A stretch of DNA of 64,000 nucleotides from Thioploca sp. (lineage in GTDB: Bacteria > Pseudomonadota > Gammaproteobacteria > Beggiatoales > Beggiatoaceae). Below the pieces are notes generated by a model, which did no database searches, was not told where the DNA came from, and saw only the letters and a list, made by a program, of their open reading frames with translations. How positions within the stretch are numbered: the stretch's first letter is position 1; each line of letters opens with the position of its first letter. A program made the position numbers and the translations under genes. The DNA is taken from the NCBI GenBank assembly GCA_012032555.1, contig JAAUSR010000017.1:1-64000 (forward strand), in the 5' to 3' direction. Below, one piece after another: positions 1 through 64,000 of this stretch.

Positions 1-58
1 TATTCAATTCCTTAGTCACCACCCCCTAACCCCTCCTTGGTAAGGAGGGGGAATTCGG

Positions 59-78
59 CTTAACTTAATGGCATTGAC
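59..78 (+). repeat. Dispersed motif CTTAACTTAATGGCATTG, single copy
   Basis: CTTAACTTAATGGCATTGAC follows a G/C-rich hairpin (CCCCTCCTTGGTAAGGAGGGG at about 30-50). The same motif bounds the palindromic elements at 20601-20798 and 56218-56322, and occurs alone near 36057 and 61172. It appears to be the end of a family of small palindromic repeats. Confidence 0.6.
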
Positions 79-106
79 GGCACGCCTTTATCCCACCGTT
101 CCTCTG

Positions 107-160
107 CTAATGAGGCTATAAAAGAACTCCAAAAATTGGTCATTTTCGACTCATAACTTA
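107..160 (+). repeat. Copy of a terminal repeat shared with 20113-20210
   Basis: The segment GAGGCTATAAAAGAACTCC followed by an AAAAATTGGTCATTTT-like stretch and CTCATAACTTAT recurs, with few changes, on the minus strand at about 20160-20210. Both look like the end of one transposable element. No transposase is attached here. Confidence 0.5.
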
Positions 161-248
161 TCTAATCGTTTTATACTAGTTTTGCTATATTTACATTGAG
201 ATTAGTTGAGGAGGTTGCACTCATGGTGAGACCCTCATTACTATTTAC

Positions 249-1012
249 AGGGCACCTCTAAATACTACACCAGATACTACTTTTTTTTGATGCCATTGTT
301 TGATACAAATTTATATCAAAAATTTTTAAAAACCTAATTTTCTATCCCATTTTCCTATCTATCTATAATTTGCAAATTGCTTTATTTTCGTTAGGGCATA
401 ACTATCCCATGCAAACCGGAATTTTAAATCGCGTTGACGGGGGGCTTCTACAAAACAAGCATCTACCATCTTCCCCTCATTGGCAAAAATACCCACTTGG
501 TCAAGGGTTTCGTTGAAAGTCTTGAATAAATCCAAAATAACTTCTTTTTCTATTAGTTGTTCACGAAAGTGCCAAAAGGTTTTACTATCCGGCACTTTAT
601 CGCTTTTCTTTAATCCAAGAAAACGTTTAAAACTGGTCCGGTCAACAATCTGATATTCCAACGGTTCATCGGAAAGATTATACAGGCTCTGTATGCTCAG
701 GGCTTTAAACATCACTAACTTGTCAAAGGGTAGTCCGTCCGCCTTTTGATATATCCTTGTTCTCATCTTCAAAGGTCTTTTCCAATGGCATACGGAAAAT
801 ATTCCAATCTAGATAATCACTTAATTTTGTAGCAGATCGCCAAGTTTGGTAAGCTTTTCCAGCAACAAATGATCATCAAATAATCCAAGTGGGTTGATAT
901 TTTTCATTTTTACTCCTTTTTGCATGAAAGATAATTTATTTTGACTAACTTTGCAGTAGCATATTATTAACAATCAATTGTTTATATCGTTATAGGTTTT
1001 TAGAGATGCCCT
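249..1012. mobile_element. Decayed IS5-like insertion sequence
   Basis: Inverted ends are visible: AGGGCACCTCTAAA at 249-262 and its imperfect complement TTTTAGAGATGCCCT at 998-1012. Between them lies a broken transposase gene on the minus strand. The interior is only about 760 bp, shorter than a complete IS5-type element, so an internal deletion is likely in addition to frameshifts. Just to the left a ribosome-binding site (GAGGAGG) and an ATG at 223 begin a reading frame that stops shortly inside the element, so the insertion may have cut an older gene; that part is inference. Confidence 0.6.
359..906 (-). pseudogene. IS5-family transposase, degraded N-terminal part
   Basis: The minus strand reads an open frame at 359-772 with a typical IS5/DUF772 N-terminal region (FDKLVMFKALSIQSLYNLSD, then SDSKTFWHFREQ-like residues and a final FAWDSYALTKIKQF). 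The true N-terminus lies in other frames upstream. From an ATG at about 906 one reads MKNINPLGLFDDHLLLEKL, then after an in-frame stop LSDYLDWNIFRMPLEKTF and ISKGGRT, before the longer frame takes over. At least one stop and one frameshift are therefore present. The catalytic C-terminal half with the DDE residues is missing, so the copy cannot move by itself. Confidence 0.7.
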
Positions 1013-1203
1013 GAATACCTTCATCAAGTGGGTAGTGCTAACATGTCGTGCTTTTCTCACGTAGCTATGTGGTTTTAGTAGCGAAATAGTACTACTTGAG
1101 GTGGTCAGGGACTATTTGATAATTCAATTGTTTGTCAGTCATTCTTATGCAATAATTAATTTATTCTTGGCTCAAGATGGGAAACTAACCGAGGAATAAA
1201 ATA

Positions 1204-2061
1204 ATGAAATCTCTATGGTCAGTAATAATTGTAGTTGGATTGTTTACTTCAAATGCCATCAGGGCTGAAGAACAAGCAACTGATTTTTCTCAAGTAAGAC
1301 AAATTGATTTGTCTAAAGCTTACGTTATTTCCAATGTACCTTGTTTAACGGGTACCGGTCAACTGATAGAAAACAGTACGCCTTGTAAAACGCAACTCCG
1401 TTTGGGCGGTGTTATTTCCTATAGCAATGATCTATCGTTAGTTAATTGGATACAGTTAAACTTTGTTCCCACACCCCTAGCACATTTTGATGTGATAACA
1501 AATAGTGGTGGTTTACAAACGTCGGGACGAGAGCTATTTGAACAACGGATGCGTGATACTCATTGGACTGGAACTTATATTAGTGGTAGAGAAAATGTTT
1601 ATTTAACTGAATTACAGTTTGAAATTATCCAGGATAATTTTATCGGTGGTGAAATAATTCATAAATTGGCTGATGAAACTGCTTTTTTACGGGCGAAAGT
1701 CACCGGTTATTTAGTTACTCAATATTGTGTGCTTGATGATAAAGGGAACTGTACTTTGGGTTGGATTGATCTGGAAGAAGGTAAAAGTCTGCCGAATAAT
1801 GTCATCTCCCGTCAATCGGTTCAACTAAAACGCACTCGTGCTATTGAACAGAAAAATTTACTCGCTAAATGGGGTAGCCACACGGAATATCGACTGGCTT
1901 TAGAAAAAAATGTGCTGACGGAACAGGAAGAGTTAATCGGTAATGTGGGTACAACTTCTGAAAGCTATGGTAGTAATAATACTTTTAGTGTTAATGGGGT
2001 GCTGCGTTTGGAAGAAAATCCGGTTTTAGCTTTACCACCGGTTTCAGTTGATTTGGAATAG
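1204..2061 (+). CDS. Secreted protein of unknown function
   Basis: I do not recognise this 285-residue protein. It begins with a clear signal peptide (Lys-3, hydrophobic residues about 5-16, probable cleavage after A-I-R-A near residue 21), so it is expected in the periplasm or outside the cell. The mature part is mixed alpha/beta in character and has four cysteines, two near residues 47 and 61 and two near 174 and 182, which could form two disulfides. A ribosome-binding site (GAGGAAT) precedes the ATG at 1204. The gene is monocistronic. It is bounded on the left by the IS5 remnant and converges with the cobalamin adenosyltransferase gene across a hairpin at 2075-2094. No catalytic motif was seen. 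Confidence 0.75.
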   Translation: MKSLWSVIIVVGLFTSNAIRAEEQATDFSQVRQIDLSKAYVISNVPCLTGTGQLIENSTPCKTQLRLGGVISYSNDLSLVNWIQLNFVPTPLAHFDVITNSGGLQTSGRELFEQRMRDTHWTGTYISGRENVYLTELQFEIIQDNFIGGEIIHKLADETAFLRAKVTGYLVTQYCVLDDKGNCTLGWIDLEEGKSLPNNVISRQSVQLKRTRAIEQKNLLAKWGSHTEYRLALEKNVLTEQEELIGNVGTTSESYGSNNTFSVNGVLRLEENPVLALPPVSVDLE

Positions 2062-2074
2062 CTATTGGTATGGG

Positions 2075-2094
2075 GGTGCGTTAAATGACGCACC
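2075..2094. terminator. Hairpin between convergent genes
   Basis: GGTGCGT and ACGCACC form a perfect 7-bp stem with a 6-base loop, placed 14 bases after the stop of the secreted protein gene and directly next to the stop of the convergent adenosyltransferase gene. It could end transcription from both sides, although there is no strong T run. Confidence 0.45.
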
Positions 2095-2640
2095 TTAATC
2101 AGGTTGTAGACGCCCATCTATTCCCAGTTTAACTTCAAGTAATCGTCCCAATAACCAAAGTAAATCCGATAAGCGATTGAGATACGGCAAAATATGCGGA
2201 TCAATCACGGCGCCGGTTTCCCGTAACCGCACGACCTGTCGCTCAGCACGTCGACACACGGTACGTGCCATATCAACCGCAGCAACCATCGAATTTTCCC
2301 CGGGTAATGCCCAAGCAAATGATATTTTTTCGGTCTGTTCAAGGTGATGAACTTGTTGAGTGAGGGCTTCAACCATCGTGGTGGTAATTTGAGGGGGTTG
2401 CCAAGCACTTTCTGGGGGAGTGGCTAATGATGAGCCCATGATAAATAATTCTCGTTGAATATTCTTAATAATTTCATTGATTTCTACTACTGAACAAAGC
2501 GAACGAGCCAATCCCATCACCGTATTCAATTCATCGACTGTGCCATAAGCTTCAACCCGTGGATGACTTTTAGAAATTCGGCTACCACCAACTAATTGAG
2601 TTTGTCCATCATCACCTTGTTGAGTTGCAATACTTTTCAT
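2095..2640 (-). CDS. Cob(I)yrinic acid a,c-diamide adenosyltransferase (PduO type)
   Basis: This is an ATP:cob(I)alamin adenosyltransferase of the PduO/MMAB family, which transfers the 5'-deoxyadenosyl group of ATP to reduced cobalamin to make coenzyme B12. Family landmarks are present: the N-terminal nucleotide-binding segment with GDDGQTQL and SKSHPRVEAYGTVDELN, the RTVCRRAERQ helix, and the C-terminal PYLNRLSDLLWLLGR. The length of about 181 residues is normal. An upstream TTG at 2652 is in frame, but the ATG at 2640 gives the usual MKSIATQQGDDG start and lies just after the gspF stop, so I prefer it. Tight spacing (4 bases) suggests co-transcription with gspF, although the two functions are unrelated. 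No B12 riboswitch was seen nearby. Confidence 0.9.
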   Translation of the reverse strand: MKSIATQQGDDGQTQLVGGSRISKSHPRVEAYGTVDELNTVMGLARSLCSVVEINEIIKNIQRELFIMGSSLATPPESAWQPPQITTTMVEALTQQVHHLEQTEKISFAWALPGENSMVAAVDMARTVCRRAERQVVRLRETGAVIDPHILPYLNRLSDLLWLLGRLLEVKLGIDGRLQPD

Positions 2641-2644
2641 ATGA

Positions 2645-3850
2645 TTAAGCAATTAATCTATTGAGTTCAAAAATGGGTAACAGTATCGCTAAAACAATAG
2701 TTAATACTAAGCCGCCCATAACCAAAATCAGTAAGGGCTCAAATAAACTGAGTAAAGTATTGAGTAACGTTTCTAATTCGCGCTCTTGCCAAATAGCGGC
2801 ACGTTCTAGCATTTCATCAAGACGACCACTCGTTTCACCGCTCGCAATAAGATAAGTGATCATGGGTGGAAATAAGCCGGTTTGTTTTAATGCTTCTTGA
2901 AGACTAGTCCCTTCTCGAACTTTATCAGTCGTACTTTTTACCGCTTTGCGTAACAATCGATTAGACATCACATGTTCTGTAATCCGCAATGATTCTAACA
3001 TGGGTACGCCACTTTTGCTGAGAATGTTTAAGGTGCGCGTAAAGCGTGCTACATTTGCGCCACGTTCTAACCGCGAGATAATAGGCAGTCGCAATAACAG
3101 ACTATGGAAGAAAATTAAGGGCTGCTCAAACTGCAATGAATATCTGAGTAAAGCGACTATCCCAATAAGCAGGAGCAACGCTGTGCCTCCCCAATCACGT
3201 AACCCATCACTCAAAACAATTAAGCTACGAGTGAGTAAAGGTAACTGTTGCTGAACATGATTAAATACCTGTACGACTTGTGGTACTACATAGGTTAAGA
3301 GACCCAGTACAACCAAAATGGCGACAATGCTGAGTAATCCTGGATAAAGTAAAGCTAATAGCATTTTCTGTTGGAGAGAGTGGCGATTTTCGGTATATTC
3401 AGCCAAACGTTCTAATACTACTTCTAAGTAGCCGGCTTGTTCACCCGCATCAATAGTCGCACAATATAATTCAGAAAATACCTTAGGAAATTCTCTTAAA
3501 CCATTGGCCAAATTATGTCCTTCTAAAACTCGTGAACGTACCGCGAGCAATAAACTTTTTATCCGCGCTATTTCACTCTGTTCAGCAACGGCTCGTAACG
3601 CGCCTTCTACGGTTAAACCGGATCGAACTAAGGTAGCGAGTTGCTGAGTTAATAAAGCCAACTCCGTAGCATTGATAGTAATACGGCGCGATCGGCGTTG
3701 TTTAGCTGGTCGAACGACTTCTTCTATAGCCAGCGGAATGAGTCCTTGTTCTCGCAGTCGCTGGCGAATTTGTCGGGCAGTATCACCTTCTAAGACGCCT
3801 TTGCGAGTACGACCGGCTTTATCTAACGCCGCATATTCAAAAGCACTCAT
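2645..3850 (-). CDS. gspF: Type II secretion system inner-membrane protein GspF
   Basis: A 401-residue polytopic inner-membrane platform protein of the GspF/PilC family, which couples the cytoplasmic ATPase to pseudopilus assembly in type II secretion. It opens with FEYAALDKAGRTRKGVLEGD and has two repeated T2SSF domains (about 65-190 and 265-390). Each ends in hydrophobic helices, including LLALLYPGLLSIVAILVV and the C-terminal LFEPLLILVMGGLVLTIVLA. The length, the start and the FEYAALD motif favour GspF over PilC. No other gsp gene lies in the window, so it is separated from the rest of the secretion operon. It is transcribed together with the adenosyltransferase gene downstream, and the TRAP lipoprotein gene ends 5 bases upstream. 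Confidence 0.92.
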   Translation of the reverse strand: MSAFEYAALDKAGRTRKGVLEGDTARQIRQRLREQGLIPLAIEEVVRPAKQRRSRRITINATELALLTQQLATLVRSGLTVEGALRAVAEQSEIARIKSLLLAVRSRVLEGHNLANGLREFPKVFSELYCATIDAGEQAGYLEVVLERLAEYTENRHSLQQKMLLALLYPGLLSIVAILVVLGLLTYVVPQVVQVFNHVQQQLPLLTRSLIVLSDGLRDWGGTALLLLIGIVALLRYSLQFEQPLIFFHSLLLRLPIISRLERGANVARFTRTLNILSKSGVPMLESLRITEHVMSNRLLRKAVKSTTDKVREGTSLQEALKQTGLFPPMITYLIASGETSGRLDEMLERAAIWQERELETLLNTLLSLFEPLLILVMGGLVLTIVLAILLPIFELNRLIA

Positions 3851-3855
3851 GTTAA

Positions 3856-4968
3856 TTAGGGTTGTAAGGCGTGAGCATAAGCCTCATCAGCAATAGCATT
3901 CCAGGTCGCATAATCTGTTTGAAAGCGTTGATAAGCTTGATACACTTGGTTAAAAGTTTCATCTTGCTGGGCTTCTTCTGCTAATGTTGCTGCAGTGAGA
4001 CGTTTTAATTCTTTAAGTACTTCTGGTGGAAAAGGTAATATTTTCACATGATGTTGTTCGGTTAGTTCTTTTAATGCTTTGATGTTTAAAGCCTCAAATT
4101 GTGAGAACATCCATTGATTAGTCGAACGAGCAGTGACCTCCACTATCCGTTGCAGATCTGTTGGTAATGATTCCCAAGCTTGGGTATTGACAATTAATTC
4201 TAAGGTGGTACCTGGTTCGTGCCAACCAGGATAGTAGTAATACTGAGCGGCTTGATACAAACCTAACCGTTGGTCATGGTAAGGTCCAACCCATTCAGTA
4301 GCGTCAATCGCACCCCGTTCTAAAGCGGTATAGACTTCGCCACCAGCTAGTAAAATAGGGGTTCCACCCGCTTTAGCTAATACTTTGCCCCCCAAACCGG
4401 GTATCCGCATTTTCAAACCTTTTAAATCAGCAACTGTAGTAATTTTTTTCTTAAACCAACCACCCATTTGGACACCGCTATTCCCCGCCGGAAAGGGAAT
4501 GACGTTAAAAGGTTTATAAATTTCGCGCCATAATTCCAAACCACCACCACTATAAAGCCAAGCATTCATGCCTTTTGCGGTCATCCCAAAAGGGACAGTA
4601 CTCATAAATTGTGCGGCTGGAATTTTACCAGCCCAATAATAAGCCGCTCCGTGTCCCATTTGAACAGTCCCTTGAGAAACAGCATCAAAAGTTTGTAAGG
4701 CTGGGACCAGTTCGCCACCGGCATAGACTTGGATCTGGAGCTGTCCATCACTCATGGTTTCAATATCGTTGGCAAATTGCATGACGCCTTCCTGAAAAAC
4801 AGGAAAATTAGGAGGCCAAGTGGTCACCATTTTCCAGTGGAAGGTTTTCGCTGGGGTTACGGGTTCTGAACCAACAGTTGAGTTACTGTTAGTTGGTTGA
4901 TTACAACTGGTCATGATCGTGATCGTGGTTACAAGTAATAAACCATAAATTATTCTATGTTGAATCAT
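3856..4968 (-). CDS. TRAP transporter substrate-binding lipoprotein (DctP/TakP-like)
   Basis: A periplasmic solute receptor of the DctP family of tripartite ATP-independent transporters. The start at 4968 (MIQHR) is chosen because GGAAGGAATT precedes it and it directly precedes a lipoprotein signal peptide with the lipobox IMTSC; the in-frame ATG at 4998 would disrupt this. The body has family features: KMVTTWPPNFPVFQEGV, GELVPALQTFDAVSQGTVQM, the LKMRIPGLGGKVLAKAG segment and YTALERGAIDATEWVGPYHD. The pattern is closest to the 2-oxoacid-binding (TakP-like) branch, so a keto acid is a reasonable substrate guess. The DctQ and DctM membrane subunits are not in the window, so this receptor is an orphan here. 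Confidence 0.88.
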   Translation of the reverse strand: MIQHRIIYGLLLVTTITIMTSCNQPTNSNSTVGSEPVTPAKTFHWKMVTTWPPNFPVFQEGVMQFANDIETMSDGQLQIQVYAGGELVPALQTFDAVSQGTVQMGHGAAYYWAGKIPAAQFMSTVPFGMTAKGMNAWLYSGGGLELWREIYKPFNVIPFPAGNSGVQMGGWFKKKITTVADLKGLKMRIPGLGGKVLAKAGGTPILLAGGEVYTALERGAIDATEWVGPYHDQRLGLYQAAQYYYYPGWHEPGTTLELIVNTQAWESLPTDLQRIVEVTARSTNQWMFSQFEALNIKALKELTEQHHVKILPFPPEVLKELKRLTAATLAEEAQQDETFNQVYQAYQRFQTDYATWNAIADEAYAHALQP

Positions 4969-5096
4969 TCTAATTCCTTCCTGGACTAAGCATACCAAAT
5001 CAGATTTTAGAGGAAGAAAGGCTGAATGTCACTGAATTATTCCTAAAGTTGTGAGATTAACCAATTGAATATCAACAATATAAAGTAATAACCCCG

Positions 5097-5642
5097 TTAC
5101 TCAATAAGTAGTTGGTTGGTTAGCCACTCTAATAACACTGCACGACATTGGAGACAACCTAATCTTTTTAATAACGCGGTTATTCCAGCTTCATTATTGC
5201 GAAAATAACCGCTGACTTTTTCTGGTATGACGAAGTAATTTGGGTTTATCTCTATACTAAAAGCATATAATTTTTGATTCGAGAAAGAACTATTAATAAT
5301 CCAACCATCTTGATTTAATAAATTTATTTTAGTGATCACCTCAGCTATGATTCCTAACTCGCGCTGCAAAACTTCAACTGCTGATTCTTGAAGTGTTTTT
5401 CCTGGTAAAACTCGCCCACCAGGAAAATCATCAGTCAATTGATTAATTCCGACTCGAAAATTAGGTTGAGGCAGGAGAATGAAATGACGCCAAACCGGTA
5501 AGATAATAACGGAATTCGCTTTTTCAACTCGCCAATAATCGAGTTCAATTCCTTGCTCATTTTGCCATCGTTCACAGCAAATGGTTACCCAGGGTGAACT
5601 CAATTGGGTAATGGGATATAATCGAGACCATTTTAAGGTCAT
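5097..5642 (-). CDS. Nudix-fold protein with degenerate Nudix box
   Basis: A 181-residue protein with the layout of a Nudix hydrolase: a beta strand-rich N-terminal half, FPGGRVLPGKTLQESAVEVL then QRELGI at about residues 70-100, and a C-terminal helical end. The consensus G-x5-E-x7-R-E-U-x-E-E-x-G-U is only partly kept. The first Glu is Lys (PGK), the R-E pair is E-V, and the E-E pair reads R-E. Metal-dependent pyrophosphatase activity is therefore doubtful. The ATG at 5642 abuts the cytochrome b561 stop codon (TGAATG), so the two are probably translationally coupled. The protein could have become a binding or regulatory partner. Confidence 0.7.
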   Translation of the reverse strand: MTLKWSRLYPITQLSSPWVTICCERWQNEQGIELDYWRVEKANSVIILPVWRHFILLPQPNFRVGINQLTDDFPGGRVLPGKTLQESAVEVLQRELGIIAEVITKINLLNQDGWIINSSFSNQKLYAFSIEINPNYFVIPEKVSGYFRNNEAGITALLKRLGCLQCRAVLLEWLTNQLLIE

Positions 5643-6161
5643 TCAAGTTATTCTTCGCAGTATTTCTAAACCACGCATGTGGTGCAGAATGACGCCGAGA
5701 ATATGTAGTAAAAATAGCCCTAGAAAAACATAAGTGAGATAGTGGTGAAGAAAGCTTGTTATGATTTCCCAATCCGGACGAGTGGGAAAAAGTTGGGGTA
5801 AGGGTAAGCCATAAAATTTAACGGGATGTCCATGTACGTTTGACAATGCATAACCACTAATGGGTACAATAACCATTAACAGATAGAGGAGATACACAAC
5901 ACTTTGAGCAAAATGATGATTCAGAGCTGGAATTTGAGGAAGAGGTGCGGGAATGGGTGTTTGCCAACGCCAAAACACTCGGAGTAACAGCAATAAAAAA
6001 ACTAATACGCCAGTTGATTTATGAATATCATACATGGTCCAAGGGCTACAACATTCTTTGAACTCAATCATGACCGCCCCGAGAACAAAAATAATAGCAA
6101 AGAGTACAAACATCAGCCAGTGAATAATACGAATAGTCGGGTAGTATTTTTCCATATTCAT
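5643..6161 (-). CDS. Cytochrome b561 (di-heme membrane protein)
   Basis: A 172-residue integral membrane cytochrome of the bacterial b561 family, carrying electrons between the quinone pool and periplasmic acceptors such as superoxide. Four membrane helices are visible (about 10-32, 48-65, 85-106 and 138-163). Histidines suited to ligating two b hemes occur at the right places: RIIHWLMF in helix 1, YDIHKSTGVL in helix 2, and FLHHYLTYVF and HILGVILHHM around helix 4. A ribosome-binding sequence (AAAGGATTAACC) precedes the ATG. It lies divergently from the peroxiredoxin gene, which would fit a shared role in oxidative stress; that link is inferred from position only. Confidence 0.88.
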   Translation of the reverse strand: MNMEKYYPTIRIIHWLMFVLFAIIFVLGAVMIEFKECCSPWTMYDIHKSTGVLVFLLLLLRVFWRWQTPIPAPLPQIPALNHHFAQSVVYLLYLLMVIVPISGYALSNVHGHPVKFYGLPLPQLFPTRPDWEIITSFLHHYLTYVFLGLFLLHILGVILHHMRGLEILRRIT

Positions 6162-6428
6162 TGGTTAATCCTTTATTAAAGTAGCAGTTAAAATTAACGG
6201 GTTAATCATATCAACAAGTGGTAAGCAACAATATTCTATTTATTGATGATATAATGCCATTGTTAATGAGTTAATATCAGTAGGTAATGAGATTATTTCA
6301 ACGGTTAACTTGTATTTTAAACTAAGATAACATATATAAAAGCAGGGATGCTAATAATAACTTAACCTGATGAATATCCCAATCATCAACACAAGCTACT
6401 TTAACTTTAATATTAAGAGGAAATAAGA

Positions 6429-7034
6429 ATGGGTGTATTAGTAGGACGTTCAGCGCCTGATTTTTGCGCACCAGCCGTTTTAGGAAATGGTGAAATTGTT
6501 GAAAATTTTCGCTTACAGGAAGCCATTAAAGGTAAATATGCGGTCATATTTTTTTATCCGCTTGATTTTACTTTTGTTTGTCCAACAGAACTGATTGCGT
6601 TTGATAAGCGTTTAAGTGCTTTTAAAGAACGTAATGTTGAAGTTATTGGTGTTTCAGTTGATTCTCATTATACCCATAATGCTTGGCGTAACACACCCGT
6701 GGACAAAGGTGGAATTGGTCCAGTACGCTATACCCTGGTAGCTGATCTGACTCATAATATTGCTAAAGCTTATGATGTAGAAACACCCAATGGTGCGGTC
6801 GCTTTCCGTGGTTCATTCCTTATTGACAAGGAAGGAGTTGTCCGCCATCAAGTTGTTAATGATCTCCCCTTGGGACGTAATATTGATGAAATGTTACGGA
6901 TGGTTGATGCTTTACAATTTAATGAATTGCACGGTGAAGTCTGTCCAGCCGGTTGGCAGAAAGGCAATACGGCTATGCAAGGAACCCCAGAAGGGGTTGC
7001 TTCTTATTTAGCCGGACACACTGAAGAGCTGTAA
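6429..7034 (+). CDS. Typical 2-Cys peroxiredoxin (AhpC/TSA family)
   Basis: A thiol peroxidase of 201 residues that reduces hydrogen peroxide, alkyl hydroperoxides and peroxynitrite in the cytoplasm. The peroxidatic cysteine is Cys51 in FTFVCPTEL, with Pro44 and Thr48 of the active-site loop. The resolving cysteine is Cys172 in GEVCPAGW. The GGIG element is present, but the C-terminal YF helix typical of peroxide-sensitive enzymes is not clear, so it may be a robust form. AGAGGAAATAAG is a good ribosome-binding site for the ATG at 6429. It is monocistronic, with a strong hairpin at 7076-7125 behind it. A thioredoxin-type reductant would be needed; no AhpF is nearby. Confidence 0.95.
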   Translation: MGVLVGRSAPDFCAPAVLGNGEIVENFRLQEAIKGKYAVIFFYPLDFTFVCPTELIAFDKRLSAFKERNVEVIGVSVDSHYTHNAWRNTPVDKGGIGPVRYTLVADLTHNIAKAYDVETPNGAVAFRGSFLIDKEGVVRHQVVNDLPLGRNIDEMLRMVDALQFNELHGEVCPAGWQKGNTAMQGTPEGVASYLAGHTEEL

Positions 7035-7075
7035 GAGCAGACTGATCTTAATTTTAAGTATTGCTGGTAAAATAG

Positions 7076-7125
7076 ATCGGTTGTGAAAGAAAAGTGATCC
7101 AAAGTCAACTTCTTTCATAACCGAT
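7076..7125 (+). terminator. Long hairpin after the peroxiredoxin gene
   Basis: ATCGGTTGTGAAAGAA (7076-7091) pairs with TTCTTTCATAACCGAT (7110-7125): 16 bp with a single G-T pair and an 18-base loop. It is about 40 bases past the peroxiredoxin stop. The T run after it is weak, so it may also stabilise the mRNA 3' end. Confidence 0.5.
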
Positions 7126-7174
7126 TCTTGGTTAGGTTAGTCGGGAATGAGGAAAGACAAGTAGGTAGTAAAAT

Positions 7175-8026
7175 ATGATGAATGCCAACAACCCACTGGT
7201 TTCAGTGATTATCCCAACTAAAGATCGCTCAGATAAATTACCGATTGCAGTCGAAAGTGTATTACAACAAACTTATTCAAATCTTGAAATAATTGTAGTA
7301 GATGATGGTTCAACCGTACCGGTCTCTTTGGATTTTACTGATCCCAGAATTAAAATCATTCATTTAGATAAACCTAAAGGGGTTGCTGCTGCTCGTAATA
7401 TTGCGCTACGTGAAGCGCAAGGCGAGTTTATGTGCCTGCTAGATGACGATGATTATTATTATCCCAATAAGATCGATGTTCAACTAAACTATTTGTTTCA
7501 ACATCCTGAAGTAGATATCGTTTATTCGTTAATGGAATATCATTTTTGGCATAAAGGTAAAAAGAAAGAAACAATTATTCATAAACATGCGCTTATTTAT
7601 GATATGAATAATTTCAAATATTGTATAAATGTCATACACAATAATTCCAGCTTATTTCGCAAACAGGTGTTAGAACGCATCTCTTTTGATGAACGTTTGA
7701 CCAAATATAGTGATACCCAGTTCTATATGGCAGCTTCTCTCTGTTGTGTTATTCATCATTTACCGGTGGTGGTTGCGGTTTGGAATATTGGGTGGGGTAC
7801 TCAGCAGATAACCAGTAGAAGAAAATTTCTCAAAAATTATAAAAATCATACTCTCCTCTGTGAAATTTTTCGAGAAACCATAGATAACAATCCCTTATAC
7901 CGAAAAAAGTGTTACCGAAAATTAGGTATTTATGCACTCGCTTGTGGAGATATTATCGGGGCATTTAGAGCATTTAAGAGAATGCTACCGGGGTATTTCA
8001 GTTGGCGTCAGGTGAACAAGTCGTAA
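7175..8026 (+). CDS. Family 2 glycosyltransferase
   Basis: A GT-A fold glycosyltransferase of 283 residues. The N-terminal strand VSVIIPTKDRSDKLPIAVES, the acidic NVDDGS-type motif IIVVDDGSTVP, the segment GVAAARNIALREAQGEF and the metal-binding LLDDDDYYYPNK are all typical of GT2 enzymes that transfer sugars from nucleotide diphosphates. The acceptor-binding C-terminal half (about 130-283) is not conserved enough to name a product; polysaccharide or LPS synthesis is likely. There are no other glycan genes beside it. The start at 7175 (MMNANNP) leaves a short tail before the first strand. Confidence 0.88.
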   Translation: MMNANNPLVSVIIPTKDRSDKLPIAVESVLQQTYSNLEIIVVDDGSTVPVSLDFTDPRIKIIHLDKPKGVAAARNIALREAQGEFMCLLDDDDYYYPNKIDVQLNYLFQHPEVDIVYSLMEYHFWHKGKKKETIIHKHALIYDMNNFKYCINVIHNNSSLFRKQVLERISFDERLTKYSDTQFYMAASLCCVIHHLPVVVAVWNIGWGTQQITSRRKFLKNYKNHTLLCEIFRETIDNNPLYRKKCYRKLGIYALACGDIIGAFRAFKRMLPGYFSWRQVNKS

Positions 8027-8125
8027 CATCAGCCACACTATCGTTAAATCTTACCCTAAATGAGTTATCTACTAATAATCTTAATGCCAATTTGATAACT
8101 ACTATTAAGCTGATCAAATCAATAG

Positions 8126-9181
<1,056 letters not shown>

Positions 9182-9199
9182 GTAACGAAGATATTTTTT

Positions 9200-10288
9200 A
9201 TGTGGAAGAAAATTTTTATTGGGCTTCTACTAGTTGGATTGGGAATATCAGGTTGTACACCAACTTCCCAAGTGGTTAAAAAAAATGAACCCGAAGAACC
9301 AGTTCCAGAAAAATCTCCATTTACTGACAAGAATGCCGAGGATATTTTTGAACAAGCTAAGAATTATTATGCCCAAAAGCAATTTAAACTGGCTGCCCTG
9401 GGCTATACTAAAGCGGCTGAACAAGGACTCGCCGTTGCTCAAAATAATTTAGGCTATATGTATTATGAAGGTAAAGGCCTTGATCAAGATTTTACCCAAG
9501 CAGTAACTTGGTTTCGTCAAGCGGCTAAGCAAGGGTTAACGGATGCGCAATATAATCTTGCTCAACTTTATCACTTAGGCAAAGGAGTAACTCAAGATTT
9601 TACGCAAGCAGCACAGTGGTATCGTCAAGCTGCCGACCACGGAGATGCTAGAGCTTTATATAGCTTAGGACAAATGAGTTACTACGGTGAAGGTGTAGAA
9701 AAAAATCTGGCTCAAGCAGCACAATGGTATCGAGAATCGGCTAGTAAAGGGGATGCTAAAGCGCAATACCAACTGGGACAGATGTACTATCAAGGCGAAA
9801 GTGTTACTCAAGATTTAGAACAAGCCAAACAATGGTTTGTCAAAGCGGCTGCGCAAGAAGATGCTGAGGCTCAATATAGCTTAGGGGTCATGTATTATCA
9901 AGGTAAAGGGGTTACCCAAGATTTTAAACAAGCTGAGCAGTGGTTTCGTAAAGCCGCTAATCAAGGTAAAGCCAAAGCGCAAAGCGGTTTAGGCAAATTA
10001 TACTATGAAGGAAAAGGGGTTCCTCAACACTTTGGTGAAGCCTTTTTTTGGTCGAGTAAAGCAGCCGAACAGGGGTTAGCGGATGCGCAAAATAATTTAG
10101 GAATGATGTATTACAAAGGTCAAGGTGTGAAACCTAATCCAGTTTTAGCTTATCAATGGGTGTCACTCGCTGCAGTACAAGGCAATCAGGAAGCGGTTAA
10201 GGGACGACAATTTTTGCTAAAGCAATTATCTATTTCTCAAATTACCGAGGGTGATCGTCTGGTTAGAGAATGGACTGATAAACAGTAA
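9200..10288 (+). CDS. Sel1-repeat (SLR) lipoprotein
   Basis: A 362-residue protein with a lipoprotein signal (hydrophobic FIGLLLVGLGIS, lipobox ISGC). Its body is about seven consecutive 36-residue Sel1-like repeats of the form A-x-A-Q-x-x-L-G-x-M-Y-Y-x-G-x-G-V-x-Q-D-x-x-Q-A (for example AEAQYSLGVMYYQGKGVTQD). Such alpha-alpha superhelices act as protein-binding scaffolds in the envelope; the partner is unknown. The gene starts 18 bases after pheS and could be read from the same transcript. The near-identical repeats suggest recent internal duplication. Confidence 0.9.
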   Translation: MWKKIFIGLLLVGLGISGCTPTSQVVKKNEPEEPVPEKSPFTDKNAEDIFEQAKNYYAQKQFKLAALGYTKAAEQGLAVAQNNLGYMYYEGKGLDQDFTQAVTWFRQAAKQGLTDAQYNLAQLYHLGKGVTQDFTQAAQWYRQAADHGDARALYSLGQMSYYGEGVEKNLAQAAQWYRESASKGDAKAQYQLGQMYYQGESVTQDLEQAKQWFVKAAAQEDAEAQYSLGVMYYQGKGVTQDFKQAEQWFRKAANQGKAKAQSGLGKLYYEGKGVPQHFGEAFFWSSKAAEQGLADAQNNLGMMYYKGQGVKPNPVLAYQWVSLAAVQGNQEAVKGRQFLLKQLSISQITEGDRLVREWTDKQ

Positions 10289-10390
10289 CCCGTTATTAGT
10301 TAATATAGACTAGTCTCATCTGTGAGAAAAATAATTATGAGCAATCTGGACTTCAAGTATAACCCAATAAGGATTTAATTAAGATTCGCT

Positions 10391-11254
10391 ATGTTGATTC
10401 AACGTCTTGCTATTATCGGGGTTGGTCTTATTGGTGGTTCACTGGCTCGTGCACTCAAACGTGCTAACATGGTTGGTGAAGTCATTGGCTGTGGACGTCA
10501 TATCAATAATTTACAACAGGCAGTCGAATTAGGTGTCATAGACCGTTATGACACTGATCCGGCTCAGGCTGTTGCTGAAGCTGATATGATAGTGGTTGCC
10601 GTGCCTTTGGGAACGATCGCCTCCGTGTTTGCCGCGATTCGAGATAACTTATCGGCACAAGCCATTATTACCGATGTCGGTAGTGCTAAGGCGACTGTGG
10701 TTGCAGATGCTCGCCAACACTTACGTTATCATCTACCGCGTTTTGTTCCGGGTCACCCGATTGCAGGTACTGAGAAAAGTGGGGTAGCGGCTTCATTTGC
10801 AGAATTGTTTGAACAACATCGGGTGATATTAACACCTTTGCTAGAAACTGATCCACAAGCCATTACCACCGTATCTAACATGTGGACACAAACTGGTGCT
10901 GAAGTCATCGCCATGTCAGTAACGCATCATGATGAAGTTTTAGCAGCAACTAGCCATTTACCTCATATTCTCGCTTATAGTTTAGTTGACACGTTAGCTA
11001 AAATGGCTGAAAGAACAGAAATTTTTCGCTTTGCCGCTGGTGGCTTTCGAGATTTTACCCGGATTGCTTCTAGTGACCCACAAATGTGGCATGACATCTG
11101 TCTCGCTAATCAAACAGCGATTCTACAAATATTAGAATCTTTTCAAACCGATCTGACTCAACTCATTACTGCTATCCAACAAAATGATAGCCAGTATATT
11201 GCAACTGTTTTTAATCGTGCTAAGTTGTCCCGTGATAAATTTTGTAGTAGTTGA
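10391..11254 (+). CDS. tyrA: Prephenate dehydrogenase
   Basis: An NAD(P)-dependent enzyme of tyrosine synthesis that oxidatively decarboxylates prephenate or arogenate. The Rossmann motif GVGLIGGSLARALKR lies at about residues 10-24, with VVAVPLGTIASV and ITDVGSAKA next. The substrate site motif HPIAGTEKSGVAAS and the HDEVLAATSHLPHILAYSL helix follow. The length of 287 residues fits a single-domain TyrA without a fused chorismate mutase or ACT domain. It begins the conserved gammaproteobacterial block tyrA-aroA-cmk-rpsA-ihfB, with aroA 129 bases downstream. Confidence 0.95.
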   Translation: MLIQRLAIIGVGLIGGSLARALKRANMVGEVIGCGRHINNLQQAVELGVIDRYDTDPAQAVAEADMIVVAVPLGTIASVFAAIRDNLSAQAIITDVGSAKATVVADARQHLRYHLPRFVPGHPIAGTEKSGVAASFAELFEQHRVILTPLLETDPQAITTVSNMWTQTGAEVIAMSVTHHDEVLAATSHLPHILAYSLVDTLAKMAERTEIFRFAAGGFRDFTRIASSDPQMWHDICLANQTAILQILESFQTDLTQLITAIQQNDSQYIATVFNRAKLSRDKFCSS

Positions 11255-11383
11255 AGTCATTCTTTTGCTATTCCCATTGCTGGAAAAATTAGCTTGTTCC
11301 TTATCAAGTCTCAATTTACTCACGAAAGTCGCTATCAAGTGATAGTTAGCCTAAACCGGTTAGGAAAATAACTTAAAAATGAC

Positions 11384-12715
11384 ATGAATAACACTAATTT
11401 ATCTACTCAATTTATAGCTCATCCCAGTGGACCATTACGCGGTATTTTGCGCGTTCCCGGTGATAAATCGATTTCGCATCGTGCTATTATGTTAGGTGCT
11501 TTAGCAAATGGGACGACTCAAGTTAGTGGTTTTTTGGAAGGAGAAGATACTTTAGCCACTTTGACTGCCTTTCGGGCGATGGGTGTTCACATTGAAGGTC
11601 CTCAGTTGGGACAAGTTATCTTGCATGGTGTTGGTTTGCATGGCTTACAACCGCCGAGAACACCTTTGTATTTAGGTAATTCTGGTACTTCCATGCGATT
11701 GTTAGCGGGGTTAATGGCGGGGCAATCTTTTGCGGTTGAAATGACGGGAGATAGCTCGTTATCACGTCGCCCGATGCGTCGAGTTACCGAACCTTTAACC
11801 CGGATGGGCGCACTAATTGAAACAACTCCTCAAGGAACACCCCCGCTAAAAATTAAAGGTGGACAAGGTTTGCAGGGAATAGATTACTATTTACCGGTTG
11901 CTAGTGCTCAAGTTAAATCCGCTCTACTGCTAGCTGGCTTATATGCAAGTGGTTTAACTTGTATAACTGAACCGGCACCGACTCGTGATCATACCGAACG
12001 CCTGTTAACCGGTTTTGGTTACCCGATTCAACGGAATGGTTCAAAGGTTTGTTTAGCTGGAGGTGGTCAATTACAAGCCACTTCGATTGATGTACCCGCC
12101 GATATTTCTTCAGCCGCATTTTTCATAGTAGGTGCGAGCATCGCTACCGGTTCAGAAGTATTACTAGAACATGTTGGTATTAATCCGACGCGAACGGGAA
12201 TCATTACTATTTTACGTCAAATGGGTGCAGATATCCGGTTACAAAATGAGCGTGAAATGGGTGGTGAACCCGTTGCGGATATTTTAGTCCTAACGAGTTC
12301 TTTACATGGCATTTCTATTCCGGTTGAACAAGTTCCTTTAGCGATAGATGAATTTCCGGTCTTATTTATCGCAGCAGCTTGTGCTCAGGGTGAAACTCGA
12401 TTAACGGGTGCTGAAGAACTCCGGGTAAAAGAAAGTGATCGCATTCAAGTGATGGCTAAAGGGTTACAAACACTCGGTATAGATGCTCAACCAACTCGTG
12501 ATGGGATGGTTATATCCGGTGGCAAAATGCATGGCGGCGTTATCCAAAGTTATGGTGACCACCGAATCGCAATGGCATTTACTATAGCGAGTTTAGGTGC
12601 GAGTGATCAAATTATTATTGAAGATTGTGCCAATGTAGCAACCTCTTTTCCTAATTTTGTTCATTTAGCTCAACAAGCGGGAATTGATATACAATTAAAA
12701 GTGACGGGTAACTGA
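11384..12715 (+). CDS. aroA: 3-phosphoshikimate 1-carboxyvinyltransferase (EPSP synthase)
   Basis: A 443-residue enzyme of the shikimate pathway that joins PEP to shikimate 3-phosphate. It carries LRVPGDKSISHRAIMLGALA near the N-terminus and LGNSGTSMRLLAGL at the PEP site. The RRPMRR, LLLAGLYASG, TRDHTERLL and ELRVKESDRI motifs are also present. The GDKSISHR form and the overall pattern place it with class II EPSP synthases (as in Bacillus and Agrobacterium CP4) rather than the E. coli type (GSKSVSNR); this is a judgement from motifs only. Its place between tyrA and cmk is the usual gammaproteobacterial order. Confidence 0.96.
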   Translation: MNNTNLSTQFIAHPSGPLRGILRVPGDKSISHRAIMLGALANGTTQVSGFLEGEDTLATLTAFRAMGVHIEGPQLGQVILHGVGLHGLQPPRTPLYLGNSGTSMRLLAGLMAGQSFAVEMTGDSSLSRRPMRRVTEPLTRMGALIETTPQGTPPLKIKGGQGLQGIDYYLPVASAQVKSALLLAGLYASGLTCITEPAPTRDHTERLLTGFGYPIQRNGSKVCLAGGGQLQATSIDVPADISSAAFFIVGASIATGSEVLLEHVGINPTRTGIITILRQMGADIRLQNEREMGGEPVADILVLTSSLHGISIPVEQVPLAIDEFPVLFIAAACAQGETRLTGAEELRVKESDRIQVMAKGLQTLGIDAQPTRDGMVISGGKMHGGVIQSYGDHRIAMAFTIASLGASDQIIIEDCANVATSFPNFVHLAQQAGIDIQLKVTGN

Positions 12716-12733
12716 TATATTGGAGGAATAATT

Positions 12734-13048
12734 ATGCCAATTTATGACTATGAACACTTAAAGGAACCTTGTGCTCTTGGTAAAATATTTGAGTTAAAAC
12801 AATCTATTAATGAAGAATCTTTAACGCAATGTCCTCAATGTGACGGTCCGGTACGTAAACGTATTTCCAGAATATGTCTTAGTTTACCCAAAAGTAATAC
12901 TGAACTTAAAGATTTAGGCTTTACTAAGCTGGTGAAACGAGATGATGGTGTTTATGAAAACGTCACGCGTCGTGAGGGAGAAAGCCGTTATATGGAAGCG
13001 GGTAAACCAGAAACCCTACCCGATTTTGCTAAAACAATCCGTGACTGA
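12734..13048 (+). CDS. FmdB-family zinc-ribbon-like protein
   Basis: A 104-residue protein matching the short FmdB family (N-terminal MPIYDYEH, then KIFELKQSI and a CPQC knuckle). In canonical members the ribbon has two CxxC pairs; here the first pair is reduced to a lone Cys in KEPCALG, so only CPQCDGPV remains and zinc binding is uncertain. The gene has a good ribosome-binding site (GGAGGAATA) and lies 18 bases after aroA and 9 before cmk, so it is probably part of that operon. FmdB proteins have been proposed as regulators; the function here is unknown. Confidence 0.75.
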   Translation: MPIYDYEHLKEPCALGKIFELKQSINEESLTQCPQCDGPVRKRISRICLSLPKSNTELKDLGFTKLVKRDDGVYENVTRREGESRYMEAGKPETLPDFAKTIRD

Positions 13049-13057
13049 TTACCGGTT

Positions 13058-13744
13058 ATGAGCAGCCCCGTTCCGGTAATTACCCTCGATGGACCAAGTG
13101 GGGTTGGTAAAGGAACCGTTAGTCTTAGACTCGCAAAACAACTGGGATGGCATACGCTTGATAGCGGTGCGCTTTATCGCGTATTAGCTTTAGCAGCAGT
13201 GCGTCATTCCCTCTCCTTATCGGACGAAAGCGCTTTAGCGGATTTAGCCATTCGTCTCAATGTCTATTTTAAAGCGGTACCCGCTTTAGATACCACCCAC
13301 GTTTTTTTAGCAGAACAAGAGGTATCAGCACAATTGCGTACTGAAATCGGTGGCGCCATGGCTTCGCAACTGGCTATTTTACCAGCAGTGCGTCAATCTT
13401 TGCTTAAACGACAACGTGCATTTCGTCAACCACCGGGCTTAATTGCAGAAGGACGAGATATGGGAACTGTGGTTTTTAATGACGCACCGGTGAAAATATT
13501 TTTAACGGCAAATCCTGAAGAGCGTGCCCAAAGGCGTTATAAACAGTTGAAACAAAAAGGGATAGATGCTAAGCTTGATAGTCTTATTACGGAAATAGCA
13601 GAACGCGATAACCGCGATATGACACGCACCGTTGCACCATTGCTGGTTGCAGCAGATGCAGAGGTTATTGATACCACCGACCTTTCAATAGAACAAGTGG
13701 TGGAATATATTTTACAACAAGTATCTAGAAAAATAGATAGCTAG
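13058..13744 (+). CDS. cmk: Cytidylate kinase
   Basis: A 228-residue nucleoside monophosphate kinase that phosphorylates CMP and dCMP. The P-loop GPSGVGKGT is at about residues 12-20, followed by LDSGALYRVLALAA of the CMP site, then GLIAEGRDMGTVVF and ARRRY-like EERAQRRYKQL. The C-terminal RDNRDMTRTVAPL contains the lid/arginine region. Length and domain order are normal for the bacterial long form. It is 9 bases after the FmdB-like gene and about 210 before rpsA, the usual order. Confidence 0.96.
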   Translation: MSSPVPVITLDGPSGVGKGTVSLRLAKQLGWHTLDSGALYRVLALAAVRHSLSLSDESALADLAIRLNVYFKAVPALDTTHVFLAEQEVSAQLRTEIGGAMASQLAILPAVRQSLLKRQRAFRQPPGLIAEGRDMGTVVFNDAPVKIFLTANPEERAQRRYKQLKQKGIDAKLDSLITEIAERDNRDMTRTVAPLLVAADAEVIDTTDLSIEQVVEYILQQVSRKIDS

Positions 13745-13746
13745 GC

Positions 13747-13832
13747 TCACTTCTATTTTAGTCTAAAGAAAAGTAGCGAATGAAAATTAACTCACGCCAT
13801 TCTTCACCTTATCTTTATCGGAATAGAAGTGA
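13747..13832 (+). promoter_or_regulatory. Inverted repeat in the cmk-rpsA leader
   Basis: TCACTTCTATT at 13747-13757 is the exact complement of AATAGAAGTGA at 13822-13832, with 64 bases between. It sits in the 210-base leader of rpsA. Ribosomal protein S1 is known to repress its own mRNA in E. coli, so a structured leader is plausible here, but no specific homologous element was recognised. Confidence 0.25.
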
Positions 13833-13904
13833 ATAGGATTAACTAACCCGCACTCTGTGCGATTTTAATTAAGATCACTATACACAGTGCTTCAGCAAAC
13901 TCAG

Positions 13905-13932
13905 GAACTGATAACTGATAACTGATAACTGA
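13905..13932 (+). repeat. Four tandem TAACTGA heptamers
   Basis: GAACTGA is followed by three exact TAACTGA units. The array ends 22 bases before the rpsA start codon, between any promoter and the ribosome-binding site. Such intergenic TAACTGA direct repeats have been described for marine Beggiatoaceae and some cyanobacteria. A related, longer set occurs at 53825-54010. Confidence 0.8.
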
Positions 13933-13954
13933 AATATAGGGTCAGGGGTTTGGA

Positions 13955-14302
13955 ATGAGCGAAAGCTTTGCTGAATTGTTTGAACAAAGTCAAACTGAAA
14001 AATATATGCTGCCGGGCAGTATTGTGACCGGCAAAATAATAGAAATCCGTTCAGATGTCGTTATTGTCAATGCCGGACTCAAGTCGGAAGGAGTAATCCC
14101 CATTGAGCAATTTTACGATGATAATAAGCGGCTTGAAATTGAAGTGGGCGATGAAATTGAAGTCGCTTTAGACGCGGTAGAAGATGGTTTTGGGGAAACG
14201 CGACTTTCTCGAGAAAAGCTAAACGAGCGGCAGCTTGGAAAGAACTGGAACAGGCTTATGAAACTAACGCTACGATTACCGGGATTATTACTGAAAAAGT
14301 AA
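13955..14302 (+). CDS. rpsA: 30S ribosomal protein S1, N-terminal part before a frameshift
   Basis: The start is unmistakable S1: [39 protein letters not shown] and [15 protein letters not shown]. After Arg-Glu-Lys (codon ending at 14218) the frame is lost. Continuing one base earlier (GCT at 14218-14220) restores [14 protein letters not shown] and joins the downstream frame exactly, so one G is missing (AAAAGCT instead of AAAAGGCT). The last 27 residues of this frame are out-of-frame sequence. Because rpsA is normally essential, a sequencing or assembly error is more likely than a true mutation. Confidence 0.9.
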
Positions 14303-15633
14303 AAGGTGGTTTTACCGTTAATATGAATGATATTCGTGCCTTTTTACCGGGTTCCTTGGTTGATGTTCGCCCAGTACGTGATACCGGCTATTTAGAAGGT
14401 AAACCACTAGATTTTAAAGTCATTAAACTCGATAAGCGGCGTAATAATGTGGTCGTTTCTCGTCGTGCTGTGGTAGAAAAAGAAAATAGTCAAGAACGCG
14501 AAGCACTATTGACAACAATGCAAGAAGGTATGGCGTTACATGGTGTGGTGAAAAATCTGACTGATTATGGCGCTTTTGTCGATTTAGGTGGTGTTGATGG
14601 TCTCCTACATATCACTGATATGGCTTGGAAACGGGTGAAACATCCGAGTGAAGTGGTGCAAGTTGGCGATGAAATTGAAGTAAAAGTCCTCAAATTTGAT
14701 CGTGACCGAGTCAGAGTTTCGCTTGGACTGAAGCAGTTAGGAGAAGATCCGTGGATCGATATTGCACGCCGCTATCCAGAAGGAACCCGGTTAGTCGGTA
14801 AAGTAACCAATTTAGCTGATTATGGTTGCTTTGTGGAGATTGAGGAAGGTGTAGAAGGTTTAGTACACGTATCCGAAATGGATTGGACTAATAAAAATAT
14901 CCATCCTTCCAAAGTGGTGCAAGTCGGTGATGAAGTCGAAGTCATGGTGCTCGATATTGATGAAGAACGTCGCCGTATTTCTTTGGGTATCAAACATTGT
15001 CAAGAAAACCCATGGGATGGTTTTGCTGCCACTCATAATAAGAACGATAGAGTGGTGGGTACAATTAAATCCATTACGGATTTTGGTATTTTCGTTGGAT
15101 TAGATGGTGGCATTGATGGTTTAGTACATCTTTCTGATATTTCTTGGAATGTTCCTGGCGAAGAAGCCGTACGCAATTATAAGAAAGGAGATGAAATCGA
15201 AGCGGTCGTGTTGGCGGTTGATCCAGAACGTGAGAGAATTTCTCTCGGTATCAAACAATTAGATAAGGATCCTTTTTCTAATTTTCTCGCCGAACATCCC
15301 AAAGGTGCCCTCGTTAAGGGAATGGTTAGCGAAGTCGATAATAGTAAAGCGATTATCCAATTGGGAGAGGGAGTAGAAGGGGTATTACGGGTTTCCGAAT
15401 TAACCCGTGACCGCGTTGATGACGCCCGTAGAGTCCTAAAAGAAGGCGATGAGATCGAAGCGAAATTTCTCAGTGCTGATCGCAAAAAACGGTTAATCAA
15501 CCTTTCCATTAAAGCCAAAGAAACCGAAGAAGAAGAAGCCGCTATTCAAGATTATAATAGTTCTTATGGAACAGTTGGCGCAACTTTAGGTGATCTCATT
15601 AAAGAACAAATGGAAAATCAAGAAGAAGACTGA
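14218..15633 (+). CDS. rpsA: 30S ribosomal protein S1, main part after the frameshift
   Basis: From 14218 the frame encodes the rest of S1; an internal ATG at 14323 is only an apparent start. S1 is the largest small-subunit protein and captures mRNA through repeated OB-fold S1 domains. Visible landmarks are [34 protein letters not shown], and several copies of the repeat core, such as [40 protein letters not shown] and [20 protein letters not shown]. With the N-terminal part this gives about 560 residues and six S1 domains, as in E. coli. The gene is followed by ihfB, the conserved order. Confidence 0.93.
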
Positions 15634-15722
15634 TTTTCCAATGAGTCAGGAGTGAAGAACCAAGACTTTGAGTATTGACTTCACTCTTAACTGTTAACTC
15701 TATACATTAATGGATAGTGATC

Positions 15723-16013
15723 ATGACCAAATCAGAACTAATTGAATCAATTGCACAAAAACAAACCCAATTAGCCCAAAAAGATATTGATTTAGCTGTT
15801 AAAACCTTATTAGAACATATGGCACAATCGCTTGCAGATGGAGAACGAATTGAAATTCGCGGTTTTGGCAGTTTTTCCTTACATCGTCGCCCACCGCGCG
15901 TGGGACGCAATCCTAAAACCGGAGAGGCCGTTTCACTTCCTGAAAAATATGTTCCCCATTTCAAACCGGGGAAAGAATTGCGCGACCGAGTTAATCTAAC
16001 CGGAGCCACTTGA
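15723..16013 (+). CDS. ihfB: Integration host factor beta subunit
   Basis: A 96-residue DNA-bending protein of the HU/IHF family, partner of IHF-alpha. It begins [14 protein letters not shown] and has the beta-arm consensus [22 protein letters not shown] with the DNA-intercalating proline. The ending [12 protein letters not shown] is typical of IhfB. An in-frame GTG at 15717 is possible, but the ATG at 15723 matches the family start. It follows rpsA by 89 bases, as in most gammaproteobacteria, and would be read from the rpsA transcript or its own promoter. Confidence 0.95.
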
Positions 16014-16045
16014 TGGAGTAACAAAATCTTTTGGGTAGTGGTGTT

Positions 16046-16069
16046 GGGGCAGAGCAGTACGTCTGCCCC
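16046..16069 (+). terminator. Hairpin after ihfB
   Basis: GGGGCAGA and TCTGCCCC make an 8-bp G/C-rich stem with an 8-base loop, 33 bases after the ihfB stop. No clear T run follows. The same GGGGCAGA..TCTGCCCC core is part of dispersed palindromes such as the one at 56236-56255, so it may be a small repeat used as a terminator. Confidence 0.45.
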
Positions 16070-16255
16070 GTAGTAATGGGAACTAAAATTGATCGGCAAT
16101 TAACCTGAATAAAAATACGTTACACGAGGAGCATCTCTCATCTCCAGAATTCTTAAGAGGAGAATTTTAATATTCTAAGAATAATAGAGCAGTTACCTCA
16201 ATAGATCGCAATTTCCCTAAATGAGATTAAATAATTGCTTATCAATCAATTTTTT

Positions 16256-17437
16256 ATGATTGAATTACTCTGGTTATTAGTGCCCATTGCTGTGGTTTTA
16301 GGATGGTGGGCAGCAAGATGTGGAACACTATCTCACTTAACCAATACTTCTTTTAAATTATCTCCGGATTACTTCAAAGGTTTAAATTATCTTCTTAACG
16401 AAGAACCGGATAAAGCCATTGATGTTTTCATTAAACTCCTTGATGTCAACAGCGATACCGTAGAAACCCATTTAGCTTTAGGAACTTTTTTTCGCCGACG
16501 TGGTGAAGTTAATCGGGCCATTCGCCTCCACCAAAATCTAATTGCTAGACCAGCGCTCAATTCACAACAACGCAGTTTAGCACTGCTAGAATTAGGACAA
16601 GATTATCGCCAAGCTGGTTTACTGGATCGTGCTGAAAATTTATTTCAAGAACTTCTTGTTTCGAAAACACATCAAACCTTAGCCCTACATCAACTACTCG
16701 ACATTTATCAACAAGAACAAGATTGGGAACAAGCGATTCAAATCGCAAAAAAATTAGCAACTGTTGCTTCTAGACCCATGAATACCGTGATAGCGCAATA
16801 TTATTGTGAACAAGCCGAATATTTCTATCGACAAAAACAATTTCCGGTAGTTGTTCAAGCGCTAAAACAAGCTTTAGAAATTGATCACCATTGTGTACGT
16901 GCTAGTCTGCTAGAAGGCCAATATGCCTTGGAGAATTCTCAAATAGAACAAGCAATTATTGCTTTTCAACGGGTAGAACAACAAGATCCAGACTATTTAG
17001 CAGAAGCGATCAAACCTTTGCAAACCTGTTATCAAACCAGTGGCCAACAAGAAGCTTTTACTCATTATTTACATCAAGTATTAGAACGTTATGGTGGAAT
17101 TACGCCGATGTTAGTATTAGCTAAAATCATTAAACAACAAGAAGGTGATAAACCAGCAACTGATTTTATATTTAAATATATGAATAAATATCCTTCGGTA
17201 CTCGGTCTTAACTATCTACTCGATTTAGCCCTCTCAACCGCAGAAAATGTAACTCGTGAACATTTGTTACTCCTAAAAGATATAATAACCCAATTATTAA
17301 AAAATAAACCGGCTTATAAGTGTAATCATTGCGGCTTTACCGCACGCAAACTCCATTGGCAATGTCCAAGTTGTCAGCAATGGAGTACTTTAAAACCGAT
17401 TCAATGGGTTAATGGTGAATTTAAAAGTGATGATTGA
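16256..17437 (+). CDS. lapB: Lipopolysaccharide assembly protein LapB
   Basis: LapB (YciM) controls LPS synthesis by presenting LpxC to the FtsH protease. The 393-residue protein starts with a membrane anchor ([20 protein letters not shown]) and continues with a chain of TPR units including [20 protein letters not shown] and [19 protein letters not shown]. It ends in a rubredoxin-type metal site with two CxxC pairs (YKCNHCGF and QCPSCQQW). I place the start at the ATG 16256; an upstream in-frame TTG at 16235 adds seven unlikely residues. The small lapA gene that usually precedes lapB is missing here. It overlaps pyrF slightly. Confidence 0.95.
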
Positions 17438-18161
17438 AAACTTATCTGTTCCTTTATCCTTACCTCCTTTAATTGTGGCTTTAGATCTGGCACAACCCCA
17501 ATCTGCTCTAGAATTGGCACAACAACTGGGAAGCCACCGTTGTCGTCTAAAAATTGGTAAGGAATTATTTACTCGTGCTGGTCCAACCTTAGTTGAAAAA
17601 CTAGTTAATCAAGGTTTTGAAGTATTTTTAGACTTAAAATATTGTGATATTCCTAACACAGTTGCTGGTGCTTGTGAAGCCGCTGCTGATTTAGGGGTGT
17701 GGATGATTAATGTCCATGCTTTAGGGGGGCGAAAAATGCTGTTAACTGCTCGTGAGACTTTAGAAAAACGTTCTCAGCGGCCATTATTAATTGCAGTGAC
17801 TATTTTAACTAGTCTGATGATGACAGAGCTTTATGCCATTGGTTTACACGGTACTTTAGAGGAAAATGTCTTACGTTTGACGAGATTATCTAAAGCTTGT
17901 GGCTTGGATGGTGTAGTTTGTTCTCCGCATGAGATTTTCTTGATAAGACAAACTATTGGAATGGATTTTAAGTTAATTACGCCGGGCATTCGGCCACTGA
18001 CGACTTCTCCAGACGACCAAAAGCGAATCATGACCCCAGAGGAAGCTTTAAAACGAGGAGCTGACTATTTAGTTATCGGACGTCCAATTACAGCGGCACC
18101 TGACCCGCTACAGGCCTTGTTAGAAATAACAGCCCGTATTAACAACATGAATAGTCATTAG
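17430..18161 (+). CDS. pyrF: Orotidine 5'-phosphate decarboxylase
   Basis: The last enzyme of UMP synthesis, decarboxylating OMP. Motifs: [34 protein letters not shown], the catalytic [13 protein letters not shown] (Lys/Asp tetrad), [19 protein letters not shown], and ITPGIRPL with the DDQKR phosphate region and [12 protein letters not shown]. The start at 17430 gives 243 residues and an 8-base overlap with lapB; an ATG at 17412 is also in frame. The lapB-pyrF order is common in gammaproteobacteria. Confidence 0.95.
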
Positions 18162-18188
18162 GTTGCTCAAATATAATAATATTAATGC

Positions 18189-18212
18189 AACAAGGAGTTG
18201 CAACCCCTTGTT
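18189..18212. terminator. Hairpin between convergent pyrF and cysM
   Basis: AACAAGG pairs with CCTTGTT around the internal palindrome GTTGCAAC. It lies in the 68-base gap between the two convergent stops and could serve both genes. A similar GGAGTTGCAAC..TTGTTAC string occurs at about 61122-61142. Confidence 0.4.
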
Positions 18213-18229
18213 ACTCATTCGACCCCAAA

Positions 18230-19120
18230 TTATTCTGGAAATATTCCGGTTGAAAGATATCTATCGCCTCGATCACAAATAATGACGACAATAACCGCAT
18301 TGGTTACCGTTTGAGATAATTGCAAGGCGCCCGCTACCGCTCCACCGGAAGAAATGCCAGCAAAAATACCTTCTTGTATTGCTAGCGCACGAGTTGTTTC
18401 TTCAGCAGCAGCTTGTTCTATATCGAGAATTTGGTCAAGCTGTTGATCATCAAAAATTTTGGGTAGATATTCTTTGGTCCAGCGACGAATACCAGCAATT
18501 TTAGCGCCTTCGGCGGGTTGTAACCCAATAATTTGAATCGCTGGATTCCTTTCCTTTAAATAACGTGAAGTACCCATAATCGTCCCGGTTGTTCCCATAG
18601 CGCTAACAAAGTGAGTAATTTTACCTTGAGTATCACGCCAAATTTCTGGCCCGGTCCCGCGATAGTGCGCTAAGGGATTATCCGGATTATCAAATTGATT
18701 CAGAATTTTACCTTTACCCGCCTTTTCCAGTTGCAACGCTTGATCTCGCGCTGCTTCCATGCTTCCGGCCGCCGAAACGAGAATAATTTCAGCACCAAAG
18801 GCTTTCATTAACATCCGCCGTTCAACACTCATATTTTCCGGCATGATAAGCACCATGTGGTAACCCTTAATAGCAGCTACCATCGCTAAGGCAATTCCAG
18901 TATTACCACTGGTTGCTTCAATCAGCGTATCACCTGGTTTAATTTCCCCCCGGGCTTCGGCTGCTTGAATCATGCTTAAAGCCGGTCGGTCTTTTACCGA
19001 TCCCGCCGGATTATTACCTTCTAATTTAGCTAAAATAATATTACTCGTATGGCTTGGTAATCGTTGTAATCTAACCAGTGGTGTATTACCAACAAAATGT
19101 TCAATAGTAGGAAATTGCAT
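18230..19120 (-). CDS. cysM: Cysteine synthase B
   Basis: A PLP enzyme that makes cysteine from O-acetylserine with sulfide or thiosulfate. Signature segments: VGNTPLVRLQRL, the PLP-lysine loop EGNNPAGSVKDRPALSM, EATSGNTGIALAMVAA, the SAMGTTGTIMGTSRYL loop, and the CysM-type GLQPAEGAKIAGIRRW with AGISSGGAVAG. The ending ICDRGDRYLSTGIF matches CysM rather than CysK. I use the ATG at 19120 (MQFPTIEHF), since the upstream ATG at 19138 adds MIRYFT and has no ribosome-binding site. Thiosulfate use would suit a sulfur oxidiser; that is inference. Confidence 0.93.
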   Translation of the reverse strand: MQFPTIEHFVGNTPLVRLQRLPSHTSNIILAKLEGNNPAGSVKDRPALSMIQAAEARGEIKPGDTLIEATSGNTGIALAMVAAIKGYHMVLIMPENMSVERRMLMKAFGAEIILVSAAGSMEAARDQALQLEKAGKGKILNQFDNPDNPLAHYRGTGPEIWRDTQGKITHFVSAMGTTGTIMGTSRYLKERNPAIQIIGLQPAEGAKIAGIRRWTKEYLPKIFDDQQLDQILDIEQAAAEETTRALAIQEGIFAGISSGGAVAGALQLSQTVTNAVIVVIICDRGDRYLSTGIFPE

Positions 19121-19327
19121 GGTGAAGTACCTAATCATTATGGATCGGAAAATTGACTCATTTTAAAATTAAACTTAAAATTCAATATTTTGGACTTCGC
19201 TCAGTAAATAAAGTCAAACTCTTACAAAAATTGTCTGAACCATTGTTAAATTAAAACTAGCATAAGAATTTTAATCATACCTTATTTTCCTATTAGTCTC
19301 CCAGTTAGAATATCCATCGAGTGAAGA

Positions 19328-19560
19328 CTAGTATTTCATCCCGTAAATATATCGGATAACTTATGTCAGTAACAATTTAGCCGAGGTTTCGTTAAAAAAC
19401 GCCATAACTAGTGCGCAGTTATGCGGTAGAGCTTAAACAACGTATTCTAGCCTTTATTGCGTTTTTTAATGAAACCTTAGCTAAACCGTTTCGATAGACT
19501 TATATCGGAAAACCGCTACTGACATAAGTTATCCAATATATTTACGGGATGAAGTACTAG
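19328..19560. mobile_element. 233-bp MITE with 44-bp inverted ends
   Basis: The left end (CTAGTATTTCATCCCGTAAA onward to 19371) and the right end (19517-19560) are nearly perfect inverted repeats of about 44 bp. A second nested pair, GGTTTCGTTAAAAAACGC and GCGTTTTTTAATGAAACC, lies inside. There is no coding capacity. Both tips read CTAG, which could be a 4-bp target duplication like that of IS5-type elements or simply part of the palindrome. The right edge cuts a small minus-strand reading frame. Confidence 0.8.
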
Positions 19561-19633
19561 CCAACAAATCTTGCTCTGATTCGTTGAGTTCGGTGGAAAG
19601 TCTTTGAAAGGCGGTTTCAAGCAGTTTGGTCAT
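19531..19633 (-). pseudogene. Small protein truncated by the MITE (antitoxin-like start)
   Basis: An ATG at 19633 begins MTKLLETAFQRLSTELNESE then QDLLA, a pattern common at the start of small addiction-module or antitoxin-like proteins in filamentous bacteria. At 19560 the frame runs into the MITE, which supplies ten foreign residues and a stop, giving 34 residues. The remainder of the original gene was not recognised on the other side of the element. Confidence 0.45.
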
Positions 19634-19798
19634 AATTGATTTTTTCAAAGCTAGTCAGGTGCATTAATGCACCTTTAGCATGAATACACCAGAAAATCAC
19701 AAGTTAAAATACCAACTTATTAAAATAATTAAATTATCTATTTCAACAGCGTAATTCCTACTTTTAATAATATTCTCAATTAATTGTTACCCAAAGGA

Positions 19799-19833
19799 TT
19801 GGTGCGTTACGGTTGACGCCTAACACACCCTAC
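19799..19833. repeat. Small palindromic repeat
   Basis: GGTGCGTTACGG, a short loop and CCTAACACACCCTAC form an imperfect hairpin. The theme GGTGCGTTA/ACGCACC also appears at 2075-2094, and the GTAGGGTGC/GCACTCTAC variant at 57809-57833, so it belongs to a dispersed palindrome family. Confidence 0.4.
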
Positions 19834-20023
19834 TGGCTGTATAGGATTTAAATTGTTGGATACGCTGATTATGTTGTGGGCTGTTGCCATGAAGCTGAAA
19901 ATCCGTATTATTTTGTACCCAAGTGAAACTGTCCAGAACTATTTGTACACTTTCTTGACGAGTGAATACCGGTTGCCAACCAATCACGATGGCTGTATGA
20001 AAGTAAAGGAATTGTTCATTCAA
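19820..20023 (-). pseudogene. Remnant of a REP-associated (Y1/HuH) transposase
   Basis: The 67-residue minus-strand frame reads FLYFHTAIVIGWQPVF, ESVQIVLDSFTWVQ and DFQLHG, resembling the N-terminal half of RAYT/IS200-like Y1 transposases. It then jumps to QRIQQFKSYTAS, which resembles their later RDFKKYTS-type segment. The HuH motif (MPNHLH) expected in between is absent, so an internal deletion has removed the active site, and the C-terminal tyrosine is also lost. The call rests on recognised pattern only. Confidence 0.45.
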
Positions 20024-20112
20024 GATTTTGTAACGGCTACATATTTAATATGTATAGAAGATTAGTAAATGTTTGTCAAGCTTTGCTTGGCAGGCAGGCA
20101 TTACCAAACAGA

Positions 20113-20210
20113 GAGACTGTAAAAGAACCCCAATTGTTGCATTTCCTAGAACGTAAAATCAATAAGTTATGATCAAAAATGGCCAATTTTTGGAGTTCTT
20201 TTACAGCCTC
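20113..20210. mobile_element. 98-bp mini-element with inverted ends
   Basis: GAGACTGTAAAAGAACCCCAA at the left and its near complement TTTTGGAGTTCTTTTACAGCCTC at the right enclose about 55 bp. The right end is repeated at 107-160. It looks like a non-autonomous deletion derivative of an insertion sequence. Confidence 0.6.
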
Positions 20211-20241
20211 AGAGCTTGGTAACGAGAGAAAAGATTTTTCA

Positions 20242-20545
20242 TCATTTATTCACTTGTTCCAAGCTATATTCATCAAACATTTTGGCACATTCCTGCGGAG
20301 TGACTTGGTTTTTCTTAATCAGCTTAAAAACCTGTTAGATCTGCGGATGAGAGTAATGGGATTCGTCAACTTGTTCATTGAGGCTGTCTTCTATCGCCTC
20401 CATCCATTCCTGGTAAGCAGGCGGTGTACGAGTTTTATTGAGATATTTTGGGCAAATGTAGATAATTTTATGGTCAATTTCACCTAAAGGTTCGCCTTGG
20501 AGATTTTTGGGGTCAAAGTCGATGATCGAGATATCTTCCTTATGT
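20242..20545 (-). pseudogene. PD-(D/E)XK nuclease-family (Rpn-like) protein, C-terminal fragment
   Basis: The minus strand reads DISIIDFDPKNLQGEPLGEI, then DHKIIYICPKYLNKTRTPPA, YQEWMEAIEDSLNEQV and SHPQI, then a TAA at 20335-20337, then QVFKLIKKNQVTPQECAKM and YSLEQVNK before the final TGA. This matches the C-terminal part of recombination-promoting nuclease (Rpn)/putative-transposase proteins that are common in such genomes. The N-terminal nuclease core is missing and the frame is interrupted, so it is a relic. Confidence 0.6.
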
Positions 20546-20600
20546 CTGTCTCCAGAAGTTTAAGATAACAAGGGTAAACACTTTTAACCGCAGATGATAG

Positions 20601-20798
20601 CCAAGTAGGGTGGGCAATGCCCCACTGCCATTAAGTTAAGCGTAGTTTTCCCCCTCCTTAGTAATGAGGGGGTGAGGGGGTGGTAATTAACGATTTGAAT
20701 AAGAATAACTTTTTCAACCACCCCCAGCCCCTCCTTGATAAGGCGGGGAGAAATTGTTCTTAACTTAATGGCAGTGGGGCATTGCCCACCCTACTTGG
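20601..20798. repeat. 198-bp palindromic element with perfect 40-bp inverted ends
   Basis: The first 40 bases (CCAAGTAGGGTGGGCAATGC to CCATTAAGTTAAG) are exactly complementary to bases 20759-20798. Inside, a second G/C-rich pair (CCCCCTCCTTAGTAATGAGG.. and ..CCCCTCCTTGATAAGGCGGG) forms further hairpins. It carries no gene. Its arm sequence CTTAACTTAATGGCA is the dispersed motif found in several other places in the window. Confidence 0.85.
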
Positions 20799-20869
20799 CT
20801 TGGCTTTCATTACCATTTGTGCCCGGAGTATTGACACGAAGATTGTATATGGAAACAAGTATTATTTAG

Positions 20870-21118
20870 TTACTCTGTTTCAGATCGTTCAGAGAAACCC
20901 CGCTTACCGTGCTTTAATTGATTTGATTCGTGCATTTTAAGCTGGTTAAAAAAATTCCTCATTTTTTCGTTGGCAATCAGCATTTCTAGTTGGATAGGTT
21001 TTAAATCAAAATGAGTTACTTTATCTTCTATTCGTTTATTTTGTCAAAATCTTTGCTCACATTTTGGACAAAATTGAAACAAGATAGGATTATTTTTAAA
21101 AGATTTTAGTAGAGTCGG
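20870..21118 (-). pseudogene. Decayed zinc-ribbon-containing reading frame
   Basis: The minus strand reads LLKSFKNNPILFQFCPKCEQ, RF, a TGA, then QNKRIEDKVTHFDLKPIQLE, MLIANEKMRNFFNQLKMHES, NQLKHGKRGFSERSETE and a stop at 20870-20872. The coherent sequence across the internal stop suggests a former gene with a CxxC knuckle. I do not recognise the family. The upstream end is lost near the palindrome at 21109. Confidence 0.35.
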
Positions 21119-21196
21119 TGAAACCGATCATTTGAAAAATTATTACATTAATTTGTATCAATAATGGTCGGTTTCGCGTTGTGGCACCGACCCTAC
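21109..21196. repeat. Palindromic repeat with GTAGGGTCGGTG ends
   Basis: GTAGAGTCGGTGAAACCGATCAT at the left matches, inverted, ATGGTCGGTTTCGCG and CACCGACCCTAC at the right. The core is AT-rich and non-coding. It is another member of the small hairpin elements that fill this interval. Confidence 0.55.
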
Positions 21197-21294
21197 AGCT
21201 ACTCAAGAACATCCCTACCCGTCTAATAATGGCCACAACCTAAACCAATCCTCTTTTTTCTCTTGCTCCCATGCTGACTAACTGCACTTCCTAT

Positions 21295-22536
21295 TTATAC
21301 CAACAACCGCGCTAATAATAATTCCTCTACACCATTTAATAAGCGACGAATCGTCTCCAAGTTATCTGGGTCGATACTATTTCCCCGCTCACTTACTCGT
21401 GCTTCTATTGGTAAAGCATTTCTAAGGGAACGAAATTCCGCACTAAGCGTTTGTAAGATATCACTATCTTGTGGTAAATTTCGTAAAGTATCCAGGAGTT
21501 CACCTAATGGACCTTCGTCTAAGTAATTAGTACGCACGGCTTGAGTTTGGAGCGCAATTTTTTCCACCCACACATTACCTAAACCCACATCGGTTGCTAC
21601 GGCACGAATTTCATTAGTCCAACGTTCGGCATGATTACATAATTCGGCATGAACTGGACATTGACCTTGAATAACAAAGCGTATTGCCAACGGTCTGCCT
21701 TCTGCATGTTGGATGGCTTGAATTACCGCCCAACGTGCTCTATCAACAACTTCTTCCGCTTGGCCAACATCGCTAACGTTTAGTTGACAAACTTCCCAAC
21801 GTAATACATCAACCGGTACCTGAGTTAAAGTAGTTTTATTATCATTTACTTGCACTAAGGTACAACCTTTAGCACCGGTTTCGCGAGCATGTCGTCCTTG
21901 TAAATTCCCCGCAAAAACGACCCACGGCTGTTCATGTAACACTTCTTGTTGGTGAACATGTCCCAGTGCCCAATAATCATAACCATGTGAAAATAAACCT
22001 GGTAAAGTACAAGGTGCATAATTCGCATGTCCTTGACGCCCATTCAAAGCGGTGTGGAGTAAACCAATATTAAAGTAGCCTGGAATCGCATTGGGATAAG
22101 CAGCACTTAAATCATCTGTTATCGTTTTATTGGCAAAGCTTTGTCCATGAATAGCGACGCCTAAATGTTCTAATACTTTAGTTTCTGGATGATGGTGATT
22201 CAATTTGGTTACATTATCCGGTAACCGCAATTCGCGCGTAATACTATTCCCGGCATCATGATTACCTAATACCATAAAAACCGGAATAGCAGCTTCGCGT
22301 AAGCGACTCATTTGTTGGTTAAAAAATAAGCCGGTGTTATAGTCTTTCCAATCAACATCATACAAATCACCAGCTAATAAAACAAAATCTACCGCTTCAT
22401 TACAAGCTAAATCGATCAGATTCATAAAAGCTTGTCGAGTGGCATTTTGAGCTTGTTCTACCGGTGCCCCTTCATAACGGGCTAAACCACAAAGTGGACT
22501 ATCTAAATGAATGTCAGCAGCATGAATAAATTTCAT
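21295..22536 (-). CDS. SbcD/YhaO-like DNA repair metallophosphoesterase
   Basis: A 413-residue calcineurin-like phosphoesterase related to the Mre11/SbcD nuclease subunit, closest in layout to YhaO. Metal-binding motifs are in order: FIHAADIHLDSP (Asp8, His10), FVLLAGDLYD, VLGNHDAG, and the late GHVHQQEV. The C-terminal third is the variable capping region. The gene starts MKFIHAADIH with no upstream alternative. Its expected partner, a large SMC-like ATPase (SbcC/YhaN), is not next to it; downstream is only relic DNA. Confidence 0.85.
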   Translation of the reverse strand: MKFIHAADIHLDSPLCGLARYEGAPVEQAQNATRQAFMNLIDLACNEAVDFVLLAGDLYDVDWKDYNTGLFFNQQMSRLREAAIPVFMVLGNHDAGNSITRELRLPDNVTKLNHHHPETKVLEHLGVAIHGQSFANKTITDDLSAAYPNAIPGYFNIGLLHTALNGRQGHANYAPCTLPGLFSHGYDYWALGHVHQQEVLHEQPWVVFAGNLQGRHARETGAKGCTLVQVNDNKTTLTQVPVDVLRWEVCQLNVSDVGQAEEVVDRARWAVIQAIQHAEGRPLAIRFVIQGQCPVHAELCNHAERWTNEIRAVATDVGLGNVWVEKIALQTQAVRTNYLDEGPLGELLDTLRNLPQDSDILQTLSAEFRSLRNALPIEARVSERGNSIDPDNLETIRRLLNGVEELLLARLLV

Positions 22537-23281
22537 TTCCTTTATCCCTTTAACAAGAGCCTTATGTAGTAAGCCTATATTAATGATTAATTAAATGCAA
22601 TAACTAGTTGTAAATTATTTTGTTATCGGATTTGATTTAAGAGACTTTGGTGAAATTTTTCTGCGTTTTTTTCGGCATGTAATCGTCGCGAATTTATATA
22701 AATTGAGCTGGTAATCGGAAATTTACACCTAGAAATAGGATTAAGTTTGTTAATTAAAATTATGAATTTAAATATTTTATTAATTTAGATGGTGGTAGAA
22801 CGCGTTGTTTGCACCTGGTTTAGCTACCTTTAATTTGAATCAAATTAAGCAGACGGTTTATCAGCACTATTCCAATAATTCATTTAATCTAGTTCAAGAT
22901 GAGTTATAAACACGGATGGCAAACAGTTGGTCAAATTGCCTAAACTGGGTGAAATTTCTGCCAAAATCTTATTGTTAATAAGGTAGCGGTAAATTTCTTC
23001 TTTCTTTAATTCATTGAGTCATTATCTTTTTCAGGTATTATATGAAAGGTATCAATTAAACCTTATTATTAAGTGAGAACCCCAATATTTTTATCATAAT
23101 TTGTTGAAATAATTAAGAGTATTAAAAATTATTATGTTATCCTTTCATTCGATGAACTTTGTTTAAAATGAATGGCAGCCCTATAAAAAATGCTATAATT
23201 AAAATTATTATTCAACTTTAAAGTGTAAATTTTTACTATCAATACTAAAGTAAGACTAAAACTAATTAAGGAGTAAAACTC
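22537..23281. other. 745-base gene-free interval
   Basis: No coding region or RNA gene was recognised between the nuclease gene and the Roadblock cluster. The plus strand has one short coherent stretch without a start (LFAPGLATFNLNQIKQTVYQ.. at about 22807-22908). A probable promoter lies near the right end at 23191-23199. Confidence 0.4.
23191..23199 (+). promoter_or_regulatory. Extended -10 promoter of the Roadblock/GTPase cluster
   Basis: TGCTATAAT is a perfect extended -10 element (TGN plus TATAAT) about 83 bases upstream of the first gene. No good -35 is visible, which is usual for extended -10 promoters. Confidence 0.45.
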
Positions 23282-23644
23282 ATGCGTGAAGAAATGCTGA
23301 AATCCATATTGAGTGAACTCAATGGTACCTCAGCAGATATACAAGCTTCTGCCGCTATCTCTACTGATGGATTAGTTATGGCTTCTATTCTTCCTAAAGA
23401 TATGGATGAAGATCGAATTGGTGCAATGGCCGCTGCTATGCTTTCTCTTGGGGATCGTACCTCACATGAATTAGGTCGGGGTGATTTGGAACAGGTACTC
23501 GTCAAAGGTCAACATGGCTATGTACTGATGACTCACGCCGGGCCAGATACAGTCGTAACTGTTGTAACTAAAACTTCTGCTAAATTAGGACTTATTTTTT
23601 TAGATATTAAAAGAGCGGCTGAATCTATCAGCAAAATAATGTAA
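23282..23644 (+). CDS. Roadblock/LC7-domain protein
   Basis: A 120-residue single-domain Roadblock protein (MglB/CvnB type). It begins with the helix EEMLKSILSELNGTSADIQA, followed by the beta strand AAISTDGLVMASIL and the segment DRIGAMAAAMLSLGDRTSHE, and LEQVLVKGQHGYVLMTHAG in the middle of the sheet. Such proteins dimerise and act as GAP or scaffold for small Ras-like GTPases. A GTPase gene lies three genes downstream, so the pair is a likely switch. GGAG (TTAAGGAGTAAAACTC) is a strong ribosome-binding site. First gene of the cluster. Confidence 0.9.
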   Translation: MREEMLKSILSELNGTSADIQASAAISTDGLVMASILPKDMDEDRIGAMAAAMLSLGDRTSHELGRGDLEQVLVKGQHGYVLMTHAGPDTVVTVVTKTSAKLGLIFLDIKRAAESISKIM

Positions 23645-23706
23645 TGTCATTTAATAAAATGAGTGAAAATAAGCTATTTTCACTGGGTCTAGGGTAAGGT
23701 ATGACT

Positions 23707-24066
23707 ATGATAAATAAAGCATTCTTTATGAAGCGGCTTAATGATCATATTCAGTATTTAAAACAAATAGATGCTGCAGTTAATGGCAAATCAGATTTTC
23801 AAGGTAGCACTTATCGTGATTGTCAATTAGGGCAATGGCTTTATCAAGAAGCACCTACTGTCATTGCTAATATGAAAAATATTAAAGCTCAAGAAGTTTA
23901 TGAAAGTTTACTAGAGCCGCATAAACGCTTTCATCTCTTAGGAGAAGAAGCTTTACAAAAGAAACAAGCCGGTGATGAAATTGGTGCCAGATCGGCACTC
24001 ACTCAGTTACATCTACTTTCTAACTTATTAACTAAAAAATTACTAGAATTAGATGGGATGAATTGA
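23707..24066 (+). CDS. CZB-domain (chemoreceptor zinc-binding) protein 1
   Basis: A 119-residue stand-alone CZB domain, a four-helix bundle that binds zinc in chemoreceptors and diguanylate cyclases. The ligand set is complete: His14 in LNEH/LNDHIQYL, Cys39 in DCQLGQW, and His72 and His76 in EPHKRFH. I start at the ATG 23707 (MINKAFF) because it aligns with the second copy and is better spaced from AAGG than the ATG at 23701. It and the protein at 26114 share about half their residues. Free CZB domains without an attached effector are uncommon; here the effector may be a neighbour. Confidence 0.9.
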   Translation: MINKAFFMKRLNDHIQYLKQIDAAVNGKSDFQGSTYRDCQLGQWLYQEAPTVIANMKNIKAQEVYESLLEPHKRFHLLGEEALQKKQAGDEIGARSALTQLHLLSNLLTKKLLELDGMN

Positions 24067-24072
24067 TGCCCA

Positions 24073-24115
24073 TTGAGGACTAAATTTAAGATAAATTAGT
24101 TGGTTTAGTCCTCAA
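24073..24115 (+). terminator. Hairpin after the first CZB gene
   Basis: TTGAGGACTAAA and TTTAGTCCTCAA form a perfect 12-bp stem with a 19-base AT-rich loop, 7 bases past the stop codon. No T tract follows. It may attenuate rather than end transcription of the cluster. Confidence 0.5.
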
Positions 24116-24214
24116 CTGGGGAGCGGGAAAGCGGGAGGTTGTAGTGAATGTTAATAAGTTATTTTCTCGAATTTAAAATAGTTGAAGTGCTACTTATCAC
24201 CATAAATATAATTC

Positions 24215-25366
24215 ATGAAGAATCCAAATAGTAAACCGATTAGTGTTGCGGTAGTTGGAATGGATACCAAAACACGACGAATCTTGGAAATGGTGTTTCG
24301 TGGCCCGGGTAAGGACGATTATGTTTTAGTTGAACAAATTCAACTAGCACAAGCTTGCATTTTTGATTTAGATAGCTTAGAGGGTATTCATTCTTGGAAA
24401 GACTATCGTACTCAATACTCTCATATACCCACGATTATCTTATCTCTTCATCATAAAGACATTGCGGGTACTGTTTATGTAAAAAAACCGATTGAAGTTC
24501 ATCTCTTATTAACGGCGCTTAATAAAATAAAAAAACTGTCAACTAAACCAACGGTCTCGATTATGGCCAACCTGCCAGCTGAGAAAAGAAATACGGGTCA
24601 CCCCCTTTCAATGCCGATGGATGCCAAACTCGCCACCGAAATTGCGATGGAAGAGGAAGAGGAATCAATACATCAATTTTGTGGTTATAGTCAAGATTAT
24701 AACTTAAGTTCTTCACCCGAAATAGAGAAAATTTATTACAATCCGGAACAATATTTACAAGGTTTCTTTGAGAAAGCCTTTGCGGCAGGTCAACGATTAG
24801 AACAAGGTGGAATTTTGATTGAAGGTCTTTATACCCCGGTGATATTTTTACCCCAACAAAATCAACTGTTATGTGGCTGTGAATTAGGGAGTAGTAAGTT
24901 GCGAACCATGACTTTGTTGCCATTGGGTAGAAATCGATTACACATGGCGAATTTGAGTGAGACGGAAATAATCCATTATCTTGCCGTTTATCAATTAAGC
25001 GGACAACCACTAGAGAATTTTCTGTGGCGAGTCGCACTTTGGACTGCTCGTGGACGGATACCTAAAGGAACTGATTTACATAAAGATGTCATCTTACTTC
25101 ATTGGCCCAATTTCACTCGTTTAGTCGTCACCCCCTACGCCTTAAAGATTTCAGCACTGTGGATAACACAACCCTATTCCCTATTAGAGACCGCACGTGT
25201 TTTAAACATTCCTCAGCGTTATGTATTTGCATTTTATAGTGCCGCTCATGCTCTCAAATTAGCATTGGTTGACAGAAGAGCAACTCCACGCACAGCTAAA
25301 CTCACCCCCAATGAGAAACGGGGGTTATTTCAACGAATTCTAGCGCGCTTGCGTAATCAAGAATAG
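24215..25366 (+). CDS. Receiver-like protein of unknown function in the GTPase cluster
   Basis: A 383-residue protein not assigned to a named family. The first 110 residues look like an atypical receiver: ISVAVVGMDTKTRRILEMVF where the first strand normally ends in Asp-Asp, then ACIFDLDSLEG with Asp at the phospho-acceptor place, PTIILSLHHKD, and the conserved Lys-Pro in VKKPIEVHLLLTAL. A charged linker (EEEEES near residue 148) leads to a C-terminal domain of about 200 residues. This domain has SLLETARVLNIPQRYVFAFY, which resembles a helix-turn-helix. Its place between Roadblock/CZB and GTPase genes suggests it belongs to the same pathway. It starts at 24215 with a modest ribosome-binding site. 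Confidence 0.7.
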   Translation: MKNPNSKPISVAVVGMDTKTRRILEMVFRGPGKDDYVLVEQIQLAQACIFDLDSLEGIHSWKDYRTQYSHIPTIILSLHHKDIAGTVYVKKPIEVHLLLTALNKIKKLSTKPTVSIMANLPAEKRNTGHPLSMPMDAKLATEIAMEEEEESIHQFCGYSQDYNLSSSPEIEKIYYNPEQYLQGFFEKAFAAGQRLEQGGILIEGLYTPVIFLPQQNQLLCGCELGSSKLRTMTLLPLGRNRLHMANLSETEIIHYLAVYQLSGQPLENFLWRVALWTARGRIPKGTDLHKDVILLHWPNFTRLVVTPYALKISALWITQPYSLLETARVLNIPQRYVFAFYSAAHALKLALVDRRATPRTAKLTPNEKRGLFQRILARLRNQE

Positions 25367-25397
25367 CTCATCATTTTATTCTTCTGACCGATGAGCT
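25365..25397 (+). terminator. Hairpin after the receiver-like gene
   Basis: AGCTCATC and GATGAGCT form an 8-bp stem overlapping the stop codon region of the receiver-like gene. A T-rich loop lies between them, and no T run follows. Confidence 0.35.
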
Positions 25398-25556
25398 TAT
25401 CACCTCTCAATGGTTTGAATCAGAATTCTCCAGATAGCAGGATTCACAGAATTGAATGGCCGTTTTCTTAATTTTGTCAAGTTGTTAATTTTGAAAATAT
25501 TGATTCAGACAAGCTGTTTATTGAGATATACCCTAATTGATAGGTGGTAAAGTCCT

Positions 25557-26099
25557 ATGAGTAATAATTATAAACTGATCTTTACCGGACCGACCGGCGC
25601 AGGTAAGACCACAGCCATCTCAGCACTAAGTGATATTCCGGTGGTTATTACCGAGGAAAAATCAACTTATCGTGATCCAACTCATCATGATAAAAAAACC
25701 ATTACGGTGGCGTTGGATTATGGTGTTATCAACCTAAAAAACCAAGATAAAATTCATTTATATGGTACACCTGGTCAAGAACGTTTTGATTTCATGTGGG
25801 ATATTTTAACAATTGGCGGATTAGGGTTAATTCTACTGGTAGACAACGCACGTACCGCACCATTAGAAGATATGCATTTTTTTCTCAAAGCATTTAGTCG
25901 CCTTATCGAAAAAAATAAAATCGCGATTGGAATTACCCGTATGGATTTGTGCGCTGAACCTAAATTGATAGATTATCATAAAGAGTTAGGCAAAGTTGGA
26001 CTTAAATTACCCTTATTTGAAGTCGATGCACGACGTAAATCGGATGTCTCTTTATTATTACAAGCGTTATTGTACTCTTTAGATCCCGGTTTAAATTAA
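25557..26099 (+). CDS. Small Ras-like GTPase (MglA/CvnD-type)
   Basis: A 180-residue GTP-binding protein of the prokaryotic Ras-like group often paired with Roadblock proteins. The P loop is GPTGAGKTT (residues 11-19). Switch I probably includes Thr37 or Thr48, the switch II/G3 motif is GTPGQERF (70-77), and the base-recognition motif is TRMD (127-130) instead of NKxD. There is no membrane anchor. It could cycle with the Roadblock protein at 23282 as regulator, like MglA-MglB or the Streptomyces conservon proteins CvnB-CvnD. The downstream CZB gene starts 14 bases after the stop, so these two are surely co-transcribed. Confidence 0.88.
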   Translation: MSNNYKLIFTGPTGAGKTTAISALSDIPVVITEEKSTYRDPTHHDKKTITVALDYGVINLKNQDKIHLYGTPGQERFDFMWDILTIGGLGLILLVDNARTAPLEDMHFFLKAFSRLIEKNKIAIGITRMDLCAEPKLIDYHKELGKVGLKLPLFEVDARRKSDVSLLLQALLYSLDPGLN

Positions 26100-26113
26100 A
26101 GGAATATTTAATT

Positions 26114-26503
26114 ATGGCTAATAAAGCTTTTTTTATTATGCGTTTAAATGAACATATTCAATATCTAAAAAAAATAGAAGCGACCTTAGCTGGTAAAGGC
26201 AATTTCCAAGGTAGCAGTCATTATGATTGTCAACTAGGTCAATGGCTTTACGGTACCGGCGTTCAGGAAGTGGCTGCTTTACAAAATGAACAAGCACAGC
26301 AAATTTTTAATAGTTTATTTGAACCCCATGAACGGTTTCATCTCGTGACTCAACAACTACTAGAAAAACAATCTACCCTGGATAATTCCTCCATTCAATT
26401 AGCGATAACTGAAATGCATAAGCTTTCACAAATACTTTCACAACAATTATTAGCACTAGATGTTATAGCGATGGCTAAAGAAAAAAATGAGAAATCATCA
26501 TAA
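26114..26503 (+). CDS. CZB-domain protein 2
   Basis: A second stand-alone zinc-binding CZB protein (129 residues), a paralogue of the one at 23707. The ligands occupy identical positions: His14 in LNEHIQYL, Cys39 in DCQLGQW, His72 and His76 in EPHERFH. It differs mainly in a longer charged C-terminal tail (AMAKEKNEKSS). The ribosome-binding site AAAGGAATATTTA precedes the ATG. The direct link to the GTPase gene points to zinc, or Cys39 oxidation, as an input to the GTPase switch; this is inference. Confidence 0.9.
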   Translation: MANKAFFIMRLNEHIQYLKKIEATLAGKGNFQGSSHYDCQLGQWLYGTGVQEVAALQNEQAQQIFNSLFEPHERFHLVTQQLLEKQSTLDNSSIQLAITEMHKLSQILSQQLLALDVIAMAKEKNEKSS

Positions 26504-26553
26504 GTTATCAATTATTATCCATGCAATTTTTAATTTAAATCAGGTTAATTATT

Positions 26554-27093
26554 ATGCGAATAAGAACGCGTTGGAATAAAAAGGCTAAAGATCAATCACT
26601 GGAAAATATTGCTGGTGCTTTAAATATGGTCAGTTGGAAGATAGCAACCCAAAGTGTGGTCGAATTAGAGAACCTGGGTTACCAAACCAACAGTAATGCT
26701 CACCGACTCCAAATTATTGGTGAATTTCTCGCTTTTTTACTTCAAGTGGCTGATCGTTTGGCTTATCAACAATTAACTGAGGAAGAACGACAACGATTGA
26801 TTACTACTTTAGCTGACGGTATGACTCATACTTTTGTTGATAATCAACAAGATATATTAGGTCAAGGTGAATACCGTCAGCAATTTATCCAATTATTGAA
26901 TCAACGCGCTGAAGATTATGCCGAACTGAGTTTTCAGCACAGTGAAGCGGGTTTTGATTTTTTACGCTATTTTGGCGAACAAGTCGCGACGATTATGGAA
27001 GACAAGCATTTTGTTAGTCAACAGATTACGGATGTAGCCGGACCACAAGCGATTACCACTTTCAGGCAGGCTATGATCGGCTTATTCAGTTAG
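26554..27093 (+). CDS. All-helical protein of unknown function, end of GTPase cluster
   Basis: A 179-residue protein with no recognised motif. It opens with a basic stretch (MRIRTRWNKKAKDQ) and then appears entirely alpha-helical, with amphipathic segments such as NAHRLQIIGEFLAFLLQVAD and QFIQLLNQRAEDYAELSFQH. There is no signal peptide or membrane segment. It follows the second CZB gene by 50 bases on the same strand and is the last gene before the strand change, so it is probably a working part of the Roadblock/GTPase module. Confidence 0.7.
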   Translation: MRIRTRWNKKAKDQSLENIAGALNMVSWKIATQSVVELENLGYQTNSNAHRLQIIGEFLAFLLQVADRLAYQQLTEEERQRLITTLADGMTHTFVDNQQDILGQGEYRQQFIQLLNQRAEDYAELSFQHSEAGFDFLRYFGEQVATIMEDKHFVSQQITDVAGPQAITTFRQAMIGLFS

Positions 27094-27239
27094 AATGGAT
27101 AACGTGATAATGGTTTATGGTTGAAGTCTTGACTCTTAATTCAAACCAGATCCCAATTTATTTATAAATGGCTTGATGTTGGGGGAATTTATTCCTAAAA
27201 ACTGAGATTAAATTAAAACTATTTTTATAGATCAGTTCG

Positions 27240-28286
27240 TTATAACCGACTGGCTACTAATAATCTACCTTTTTTTTCATAGGAATCCGCTTCAAAATTA
27301 ACATAATTCACGACTGGTGAACACAGTTCTTCAAAGGTTTTGGCCCGAGTACAATTTCTACCAGCCGCTTTCGCTTCATAAAGTGCGATATCTGCCACCC
27401 TAACCAGCGCCTCCGGTGACCATTCTGAAGCGGGTACCACGCTAGAAATGCCGATACTGAGTGTAACATATTCATTGATAGCTGATTGGTTATGAACAAT
27501 TCTCAGTTTTTCAAGTTCGGCTTGAATAGTATCAGCAACATGAAAAGCACCTTCAATAGTCGTATTAGGTAAAATAGCAGCAAATTCTTCTCCACCATAA
27601 CGTGCAACTAAGTCGGCTGGACGTTTAACAATTCGGTCAATCATTTTAGCAATCTTACGTAAACACTCATCTCCTACTTGATGACCATAGGTATCATTAT
27701 ATAATTTGAAATAATCAATATCACACATGATTAAAGACAAAGGCAAGTGATCACGTTTAAGTCGACGCCACTCGTGCACAAAACATTCGTTGAATTGACG
27801 ACGATTAGCGATTTGGGTTAATTCATCTAAACGAGCAAGATATTGTAAGGCTTGATTGGCTTTGCGTAGCGATCTTTCTTTGGCACGTAATTCTTGTTGT
27901 AAATTATAAATGCTCAAATGATTTTTAACCCGAGCCAGCATTTCTTCTTGATGTACTGGCTTAGTAACATAATCCATTGCACCCAGGTTAAAGGCTTTAA
28001 TTTTACTCGATGTGTCTGCTATGGTCGTGACGAAAATAACGGGAATATCTTTGGTATTAAGATTAGTTTTGAGTCGGCGACAAATTTCAAAACCATCCAT
28101 GTCGGGTAATATCGCTTCTAAGAGAATTAAGTTAGGCATCTTATATTCAGCTAATTGTAGAGCAGTTTCTCCACTTTGAGCGATTATCACTTTAAACTGA
28201 TGTGTGGTAAAAAAATTGAACCACACCCGCGTATTTTCTGACATCTCATCCACCATAAGAATGGTATGAAATGGTTGCATTGTCAT
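27240..28286 (-). CDS. Receiver-GGDEF diguanylate cyclase with altered receiver
   Basis: A 348-residue PleD-like protein making cyclic di-GMP. The receiver (about 7-125) keeps Asp13, Thr87 and Lys109, but the phospho-acceptor position in LILLEAILPDMDG is Glu57, not Asp. Normal phosphorylation is thus excluded, and Glu may mimic the active state. A short coiled linker (about 126-150) leads to the GGDEF domain (about 150-320). That domain has DIDYFKLYNDTYGHQVGD and an intact GGEEF at 231-235. The inhibitory I-site RPAD (222-225) is also present, so product feedback should work. It is monocistronic and converges with the GTPase cluster. Confidence 0.92.
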   Translation of the reverse strand: MTMQPFHTILMVDEMSENTRVWFNFFTTHQFKVIIAQSGETALQLAEYKMPNLILLEAILPDMDGFEICRRLKTNLNTKDIPVIFVTTIADTSSKIKAFNLGAMDYVTKPVHQEEMLARVKNHLSIYNLQQELRAKERSLRKANQALQYLARLDELTQIANRRQFNECFVHEWRRLKRDHLPLSLIMCDIDYFKLYNDTYGHQVGDECLRKIAKMIDRIVKRPADLVARYGGEEFAAILPNTTIEGAFHVADTIQAELEKLRIVHNQSAINEYVTLSIGISSVVPASEWSPEALVRVADIALYEAKAAGRNCTRAKTFEELCSPVVNYVNFEADSYEKKGRLLVASRL

Positions 28287-28466
28287 ATTAATTACCTACC
28301 CTGCATAAATTAACTTATTGAAAAAAGCGATTTTCATAATGGCTGGCTTTTACCTTAAATTGACTATTTTAGTCTAACCCTAAAAATCTACTGTATAGTA
28401 TCATCCTTGGGTCACTCTTTAAATAGGACGATAATAGACTTTACTTTATTCGCCTAGAAAACTAAT

Positions 28467-29990
28467 CTAATTCGCCCTGGGAAAAGTGACAATAAACGTT
28501 GTACCTTGTCCCAGCTGACTTTCACACCATACTTTGCCATTCATCGCTTCCACTAATTTTTTAACAATGAACAAACCTAAACCAGTTGAATGTTCTTCTC
28601 CGGTCGGCTTAGGTATTAAGCGACAAAATTTACTAAAAAGTTGTTGCTGATCGGCTACGCTTAAACCCGGACCTTCGTCTTGTATCTCCCAATGGACTTC
28701 ATTTTCGTCTTGACTCAGGCGACTGGTGATATTGGTACCGGAGGGTGAATATTTAATGGCATTAGAAACCAGATTATCCAAGATTTGACGGACCGCCATA
28801 TCATCTACTAACACCGGATAGATTTCTTCTGGTAGTTGAGAATGCAGTTTAATATTCTTACTTTGTGCCCTCACCCGATAATTATTAATGACGATGGTGA
28901 CTGCTTCACCTAAATTGAACTGACGCAATGTTAGCTTCAATTGGCCACTTTCAATGGCATTAACATCTAACAAATTAGTTATTAATTCATACATTTGATG
29001 AGAGCTGATGGCAATCATCCGTGCAAAACCAACCACTTCTTGGATAACTTCGCCTACTGAGAAATCCTCTTCAAACGAAGTTTGAATCAGATCAGCTAAT
29101 CCTTGAATCGATGACAAAGGATTTTTTAAATCATGCGCAGCAATGCCCAAGAACTCATTCTTTTCCTGATTAAGTTTAACTAAGGCTCGGTTAAGTTCTA
29201 ACAGTTCTTGATTTTTTTGCTGTAATTCTTGAGTGCGGTCTGCTACTTTTTTTTCCAAATCTTGCCGGTAGGATTCTAATGACAACAGATCAGAATAGGC
29301 TCGTAAGCTAGCGGTAGTGAGTGTTAAGAGTTTAGTGCGACTTAATTCGGTTTTATTGGCATAATCATTAATTTCATATTTTAAAATCACTTCTTCTTCC
29401 GGGGCATAACCGGGTTGACCTGTACGCAAAATAATCCGCGCAAAACGATTTTTTAGCGTTTCCCGAACATAACGTGCTAATTGTAAGCCGGCATCATTGC
29501 TTTCCATAACGACATCTAAAAATAAAATAGCAAAAGTGGATTCTTGTTCAAGTAATAATTTAGCCTGTTGAGCAGAATAGGCGCTTAATAAGGTGACTGG
29601 TTTACCTTCATAGATATAATCGTCTAACACGAGGTGAGTTATTTGATGGATATCTTCTTCATCATCAACAACTAGAATGCGCCAAGTATCAGGGTTAGAG
29701 TCAATAGTTGTATCCCATTGAGATGGTGAAAATAACGGCTGTTCTGAATTAAGCTGAGGACTTTCAGAACCAACAACTCGATTATGCTCATCAGTAAACA
29801 ATTCGCTTGCTAATGAAGAGGGGGAATCTGCAAAGAGATCTTCATCTGCTTGATTCGTTAGATTTTTAGTCTCAGTAAAGAGATTACTTGAGGTGGGTGA
29901 AATCGGGTCTTTTACCAAATCTGCTTCCAGCTTGCCAGAAGGGATAAGGGTATCTTCTTGGAAAATTGGTTTATCTTTGGGTGTAATCAT
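28467..29990 (-). CDS. Receiver-histidine kinase
   Basis: A 507-residue cytoplasmic signal protein. Residues 1-100 are acidic, Ser/Thr-rich and probably disordered. A receiver follows (about 103-225, acidic pair in ILVVDDEED, phospho-acceptor Asp159 in LFLDVVM). Next come a coiled coil (about 235-280) and HisKA with His286 in AAHDLKNPLSSIQG. The HATPase has the N box QILDNLVSNAIKYSP (403-417), DEGPGLS and the G2 box GLGLFIVKKLVEA. All catalytic residues are present. The kinase has no membrane part, so the input probably comes through phosphorylation of the receiver, perhaps from the giant kinase gene 245 bases upstream. Confidence 0.93.
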   Translation of the reverse strand: MITPKDKPIFQEDTLIPSGKLEADLVKDPISPTSSNLFTETKNLTNQADEDLFADSPSSLASELFTDEHNRVVGSESPQLNSEQPLFSPSQWDTTIDSNPDTWRILVVDDEEDIHQITHLVLDDYIYEGKPVTLLSAYSAQQAKLLLEQESTFAILFLDVVMESNDAGLQLARYVRETLKNRFARIILRTGQPGYAPEEEVILKYEINDYANKTELSRTKLLTLTTASLRAYSDLLSLESYRQDLEKKVADRTQELQQKNQELLELNRALVKLNQEKNEFLGIAAHDLKNPLSSIQGLADLIQTSFEEDFSVGEVIQEVVGFARMIAISSHQMYELITNLLDVNAIESGQLKLTLRQFNLGEAVTIVINNYRVRAQSKNIKLHSQLPEEIYPVLVDDMAVRQILDNLVSNAIKYSPSGTNITSRLSQDENEVHWEIQDEGPGLSVADQQQLFSKFCRLIPKPTGEEHSTGLGLFIVKKLVEAMNGKVWCESQLGQGTTFIVTFPRAN

Positions 29991-30234
29991 TTATCCATTC
30001 TCTATATGGGCAAGCAACTAGCGGGACTCATTAAATTAATTCATTTTTCATTAAATTGACTAACTATTTAGACGGTATTGGTTGTCATTTATTCATAGTT
30101 TAACAAACGTTGGGTTGTTCTATTGACGTTAAATTCTGCTTAAGCCTGATTATTAAAAAGCTTCTCCAACGAATCCCACCTCCGTTGCAAACCAGAACGA
30201 CTTTTAATAGGATAGTCAATTATCGCTATCATTA

Positions 30235-33200
30235 TCAAGTATTGATCGGTATATCTATCGTGAAAGTTGTTCCGAAACCTTCTACACTATCACAATGGAT
30301 AGTGCCTTTCAGTTTATGAGTTACCAAATTATAAACGATATGTAAGCCTAAACCGGTACCACCCGCCTGACGGTTAGTTGTAAAAAACGGTTGAAAAATT
30401 TTATCGATAATATCCGGAGAAATCCCTCTACCATTATCGGAATAATGTAACACTAAGCGTTGAGCTGATTCCCTTACTAAAGAGTGATCGGTTTCTTTAG
30501 TCTGGGTAGTTGCTTCAATGGTAATCAATCCAGCGGTACACTGTTGAAAACCGTGGCGCACGGAATTGATAACTAAATTCGTGATAATTTGCGATAATGC
30601 GCCAGGATAACTAGATAATTTAATTTCGGCTGGACAATCCACTTCAATTTGGTAAGGGGTATTTTTGAATTCGGGTCTTAAACTGGTAATAATTTCACTG
30701 AGATATTCCTTAAGAAAAAAAGCACGCTGTTGTTCACTGGATTGATCAACCGCTACTTGTTTAAAGCTTTTCGTTAATTCCGCTGCCCGGGTTAAATTTC
30801 TTAACAGCAGTACACTACTTTGATGAGCTGAGTTTAAATACTTTTCTAAATCAGCACGAGTCATTTTACTTTCTTTATACAAATTAGCGAGATCTTTAGT
30901 TAATTTATCTAATTGCGAAGCCGCTGTTACCCCAACACCTACCGGTGTATTAATTTCATGCGCAACGCCAGCAACTAAATTACCTAATGCCGCCATTTTT
31001 TCGGACTCAACTAACTGTGCTTGGGTGGTTCGTAATTGATGTAAAGTCACTTCGAGTTCCGCTTTTTGTGCTGCAATTGTTTGGGTTCTTTCCTGAACTT
31101 TTTCTTCTAAGTTATTATACAAATAAGCATTTTCTATAGAAATTGCAATTTGTGAAGATAATAAATTTAATATCTCCACCCGTTCTGCAGTGAAAGCACC
31201 GCGAGTGACCTGATTTTCCAAATACAAGATACCACTAAGTTGACCTTGGTTGAGAAGTGGTAGGCATAAAACTGATTTTGGTTGCACGCTTTGTAAATAA
31301 GCATCATGAGCAAATGGGTCTATCATAGTCGTATCAGTTAAAATCACCATTTCTCGGCTACGAAGGACATAATGAATGACGCTAATAGCAAGTTCTTCAC
31401 TTTGTTCAACCGGTAAAGAAGATGACACTTCAATATAGTGGTTTTGCTGCTCAAGCGATTCCGTGGAGAGTACTGCTTTGGCTTCAATCACCCAAGTTCC
31501 TTTTTTATGTTTATCTAAAATTAAGAAACCCATTTGTGCCCCGGCATTTTCAATAACAGTTTTCATTAACTTTTGCAATAATCGCGAGAGTACAATTTCA
31601 CCGGCTAGCGTTTGCGATGCTTTTAGTACCGCTGCTAAATCAAGCACATGACCTTGAGTTTGTCCCGTGGTTGTTGACAGTAACCGAGTTGTTGCTTTAG
31701 TCCAATGAGTCGCTAGGGTTCCATTTAAATCAAGATACTGACTATAACGTTGCTTTAAATCTTTTACTTTAGCCAAAGCCCCCCAGCGTTGATAAGCATA
31801 ATGCGCTTCCTGCAAGCAACAACGAGCTAATTGATTTTGGTTTCTGTACAGATAAAATCGACCCGCCAACTCATAAGCTAAGGCTTCCTCGTGGAGATAA
31901 CCATGCTGATGTGCGGTTACAATGGCTTGCTCGTAATATTCTCGTGCTTCGCTATGCTGATCGAGTACTCGCGCTTGTTCAGCCTTGACCAGATAAAATT
32001 TATGTAAATAATTCATTGGCGCATGTTCAGCCCATTTTTGCATATTAGCTTGATTAGCTGAAATTTTTTCGCTAAATTGTTGTTGTTCTTCTGGATCGGC
32101 TTCCCCAAAAACGGCCAACCGGGTCAAGGAATCATAAAAATAAGCGGGCGGGGCAAAAAAAGAGGTACCCGCATTGACAATACAACTTTCTAATTTAATA
32201 GCAGTCAATAATGCCGATTTAAATTGATAGAATTGATAACATAACATCATTTTTTGGGTATAAAGAAACATTAAAGAACTATTATCGCTGGTTTCAATAT
32301 GCAGTGGTTCCATAACTTGTTCATTATATACTTCACCACTTAAAAGATAGGGTATAGCACTTTTTCCTTGTAAATTTAATACCGCTTGCCAATGAATTTT
32401 CAGCCACTGTAAGGTCATTTCTTGTTTCATCTGGGCAATCGCCTGACCATATTTGCTCATTTCTTGTTCAACTTCCGGGAGTGATATACCTAAATAATAT
32501 TTAATAATGGCAGTAGATTCTGCGACATTAGCAGCAGCAGTAAAATCACCGGTTTCTTGTCCACTTTGGTAGGCTCCAAGATAAGCCGGAATAATAGCAG
32601 CGAGTGGTTCTTTCAGATGTCTTACAAATCCACAAAATAAATATGTATTAGCTTTAAACCGTTTGGTATCAAAGTGTTCCACTACTTGTACTGCGAGTTG
32701 ACTTAATTGATAAGCCAAGTCAATATGACCTATATTAGCGATTAGAAAACTATAATTAGCATAGGCACAAGCGGATTCGGGTGCATTCCCGTAAGCTATT
32801 GATAAGTTAACTTGTTGGCAGATCAGGAGTGGCACCAATTGATACATCGCAATATAAGTGGCATTAATTAAACTGGTCATAATTTGAATAGCCGCTAATG
32901 GAGTGGGAGCAGTCATCGCTGGTAAGTTGATCAACTCACCGACGGTTAAGGGTTCTAAGCGTAACTGCGTTGCCTGGATTGCTTGGGTTATATCTGCCAG
33001 CGAGGGTTGTTCTGGAAAATCAATGCCTAACAGGTGTAACACCTGCAACCCGGTTTTGACAGCGGCTAAAAAATGGGTTCTGGCCGTGTAAGCTTGAATC
33101 CTGATTTCATAAGCTTTAACTTTATCTATTAAGTTGTGACTGGTTACTAAAATCGTTTCCAGCAATCGTTCCATATCTTCAAAATGACCAATTAAATAGG

Positions 33201-35613
33201 CGGTTTCAGCAGTTTCCACAAATAGTGCTAAGGTTAACGGGTAATCTTGTTGCCAACTGGTGGATGGAAGTAATTTTAGCCCCTTATTTAAATATTCAAA
33301 TGCTGCATGATAAGCTGATGATAATTTAGCTTTTCTTCCAGCTTGTAAATTTAATTGGGCTAATTGAATTCGCTCGCTATCTTGTTCAAGCTGTTGTTGG
33401 TAGCCTTGGTTGAGTTGATTGGTAATTTCAAACAGATTTTGTTCCAGTGCCGCCGGTGAAGTGTGGTGTAATAACAGTTGTCCCAATTGCCAATGTACGA
33501 CTTGTCTTTCGGTTGGCAGAATGAGTGAATAAACCGCCTGTTGAATCCGATCATGCGCAAATTTATAAGTAGTGACCACTTGCTCAGCTAGACCGGTAAT
33601 TTCCAACTCCATTAATCGGTAAGTTTCATTAAGGGGAATAATTAAACCATCTATTAATGCAACCTGTAGGGCCGTGGCAACCTGCCAAGTCGGTTGTTCT
33701 GCGACGATGGCTATCCGGGCCAAATCAAATTGGTTACCCAGACAAGCAGCTAACTTCAATAAATTGACCGTTGCCGTTGGCAATTTTTGGACTTTATTCG
33801 CCATCAATTCCACGACATTATCGGTTATTTGTTGTGCCTGAATTTGCTCTAATTGCCATTGCCAATGACCGTATTCGTAATTGAAAGTCAATAAGCCATC
33901 TGTATAAAGTGATTTCAAAAATTCATTGACAAAAAAAGGATTACCATCCGTTTTACGTTGAATTAATTCTGCTAACGGTTGAATAACACTGAGCTGACTA
34001 TGCAACGTTTCTGTTAGCAGTTGATTGAGATCGGGTAATGTTAGCGGTGATAAAGAGATTGAGTTAATCGTGATCTGAGCTTGATTCAGTTCCGCCAAAG
34101 TCAGCCTGAGTGGATGAGTGGCACTGACTTCATTGTCTCGATAAGCACCTAAAAACAGCAGATAATGACTATTGATCTCTATCGTTAACAATTGAATCAA
34201 CTTCAGAGAAGCACTATCTGCCCATTGCAAATCATCCAAAAAAATAACGAGGGGATGTTCTGGCTGAGTAAAAACTTGAATGAAGTTTTGTAAGAGTAGA
34301 TTGAAACGATTTTGTGCTTCTACCGAACCCAAAGTGAAAAGAGGAGGTTGGGGACCAATAATCTGTTCTAGTTCAGGTAAAACTTCAATAATAACTTGTC
34401 CATTGTCACCCAAAGCCGCTAATAATCGCTGGCGCCATTGAGTTAATTTGGCTTCACTTTCGGTCAGTAAGTAACCCACTAACTGACGAAACGCTTGTAA
34501 AAAAGCGGCGTAAGGAATGTGACGCTGCAATTGATCAAATTTACCCGCAATAAAATACCCACGCCGATGTGTCAAGGGTTTATAAATTTCTTGGATTAGA
34601 GCGGATTTACCAATACCTGCATAACCGGCGACCAAGATCAACTCACTTTTGCCCTGACTGACTCGTTCTATAGCGGCTGTTAAAGTCGCAATCTCAACCG
34701 TTCGCCCATATAACTTTTGAGGAATATCAAACCGTTCGGAAATATCTACTGTACCCAGTGGAAAATTTATTATTTCTGATTGTTTTTGCCATTGCTGTAA
34801 ACTGTTTTCTAAATCGGCTTTAAGACCCGTCGCGGATTGGTAACGATCCTCCGCATTTTTAGCCATTAATTTTAAAATAATATGAGAAAGTACTAGCGGA
34901 ATGTCGGGTTGCAATTGATGGGGTGGTGTAGGTACTTTAGCTAAGTGACAATGAACTAATTCGAGAACATCATCGGTTGCAAAAGGTAACTGACCCGTTA
35001 ATAACTCATAAAAAGTTACCCCTAATGAGTAAAAATCAGCTCGATAATCGATAGCCCGATTCATGCGACCGGTTTGCTCCGGTGATAAATAAGCCAGAGT
35101 CCCCTCTAATAAATTAGGATTGCGAAAAGTAGTATTTTCACGCGATAATTTGGTCGAAATGCCAAAATCAATTAATTTAGTTTGTTGAGTGGTGGGATTA
35201 AGTAAAATATTAGCCGGATTAATATCTTTGTGGATTAAGTAACGTTGATGAAGTTGGCTAATGATAACTACGATTTGAATGGCGAGTTGTAGAAACTCAG
35301 TGACTGATAATTGCCCAGCTAAATTGAGTCGTTCTAACGATTGGGCGCCAAAATCCTCTAATACCATGACCCAATAATTTTGCTCAGTGATTAAATCATA
35401 AGCGGTGATTATATTAGGTAATTCTTTAAATTCATTAAGAATTTTATATTCGCGTTGAAACCGAGCGATCTGCTCTGGTGGTGGGTAAGCTGGTTGTAAA
35501 ACTTTAAGGATCACCGGCTGACTATCAGTTTGTCGATAGGCATGATATATATGAGAATTATTACTTTTATATAATTCATCAACGAGTTGGTAATCTGAAA
35601 TCGTAATCATCAT
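30235..35613 (-). CDS. Giant Ser/Thr kinase-AAA ATPase-GAF-histidine kinase
   Basis: A 1792-residue hybrid of the type known from Nostoc and some proteobacteria. The N-terminal eukaryote-like kinase (about 8-275) has Lys37, HKDINPAN with catalytic Asp130, DFG at 149-151 and GTLAYLSPEQTGR. A predictor/AAA_16 ATPase follows, with Walker A GYAGIGKS (330-337) and Walker B VIFLDDLQWAD. A long helical TPR-like region fills roughly 700-1330. Then come a GAF domain (about 1350-1510), a coiled coil, HisKA with HEINTPVGVGV, and an HATPase with ITNLVINSVRHGF, DNGRGIS and GTGLGLHIVYNL. It is soluble. The ATG at 35613 is followed immediately by the kinase domain. All three catalytic parts look intact. Confidence 0.93.
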   Translation of the reverse strand: MMITISDYQLVDELYKSNNSHIYHAYRQTDSQPVILKVLQPAYPPPEQIARFQREYKILNEFKELPNIITAYDLITEQNYWVMVLEDFGAQSLERLNLAGQLSVTEFLQLAIQIVVIISQLHQRYLIHKDINPANILLNPTTQQTKLIDFGISTKLSRENTTFRNPNLLEGTLAYLSPEQTGRMNRAIDYRADFYSLGVTFYELLTGQLPFATDDVLELVHCHLAKVPTPPHQLQPDIPLVLSHIILKLMAKNAEDRYQSATGLKADLENSLQQWQKQSEIINFPLGTVDISERFDIPQKLYGRTVEIATLTAAIERVSQGKSELILVAGYAGIGKSALIQEIYKPLTHRRGYFIAGKFDQLQRHIPYAAFLQAFRQLVGYLLTESEAKLTQWRQRLLAALGDNGQVIIEVLPELEQIIGPQPPLFTLGSVEAQNRFNLLLQNFIQVFTQPEHPLVIFLDDLQWADSASLKLIQLLTIEINSHYLLFLGAYRDNEVSATHPLRLTLAELNQAQITINSISLSPLTLPDLNQLLTETLHSQLSVIQPLAELIQRKTDGNPFFVNEFLKSLYTDGLLTFNYEYGHWQWQLEQIQAQQITDNVVELMANKVQKLPTATVNLLKLAACLGNQFDLARIAIVAEQPTWQVATALQVALIDGLIIPLNETYRLMELEITGLAEQVVTTYKFAHDRIQQAVYSLILPTERQVVHWQLGQLLLHHTSPAALEQNLFEITNQLNQGYQQQLEQDSERIQLAQLNLQAGRKAKLSSAYHAAFEYLNKGLKLLPSTSWQQDYPLTLALFVETAETAYLIGHFEDMERLLETILVTSHNLIDKVKAYEIRIQAYTARTHFLAAVKTGLQVLHLLGIDFPEQPSLADITQAIQATQLRLEPLTVGELINLPAMTAPTPLAAIQIMTSLINATYIAMYQLVPLLICQQVNLSIAYGNAPESACAYANYSFLIANIGHIDLAYQLSQLAVQVVEHFDTKRFKANTYLFCGFVRHLKEPLAAIIPAYLGAYQSGQETGDFTAAANVAESTAIIKYYLGISLPEVEQEMSKYGQAIAQMKQEMTLQWLKIHWQAVLNLQGKSAIPYLLSGEVYNEQVMEPLHIETSDNSSLMFLYTQKMMLCYQFYQFKSALLTAIKLESCIVNAGTSFFAPPAYFYDSLTRLAVFGEADPEEQQQFSEKISANQANMQKWAEHAPMNYLHKFYLVKAEQARVLDQHSEAREYYEQAIVTAHQHGYLHEEALAYELAGRFYLYRNQNQLARCCLQEAHYAYQRWGALAKVKDLKQRYSQYLDLNGTLATHWTKATTRLLSTTTGQTQGHVLDLAAVLKASQTLAGEIVLSRLLQKLMKTVIENAGAQMGFLILDKHKKGTWVIEAKAVLSTESLEQQNHYIEVSSSLPVEQSEELAISVIHYVLRSREMVILTDTTMIDPFAHDAYLQSVQPKSVLCLPLLNQGQLSGILYLENQVTRGAFTAERVEILNLLSSQIAISIENAYLYNNLEEKVQERTQTIAAQKAELEVTLHQLRTTQAQLVESEKMAALGNLVAGVAHEINTPVGVGVTAASQLDKLTKDLANLYKESKMTRADLEKYLNSAHQSSVLLLRNLTRAAELTKSFKQVAVDQSSEQQRAFFLKEYLSEIITSLRPEFKNTPYQIEVDCPAEIKLSSYPGALSQIITNLVINSVRHGFQQCTAGLITIEATTQTKETDHSLVRESAQRLVLHYSDNGRGISPDIIDKIFQPFFTTNRQAGGTGLGLHIVYNLVTHKLKGTIHCDSVEGFGTTFTIDIPINT

Positions 35614-35720
35614 AATTTACTTTTATTAGGGAATTAAAAATAAAAACATTTGGAAATATATTACCAAATAAAAAAACGACTGCTGCCCGGTTTTGATCGC
35701 CAATCTTACCACCTGTGTCA

Positions 35721-35782
35721 GTCGAACTAAGCATAGGTGTCCGACAAAAACCTAAAGTTGGACATGCTTTGCTTAGTTGAAC
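35721..35782. repeat. 62-base imperfect hairpin
   Basis: GTCGAACTAAGCATAGGTGT-CCGAC and GTTGGACATGCTTTGCTTAG-TTGAAC are complementary over about 25 positions with a few mismatches, around an 11-base loop. It stands alone upstream of the giant kinase gene. It could be a mobile palindrome or an RNA structure. Confidence 0.5.
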
Positions 35783-36056
35783 CGATTTTCTATTTTCTTT
35801 GCTGAATGGGATGATGACGAACAATGTCTTAAATAAAATTGATAGGTGGCAAGAATTGCTGGTTAATGAATAAAAGTCTAATTTAAATATTTTTCAATAT
35901 TTTTAGTTTTTTACCTTAAAAATATCCCCATTTGTATTATCACATGCACTTATGTAATACTTATTTCACTCACCTAACGCACTCTGGAGCAAGTGGTTCC
36001 TCATGGCTGTTTAACCACCCCTAACCCCGCATTGAAAAGGAAGGGGGGAGGAAATA

Positions 36057-36075
36057 CTTAACTTAATAGCATTAC
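36057..36075 (+). repeat. Dispersed motif, variant copy
   Basis: CTTAACTTAATAGCATTAC differs by one or two bases from the motif at 59-78 and again follows a G/C-rich hairpin (CTAACCCCGCATTG.. GAAGGGGGGAG). Confidence 0.45.
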
Positions 36076-36211
36076 CCCTGACCCCGCCTGAATAAGGTGA
36101 GTAAAATTGACACAGCATGAAACGATTTCTTTCCTAGATAGAGAAAACTCGTTTGATGCCTAACGTGAGTCATTAAAATTCATGATAACTTTGATGAATC
36201 GCCATTAAGCT

Positions 36212-36952
36212 ATGACAATCAATTTCCAAGAAATAAGGTCTCTGGCACAACGCGGTGAACTTTATCGCCAACAAGGTCAATATACCCAAGCAATTGATAA
36301 TTTTAATCAGGTGATTGAACACGATCCCCATCATGCTTGGGCATTTGCTCACCGTGGTGTGGTTTATCGGCAAATAAAAAACTATCAACAGGCTTTAGCG
36401 GATTTCAATCAAGCGCTCGGCTTGAAACCAGATTATGCGTGGATTCTTATTCATCGTGCTTATCTATACAGCATGAAAAAACAATATGATCTGGCGCTGC
36501 TTGATTTTGATAACGCCATGCTTATTAACGACAATATTCTGCCATACCCATTGGGTGAACGCAGTTTATTGTTAAGTTATCTTGGACGCTATGCAGAAGC
36601 AGTTGATTGTTGTCTCCAGGGATTGCAAGAAAATGCCAATGATTACATGAGTGCTTATAATCTAGCCGTTGTTAAAACTTATTGGCAGGGATCAGCACCA
36701 TTAGAAATTAATCAAGCACGAGCGCTGTTACAAACTTTGATGGATACCGCCCCCGACCGGGCAGGTATTCTTTATCGCTTAGGCGGTTTAGCCGCACTGG
36801 AAAATCAACTCGATCAAGCCTTATACTATCTTCAACCCGCCCTGACTTTAGCTGAAGAACCACGGGAATTAGTGCATCACGATTTGGCTTGGTGGCGATG
36901 GCGTACTGATCCTCGGTTTCAAGCTGTCATTATGCAGGAGTATGAACATTGA
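36212..36952 (+). CDS. TPR-repeat protein 1
   Basis: A 246-residue cytoplasmic protein made of tetratricopeptide repeats. Units such as AQRGELYRQQGQYTQAIDNF, HHAWAFAHRGVVYRQIKNYQ and YAWILIHRAYLYSMKKQYDL have the alternating small/large pattern of TPR helices with the recurring core A-W-A-x-A-H-R-G. There is no catalytic domain. It overlaps the next TPR gene by four bases (TTGA), so the two are translationally coupled and may form one scaffold. The ATG at 36212 has no strong ribosome-binding site. Confidence 0.85.
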   Translation: MTINFQEIRSLAQRGELYRQQGQYTQAIDNFNQVIEHDPHHAWAFAHRGVVYRQIKNYQQALADFNQALGLKPDYAWILIHRAYLYSMKKQYDLALLDFDNAMLINDNILPYPLGERSLLLSYLGRYAEAVDCCLQGLQENANDYMSAYNLAVVKTYWQGSAPLEINQARALLQTLMDTAPDRAGILYRLGGLAALENQLDQALYYLQPALTLAEEPRELVHHDLAWWRWRTDPRFQAVIMQEYEH

Positions 36953-37833
36953 CCAACGCTAACTTGACCATTACTCAACTTCAGCAAGCTATCATCGCTC
37001 AGCCTGACAATCATCAATTACTCGCACAACTTGGTGAATTATACTGTGTCCAACAGCAATATGAATTAGCACATGATTATTTCAACGAGGCTATTCAACG
37101 TCAGCCAAACTACTATTGGGCAATAGCTCACCGCGGTGAAACTTACCGCTTACAGGGAAATTACTCAATCGCTTTAACGGATTTTAATCAAGCCCTTACC
37201 CAAAAGTCCGACTATGTGTGGGCAATTGCACATCGAGGAATGACGTATCGTCTAATGGGAAAAACCTATTATACACTGGCACTGACCGATTTTAATCAAG
37301 CGATTCAATTAAAGCCAGATTATGCTTGGGCGATTGCTTATCGTTGTCGAATTTATGATTTATTAAGATCTTATCAAGAAGCTTTAGTCGATTTTGATAA
37401 AGCCATTGCACTTGACCAAAATTTATTTGATAATAAGCATAGTGAACGGGGTATGCTACTCAGTTATTGTGGTTGTTATGAGGAAGCGATTGCTGTTTGC
37501 CAACAAGCGTTGCTAGAAAATCCACGCGATCATTTTGCCTTATATAATATTGCGGTGTTCAAAATGCGGTGGCAAGGTTGGTCCTCTGCACAACCAGAAA
37601 TCGAAACAGCCCGAGCAACTTTGCAATCGGCTGTAAATACGCCAGATCGAGGTATCGTTTTATATCGACTGGGTGGATTGGCTGCGTTAGAAGGACATAC
37701 CGAATTAGCGTTACAATTTTTGCAAGCAGCGATTTTACTTGATAATACCGCTATTGACTTCGCTCTCCATGATATAGCTTGGCTAGAATTACGTAGTTAC
37801 CCGCAATTTCAGTCATTAGTCGTTGAGAAGTAG
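36949..37833 (+). CDS. TPR-repeat protein 2
   Basis: A 294-residue paralogue of the preceding protein, starting at a TTG that overlaps its stop codon (CAT TGA). Repeats include YYWAIAHRGETYRLQGNYSI, YVWAIAHRGMTYRLMGKTYY and YAWAIAYRCRIYDLLRSYQE, then a divergent C-terminal part (LFDNKHSERGMLLSYCGCYE). That part also appears in protein 1, so the pair arose by duplication. No signal peptide or enzyme motif. Partner unknown. Confidence 0.85.
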   Translation: MTNANLTITQLQQAIIAQPDNHQLLAQLGELYCVQQQYELAHDYFNEAIQRQPNYYWAIAHRGETYRLQGNYSIALTDFNQALTQKSDYVWAIAHRGMTYRLMGKTYYTLALTDFNQAIQLKPDYAWAIAYRCRIYDLLRSYQEALVDFDKAIALDQNLFDNKHSERGMLLSYCGCYEEAIAVCQQALLENPRDHFALYNIAVFKMRWQGWSSAQPEIETARATLQSAVNTPDRGIVLYRLGGLAALEGHTELALQFLQAAILLDNTAIDFALHDIAWLELRSYPQFQSLVVEK

Positions 37834-37913
37834 TTATTTTTATAGAAATTAGACGGGAGGAAAATTGGAGAAGATAAATACACAAGAACACTAACATTCA
37901 TTGAGGAGATTTT

Positions 37914-38285
37914 ATGAATGAACCAGAAAATTTAAGAATAATAAAGGAACTTGAAAAAGATATTCAAGCAGGTAATCTAGATGGCTTAATGAGTAAGTTA
38001 GCAGAAGATGTGGTGTGGAATATACCCGGTCCGTCTCTCTACCCTTTTGCAGGATGCTACCGTGGTCACGAGCAAATAAAAAATGTGTTTGCTCTGGCAG
38101 CAGCGATTCAGACGGAGTTTATCGAACCCAAGGAATTTATTGCTCAGGGTAATAAAGTCGTGGTACTCGTTGCTACTCGAATCCAATTCAAAACCAACAA
38201 TCGAGTAGTTGAGCTTGAAACCAGTCATATCTTCACACTTCGTGGTGGTAAAGTAACAGAATTCTTAGATTATATGAATATTTAA
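37914..38285 (+). CDS. SnoaL-like/NTF2-fold protein
   Basis: A 123-residue protein of the SnoaL/ketosteroid isomerase-like NTF2 superfamily: a first helix (ENLRIIKELEKDIQAGNLDG), the strand ending LAEDVVWNIPGP, YRGHEQIKNVFALA, and the C-terminal strands VELETSHIFTLRGGKVTEFL. Such small cones bind hydrophobic ligands or act as isomerases; the substrate here cannot be said. GAGGAG precedes the ATG. It lies between TPR genes on the same strand. Confidence 0.85.
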   Translation: MNEPENLRIIKELEKDIQAGNLDGLMSKLAEDVVWNIPGPSLYPFAGCYRGHEQIKNVFALAAAIQTEFIEPKEFIAQGNKVVVLVATRIQFKTNNRVVELETSHIFTLRGGKVTEFLDYMNI

Positions 38286-38380
38286 CGGGTTTCATTCAAA
38301 ATAGATTAAGGAGGTGTAACACAAAGAAATAAGGTGTGGTATGGATATTATCAATGGTTTTAACTTGAGAGAGGATTTTT

Positions 38381-39250
38381 ATGCCTTCAGCTAATACAGC
38401 TTTAGACCACGCTTCACAAGGTGAAATCTATCGGATGATGGGTATCCAAGGTCAAGTACAAGACCCTAAAAAGCCTTTCCTGGATGCCATCAAAGAGTTT
38501 GACCAAGCCATTCAGGCAAATGAGAAGTACGCTTGGGCATATGCTCATCGGGGTGCGGCTTATTTTCAACTGGCTTTATCCGAAAAAACTAATTTTAACC
38601 AGTATAAAAAAGCACTAGATGATTTTGACAAAGCGATTAGCTTAAACGCTGGTTATAGTTGGGCTTATGCGCAGAAAGGTGAAACTCACCGGTGGTTAGG
38701 GATTAAGCATTTTTCTGCTTCCGCCATCAAAGAATTTGAAAGTGCTATCGAAGCTTTCAATAAGGCAATTGAGTTAGCACCCGATTACGCTTGGGCTTAT
38801 GCCCATCGATCGGCAGCACGACGGTTTTTATTCAGAAACAATGGTGGACTAGCTCCTAATTTAATTCAAGATTCCATTCATGATTTGAATAAAGCTATTC
38901 AGATCAATACAAATTATGCTTGGGCATATGCCTATTTAGCTGTATTTCATCGCTTGGAGTCTGCTTCTGACAAAGCCTATGAAGATTTAGAAGAAGCCGC
39001 TCGCCTTTATCCGGATGTATTTTATAATTACATCGAGCCAGAATCGGTTGAACATAAACCTCATGTTCGTCATAAGAAAGGTTTTATGCTGTTCTCAGCA
39101 GAGCAAATTAATCAAGCCCAACAGATACTTGCGCAAAACCCTCGAGAACCCTTTGCTTTGTACCTAGTAACTTTATCAAAGTACTCTCAAGGTGGGTTTG
39201 CTGCTATCAAGGAGGAACTGAACAAGGGACGGGAAATGAAAATCTTCTAG
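38381..39250 (+). CDS. TPR-repeat protein 3
   Basis: A 289-residue TPR protein related to those at 36212 and 36949, with units such as YAWAYAHRGAAYFQLALSEK, YSWAYAQKGETHRWLG and YAWAYAHRSAARRFLFRNN. Here the insertions between the two helices of each repeat are longer. A ribosome-binding site (GAGAGGATTTTT) precedes the ATG at 38381. The gene is followed by the small LigA-like protein gene 76 bases on, so the two may act together. Confidence 0.85.
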   Translation: MPSANTALDHASQGEIYRMMGIQGQVQDPKKPFLDAIKEFDQAIQANEKYAWAYAHRGAAYFQLALSEKTNFNQYKKALDDFDKAISLNAGYSWAYAQKGETHRWLGIKHFSASAIKEFESAIEAFNKAIELAPDYAWAYAHRSAARRFLFRNNGGLAPNLIQDSIHDLNKAIQINTNYAWAYAYLAVFHRLESASDKAYEDLEEAARLYPDVFYNYIEPESVEHKPHVRHKKGFMLFSAEQINQAQQILAQNPREPFALYLVTLSKYSQGGFAAIKEELNKGREMKIF

Positions 39251-39326
39251 TCATTTATTGATGAGATTATCAGTAACGAATGAGTTAAGTTGAATTTTGG
39301 ACCATAACCACCCGGAGGTAGCTATT

Positions 39327-39566
39327 ATGGCTAATTTATTTCACTTTTTAACAGATTTAGCGGTTAATCCCACTAAACAAATGGATTTTATCAGGTATCC
39401 TCATACCGTTATAACGGCATCAGGGCTTTCTCCAATGGAACAAACCATTATTGAGAGTAGAAATCGTCGCCAAATTAGCGCTATTTTTGCTGATAAACGA
39501 GTTCCCATGGCGAATATTTGTGGCGATCCCGGTCCAGATCCTTTACCCGATCCTGATCCAAGCTAA
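39327..39566 (+). CDS. Small LigA-like protein with Asp/Pro tail
   Basis: A 79-residue protein starting at the ATG 39327, which is preceded by the strong site CGGAGG; a frame opening at 39297 would add ten residues. The first 50 residues (LFHFLTDLAVNPTKQM, HTVITASGLSPMEQTIIESR) resemble the small helical LigA-type fold of extradiol dioxygenase alpha subunits. Similar stand-alone domains also occur as leader-like small proteins. The tail is CGDPGPDPLPDPDPS, a low-complexity Asp/Pro string after a single Cys. No enzyme partner is near. It could be a peptide-product precursor, or just a small protein with a disordered tail; the function is unknown. Confidence 0.65.
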   Translation: MANLFHFLTDLAVNPTKQMDFIRYPHTVITASGLSPMEQTIIESRNRRQISAIFADKRVPMANICGDPGPDPLPDPDPS

Positions 39567-40733
<1,167 letters not shown>

Positions 40734-40751
40734 AAAATAACTTATTCTAGT

Positions 40752-40778
40752 GATACAGTGAGTTTACCTTACTGTATC
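40752..40778 (+). terminator. Hairpin after adk
   Basis: GATACAGT and ACTGTATC form an 8-bp stem with an 11-base loop about 20 bases beyond the adk stop, followed by TTATCATTCT. A moderate factor-independent terminator. Confidence 0.45.
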
Positions 40779-40863
40779 TTATCATTCTGAAGTACTGCTC
40801 TCGTCAGCTAGACTAAAATAACGAGACGAGGAGAGTTGTTCTTGTTGTGTCAGGAGAATACGT

Positions 40864-42282
40864 ATGAAAATTTTGGGAACGCTATTCCTGGGTGCTGTCC
40901 TTTTCTTTTACGCAGCCGATCCGCCTTTATTAGAACAAATTAAAAAACAAGGCGAATTGCGGGTGATAACACGTTACGGACCAACCACGTATTATGAAGG
41001 AGAGCATGGTGCGGCTGGATTAGAATATGAACTGGCCAAACGTTTTGCTGAAGAATTAAACGTCAAATTACGTCTTATCGTCGCCGATAATTTTACCGAT
41101 ATTTTACAACAAGTTGCTGATCAACAAGTGCATCTTGCTGCAGCGGGTTTAACAATCTCACCCTCACGAAAAGCCCTCGTCCGTTTTGCACCGCATTATC
41201 AACGAATTAAATCTCAAGTGGTTTATCATCGTGATAGGGCACAGCCTCCTCAAAACTTAGCTGATTGGAATAATAATTATCGTTTACAGGTCATTGCTAG
41301 TGGTAATCAAGTTGATCTCCTTAAGCAGTTAAAATCAAACTATCCCCAATTGCAATGGAGTGAGTCTGCTCTAGAACCCACTGAATTATTAGAACAAATT
41401 TGGGAAAACAAAATTCCCTATGCGCTGGTTGGCTCCAATGAAATTGTGCAAATGCGCCGATTTTACCCAGAATTAGCAATTGGTTTGGAGTTACCGGAAA
41501 CACAACCCATCGCTTGGGCTTTCTCACGTTCTAGCAAAAATGATAGTCTTTATCTTGCCGCCATTCAATTTTTTAATCGGTTGCAACAGTCCGGTGAATT
41601 AGAACAGCTAATAGAACGCTACTATGGTCATCTCGATAATATAGATCAATTTAATCCTATCAATATTCGTTCTTTTCACCAACATATTAAGGAACGGTTA
41701 CCTCACTATCGAAATGATTTTGAAATGATTGCTGCTCGTTATCAGTTAGATTGGCGATTACTAGCCGCTATCGGTTATCAAGAATCGAAATGGGATCCTA
41801 ATGCCACTTCTGTTACTGGAGTTCGTGGTTTGATGATGTTAACCCAATCGACTGCGCGTGAAATGGGTGTGACCGATCGAGAAGACCCCCTGGAAAGTGT
41901 TGAAGGTGCAGCTAAATATTTATTGGCCATTAAAAAACGCCTCTCGAAAACGATTCCCGAACCCGACCGAACATGGTTAGCTTTGGCGGCCTATAATGTT
42001 GGTCCAGAACATTTAAGAGATGCCCGCCGCTTAACTAAACAAGTTGGTGATGATCCGCATTATTGGGTAGATGTTAAAAAGCATTTACCCAAATTAACTC
42101 AACCTCAGTGGTATAAACAAACTAAATATGGCTATGCTCGAGGTTATGAACCAGTTCAGTTTGTCAAAAATGTTCGGCGGTTTTATGATATTTTAGTTCG
42201 TCTTGAAACTGAACCGAAGCCAACAGAAAATCTGCCATTATCACCAAATTTATTGTCAGGCGATTTACCCATATTACAATGA
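40864..42282 (+). CDS. mltF: Membrane-bound lytic murein transglycosylase F
   Basis: A 472-residue peptidoglycan lytic enzyme with two parts. An N-terminal type-3 solute-binding-like domain (about 22-255, with GELRVITRYGPTTYYEG and GLEYELAKRFAEELNVK) may regulate activity on sensing muropeptides. A C-terminal SLT domain (about 285-420) carries catalytic Glu307 in GYQESKWDPNATS, GVRGLMMLTQSTA and AAYNVGPEH. A hydrophobic N-terminal segment (ILGTLFLGAVLFFYA) exports or anchors it. It converges with mutL 46 bases further on. GAG-rich sequence (CAGGAGAATACGT) gives a good ribosome-binding site. Confidence 0.94.
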   Translation: MKILGTLFLGAVLFFYAADPPLLEQIKKQGELRVITRYGPTTYYEGEHGAAGLEYELAKRFAEELNVKLRLIVADNFTDILQQVADQQVHLAAAGLTISPSRKALVRFAPHYQRIKSQVVYHRDRAQPPQNLADWNNNYRLQVIASGNQVDLLKQLKSNYPQLQWSESALEPTELLEQIWENKIPYALVGSNEIVQMRRFYPELAIGLELPETQPIAWAFSRSSKNDSLYLAAIQFFNRLQQSGELEQLIERYYGHLDNIDQFNPINIRSFHQHIKERLPHYRNDFEMIAARYQLDWRLLAAIGYQESKWDPNATSVTGVRGLMMLTQSTAREMGVTDREDPLESVEGAAKYLLAIKKRLSKTIPEPDRTWLALAAYNVGPEHLRDARRLTKQVGDDPHYWVDVKKHLPKLTQPQWYKQTKYGYARGYEPVQFVKNVRRFYDILVRLETEPKPTENLPLSPNLLSGDLPILQ

Positions 42283-42328
42283 TTTATTAAACTCAATGGC
42301 TAAGTTAATGAACCGGATTGATAGATAG

Positions 42329-44221
42329 TTAGCGCCCCCGTAAAAATAAACTATCTAACTCTTTTAGACTCAATTGAACCCAAGTTGGGCGTCCATGATT
42401 ACATTGATTACTCCGCTGAGTGGGTTCCATTTCCCGAAGTAACGCATTCATTTCTGCTAAAGTTAATGAATGATTGGCACGAATAGCGGTGTGACAAGCT
42501 AAAGTGGCTAATAGATCTTGGCTATGATTTTCTAGCCGTGAACTCACCCCAAAACGGGATAAATCCGCTAACACATCTCGTACTAGCACAGCTATATTAG
42601 CATTCGCCAATAATATCGGGACTTGACGTACCAATAAAACTTCTGGTCCAATTCGAGAAATATCAAAACCTAATTGGTTAAATAATTCTAGTTGTTGTTC
42701 AGCTAGATTAGCTTCACGTTCACTAACCGCAACCGTCACCGGTACCAATAACACTTGTGCAGCTAATTTATCGTCTTGCCAAGCTGATTTCATTCGTTCA
42801 TAAGTAATACGTTCATGAGCAGCATGGATATCAACTAAAATTAGTCCAGTCGCATTTTCAGCCAAAATATAACGGCCATGCAATTGAGCTAAAGCATATC
42901 CTAATGGTGGAACCGGAGCAGTCAGTTCTCGTTCCGGATAAATTGATTTATCATCAGTTGTTGATAAGGATTCTGTTAGTGATGATGCTGATAAAGCTTG
43001 ATAAGCCTGCTGGGTTTCTTGGATAACTAATGCTAACGGTGCTGAGGTTGAATAAAACGAAGTGAATGGTAAACTCAAGTTATCCTCGGAATCGCTACTG
43101 CTAGATGCAATGGGTGGATAACTCGCTCTGAGGGACTGTTCTGCTTCGGGCGATTTATTTTTAAACAAAACCTGAACCGAAGTTGGTGATCCCAGTTGAT
43201 TGGGGCAAGTGTTAGCCAGACAATGTTGTAAACTGTTAACTAAAAATCGATACACCGCACTACTTTGAACAAAACGAACTTCATTCTTGGTGGGATGAAC
43301 ATTAACATCGACTTCACTCGGTGCAATTTGGAGATATAATACGTAACCGGGATATCGACTGAGGTGTAAAACATCTTCATAAGCTTGACGAACCGCATGA
43401 TTAAGCAATTTATCGCGAATAATGCGCCCATTAACAAAAAAATACTGCATATCGGGCTGACTACGCGAATAAGTGGGTTGAGTAATCCAACCCGATAATT
43501 GCATTCCCCCGGAGTCAGCCTGCACCGTTAAAATATGGTCAATAAACTCCGGACCACATAACATACCGACACGTTGTAATTTATCCGCTTCTGGTTGAGC
43601 TGTTTTTAAAGCCATTAGGGTTTTATGATTATGAGAGAGTTTAAAACTCACGTCAAAACAACTTAAAGCCAAACGTTTAATCATTTCATGAATATGACCA
43701 AATTCGGTCTTTTCAGTACGGAGGAATCGGCGCCGGGCGGGTGTGTTATAAAATAAATCTCGAACTTCGAGAGTGGTACCCATGGGATGTGCAATGGGTT
43801 CTGGTATAGTCGGTTGCTCTCGTCCATCTAAATGAATACTGTATCCCATTTCCTGGTTGTAAAATCGAGAATTCAAGGTTAATCGAGAAACAGCGGCAAT
43901 ACTCGCCAAGGCTTCACCACGAAACCCTAAACTATTTAACTGTTCTAAATCTTCCAAGCAAGCAATTTTATTAGTCGCATAACGACTTAAAGCGAGCAAT
44001 AATTCCTCTTTGCGAATACCTACACCATTATCTCGTATCCGAATTAAAGCCATGCCACCTTGTTCAATTTCAACTTCAATCTGCGTTGCCTGCGCATCTA
44101 AGCTATTCTCCAATAATTCCTTCACCACCGAGGCGGGACGTTCCACCACTTCGCCAGCGGCAATTTGATTGGCTACCAATGAAGGTAATCGGCGAATTGC
44201 CGGAATATCTTGATTAATCAT
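42329..44221 (-). CDS. mutL: DNA mismatch repair protein MutL
   Basis: A 630-residue GHKL ATPase that couples MutS recognition to repair. The N-terminal ATPase motifs are complete: VVKELLENSLDAQAT, IRIRDNGVGI, ATNKIACLEDL, LGFRGEALASIAAVS and GTTLEVRDLFYNTPARR. A non-conserved linker (about 340-440, Ser/Thr-rich) leads to the C-terminal dimerisation domain (LHGRYILAENATGLILVD, then CHTAIRANHSLTLAEM and CNHGRPTW). The C-terminal DQHA-type metal-binding motif reads DIHAAHERITYERM, so endonuclease ability is not obvious. The gene is monocistronic. Confidence 0.96.
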   Translation of the reverse strand: MINQDIPAIRRLPSLVANQIAAGEVVERPASVVKELLENSLDAQATQIEVEIEQGGMALIRIRDNGVGIRKEELLLALSRYATNKIACLEDLEQLNSLGFRGEALASIAAVSRLTLNSRFYNQEMGYSIHLDGREQPTIPEPIAHPMGTTLEVRDLFYNTPARRRFLRTEKTEFGHIHEMIKRLALSCFDVSFKLSHNHKTLMALKTAQPEADKLQRVGMLCGPEFIDHILTVQADSGGMQLSGWITQPTYSRSQPDMQYFFVNGRIIRDKLLNHAVRQAYEDVLHLSRYPGYVLYLQIAPSEVDVNVHPTKNEVRFVQSSAVYRFLVNSLQHCLANTCPNQLGSPTSVQVLFKNKSPEAEQSLRASYPPIASSSSDSEDNLSLPFTSFYSTSAPLALVIQETQQAYQALSASSLTESLSTTDDKSIYPERELTAPVPPLGYALAQLHGRYILAENATGLILVDIHAAHERITYERMKSAWQDDKLAAQVLLVPVTVAVSEREANLAEQQLELFNQLGFDISRIGPEVLLVRQVPILLANANIAVLVRDVLADLSRFGVSSRLENHSQDLLATLACHTAIRANHSLTLAEMNALLREMEPTQRSNQCNHGRPTWVQLSLKELDSLFLRGR

Positions 44222-44520
44222 TTTAATGACCCTGGCCGATTTTTCTAAGTTAATTCCTGACTGGTATTTATACTCTTTTATAAAATTCTACTCAATAAAA
44301 AATTAACCTCAATTTTAGGTGACCTTGAAAAAACTGACTGGGACGCTACAATGTTTTTCTCATCGTTCAAGCATCATTCGTTTCTTGCCGAAACACATTC
44401 TAAGACCAGAAAATATAGGGTAAAGAAAGGCAGTGATTTTTTGAGCGAGTGATGCTACATAGCTTGACTTAATGATTAAGGCAAGATGTCTATTGAATTG
44501 ATAACTGGGAAAAAATCAAG

Positions 44521-44808
44521 ATGAATTGTTACCGTTGGGAAGGGGAAAATTTGATTTTATTAGTCCATATCCAACCCCGAGCGAGTCAGACTAGTATTGT
44601 GGGTATTCATCAGGATCGACTTAAAATTAAAATCACGGCGGCGCCAGTGGATGGTCAAGCCAATGCAGAAGTTTATAAGTTACTCGCGAAACTATTTGGC
44701 GTGGCTAAATCACGAATTGTGTTATTAAGTGGTCAAACAAGTCGTGACAAAAGTTTTCGGATTCCATCACCACCCAAATTACCCGAGTTTATTTCTCCAC
44801 CTCCATAA
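44521..44808 (+). CDS. yggU: DUF167/YggU family protein
   Basis: A 95-residue small alpha/beta protein of the conserved YggU family: LLVHIQPRASQTSIVGIHQD, LKIKITAAPVDGQANAEVYK, LLAKLFGVAKSRIVLLSGQT and SRDKSFRI. The molecular function of the family is not established. It ends 14 bases before the convergent purD gene. The ATG follows AAAAAATCAAG without a good ribosome-binding site. Confidence 0.92.
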   Translation: MNCYRWEGENLILLVHIQPRASQTSIVGIHQDRLKIKITAAPVDGQANAEVYKLLAKLFGVAKSRIVLLSGQTSRDKSFRIPSPPKLPEFISPPP

Positions 44809-44822
44809 TAAGCGGTCTTGGA

Positions 44823-46094
44823 TTATAAGGCACGATATCCAATATCAGTGCGATAATACATGCCTTCCCAGTGAATGGCGTTGACTAAGCGATAAGCTTG
44901 AGTTTGCGCTTCGCGCACGGTCTCACCTAGAGCACAAGCACAAAGTACTCGCCCACCGGCGGTGAGAATTTGCCCGGCTTTTTCCACAGTACCGGCATGA
45001 AAGATTTTACCGGCTAAGGTATTTGCTGCTGGTAATCCTTGAATAGTAGCGCCCTGAGTATAATTATTAGGATAGCCGCTAGCGGCTAACACCACGCCTA
45101 ATGCCGCACGTTCATCCCACCGAATTTTCACTTCATGTAAACGTTTATCTAAAGCCGCCAAACAGAGTTCTACTAAGTCAGATTGTAATCGCAGCATAAT
45201 GGGCTGAGTTTCTGGATCACCTAAGCGACAATTATATTCTAACACTTTCGGATTACCTTGCTTATCAATCATTAAACCGGCATAAAGAAACCCCGTATAA
45301 GGGTAACCATCGGCTGCCATGCCCTGTACGGTGGGTTCAATAATTTCTGCCATAATTCGGGTATGGAGGGCCGGTGTAATCACCGCTGCGGGTGAATAAG
45401 CGCCTAGACCACCAGTGTTAGGACCTTTATCGCCATCATCACGCGCTTTATGATCTTGAGAAGTCGCCAGCGGTAGAATATGTTCTCCATCGACCATACA
45501 GATAAAACTAGCTTCTTCACCCACTAAATATTCTTCAATAACTACACATTGTCCAGCTTTACCAAACAACTGATTTTCCAACATATCTTGCACCGCTGCT
45601 ACAGCTTGGTCGATTGTAAATGCCACGACAACACCTTTACCAGCGGCTAACCCATCGGCTTTGATGACAATAGGGGTACCTTGGTGATGAATATAAGTAA
45701 TAGCGGCATCTACTTGAGTAAAGCTAGCATAATGAGCGGTTGGAATACGATGGCGGCTTAAAAAGTTTTTAGCAAAAGTTTTAGAACCTTCTAGTTGTGC
45801 CGCTGCTGACGTTGGTCCAAGACAAGGTAACCCCATTTGCTGAAATCGATCGACAATACCCGCTACTAAAGGTGCTTCCGGTCCGACAATTGTTAAATCA
45901 ATCGCTTGCTGCTGAGCAAAATTGACTAGCGTACTCAGATCATCTGTGGGAATAGCAATATTCTGCGTATTATTTTCCAGTGCCGTACCGGCATTACCTG
46001 GTGCAACCAAAACAGTCTGTACTGATGCGGATTGAGCTACTTTCCAGGCTAAAGCATGTTCACGCCCGCCACTGCCAATAATCAAAATCTTCAT
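44823..46094 (-). CDS. purD: Phosphoribosylamine-glycine ligase
   Basis: The ATP-grasp enzyme of the second step of purine synthesis (GAR synthetase), 423 residues. Landmarks: ILIIGSGGREHALAWKVAQS at the N-terminus, VGPEAPLVAGIVD, SKTFAKNFLSRHRIPTA, the ATP-grasp segment VIKADGLAAGKGVVVA, GEEASFICMVDG, HKARDDGDKGPNTGGLGAYS and EYNCRLGDPETQPIM. All catalytic regions are present. It is a single gene here, without purH. Confidence 0.97.
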   Translation of the reverse strand: MKILIIGSGGREHALAWKVAQSASVQTVLVAPGNAGTALENNTQNIAIPTDDLSTLVNFAQQQAIDLTIVGPEAPLVAGIVDRFQQMGLPCLGPTSAAAQLEGSKTFAKNFLSRHRIPTAHYASFTQVDAAITYIHHQGTPIVIKADGLAAGKGVVVAFTIDQAVAAVQDMLENQLFGKAGQCVVIEEYLVGEEASFICMVDGEHILPLATSQDHKARDDGDKGPNTGGLGAYSPAAVITPALHTRIMAEIIEPTVQGMAADGYPYTGFLYAGLMIDKQGNPKVLEYNCRLGDPETQPIMLRLQSDLVELCLAALDKRLHEVKIRWDERAALGVVLAASGYPNNYTQGATIQGLPAANTLAGKIFHAGTVEKAGQILTAGGRVLCACALGETVREAQTQAYRLVNAIHWEGMYYRTDIGYRAL

Positions 46095-46493
46095 GAATTA
46101 AATAGCCTATTTGTGGATAATTTTAGTTAATAGGAAATCATCAGTATAAAATGATTTTTAGCTCAATAAAACGGTATTATTTAATAGATGCTAACTTGAT
46201 TAGATTGAATTCGAATTGATGGTTCGAACAATTTTTATAACTAGCTGATTTGATGTTGGGGATGTTAGTGTACATAACACGAATTTTCACTATTAAATTC
46301 AGTTCTGGTAGGGTGGGCATTGCCCACCCTACGAAATTCTAAACCGCAGTTTAAATAATATTTTTAATGCGGTGGCCCTGAATACCATAAAACAATAAGT
46401 AAAAATAGTTTATTTTTGTGCTATATTACTTATATCGTTTCAAAGTTAATCAGATGCGATAATACAATTATTTCATAACCTGGAGATGATATT
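46095..46493. other. Intergenic interval with a perfect palindrome
   Basis: No gene was seen. At 46308-46332 GTAGGGTGGGCA and TGCCCACCCTAC form a perfect 12-bp palindrome around one base. The same arm is part of the 198-bp element at 20601-20798, so this is a solo member of that family. Confidence 0.5.
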
Positions 46494-46814
46494 ATGAATA
46501 AGGTGGGATTAAGTTTAAGTATTTTAGGTTTGTGCTGGTTTATCAGTGCAGATGGATGGGCAGGGGAATTTTTCTATAATAGTCCTCTTTGTTGTTTAAC
46601 TAAAAAAGCAACACCAACTAATACAACGACTCAAAACCCTTCCCCAACAATAATAATTCAAGCGCCGGTTCCGGCTTCAGCAACGCAACCGACCACTCCA
46701 ATACCTCAACAATTGCCTAATGCTGCTAATTGTGGCCAAAAAACGACTATCACCGATAGCAATGGCCAAGTCACTACGATTGAAACCACTTGTGATAAAC
46801 GAATCAACTACTAA
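46494..46814 (+). CDS. Small secreted Thr/Pro-rich protein
   Basis: A 106-residue protein with a signal peptide (VGLSLSILGLCWFISADGWA, cleavage near residue 23). A short mature head follows (EFFYNSPLCCLTKK), then a Thr/Pro/Gln-rich linker of about 40 residues. The tail has two cysteines (NCGQKTT and TCDKR) around TITDSNGQVTTIET. CTGGAGATGATATT is a good ribosome-binding site. I do not recognise the family. The head and tail cysteines could pair. Related short proteins may be envelope-attached; nothing shows a function. Confidence 0.65.
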   Translation: MNKVGLSLSILGLCWFISADGWAGEFFYNSPLCCLTKKATPTNTTTQNPSPTIIIQAPVPASATQPTTPIPQQLPNAANCGQKTTITDSNGQVTTIETTCDKRINY

Positions 46815-46957
46815 TGTTAATTAAGGGTTCGTATATTTAACTTTTTGAAAAAAGAGATTTTTTTAATTACGAGTTAAAGTATTCGAGAAAGTTATTTTTC
46901 TGTTAGAGCGGTTGGTCAGTGAGAATACTTTCTAGCTATTAAAAATAGCACGATAAA

Positions 46958-48117
46958 TCATACCTTCCATTGACCAATCAACATATTGACCGATTTCTTT
47001 GACGGGATAAACTTCAATATAGGTTTTTCAGTATCTTCTTTTACCCCAAAAGTTTGTCCGGAAACAGCCATTTGTTTAATTTTTTCCATCTCGTCCGGTT
47101 GTAATTCAATGGCGTATACATCAGCAAAATGAGTTGACCAAGTCGCTGCTAATTGTTTGGAACCGAGGTAACGAAATCGTTCTGCAGAGATCTTTAAACT
47201 CGTTTCTTCATACAATTCGTTACTTGCAATTTGCAATGGCTCACGCTTTTTAAAACTTGATCCGCCCGGCAACTCATGAACAAAACCATCTTTGGTTCGC
47301 CCTGGAGAACGAAACTCTTTAATTAAAACCACTTCGCTCGCTAAAGGATTAGTTGGGTGTTTCCAGTAAGGAACCACGACAGAAATATCTGGGCGACTAA
47401 TGATAAATTCGTTGCTTTTAATCCGATTTTCAGTAGCTATCCACATATCAACATGCAGTGCATAAGCAAAAGTTAAATTCACTTTATGAATGACGAAGGT
47501 CCAAAGTAATTTTGCACTGACTAATTGATTACCCACGAGTTGCTGGCTTTGATACCAATTTTGAAAGGGAGTGGTACTCCAGATATTTAAAGGAACATAA
47601 CGTTCTCCTGCTTCCCGGATTGGTTTATTACATGCTGACAATAATTGTTGTAAGTAGCTCATGACTTCTCCCACCAATTTCTCTAAAGTATTAGTCACTG
47701 GTCGTTTCGTCATCCGATGATACATCCAATCTAAATACCTAATATTATCAGCTTGGTCAGGTCGACCATAAAATAATTTTCCAGATTCAACATATCGACC
47801 AAATTCAATATTGGTTGTTAATCCTTTCAATGAAGTTTTTATATCTCTAGGTATCCAAGCTAAGAGGGCATCTGCCATCTCTAGATATTGATTTTCCCAT
47901 TCTACCTGTTCAAGATAATTTGAGCGATACACACCATTTCTAGGTTCAGGAATAAATACAACTAAATTGAATTTATTATCAATATGTTGTGATAATATTT
48001 GTAATGCTTGAGGTCGCCAGGATTGAGCATCATCTGTTCTGGGTGTTGGACCAACTAAAACAGGGAAGCATGGTAAGAAGACGGTGCTATTTCGTCAGCA
48101 TAAACTTCAGTAATCAT
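46958..48117 (-). CDS. Deoxyribosyltransferase-like/Nudix fusion, frameshifted
   Basis: The intact frame runs from 47932 to 46958, but coding similarity continues upstream in the same frame (LVGPTPRTDDAQSWRPQALQ, FNLVVFIPEPRNGVYRSNYL). That part is typical of nucleoside 2-deoxyribosyltransferase-like domains, with DQVEWE-type EQVEWENQYLEMADALLAWI and NIEFGRYVESGKLFYG. The start MITEVYADEIAPSSYHASLF at 48117 is one base out of frame; adding one T to the run at 48057-48060 restores LFLVGPTPR. The C-terminal Nudix part (about 200-310 of the short frame) has HELPGGSSFKKREPLQIAS and NELYEETSL. Compared with the Nudix consensus it has Asn for Arg, Ser for Gly and one extra residue. The family trims or exchanges damaged nucleotides; whether this copy works is unclear. 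Confidence 0.75.
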
Positions 48118-48254
48118 ATTGTTAGTTGCTATTGCTCTAATTTTACTGGTTAAAGTAAGGTTAATATGAAATATATTGTTAAACCTAACCTATTTAGAAA
48201 TCAACAATTTATAATAACAGATTTTAAGCCAAATAGTATGAACTGATTGAAGTC

Positions 48255-48446
48255 ATGAAAATGTTAAAAGTCGATTGTAAGAAATGGAATGATAACGCCC
48301 AAAGTCTACGTCACCAAGCCTTAATGGCCACGCACCCAAGAACTCGTGAACGTTTTCTTGCCTCATACGAAATAACCCAAGGTAAAAACGCGACCACCAT
48401 TGCCATCGTTGCGAATTTGAATCAGTTTCTGGTAAAGGTAGTCTAA
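48255..48446 (+). pseudogene. IS630-type transposase, N-terminal fragment
   Basis: The 63-codon frame reads KWNDNAQSLRHQALMATHPR then TRERFLASYEITQGKNATTI, the helix-turn-helix start common to IS630-like or winged-helix transposases. It departs from the family after IAIVANLNQ and stops. The DDE core is absent in all frames downstream. A relic of a mobile element. Confidence 0.6.
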
Positions 48447-48803
48447 GTACACGACAAAAATTTCAAAGAAGATTCAAAGAAAAGCAAGTTTTGAGTTCCA
48501 CAATGAATATTGAGTAACACCTCGGGTAATTTATCTAATCCATAACGAAAAATACTCTTAAGGGCAATGTGCGTTATGTCTCGCTAATACACACTACAGT
48601 TTTGCTTGTTAAAGGGGGTGAACAGTGGTACTTTAATTAAAATATTATTTAACCTTAGTTAGGAAATCTGGGCATGAAGTATGTCGACTTTTTCACAAAA
48701 CCTTATAAATTTTTACCATAAACTTTGAAAGATAATATTATCTAAATGTGGAAGAAAATATTATCTGAAAAATTTATTAATGACTCGCTACTGAAAAAAA
48801 TAA
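48447..48803. other. 357-base interval before murA
   Basis: Nothing beyond the transposase relic to the left was recognised. The last 100 bases are very AT-rich and probably hold the murA promoter, for which no convincing -35/-10 pair could be chosen. Confidence 0.3.
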
Positions 48804-50063
<1,260 letters not shown>

Positions 50064-50096
50064 TTAATCATTTTAGCCACCAGATATCAAAATAAC

Positions 50097-50735
50097 ATGC
50101 TTAAAATTGCTTTATCTAAAGGTCGCATTTTTAATGAAACTTTGCCTTTACTCGCACAAGCGGGTATTGAACCGATTGAAGATCCTGAAACTTCACGTAA
50201 ATTGATTTTGAATACCAATCAGGAGGAGGTCAAATTAGTCGTTATTCGAGCAACCGATGTACCCACTTATGTAGAATATGGTGCTACGGATGTGGGGGTA
50301 GCGGGTAAAGATGTTTTACTTGAGCATGGGGGTGAAGGATTGTATGAACCGGTTGATTTACAAATTGCTCGTTGTCGCCTTATGGTTGCCGCACCAATCC
50401 ATGCTTTACCATCACGCGGACGGCTACGAATTGCTACCAAATACATTAATACGACTCAGCGTTACTATGCCGAAAAAGGCGAACAGGTTGAAGTAATTAA
50501 ATTATATGGCTCAATGGAATTAGCTCCATTAGTGGGTTTGGCTGATCAAATTGTGGATGTTGTTGATACCGGAAACACTTTACGAGCTAATGGATTACAA
50601 GCAATAGAGTTGATTGCCGAGATTAGTTCACGTTTAATTGTGAACAAAGCGACGATGAAGATGAAATCAAAGCAAATCAATCAATTGATTCAACAACTTC
50701 AACTAGCAGTAAATAAAACTCATGAGAAACGTTAA
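50097..50735 (+). CDS. hisG: ATP phosphoribosyltransferase catalytic subunit (short form)
   Basis: The first enzyme of histidine synthesis, 212 residues. It matches the short HisG type: [20 protein letters not shown] at the start, [20 protein letters not shown], the [10 protein letters not shown] loop and [20 protein letters not shown] with [11 protein letters not shown] of the PRPP site. The regulatory C-terminal domain of long HisG is absent, so the enzyme should need the HisZ partner, which is not in the window. It follows murA on the same strand. Confidence 0.96.
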
Positions 50736-50931
50736 TTGAACTAAATGTATTAAACCATGGCTCAGACCCAGCACCTCAATGCGATTAAGTTAAGCGCTTT
50801 GAAACTCTCCTTCTCTCTTTGGGCTAATCTTTTCCCCTCAAATACACCTTTTCAGGGAACTGCAGGCTTGATTCGCTTAGAAACACTGGCTTGCCAATTT
50901 CCCTTCATGGCAATTTACGAAAAAATTACCT

Positions 50932-50959
50932 TTGACAAATATTAATGATTGGTTATCCT
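50932..50959 (+). promoter_or_regulatory. Promoter of tRNA-Ser(CGA)
   Basis: TTGACA at 50932-50937 and TATCCT at 50954-50959 are separated by 16 bases; transcription would start about 6 bases before the tRNA. The -35 is a perfect consensus. Confidence 0.6.
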
Positions 50960-50971
50960 ATAGGGACTTTT

Positions 50972-51062
50972 GGAGAGGTACCGAAGCGGTCATAACGGCG
51001 CCGACTCGAAATCGGATGGGGGTTAATTCCCCACGCGGGTTCGAATCCCGCCCTCTCCGCCA
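50972..51062 (+). tRNA. tRNA-Ser (anticodon CGA)
   Basis: The acceptor stem GGAGAGG pairs with CCTCTCC, followed by G and an encoded CCA. The anticodon loop CTCGAAA gives CGA. The long variable arm (GATGGGGGTTAATTCCCCACG region) is typical of class II serine tRNAs. The T arm reads GCGGGTTCGAATCCCGC. Confidence 0.97.
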
Positions 51063-51076
51063 TTCCGATTCTGAGC

Positions 51077-52930
51077 TTAGCTGATTTCAGGAGGATTATT
51101 TTTTTCGGCTATGGAGACCGGTGTCTGATAGGAATTGAGTTTATACTGAACGAATTTTAATAAATGGTGACTGTGGTTATATATATCATTTAAATGATGA
51201 AGTTGTTCTGAATTTAACTGGCCAAGCTGTTGTTGTTGTAACGCCTCACAACAGGTTAAAATGACTTTTAAAGGAGAATATAATTCACGACTTATCGTGG
51301 TTAATAATTTGTCGTTAACTACTTTTAACGGAATAGTTTGTTGTTCCAACTGCTGGGTTAATAAAGTCCGTTCTTTTTCTAAAGTGATTTGAACCTGTTG
51401 TCGTGAGCGAATATCACGAATAATAGTTAACAAGCGTTTTTGTTCACCACACTCAATGATACTGCCATAAATATCAACGAGTATCGTTTGTCCTGATTTA
51501 GTTAAGATTGGTGTTTCGTAAAGGCAGCAGGTACCGGTAGTAAAGCTATCTTGTAAACAAGAATCCTTTAAATCCTCTACTTGATTGGCGGCGTGAAGCG
51601 AAAAAATATTGCTTTGTAATAACTCATCACGTTGATAGCCAAATAACATTTCAGCGGGCCTATTTGCTTCTAACACGTTACCTTGATTGTCTAAAATTAA
51701 AATGGCTTCTTTAGCACGATTCAGCAGTAAATGGTATTTTTGTTCGGTTTCTTGTAAGGTGTCGGCGATCTGTTTCAGCTCAGTGATATCAGTATTCGTG
51801 CCCGTGAGGCGATAAGGTTTGCCATTTTGATCCCGTAAGCTGTGACCACGCATCAGTATCCAATGAATATGACCCGTTTGATCTTGTACTCGGTATTCAA
51901 TTTCATAATAAGAAATAATCCCTTGTAAATAGTGTTCAATTGTGATTTTTAGCCGGTCTAAATCCTCTGGATAAACTTGTTTAAACCAATCAGCCATTTG
52001 CAAATTCGCCTCAGGTTCATTTAATCCTAACAACGTTTTGAAATGAGGTGAAATGTAAAGATGATCATGACTAATATGCCAATCCCATATTCCTACTTTA
52101 CCACCACCCATCATCAACAGATAAAATTCTTCATTTTCACGTAATACTTGTTCTGATTGCCAACGTTTAGCGGCATTACGTAAAATAACAATAAATAAAG
52201 TTCCTTTTTGTTGAGCTAATTTAGAGACAGAACCTTCAATAGGAAATTCACTACCATCTTGGCGTTTACCAAAAATACCTAGTGACTCATCGAGATAACG
52301 AACGGTTATGGGTTCATAATTAAACTCAGTAAAGTATTGGTGATGCTTGGCTTGCAACCGTGAAGGTACTAAGGTATCAAGCGACATACCCATAATTTGG
52401 TTACTCGTATAACCAAATAAGTGCTCTGCGCCTTGATTAAACAAAATGATTTGTTGGGTTTGATCAACAGTAATAATGGCTTCCGGAGCAATATTAAGAA
52501 TACTAGCGAAACGGGCCTCACTTTCGCGTAAGGCAATTTCAATTTGCTGACGTTCTTCAATTTTTTGCTGTAATTGCTGATTAGCTTGGGTAAGTTGATT
52601 AGCACGTTGTACGACCATTTCCTCTAAATGATTACGATATCGGGTTAATTGTGCTTCCGTTTGTTTAGTCTCGCTAATATCCGTTAACGTGCCAACATAG
52701 CCCATAATTTCACTGTCAGCTGACCGTTCTGCTACCGCCTGAGCAGTTACCCAAATCACGTTACCATTGGGGTGTTTAAATCGGTGTTGTGATTTGAATA
52801 TTTGGTTATGGTTTATCGCTGCTTGCCATTGGCTCAAAACCTGTTTGCGATCATCGGGATGTACCGCTTTGATCCAACCTTTGCCTACGGCTTCTTCTGC
52901 AGATAATCCAGTGATTTCAATACCTTTTTG
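51077..52930 (-). CDS. Multi-PAS sensor, C-terminal part with degenerate kinase end
   Basis: An ATG at 52837 opens the long frame, but coding sequence starts upstream at about 52930 (GIEITGLSAEEAVGKGWIKA). It is the second half of the gene that begins at 53808 (frameshift near 52928-52945). Domains in order: the end of a first PAS with its PAC segment, a coiled coil, and then three more PAS domains (RFASILNIAPEAIITVDQTQ, IWDWHISHDHLYISPHFKTL and YHLLLNRAKEAILILDNQGN). At the end are two helices like HisKA, but the H-box reads ISRELYSPLKVIL with Arg in place of the phospho-accepting His. No HATPase domain follows. The protein can sense but not autophosphorylate. Confidence 0.85.
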   Translation of the reverse strand, partial: QKGIEITGLSAEEAVGKGWIKAVHPDDRKQVLSQWQAAINHNQIFKSQHRFKHPNGNVIWVTAQAVAERSADSEIMGYVGTLTDISETKQTEAQLTRYRNHLEEMVVQRANQLTQANQQLQQKIEERQQIEIALRESEARFASILNIAPEAIITVDQTQQIILFNQGAEHLFGYTSNQIMGMSLDTLVPSRLQAKHHQYFTEFNYEPITVRYLDESLGIFGKRQDGSEFPIEGSVSKLAQQKGTLFIVILRNAAKRWQSEQVLRENEEFYLLMMGGGKVGIWDWHISHDHLYISPHFKTLLGLNEPEANLQMADWFKQVYPEDLDRLKITIEHYLQGIISYYEIEYRVQDQTGHIHWILMRGHSLRDQNGKPYRLTGTNTDITELKQIADTLQETEQKYHLLLNRAKEAILILDNQGNVLEANRPAEMLFGYQRDELLQSNIFSLHAANQVEDLKDSCLQDSFTTGTCCLYETPILTKSGQTILVDIYGSIIECGEQKRLLTIIRDIRSRQQVQITLEKERTLLTQQLEQQTIPLKVVNDKLLTTISRELYSPLKVILTCCEALQQQQLGQLNSEQLHHLNDIYNHSHHLLKFVQYKLNSYQTPVSIAEKNNPPEIS

Positions 52931-53808
52931 TTCATACTACTATCGTAACCTTGCATGTCAACATAGAAAATTCCGACTGGCGCTAGTTCCATAATCAGAC
53001 GTAAATGTTCTTGATTGACCCACAGTTGCCGAACGGTTTGGTTAAGTAGAGAAAACAAATAATAGGATAAGATAAAAAAAGCGGCTAACCGTAATAAATG
53101 CCAAAATACCCAAGTGGCATCCCAAGCATTCCATTCATGAGCTAGTTGAAATAATACAGTAGCTAATCCTAGTAAAAAACAGTGGCTTGAGAATAATAAA
53201 TGTCCAAAATCATTAGAAAATGGGGTACGGAAAAAATACCAAGCAGCTAGAAAAAAACCGATTCCACCAATCGTATTTAAGGGGATAATATACCATTGTG
53301 CTTCAGTCTCCTCTATCCACGGTATCTGGGTAGAAAAGGCTAACGATAGAATTCCCAAAGTAATACTAAGTAAAATAATCATGATGAAAGCGATTTTATT
53401 TTGACAAAAGTAATACCGGAGTCGATTTGGTAACCAAACTAAACCAAACCAAACACCGACAATACTGGTTGTTATACTTTGTAATAAAACTAAGCTATCT
53501 CCCATCAATACTAAGGCATGTAGTCCATCCAATAATCCCATGCAAAGTAATCCACAACCGATCCATAATTGGGTAGAACTAATACTCTTAAGTTTCTTCA
53601 GTATCCATAAGAGTGAAGTGAGAGAAAAGGCAATAAAAGCACCGACTATTTGCAAGCTCGCATGCAAGAGTATTTGGTCCCATTGCCACATGGGTAAAAA
53701 ATACTGAATAATCAAACTAATTAGTAAAAGTAAAACGGTCACGACTACTAACAAGCTCGTGCCAGTCAAAAACATTTGAGATTCTGAGTATTGGTCGTCT
53801 TGCAACAT
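52885..53808 (-). CDS. Multi-PAS sensor, N-terminal membrane part
   Basis: The first half of the PAS sensor: 307 residues with about eight hydrophobic membrane helices (for example LLVVVTVLLLLISLIIQYFL, FIMIILLSITLGILSLAF and LLRLAAFFILSYYLFSLL), similar in layout to MASE-type membrane sensor domains. The first cytoplasmic PAS begins at HLRLIMELAPVGIFYVDMQG. After that the frame is lost and ends in about 22 out-of-frame residues (from near YDSSMNKK to LQKKP). Joining to the frame at 52930 gives one protein of about 910 residues. A TAACTGA-type repeat block begins 17 bases upstream of its start codon. Confidence 0.85.
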   Translation of the reverse strand: MLQDDQYSESQMFLTGTSLLVVVTVLLLLISLIIQYFLPMWQWDQILLHASLQIVGAFIAFSLTSLLWILKKLKSISSTQLWIGCGLLCMGLLDGLHALVLMGDSLVLLQSITTSIVGVWFGLVWLPNRLRYYFCQNKIAFIMIILLSITLGILSLAFSTQIPWIEETEAQWYIIPLNTIGGIGFFLAAWYFFRTPFSNDFGHLLFSSHCFLLGLATVLFQLAHEWNAWDATWVFWHLLRLAAFFILSYYLFSLLNQTVRQLWVNQEHLRLIMELAPVGIFYVDMQGYDSSMNKKVLKSLDYLQKKP

Positions 53809-53824
53809 GTCAGAGATTGACTCC

Positions 53825-53869
53825 TATCAGTTGTCAGTTATCAGTTGTCAGTTATCAGTTATCAGTTAT
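53825..53869 (-). repeat. TAACTGA-type heptamer block, minus orientation
   Basis: Repeats of ATCAGTT and GTCAGTT, i.e. TAACTGA and AACTGAC on the minus strand, six units in a row. It precedes the PAS sensor gene. A matching block in the opposite orientation lies at 53976-54010, so the pair can form an inverted structure around a 106-base core. Confidence 0.75.
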
Positions 53870-53975
53870 ACCAATTAGGTTTAAATACCACACGATTGTC
53901 AATCTAATCATCTATCATGTCAGTTAAAAATGGATACACTTCACACGTAATTTGCTATAAACTGCTATAATAACT

Positions 53976-54010
53976 AACAACTGATAACGGATAACTGACA
54001 ACTGATAACC
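53976..54010 (+). repeat. TAACTGA-type heptamer block, plus orientation
   Basis: AACAACTGATAACGGATAAC continues TGACAACTGATAACC. Variants of TAACTGA are read on the plus strand, toward bipA 150 bases downstream. It is inverted relative to the block at 53825-53869. Confidence 0.7.
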
Positions 54011-54158
54011 GCTAGTATAATCCTATTTTATTGGCTAAGTTTAAAATAAAATTAAGCCGTGATAAAATTAGCTTTTACTTGCCTCAACAATCATTTTTTC
54101 TAGTCTATTTTTTATTAAATTAATTATCTCGTTTTTTCCCCCTACTTGAGATTAAATT

Positions 54159-55976
54159 GTGATTACCAAGTTGCGTAATATCGCTATTATTGCCCATGTT
54201 GATCATGGCAAAACGACATTGGTTGATAAACTGCTACAACAATCTGGAACGCTCACTAACCGAAATATGGCTATTGAACGGGTTATGGATTCTAACGAAT
54301 TAGAAAAGGAGCGTGGAATTACTATTCTAGCCAAAAATACCGCTATTCGTTGGCAAGATTATCGAATCAATATTGTGGATACCCCGGGTCATGCTGATTT
54401 TGGTGGTGAAGTTGAACGGGTATTATCCATGGTAGATTCAGTACTATTGTTAGTTGATGCGGTAGACGGGCCAATGCCACAAACCCGATTTGTGACTCAA
54501 AAGGCTTTAGCACGTGGATTTTGCCCTATTGTGGTTATTAATAAAGTTGATCGGGATGGTGCTCGTCCGGATTGGGTTTTAGATCAGACTTTTGAATTGT
54601 TTGATCGTTTAGGTGCAGATGATGTCCAATTAGATTTTCCGATCATTTATGCTTCAGCACTCCTTGGCTATGCCAGTCAAGATAGTACTGCGCGGCAAGG
54701 CAATATGCAACCTTTATTGGAAACCATTATTCAACGGGTACCGATTCCCGATGTGGACCCAGAAGCCCCTTTTCAACTCCAAGTCAGTGCCTTAGATTAC
54801 TCTAGTTATGTTGGGGTTATTGGCATAGGACGAATTAATCAGGGACAAATTAAAACTAATACCTCAGTGACTATCGTTGATGCTAAAGGTCATCAGCGCT
54901 CTGGACGAATATTACAAGTTCTCGGTTTTCATGGTTTAGAACGCGTGGAATTGCCACAAGCTTCCGCCGGAGATATTATTGCTTTTACCGGCGTGGATCA
55001 GCTCAATATTTCCGATACCCTTTGTGATCCTGAGCACGTGGTAGCGCTACCGGCACTCACGGTAGATGAACCAACAGTCAGTATGACTTTTCAGGTCAAC
55101 ACCTCACCTTTCGCCGGCAAAGAAGGTAAATACGTTACTTCTCGTCACTTACGCGAACGACTCCAACGGGAATTGTTACATAATGTCGCGCTTCGCGTCA
55201 GTGATACCGAGGATCCGGATAAATTTTTGGTTTCTGGACGAGGTGAATTACATTTAGGGATTTTGATTGAAAATATGCGCCGTGAGGGCTATGAATTAGC
55301 CGTATCTCGTCCCCGGGTTATTCTAAAAGAAATTAAAGGTGTACTTCATGAGCCTTATGAAAGTCTGACGATTGATGTGGAACAGACTTATCAAGGCACT
55401 GTCATGGAATTATTAGGTGCACGCAAGGCTGAACTCATCAATATGCAACCGGATGGTAAAGGACGAGTCCGGCTCGATTTCATCATTCCCGCCCGTGGAT
55501 TAATTGGGTTTCGCACGGAATTTTTAACGGCCACTTCGGGTACCGGATTGATATATCATGTATTTGAGCGTTATGACCCAGTCAAGCCGGGGCAAATTGG
55601 CCAGCGGATTAATGGCGTATTAATTTCTAATGGAGAGGGTAAAAGTTTAGCTTATGCCCTGTTTAACTTACAAGAACGGGGACGCTTATTTATTGCGCCG
55701 GGTGAAGCAATCTATGAAGGGATGATTATTGGCATTCATGCCCGTGGTAATGATCTAGTAGTTAACCCACTGAAAGCAAAACAGTTAACTAACATTCGTG
55801 CCGCCGGTTCTGACGAAAATATTTTACTGACACCGCCCATTAAAATGTCATTAGAGCAAGCCATTGAATTTATTGATGATGATGAATTAGTCGAGATTAC
55901 ACCCAAAGCTGTTCGTTTGCGTAAACAACTGTTAAAAGAACACGAGCGTAAACGGGCTTCTAGGGCCATTGCTTAA
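54159..55976 (+). CDS. typA: Translational GTPase TypA/BipA
   Basis: A 605-residue ribosome-binding GTPase of the EF-G family, involved in ribosome assembly and stress growth. G motifs: [15 protein letters not shown] (G1), [12 protein letters not shown] (G2), [12 protein letters not shown] (G3) and [14 protein letters not shown] (G4), with ASALLGYA as the G5 region. Beta-barrel and EF-G-like domains follow, and the unique C-terminal domain contains [17 protein letters not shown] and [19 protein letters not shown]. The gene starts ATG at 54159 with CCTACTTGAGATTAAATTGTG upstream (a GTG at the same place is read as the start in the sequence). Confidence 0.95.
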
Positions 55977-56026
55977 TTATTGAGGAATTAGGCGATTGAA
56001 CAAGCAGTGAGTTAACCTGTTGATTT

Positions 56027-56100
56027 GACATCCTCCCCGCCCTAAAGAACGGGGATTCCTGATTTCTCAGGAGCCGGTGTGCATCGCTGCTGCCGGCTAG
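56027..56100. mobile_element. IS200/IS605-type terminal hairpins, remnant
   Basis: GACATCCTCCCCGCCCTAAA followed by GAACGGGGATTCCTGA is the typical end-hairpin sequence of IS200/IS605 (IS1341-like) elements. A second stem (AGCCGG and CCGGCT) follows at 56072-56098. No TnpA or TnpB coding sequence remains. Either a solo end or a small derivative. Confidence 0.6.
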
Positions 56101-56217
56101 TTCCTGCTGCTGATGATTCTTATTCGCTATTTTTTAGGCTAATCAGTACGGATTTGCTATCCCGATCCGGTATTCTACTTCGTTCCAGGCATGGTGGGAA
56201 ATACACACCCTACCCAG

Positions 56218-56322
56218 CAATGCCATTAAGTTAAGGGCAGACACACCGGTCTGCCCCTACAAACACCACGTATTTATGAGTAGGGGCGAACCGACGTGTT
56301 CGCCCTTAACTTAATGGCATTG
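56218..56322. repeat. 105-bp palindromic element with 21-bp inverted ends
   Basis: The ends CAATGCCATTAAGTTAAGGG and CCCTTAACTTAATGGCATTG are exact complements. Inside are two further hairpins (GGGCAGA..TCTGCCC and GGGCGAA..TTCGCCC). It is the same family as 20601-20798 with a different core. Confidence 0.8.
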
Positions 56323-56400
56323 ACCCTACCCAAACATTGATATTATTTATATAATGATAAAAAAATTCCATAAAGATTTATTCCCACATAAAAATTGATA

Positions 56401-56518
56401 TTTGACACCAGTGTCAAATTCCGCACCGCAACAATTTTCTCCAATTTGACACCAGTGTCAAATTCATTCTCGTTAATTTCCATGCCACTTTGACACCAGT
56501 GTCAAATTTGGTGTCAAA
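56401..56518. promoter_or_regulatory. Three palindromes TTTGACACCAGTGTCAAA at 44-bp spacing plus a half site
   Basis: Identical 18-bp copies start at 56401, 56445 and 56489, exactly 44 bp apart. A half site GTGTCAAA follows at 56511-56518. Each is TTTGACAC-CA-GTGTCAAA, a perfect 8+8 palindrome around two bases. The sequence between copies differs. They lie 150-270 bases upstream of the LamG gene. Regular spacing of about four helical turns suits cooperative binding of a dimeric regulator. No matching known operator was recalled. Confidence 0.65.
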
Positions 56519-56669
56519 ATCAGTTGGCATATTTTTTTATTATTTAATTTCAGAGTGTTACTAATTGGACACTTTAGTAAAAGACAAAAAGTATTTTTCT
56601 CTCTAGAATTAGTTTATCTTTCCATTTTGTGGAGAGTTTTGAATTTCAATATTAAAGAGGAATGTGTTG

Positions 56670-57752
56670 ATGAATACCTTAAAGTTAAAACGAGTTGCTT
56701 TTCCAATCCATTCTGTGGTAGTAAGAAGCATCCTATTTTTAGGTCTAATCGGAAATGCCGTCAATGCCACAGCAAATTTGGATCAGGGGCTGATTGCTTA
56801 TTACCGGTTTGATGGGAATGCGCAAGATACCAGTTCCAGTGGTAATCACGGCACAGTATTCGGCGGTGTTACTTACGTTGCGGGTAAAAATGGACAAGCT
56901 GCCCATTTTGATGGCAAGACCGATTATATCGAGTTGAAAAATACTTTGGATGGAACTCAAGGACTTACCTTTGCTTTTTGGGTAAACAATAAAGGTGTTA
57001 TTGCTGGTCAGAAAAATGGAGCAATAATTAGTAAATATGACTGGCGGATAGGACGACATTTTCTCATCAATACTTACGATAAGAAGTTATGGGCTCACTT
57101 TTACAAAACAGCAAACGGTAATGTTTATGATGGAGATACTATTTGCTGTGCTGAATTAGAAACTAACCAATGGCATCATGCCGTTATAAATGTTATTAAA
57201 AACGATATCCAACTCTATTTTGATGGTGTCAAAGTACAACAAACTTCAAGGGAATTTTCTACTTATAATTCCGATTCTAATGTAAAAACCTACTTTGGCA
57301 ATATCTTTTATGGAGGAGATGGAGATAATAATCACTTCCACGGTACCCTGGACGAATTTCGCATCTACAATCGCCCCCTTTCAGACTGCGAAATTGAAGA
57401 ACTTTATTCCGGTAATGAAGTTTGTAATCTTCCGCCACTATCAGCAACGCTAACTTCCTTTAAGGCTGAAACAAACCCGGCGGGTAATGGCATTCTCGTA
57501 AAATGGGAAACCGCTGAAGAGAGAGAAAGTAACTTCTTTCGTCTCTGGCGATTCATCAAAGTCAGTGATGGAAAATATATTAATCCGATTCTCCTGGTTG
57601 AGAAACTGGCTAGCGGAAACCCCACGATTTACTCTTATGAAGATGGGAGCGTTGAATCTGGAAAAATTTATACTTATCGATTGAGTGAAGTCGAAGTAGA
57701 TGGAAATGAAGTTTTCTATTTGGATGATTCAGCCGAAGCCACTGCTCAATAA
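56670..57752 (+). CDS. Secreted LamG (concanavalin A-like) protein
   Basis: A 360-residue secreted protein. The signal region is basic (MNTLKLKRVAF) and then hydrophobic (VVVRSILFLGLIGNAVNA). The mature protein begins with a LamG/Laminin_G_3 jelly roll (about 30-250): GLIAYYRFDGNAQDTSSSGN, the typical WVNNKG and NQWHHAVINVIKND strands, and HGTLDEFRIYNRPLSDCEIE. A C-terminal fibronectin-like domain follows (SATLTSFKAETNPAGNGILV to the end). Such proteins bind sugars or surfaces. The start at 56670 has AAGAGGAATGTG in front; an in-frame GTG lies at 56664. The upstream palindrome array probably controls it. Confidence 0.88.
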   Translation: MNTLKLKRVAFPIHSVVVRSILFLGLIGNAVNATANLDQGLIAYYRFDGNAQDTSSSGNHGTVFGGVTYVAGKNGQAAHFDGKTDYIELKNTLDGTQGLTFAFWVNNKGVIAGQKNGAIISKYDWRIGRHFLINTYDKKLWAHFYKTANGNVYDGDTICCAELETNQWHHAVINVIKNDIQLYFDGVKVQQTSREFSTYNSDSNVKTYFGNIFYGGDGDNNHFHGTLDEFRIYNRPLSDCEIEELYSGNEVCNLPPLSATLTSFKAETNPAGNGILVKWETAEERESNFFRLWRFIKVSDGKYINPILLVEKLASGNPTIYSYEDGSVESGKIYTYRLSEVEVDGNEVFYLDDSAEATAQ

Positions 57753-57808
57753 CTGAATGATTATTAAACTAATAAAATCACTTCGCTATTACTTATTCTG
57801 AAATAAGT

Positions 57809-57833
57809 AGGGTGCTTAGGACGCACTCTACTC
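57809..57833. terminator. Hairpin between convergent genes
   Basis: GTAGGGTGC and GCACTCTAC (with a short loop) form an imperfect 9-bp stem between the LamG stop and the stop of the FHA-ABC gene. Same palindrome family as 19799-19833. Confidence 0.4.
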
Positions 57834-57836
57834 GTA

Positions 57837-59084
57837 TCATATAATCGGTGTAGCCACAGAGTACTGCGATAATTCCGGTAGCGGCGCAATAAAATCAGCA
57901 AATTCCGATTTATTCCGATCTTGGGCAAAAGCATGAGTGATTTTTTGGTGGTAATCGGAATCAGTTAATATTTCCAATAAATATTCCGCTGGATTTCGAT
58001 CCCGTGCTTCGGTAGCCGTGATTTTTTGAAAATACGAGGTTGCCTGTTGACTGGGTCCATAATAAGTTAGGCTACCTTCTTGATTCATCAAAAGTAAATT
58101 ATCAAAACGGTGATTAAATGTATCTCGGCTGGGTTGATGTATCGTGATAATCGTGGTTAATTCTTGCTGTTTGGTTAAGCGTTGCAGCAATTCCATGATA
58201 TTATCGGCATCCACTGAAGATAGACCAGAAGTCGGCTCGTCAAGTAATAAAATCAGGGGCATTGCTATCAATTCATGAGCAAGGTTGGCTCGTTTTCTTT
58301 CACCACCACTTAACCCTCGAATTCCGGCTTGAATTGAACCAATAACCGTATGTAAAAACTTTTCTAAGCGCTGTTCTTCTTGAAAACCAAGACTTTGAGC
58401 GGTTTGATGAATCAGGTGATCCCGTATTTGGGTTTCTAAATGAATAAATTGCAAGCGGAGGCTGTAATCGAGAGATTGGTAAACGGTTAATTCGGGAATC
58501 ATCACATCATCTTGGGGAAGATAACCGAGCCATTCGCGTACTTGTCCATATTGTTGATGAACGGGGATAAATTCGTTGTGCTTATTAACCCAAACTTGAC
58601 CGCGATCGGGTAACCGATAGCCGCTGACTAAATCGAGTAAAGTACTTTTACCGCAACCTGCCGCTCCCATAATCGCGGTTATCGTACCCGGTTGAGCTTG
58701 TAAATAAGCACCGTTACAAATTAACTTGCTGGCAATGGAGTAATATAAAGGTGTCGTCGCTATCCCGACGCGGCAACGCCCACGAAATAACTGCGCATCA
58801 ATTCCAATGGGCGTTTGACCCAATTTAATTTCATTCGGTTGGGAAGGAACTGGAATAATTTCTACCCACTTTTTTTTAGGCAAACGGTGATCATTAATAA
58901 AAATGCCCGCTGTGGAGGTCAAATCTTTTATAAATAACCGATCACGTACTCGCTTAAGAATCGCTTGTTTAGGGGTAATACTGGGTACTTCAGTGGGTGT
59001 TAACCGAATACCACAGGCTTTGCTACTCCCGATGAGAAGTTCAAAATCACCGCTTAACCCAATTGATTTATAATTTTTCTCCAT
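57837..59084 (-). CDS. FHA-ABC ATPase fusion (ABCG-like, no permease)
   Basis: A 415-residue soluble protein. An N-terminal FHA-like domain (about 10-85, with LLIGSSKACGIRLTPTEVPS and LFIKDLTSTAGIFINDH) would bind phospho-Thr. It is fused to an ABC ATPase of the ABCG/White type, with Walker A MGAAGCGKSTLLDLV, Q loop PQDDVMIPELTV, signature LSGGERKRANLAHEL, Walker B ILLLDEPTSGLSS and switch ITIHQPS. In related full transporters an ABC2 membrane domain follows in the same chain; here the protein ends after a short tail, so it either uses a separate permease or has become a non-transport ATPase. Confidence 0.87.
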   Translation of the reverse strand: MEKNYKSIGLSGDFELLIGSSKACGIRLTPTEVPSITPKQAILKRVRDRLFIKDLTSTAGIFINDHRLPKKKWVEIIPVPSQPNEIKLGQTPIGIDAQLFRGRCRVGIATTPLYYSIASKLICNGAYLQAQPGTITAIMGAAGCGKSTLLDLVSGYRLPDRGQVWVNKHNEFIPVHQQYGQVREWLGYLPQDDVMIPELTVYQSLDYSLRLQFIHLETQIRDHLIHQTAQSLGFQEEQRLEKFLHTVIGSIQAGIRGLSGGERKRANLAHELIAMPLILLLDEPTSGLSSVDADNIMELLQRLTKQQELTTIITIHQPSRDTFNHRFDNLLLMNQEGSLTYYGPSQQATSYFQKITATEARDRNPAEYLLEILTDSDYHQKITHAFAQDRNKSEFADFIAPLPELSQYSVATPII

Positions 59085-59165
59085 AACTAATTAATAAAAT
59101 TAACTTTATTTTATAGTAACCCATTAATCTAACACAATAAAGCTTATTTATCTGGAACCTATTAT

Positions 59166-59939
59166 TTAGATAAGAGATGCCTTTGGTATGGCTCGTCCGC
59201 GTGGACCATGAAAATACGCTTGTAACCACGGATGATTTAATTGGAGCAATTCTGGAAGAGGTGCCACGGCGAAAACGCGTTTATCAGCTAATACTGCCAC
59301 GCGATCGGTTACTTTCCATAAAGAATCTAAGTCATGAGTAACAATAACTATTGTTAAACCTAATGATTCTTTTAAGCGAATAATCAAATCATCTAAGGCG
59401 TTGGCGCCAATGGGATCGAGACCGGCTGTCGGTTCATCTAAAAATAAAATCTCGGGATCAAGCGCCAGTGATCGAGCGACTGCTACCCGTTTAATCATGC
59501 CACCGCTGAGTTGAGCCGGATATTTATCTCCCGCATTAGCCGGTAATCCAACCAAAGCAATTTTAAAAGCTGCTAGCTCTTGAATGGATGATTTACTTAA
59601 CCGAGTATGTTCGTGTAAAGGTAATGCGACATTTTCGGCAACGGTCAATGAACTAAATAAAGCGCCATTTTGAAACATAACACCACAGCGGCGACGTAGC
59701 CATAAAGATTGCTTCTCGTTGAGATGGAGGACTTCTTGTCCTAGAACTTGAATTGAACCAGCGATCGGTTGTTCCAGTAAGATAATTTCTCGCAACAAGG
59801 TGGATTTACCAGTACCACTTCCACCAATTAAGGCAACAATTTCACCTCGGTGAATGGTAAGATTTAAATTATCATGAATAATAGCTGAACCAAATTGAGT
59901 ACGCAGGTTGCTAATTTCTATAATGATTTCCAATGACAT
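59166..59939 (-). CDS. ABC ATPase, MlaF/Ttg2A-like
   Basis: A 257-residue ATPase of the type that drives phospholipid transport by the Mla system. Walker A GGSGTGKSTLLREI, then MFQNGALFSSLTVAENVALP (the MlaF-type Q loop), signature QLSGGMIKRVAVARSLALDP, Walker B LFLDEPTAGLDPIG and VTHDL. The usual partners (MlaE permease, MlaD, MlaC, MlaB) are missing here, so the family name is used but no gene symbol is given. It is 81 bases upstream of the FHA-ABC gene on the same strand; the pairing might mean a joint, unusual system. Confidence 0.85.
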   Translation of the reverse strand: MSLEIIIEISNLRTQFGSAIIHDNLNLTIHRGEIVALIGGSGTGKSTLLREIILLEQPIAGSIQVLGQEVLHLNEKQSLWLRRRCGVMFQNGALFSSLTVAENVALPLHEHTRLSKSSIQELAAFKIALVGLPANAGDKYPAQLSGGMIKRVAVARSLALDPEILFLDEPTAGLDPIGANALDDLIIRLKESLGLTIVIVTHDLDSLWKVTDRVAVLADKRVFAVAPLPELLQLNHPWLQAYFHGPRGRAIPKASLI

Positions 59940-60097
59940 ATTGTTACAAGTTAAGCCAGTATGATAGCGAGTAAAGTCGCTTTAAGGTTATCACTTAAAG
60001 ATAGTCAATCGTTGAAAATTCAATCTATAGATTAAATAATTATTGGTAACCTATTGATATAAATAAGTTAGTTTTCTTTTAGTTAGCTAAAAGTTTC

Positions 60098-60126
60098 TTG
60101 ATCTTTAATTTAAAATAACGTAATAT
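60098..60126 (+). promoter_or_regulatory. Promoter of tRNA-Thr(TGT)
   Basis: TTGATC and TAATAT are separated by exactly 17 bases. Transcription would begin about 36 bases upstream of the tRNA. Confidence 0.6.
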
Positions 60127-60168
60127 AGAGTATCTTTCTCCAAAGGGAACTTTTCTCCTCTCTTTAGA

Positions 60169-60244
60169 GCCGGTATAGCTCAGCAGGTAGAGCACCTGAT
60201 TTGTAATCAGGGTGTCACGGGTTCGATTCCTGTTACCGGCTCCA
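60169..60244 (+). tRNA. tRNA-Thr (anticodon TGT)
   Basis: GCCGGTA pairs with TACCGGC; the anticodon stem-loop CTGATTTGTAATCAG gives TGT. The D arm is AGCTCAGCAGGTAGAGC, the T arm ACGGGTTCGATTCCTGT, and CCA is encoded. A T run follows directly (ATTTTTTG). Confidence 0.97.
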
Positions 60245-60592
60245 TTTTTTGTTATATATTAGCTAAAAAATTCTGCTAAAGTAGTTTTTTCCGCGACTTT
60301 TCTCTCTGTCCAATAAAATTAATCACTTAAAGGTATATTCACCTGATTTTACTATCCAGCAGATAGTTTCGCTCTTCTCATCCTACAAGGTAGAAATTTT
60401 TCCTTTAGCGGTATTTATTTTGCTAAGGGGTAAGTTATTCTGACATCCGACTTCATCCCTGGTTAAGGGGGATGAATTAAACCACGATCGAAATTCGATG
60501 AAATCCCGATCTAACCGCCTAATTTAACCCCCATTCAACCCTATTGAAGGTAGGAATGTCATCATAAATCAGGTTTTTTTAAAGGTTTAACT
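60245..60592. other. 348-base interval after tRNA-Thr
   Basis: No gene was seen. An imperfect inverted repeat (CTTCATCCCTGGTTAAGGGG at about 60451 and a complement ending CCCTATTGAAGG at about 60551) suggests another small palindromic element. Confidence 0.35.
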
Positions 60593-61081
60593 ATGAAAAA
60601 TTCTTTTTATTTTAATTCGCCTTCAATGACTAAAAGCCGGAATAGCACTCGTCTAGTATTTTTGCTGGTTTTATTATTAATGTTAATCAGTTATATTGCA
60701 ATTCCTCAAGTAATCAATTCGGCTCCAATAGCAGCGGTTGAGAATTCAACCACACAAGTGGTTAAAGTCATTCCATTACCGGATTTGAATAAGATAAAAA
60801 TGGCCCAACAGCAAGTTGAATCTGAACAGGAGGTAGCCTATTTATTACACCAACAATATCTCGATCCTTTAGCGAAGTATATTGATATTAATCATCTTAA
60901 TGAAGCTAAAACTCCCTATGTTGAAAAAGTTAAAATGGAATTGACGCAAAGATGTAGCGAAGTTGAAAACCGCTATCAATCGATGAAAACTGCCCGGGTT
61001 ACTTTAAGAAATCTGAAACAAAGCTATGGATATGCTTGCCCAGCCGTTGTGGAGCGTTTAACTAAAACTTTAAGCAAATAA
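60593..61081 (+). CDS. Membrane-anchored protein of unknown function
   Basis: A 162-residue protein with a short polar N-terminus (MKNSFYFNSPSMTKSRNS), one membrane helix (LVFLLVLLLMLISYIAIPQV, about 22-41) and an extracytoplasmic helical domain. That domain has a probable coiled coil (KMAQQQVESEQEVAYLLHQQ, then VEKVKMELTQRCSEVENRYQ) and two Cys. AAAGGTTTAACT is a fair ribosome-binding site. No family was recognised. It converges with the channel gene at 61265 and might be an accessory, but position alone is weak evidence. Confidence 0.65.
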   Translation: MKNSFYFNSPSMTKSRNSTRLVFLLVLLLMLISYIAIPQVINSAPIAAVENSTTQVVKVIPLPDLNKIKMAQQQVESEQEVAYLLHQQYLDPLAKYIDINHLNEAKTPYVEKVKMELTQRCSEVENRYQSMKTARVTLRNLKQSYGYACPAVVERLTKTLSK

Positions 61082-61171
61082 TTTTAGCTCGATTGCGTAG
61101 CGTCTATGATAGCGGAACCAGGAGTTGCAACTTTTTGTTACCAAAAGGATTATTGGATAGTTGCGTGGTAT

Positions 61172-61190
61172 CACTGCCATTAAGTTAAGG
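61172..61190 (-). repeat. Dispersed motif, single copy
   Basis: CACTGCCATTAAGTTAAGG is the inverse of CCTTAACTTAATGGCAGTG and precedes a G/C-rich hairpin (CCCTCTCC..GGAGAGGG, 61199-61219). Same family as 59-78 and 20601-20798. Confidence 0.55.
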
Positions 61191-61264
61191 ACAATTCCTC
61201 CCTCTCCTGTTGAGGAGAGGGAATAGGGTTGAGGGTTAAACCGCTTGAGAAATCAACTGAATAG

Positions 61265-64000
61265 TTACTGTTTATCACCTAAGCCAAAGAAACTCTCAAT
61301 TCGGATGAGGAAGCGCTTATAAACGGCATCGGTTTCAACTTCAATATCATGTTGCTCATGGATTTGAGAGGTTGTTGATATCTGTCGCTGTGTTAAGACT
61401 TTACTAATCATTTCAGATACTTCAGGTTCTTCTTCTATCAGCGGCTTAATATCGGTTTTCGTTAACTCAAACAGGTAGGTATCAACTAATGCCACCACTG
61501 TGGCTGTTCTATCTTCACCAGTTAACAGTGCCATTTCACCAAAGAAGTTTCCAGCACCGAGGCGTGCTACTTCTTTATTTTTTCCTTCTTCGGTCATTAC
61601 TTGGACACTAACTACCCCTTCGACAATAATAAATAAGGAATCTCCTCTATCTCCCTGTTTAACAATGGTTTCATGTGCAGAAGTGCGGTGACGACGAATT
61701 CTTTCACTCAAATAAAATTTAGCTTTTTCCGAGAAGGGTTTAAAAATATCGATTTCTTGCAATAAAGTAATCGGTTTAGTCGCTTCTTCCCCACCACGTT
61801 CTTTAACACCTTTAAACCAATGAATTTCTTGACGTTGTACCGCCGGAGTAATGCCAGCACGATTAAGATGAAACCAAACTCGTGTCCAGACATCTTCTAA
61901 TATAAAGAATTTACTGGCATAATCATCCGCACAAAAGGCAATCCAATAACTGGCTGCCCATTCATTGATTCCCGTAAAAATAACGACCGGTTCAGGATCT
62001 TTCAGTACTTTCTCAGCAGACAACAGCGCATCGAGTAAAATTTTTTTCACTCTGGCTGGCGGATGCATCGGATGAACGTAAACGGTTGGCCATAACCAGA
62101 AAGTGTCATCCTGATAACAAAAATTAAGAATGGCTGATTCTGAAGCCATACTATTAGGTATACTCAAAATACAATCCGCTCGGTTTCTAATTCGGGTAGT
62201 TCGCCAAGTAATATCAACAATTTCACCTTCTTCAAATTCACCGATTTTTACCCAATCACCAATTCTAAAGGGCCTTTCTATATTAATGGCAATTCCAGAA
62301 AAGATATTAGAAATATTAATTTGAATAGCTAAACCAATAATCATAGCAATCACACCGGAAGTGGCTAAGATACTGGTTAATTGTTGTTCATAGACAAAGG
62401 CAATAATGCCAACTACCGCTAAAAAGTAAATCAGAAAAGCAAGAAATAAGCGCACAATATTGGGAATAAGACGACCGCTTTTTTCTTCTAATGGCGTCCA
62501 AATAAAACTTTCTGAGGCTAGATTTAACAAAAAGGCGGGGATAATCCACCATAAAATATCAAAAATCCGAATAATTGATTTGATTTCATAAATATCGAGT
62601 CGATCGGCCAGACCTTTTATTAAGAGAACCTCACCGGACAACAACAAAATAAAAGCTAAAATGGCTTGTAAAAACCAAATCAGTTTAGATAAGTGTCTAA
62701 ACTTTCTAACCGTAATATTTAAGACTAAAATGACGATAATACTCGATATCATGAGATTATAAGCATATCGTTCTGGAATGGTTCCTCGCAAGGTAAATTC
62801 GTTTTTCTTAATTTCAATCCCAGCATTAAATCGAGAGTATTCAATTGTTCCACCTTGAACATTCAAATAATTAGGGTCACCTAAAGAGAACTTTTTAGCC
62901 ACATCTTGAAAAAACCGAACTTGATCAAGCAACCAACCGCTAGCAGGACTAAGAACTTGACTTGCTTTCATCGTCTTTAATGGATCGTCTCCCATCCCTA
63001 ATAAATCCGTTACATAAATCAGATTATTGCGGGTAAAATAACGATGGTGAAATTGAACGCCTAAAATATGTTGTTTATAGGCATATTGACTAGTTAAAAA
63101 ATCAGCACGAAACCGACTTCTCACTTTATAAATATGATATTGAATTCTATCTTTTTCTCTGCTATCAATTAGTTTCATGATACCTTGAGTAGCTTTATCT
63201 GTGTTGACTTTATCCTTAGCCCCATCTTGTTGTGTTTCTTGTTTATTATCAATGAATTCCATTTCACCAATCCCATTAGAAAATTCAATTTGTTGTGGCT
63301 TAAATTCTGTTTCACTTTCGGTGTTACTACCCTGAAACCGAAACCATAAATCAAAATCTAAATTAAAGGTTAGGTTTTTAAGATCAAAGTCACTAATTTC
63401 ATTGATTTTAATGCCAGTATAGACTACATTCGTTTTATACATGTATTTGTTATCAATGAGTAACACTCTTTCATCTTGTAAGGCTTGATCAAGATCACTA
63501 ATTTCATTGGGATTTCTGACCACTTGGAATTGGGTTAAAGCGGAAATCAATTGTTTATTTTTGTAGACACCAATGACGACTGGTTTTTGAGCATTCCGAT
63601 TCTCATCAAAATAATTAAAACCGGTGGTTCCCTCTAACGCATCATGGCTATTGGTATAACTAGCTAACTTGTCACGAATTTTCTGGCGATCAATTGCTAA
63701 CGTGGTTGGTTCGCCTTTAATATCAGCTTCACTGATCGCTTTGACTAAAATTTCTGCAGTATCATAGGCATAGGCAGCTGACCAATCCGGTTCCACATGA
63801 TATTTCTGTCGGTAAGCCTCTTTAAAAAGTTGGGCTTTTTCATTAGCGGTATCAAACAACAAGGGAGTAGCAACGTAAATGTCATTGGTATAATGACCGG
63901 GATTCGCTTTTTCTTCCGCAAGATCATTAAAACCATCGACAAAGGTTTGCTCGGAAAAACTGGATTCGCCCAAAATTGGATTAGTAATGCCAGCCGCTTT
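61265..64000 (-). CDS. PBP-ectodomain-MscS-CNBD channel protein, 5' end outside the window
   Basis: A channel-like membrane protein, partial: coding sequence continues past the window edge (KAAGITNPILGESS). Numbering is from the TTG at 63973 (902 residues). 1-152: the end of a type-1 periplasmic binding protein domain (LivK/ANF-like, AAYAYDTAEILVKAISEADI, GTTGFNYFDENRNAQKPVVI). 180-400: a beta-rich segment resembling the ectodomain of pentameric ligand-gated channels (VVYTGIKINEISDFDLKNLT, FNLDFDLWFRFQG, FRADFLTSQYAYKQHILGVQ). Membrane helices: about 403-422, 431-453, 465-487 and 503-528. MscS pore and beta domain: 530-620 (IAMIIGLAIQINISNIFSGI, RPFRIGDWVKIGEF). Cyclic-nucleotide-binding domain: 742-870 with FGEMALLTGEDRTATV. 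MscS-CNBD proteins are known as bCNG channels; the two N-terminal modules are the unusual part. Confidence 0.88.
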   Translation of the reverse strand, partial: KAAGITNPILGESSFSEQTFVDGFNDLAEEKANPGHYTNDIYVATPLLFDTANEKAQLFKEAYRQKYHVEPDWSAAYAYDTAEILVKAISEADIKGEPTTLAIDRQKIRDKLASYTNSHDALEGTTGFNYFDENRNAQKPVVIGVYKNKQLISALTQFQVVRNPNEISDLDQALQDERVLLIDNKYMYKTNVVYTGIKINEISDFDLKNLTFNLDFDLWFRFQGSNTESETEFKPQQIEFSNGIGEMEFIDNKQETQQDGAKDKVNTDKATQGIMKLIDSREKDRIQYHIYKVRSRFRADFLTSQYAYKQHILGVQFHHRYFTRNNLIYVTDLLGMGDDPLKTMKASQVLSPASGWLLDQVRFFQDVAKKFSLGDPNYLNVQGGTIEYSRFNAGIEIKKNEFTLRGTIPERYAYNLMISSIIVILVLNITVRKFRHLSKLIWFLQAILAFILLLSGEVLLIKGLADRLDIYEIKSIIRIFDILWWIIPAFLLNLASESFIWTPLEEKSGRLIPNIVRLFLAFLIYFLAVVGIIAFVYEQQLTSILATSGVIAMIIGLAIQINISNIFSGIAINIERPFRIGDWVKIGEFEEGEIVDITWRTTRIRNRADCILSIPNSMASESAILNFCYQDDTFWLWPTVYVHPMHPPARVKKILLDALLSAEKVLKDPEPVVIFTGINEWAASYWIAFCADDYASKFFILEDVWTRVWFHLNRAGITPAVQRQEIHWFKGVKERGGEEATKPITLLQEIDIFKPFSEKAKFYLSERIRRHRTSAHETIVKQGDRGDSLFIIVEGVVSVQVMTEEGKNKEVARLGAGNFFGEMALLTGEDRTATVVALVDTYLFELTKTDIKPLIEEEPEVSEMISKVLTQRQISTTSQIHEQHDIEVETDAVYKRFLIRIESFFGLGDKQ

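Follow-up and report, generated by a model that had tools for sequence, protein, structure and literature searches.

A predicted pLGIC-type ectodomain joined to a periplasmic binding-protein domain and an MscS pore in a family of bacterial proteins

In bCNG channels of the MscS superfamily, an MscS pore is followed by a cyclic nucleotide domain (CNBD); channels of this name are the subject of Caldwell 2010 and Malcolm 2012. The chimeric protein analyzed here has the same two domains, and MscS-CNBD proteins of 470-516 aa are among the best hits that its MscS half gives outside the chimeras in 13 genomes of its bacterial family. To our knowledge, no receptor ectodomains are present on bCNG channels, and the chimera differs from them by about 650 residues in front of the pore which comprise two sensor domains. 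One of these is predicted to be the ectodomain (LBD) of a pentameric ligand-gated channel (pLGIC), a domain usually treated as tied to its own four-helix pore. In the chimera it would be placed, together with a type 1 binding protein (PBP-I) as its partner, on a non-homologous pore, and both builds are found in single genomes. DeCLIC has a normal pLGIC four-helix pore and an extra domain that is not of the LivK type. According to the accessible parts of the articles on this channel (PMC9897478, PMC12664993), DeCLIC is a pLGIC with an additional N-terminal domain and, like the chimera, has an accessory domain in the periplasm besides its prokaryotic pLGIC ectodomain.

Fusions of PBP-I to bacterial ART-LGICs with a channel of their own were described by Tasneem et al. 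2004 (PMC549065), as far as the accessible part of that article goes; its text contains no mention of MscS or mechanosensitive. Judged from the same part, these PBP-I-fused ART-LGICs share the N-terminal order of PBP-I and pLGIC LBD with the chimera but keep the four-helix pLGIC channel, whereas the chimeras have lost the Pro-loop and carry an MscS pore, to which a CNBD is added in some. Proteins of the PBP-I-fused ART-LGIC build occur as sisters in the bacterial family to which the DNA analyzed here belongs. The Pro-loop motif was named the best single marker by Jaiteh et al. 2016 (PMC4795631), in the portion of the article available, with the caveat that sequences lacking it could escape detection, and a chimera family without the motif fits this caveat. 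No report of a pLGIC ectodomain on an MscS pore was found among the literature hits listed, with the restriction that only open-licence PMC papers were covered, which is not proof of absence.

The gene lies on the minus strand at positions 61265-64000 of the window, i.e. the whole 64,000-nucleotide stretch of DNA under analysis, and its frame is still open at the window edge. Past this edge the frame reaches position 64765 of the same contig (G000:C94) as a single ORF of 1166 aa without a stop, the window part corresponding to aa 256-1166. Because this ORF continues uninterrupted beyond the window, one gene encodes the binding-protein domain and the rest of the protein; a separate gene for the N-terminal domain, which would have refuted the original prediction, was thereby ruled out on the full contig. 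Pfam places Peripla_BP_6 at aa 31-402 (E 9.5e-33), in the same open frame here as well as in the relatives, in agreement with the LivK-type domain that had been proposed to come first; the complete domain comprises aa 31-415, of which the window holds 63521-64000. It is followed by the pLGIC-type ectodomain at aa 416-656 (62798-63520), assigned by predicted fold and profile match, and by membrane helices at aa 658-827 (62285-62794), namely two extra helices and then MscS-like TM1, TM2 and the pore helix TM3. The MscS beta domain was recognized by MS_channel_2nd (PF00924) at aa 818-882 (62120-62314, E 3e-17), as is required for membership of the MscS superfamily. The MscS C-terminal domain (MS_channel_3rd, PF21082) at aa 903-972 (61850-62059) barely exceeded the cut-off of 21 with 21.1 bits, and cNMP_binding was matched at aa 1028-1112 (61430-61684, E 4.7e-23). 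All of these features are on the minus strand. Thus, the MscS pore/beta domain and the CNBD, both with Pfam matches over cut-off, are joined in one protein as initially read, and the peptides cited in that reading were found in it.

Hydropathy analysis placed four membrane stretches after the ectodomain and ahead of MscS TM3, the number originally noticed in front of the pore, plus an anchor at the N terminus. A full-length AlphaFold model of the homologue L009 (1133 aa; shallow alignment of 33 rows, pLDDT 81.3, pTM 0.58) agrees with this membrane layout and is predicted to run from the N-terminal anchor through clamshell, sandwich, five membrane helices and MscS body to the CNBD. The best structural matches of the clamshell in the full-length model were LivK and LivJ. 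All 50 matches listed for the full-length L009 model share the binding-protein fold and are therefore uninformative on the other domains. The observed chimera of PBP-I, ectodomain, MscS and CNBD is confirmed as real and not due to chance.

The middle domain consists of about 240 residues between the binding protein and the membrane. Pfam gave no match over cut-off for it, the sole weak match in this protein being bPH_1 (E 0.044), and no pLGIC chain was found when the PDB was searched by sequence with profiles of four paralogues or of 40 rows. An AlphaFold model of aa 416-671 was calculated from a shallow alignment of 40 relatives (pLDDT 78.8, pTM 0.75) and compared with the PDB by Foldseek. 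All 50 matches listed, of 1616, were pLGIC-family ectodomains (E 4e-9 to 2.8e-8), namely those of AChBP, nicotinic receptors, ELIC and, as a further bacterial pLGIC, 3igq, and the TM-scores over the query were 0.41-0.51 for the matches listed. The model further reached a VIA Z of 15.5, with 2.5-2.9 Å over 159-167 residues, and 6v4a, a pLGIC with an additional N-terminal domain, was aligned to it with a Z of 14.7. An unrelated fold of the middle domain would have refuted its initial description as pLGIC-like; instead, structure prediction and Foldseek gave the pLGIC beta sandwich, and the sister proteins described below are pLGICs. The profile of the chimera ectodomain was aligned by hhalign to that of the sisters over 209 columns with a probability of 100, an E of 3.3e-56 and 32% identity, and it directly, though weakly (3.4e-5), hits a protein in which Pfam recognizes Neur_chan_LBD. 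Since the ectodomain profile alone finds no pLGIC in the PDB, the strong sequence link to pLGICs needs the sister proteins as a bridge. With this bridge and the predicted fold, the computations show the putative ectodomain to be homologous to pLGIC ectodomains.

The sisters are proteins of about 700-870 aa, found with the chimera ectodomain profile and in their majority encoded in the bacterial family of the window, in which PBP-I and the same ectodomain are followed by a pLGIC-type channel domain. When eight PBP-I sisters were scanned whole with Pfam, L081 passed Neur_chan_memb (28.4 bits, cut-off 28.1), five remained below the cut-off, and L085 and L106 had no match; the three L129 proteins likewise gave no Neur_chan_memb match in Pfam. 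In trimmed sisters at E <= 0.01, Neur_chan_memb and Neur_chan_LBD were each found in 16/28. With their own profile, GLIC-type chains were recovered at 6e-21, the alignment spanning ectodomain and channel domain. A channel-domain profile built from 27 sisters recovered all 32 pLGIC-pore rows at E <= 1e-3; 24 of these are part of the profile by construction, and the eight held-out rows scored 2.6e-20 or better. By comparison, none of the 81 MscS-pore rows was matched by this profile at 1e-3 (best E 0.26), the helix region of the chimeras showed no relation to the sister channel domain in hhalign (probability 1.7), and no Pfam match to the pLGIC four-helix channel domain was obtained in MscS-pore proteins. 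That the chimera might be a true pLGIC was considered and ruled out, as the four-helix pore is absent and the Pro-loop motif lost. A PBP-I-fused ART-LGIC would require PBP-I, LBD and four-helix channel; here the first two are present and the third is replaced, so that the protein does not qualify as one.

To define the spread of the chimera, one genome per species from 84,980 species was scanned with two strict peptide patterns, and 44 loci were obtained. By record taxon, 27 belong to Pseudomonadota, including 21 Thiotrichaceae (Beggiatoa-type bacteria), nine to Thermodesulfobacteriota, four to Leptospiraceae and one each to Cyanobacteriota and Campylobacterota; two are recorded as 'Deltaproteobacteria', for which the Myxococcota assignment made by the tool was not trusted. 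One locus (L038) is situated in the complete chromosome of an isolate, Desulfonema magnum 4be13 (NZ_CP061800.1), where eight matches comprise two long frames and six frames of 708-797 aa, with the pore classified for L038 only. Among 33 long frames chosen from the 44 loci, Pfam found Peripla_BP_6 and MS_channel_2nd in 33/33 and a CNBD in 17/33. When the ectodomain profile was used, by which proteins of either pore type are detected, matches were obtained in 30/42 genomes of the window's family and in 40/299 of the phylum. According to domain profiles both pore types occur in single genomes, e.g. G177, G159, G162, G161 and G165, and further in G180, G181, G183 and G169. Four copies are present in the genome of the window itself, one broken and one cut by the contig end. 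No relative was found in the viral contigs scanned. The chimera, as far as predicted proteins can tell, is thus a family and not a one-off, with giant sulfur bacteria making up many of the carriers, and it brings to light a set of channels that probably act in signalling and have a middle domain unrecognised by Pfam.

The history of the pore was addressed with trees built on the two shared ectodomains (binding protein and pLGIC-type), the pore class of each frame having been assigned by a six-frame search with domain profiles. Exact ectodomain duplicates and frames that did not sufficiently cover both ectodomains were left out, as were seven loci whose frames are broken or cut (L042, L090, L023, L079, L098, L101 and L104). 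In the first tree, a branch with an SH-aLRT of 96 separated 76/76 MscS-pore rows from 32 pLGIC-pore rows. A more careful tree of 81 rows, from which six long-branch loci and 19 further loci were omitted, grouped 54 MscS-pore rows together (UFBoot 99, SH-aLRT 96) and requires one pore change. The ectodomain alone also gave one change (99*), and the binding protein alone gave two, but the supported (starred) branches of the latter tree force just one. Computed in this way, the pore type changed once, with the reservation that the binding-protein-only tree as drawn gives two. All roots are midpoints chosen for drawing only; in the careful tree the midpoint falls beside distant pLGIC-pore rows. 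This position, and the fact that the Pro-loop motif is common to other pLGICs, suggest by inference a change from pLGIC to MscS. Four MscS-CNBD proteins are among the above best hits of the MscS half outside the chimeras, and this half resembles the bCNG type. Since the MscS half matches such proteins and its helices show no relation to the sister channel domain, it looks as if the PBP-I and ectodomain unit of a putative ligand-gated channel had been joined to a bCNG-type channel.

In pLGICs, contacts to the channel domain are made by the Pro-loop, with its motif [FY]PxD, and by the segment preceding M1 (pre-M1). These segments were compared in an alignment of 115 rows, from which duplicates, frames open at the 3' end and ectodomains shorter than about 170 aa had been excluded. 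The protein of the window has YAYK at the Pro-loop position (63074-63085, minus strand), not [FY]PxD. The motif was found in 0/33 rows with MscS and CNBD, in 1/48 MscS rows without CNBD (L030, YPID) and in 32/34 rows without an MscS match. The two motif-less exceptions in the last group, L042 and L090, have an MscS domain in an adjoining second frame and no pLGIC channel-domain match and are thus broken MscS-pore genes; without them, the motif is present in 32/32 pLGIC-pore versus 1/81 MscS-pore rows. Divergence per column between the two pore types was 0.55 in the Pro-loop and 0.52 in pre-M1 as compared to 0.27 elsewhere (p 3e-4 and 7e-4 for the excess), and the ectodomain strands, with a mean JS of 0.15-0.35 per strand, stayed below the Pro-loop value. 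When one of the two MscS clades was tested alone, the pre-M1 excess was not significant (p 0.069). No such excess was seen in two contrasts among pLGIC-pore rows (20 versus 8 rows, and 20 versus 4 more distant ones; p 0.55-0.98). As the alignment columns are not independent of phylogeny, the p-values are only a guide. By this computation, the ectodomain elements predicted to face a pLGIC pore diverged after the pore change. The two MscS clades also differ there from each other (Pro-loop p 0.0036, pre-M1 p 0.046), and the contact region therefore seems to have become freer to vary once the pore had been changed. The family may be regarded as a natural experiment on the coupling of receptor head and pore, in which Pro-loop and pre-M1 diverge but the core of the ectodomain is conserved.

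Closely spaced same-strand matches to the ectodomain profile were picked by eye at 15 places. At 13 of these places, a CNBD-less gene is located upstream of one that has a CNBD, separated by about 31-367 bases in 12 cases and by 1355 in one; the exceptions are L125 (two CNBD-less genes) and L129 (a pLGIC-pore cluster). The gene of the window occupies the downstream position in such a pair, and the gene upstream of it has no CNBD and is split into two frames. Scans for promoters and terminators around the tandem gene remained near chance level. The careful tree unites ten upstream copies in a clade supported at 100/99 and thirteen downstream copies with CNBD in a second one at 99/97; L018, L019 and L026, which are also upstream copies, branch just outside the first. 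The separate clades therefore indicate an old duplication kept side by side. Because of the recurrence of this computed tandem pair with and without CNBD, a heteromer of mixed CNBD content is suggested for Beggiatoa-type genomes, its stoichiometry being inferred.

We consider it probable that the protein is a ligand-modulated, cNMP-regulated MscS channel subunit with ectodomains derived from a PBP-I-fused pLGIC. A LivK-like clamshell and a pLGIC sandwich from such a protein would have been joined onto a bCNG-type, cyclic-nucleotide-regulated MscS channel. A periplasmic small molecule would bind to the clamshell and/or the sandwich, perhaps with a second ligand in the latter, and the rearrangement would pass through the C-terminal strand of the sandwich to the first of the membrane helices and to those of MscS, whereby the tension threshold would be shifted or the TM3 pore opened. 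cAMP or cGMP on the cytoplasmic CNBD would set the gain, and in Beggiatoa-type genomes an upstream CNBD-less and a downstream CNBD subunit would probably form a heteromer. Channel activity itself, the ligand and the direction of gating are inferred. The original prediction that one polypeptide senses ligand, tension and cNMP remains an inference as well; as an interpretation it is supported with the amendments given here. pLGIC ectodomains are pentameric and MscS pores heptameric. Whether the family amounts to a distinct receptor-channel class, in which a heptameric, tension-gated MscS pore is controlled, via a newly evolved interface, by a ligand-sensing head from the neurotransmitter-receptor superfamily and in which Beggiatoa-type members form a two-subunit heteromer with only one subunit reading cAMP or cGMP, is in our judgement evenly balanced. 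If so, a pLGIC head would work in a ring of different symmetry, and a single complex would integrate membrane tension with a ligand from outside and a messenger from inside the cell. The question of five versus seven and the portability of ligand gating become testable with this family.

The loss of the pLGIC coupling elements (Pro-loop and pre-M1 Arg) and the variation of the Pro-loop even between the two MscS clades would also be expected of a plain mechanosensitive MscS/bCNG channel whose head is a passive structural or anchoring relic without a role in gating. Such a relic should decay or be lost frequently, whereas both ectodomains are retained in all 33 long frames scanned, from several phyla by record taxon, only one clear relative (L189) lacks the binding protein, and the strands diverge less between pore types than the Pro-loop; we regard the passive head as unlikely. 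The ectodomains could have lost ligand binding. It is still quite possible, although we tend to doubt it, that only homomers are formed and that the tandem neighbours are separate channels of different pharmacology: in the genome of the window, no partner was seen for copy C127 within the 15.9 kb examined or for C38, which is situated at a contig end, and only about 12 of the 44 strict-pattern loci show a second copy within the stretch examined. The fixed CNBD-less-first order and the two parallel clades speak against homomers only.

Many members of the family stem from metagenome assemblies and broken copies exist (C94b, L042, L090 and L035), as would be the case if assembly or gene models had joined separate genes. 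We give this virtually no credence, as the domain order is identical across many independent contigs, including the Desulfonema magnum chromosome, and four copies are found in the genome of the window; with independent genomes and an isolate chromosome at hand, an assembly artefact was ruled out. Convergence of an unrelated beta sandwich on a pLGIC-like shape would explain why solved pLGICs give no direct sequence match and why a Pfam LBD match is absent. The profile match at 3.3e-56 to sisters bearing a pLGIC channel domain, the VIA Z of the model and the weak direct profile match to a Neur_chan_LBD protein already largely refute this reading, which we regard as very improbable.

With respect to the internal signal, the intact phosphate cassette of the CNBD (GEMALLTGEDRTAT) that had been noticed initially was confirmed in the protein of the window, as a C-terminal CNBD of the bCNG type requires, and it is present in 35/36 CNBD rows. 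Binding of a cNMP is inferred, and cAMP or cGMP is the likely signal rather than c-di-GMP, since the cassette is intact and the same genome yields 20 class III nucleotide cyclase matches, among which two pairs share one frame or lie in adjoining frames.

Besides the two main builds, in which the PBP-I domain and the ectodomain are carried either by an MscS pore or by a pLGIC pore, a third architecture was recognized on the basis of domain profiles, Pfam on locus L129, and tail length together with the tree. From the N- to the C-terminus, these proteins comprise PBP-I, the shared ectodomain, a four-helix domain assigned to the pLGIC type by a profile match, and a tail with SBP_bac_1 (PBP-II). 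Two of them are encoded at L129 (614-4156 and 8861-12469). These two were the only members of this build scanned with Pfam, and neither matched Neur_chan_memb. The proteins of L145-L149, which were outside the scan, were placed with L129 from tail length and tree position.

In the own genome, the upstream tandem neighbour of the window gene (contig G000:C94; L006 8965-11966) is broken into two frames and lacks the CNBD. A further gene (G000:C166:50347-52787; L130 2348-4788), likewise split in two frames, encodes PBP-I, the ectodomain and membrane stretches, and no match to MscS was obtained in it. In another genome, a 511-aa frame at L189 (1527-3059; G165:C44) lacks the binding-protein domain and consists of a signal-like helix, an ectodomain of the pLGIC type and MscS.

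The Pro-loop motif [FY]PxD, typical of pLGIC-pore rows, is kept in only one of the 81 MscS-pore rows (L030, as YPID; source record titled Desulfonema limicola MAG), possibly representing an intermediate state.

At L120, the CNBD-less upstream tandem frame (4856-7939) opens with an S-adenosylmethionine synthetase N-terminal domain close to the contig end; this start is perhaps a misassembly. The contigs of L120 and L009, another locus, are equally long.

Also at L006, two highly similar proteins of 342 and 350 aa (12311-13339 and 17921-18973), apparently of the Rpn/YhgA nuclease type, lie on either side of a 1441-aa protein with the P-loop-like motif GEPGSGKT.
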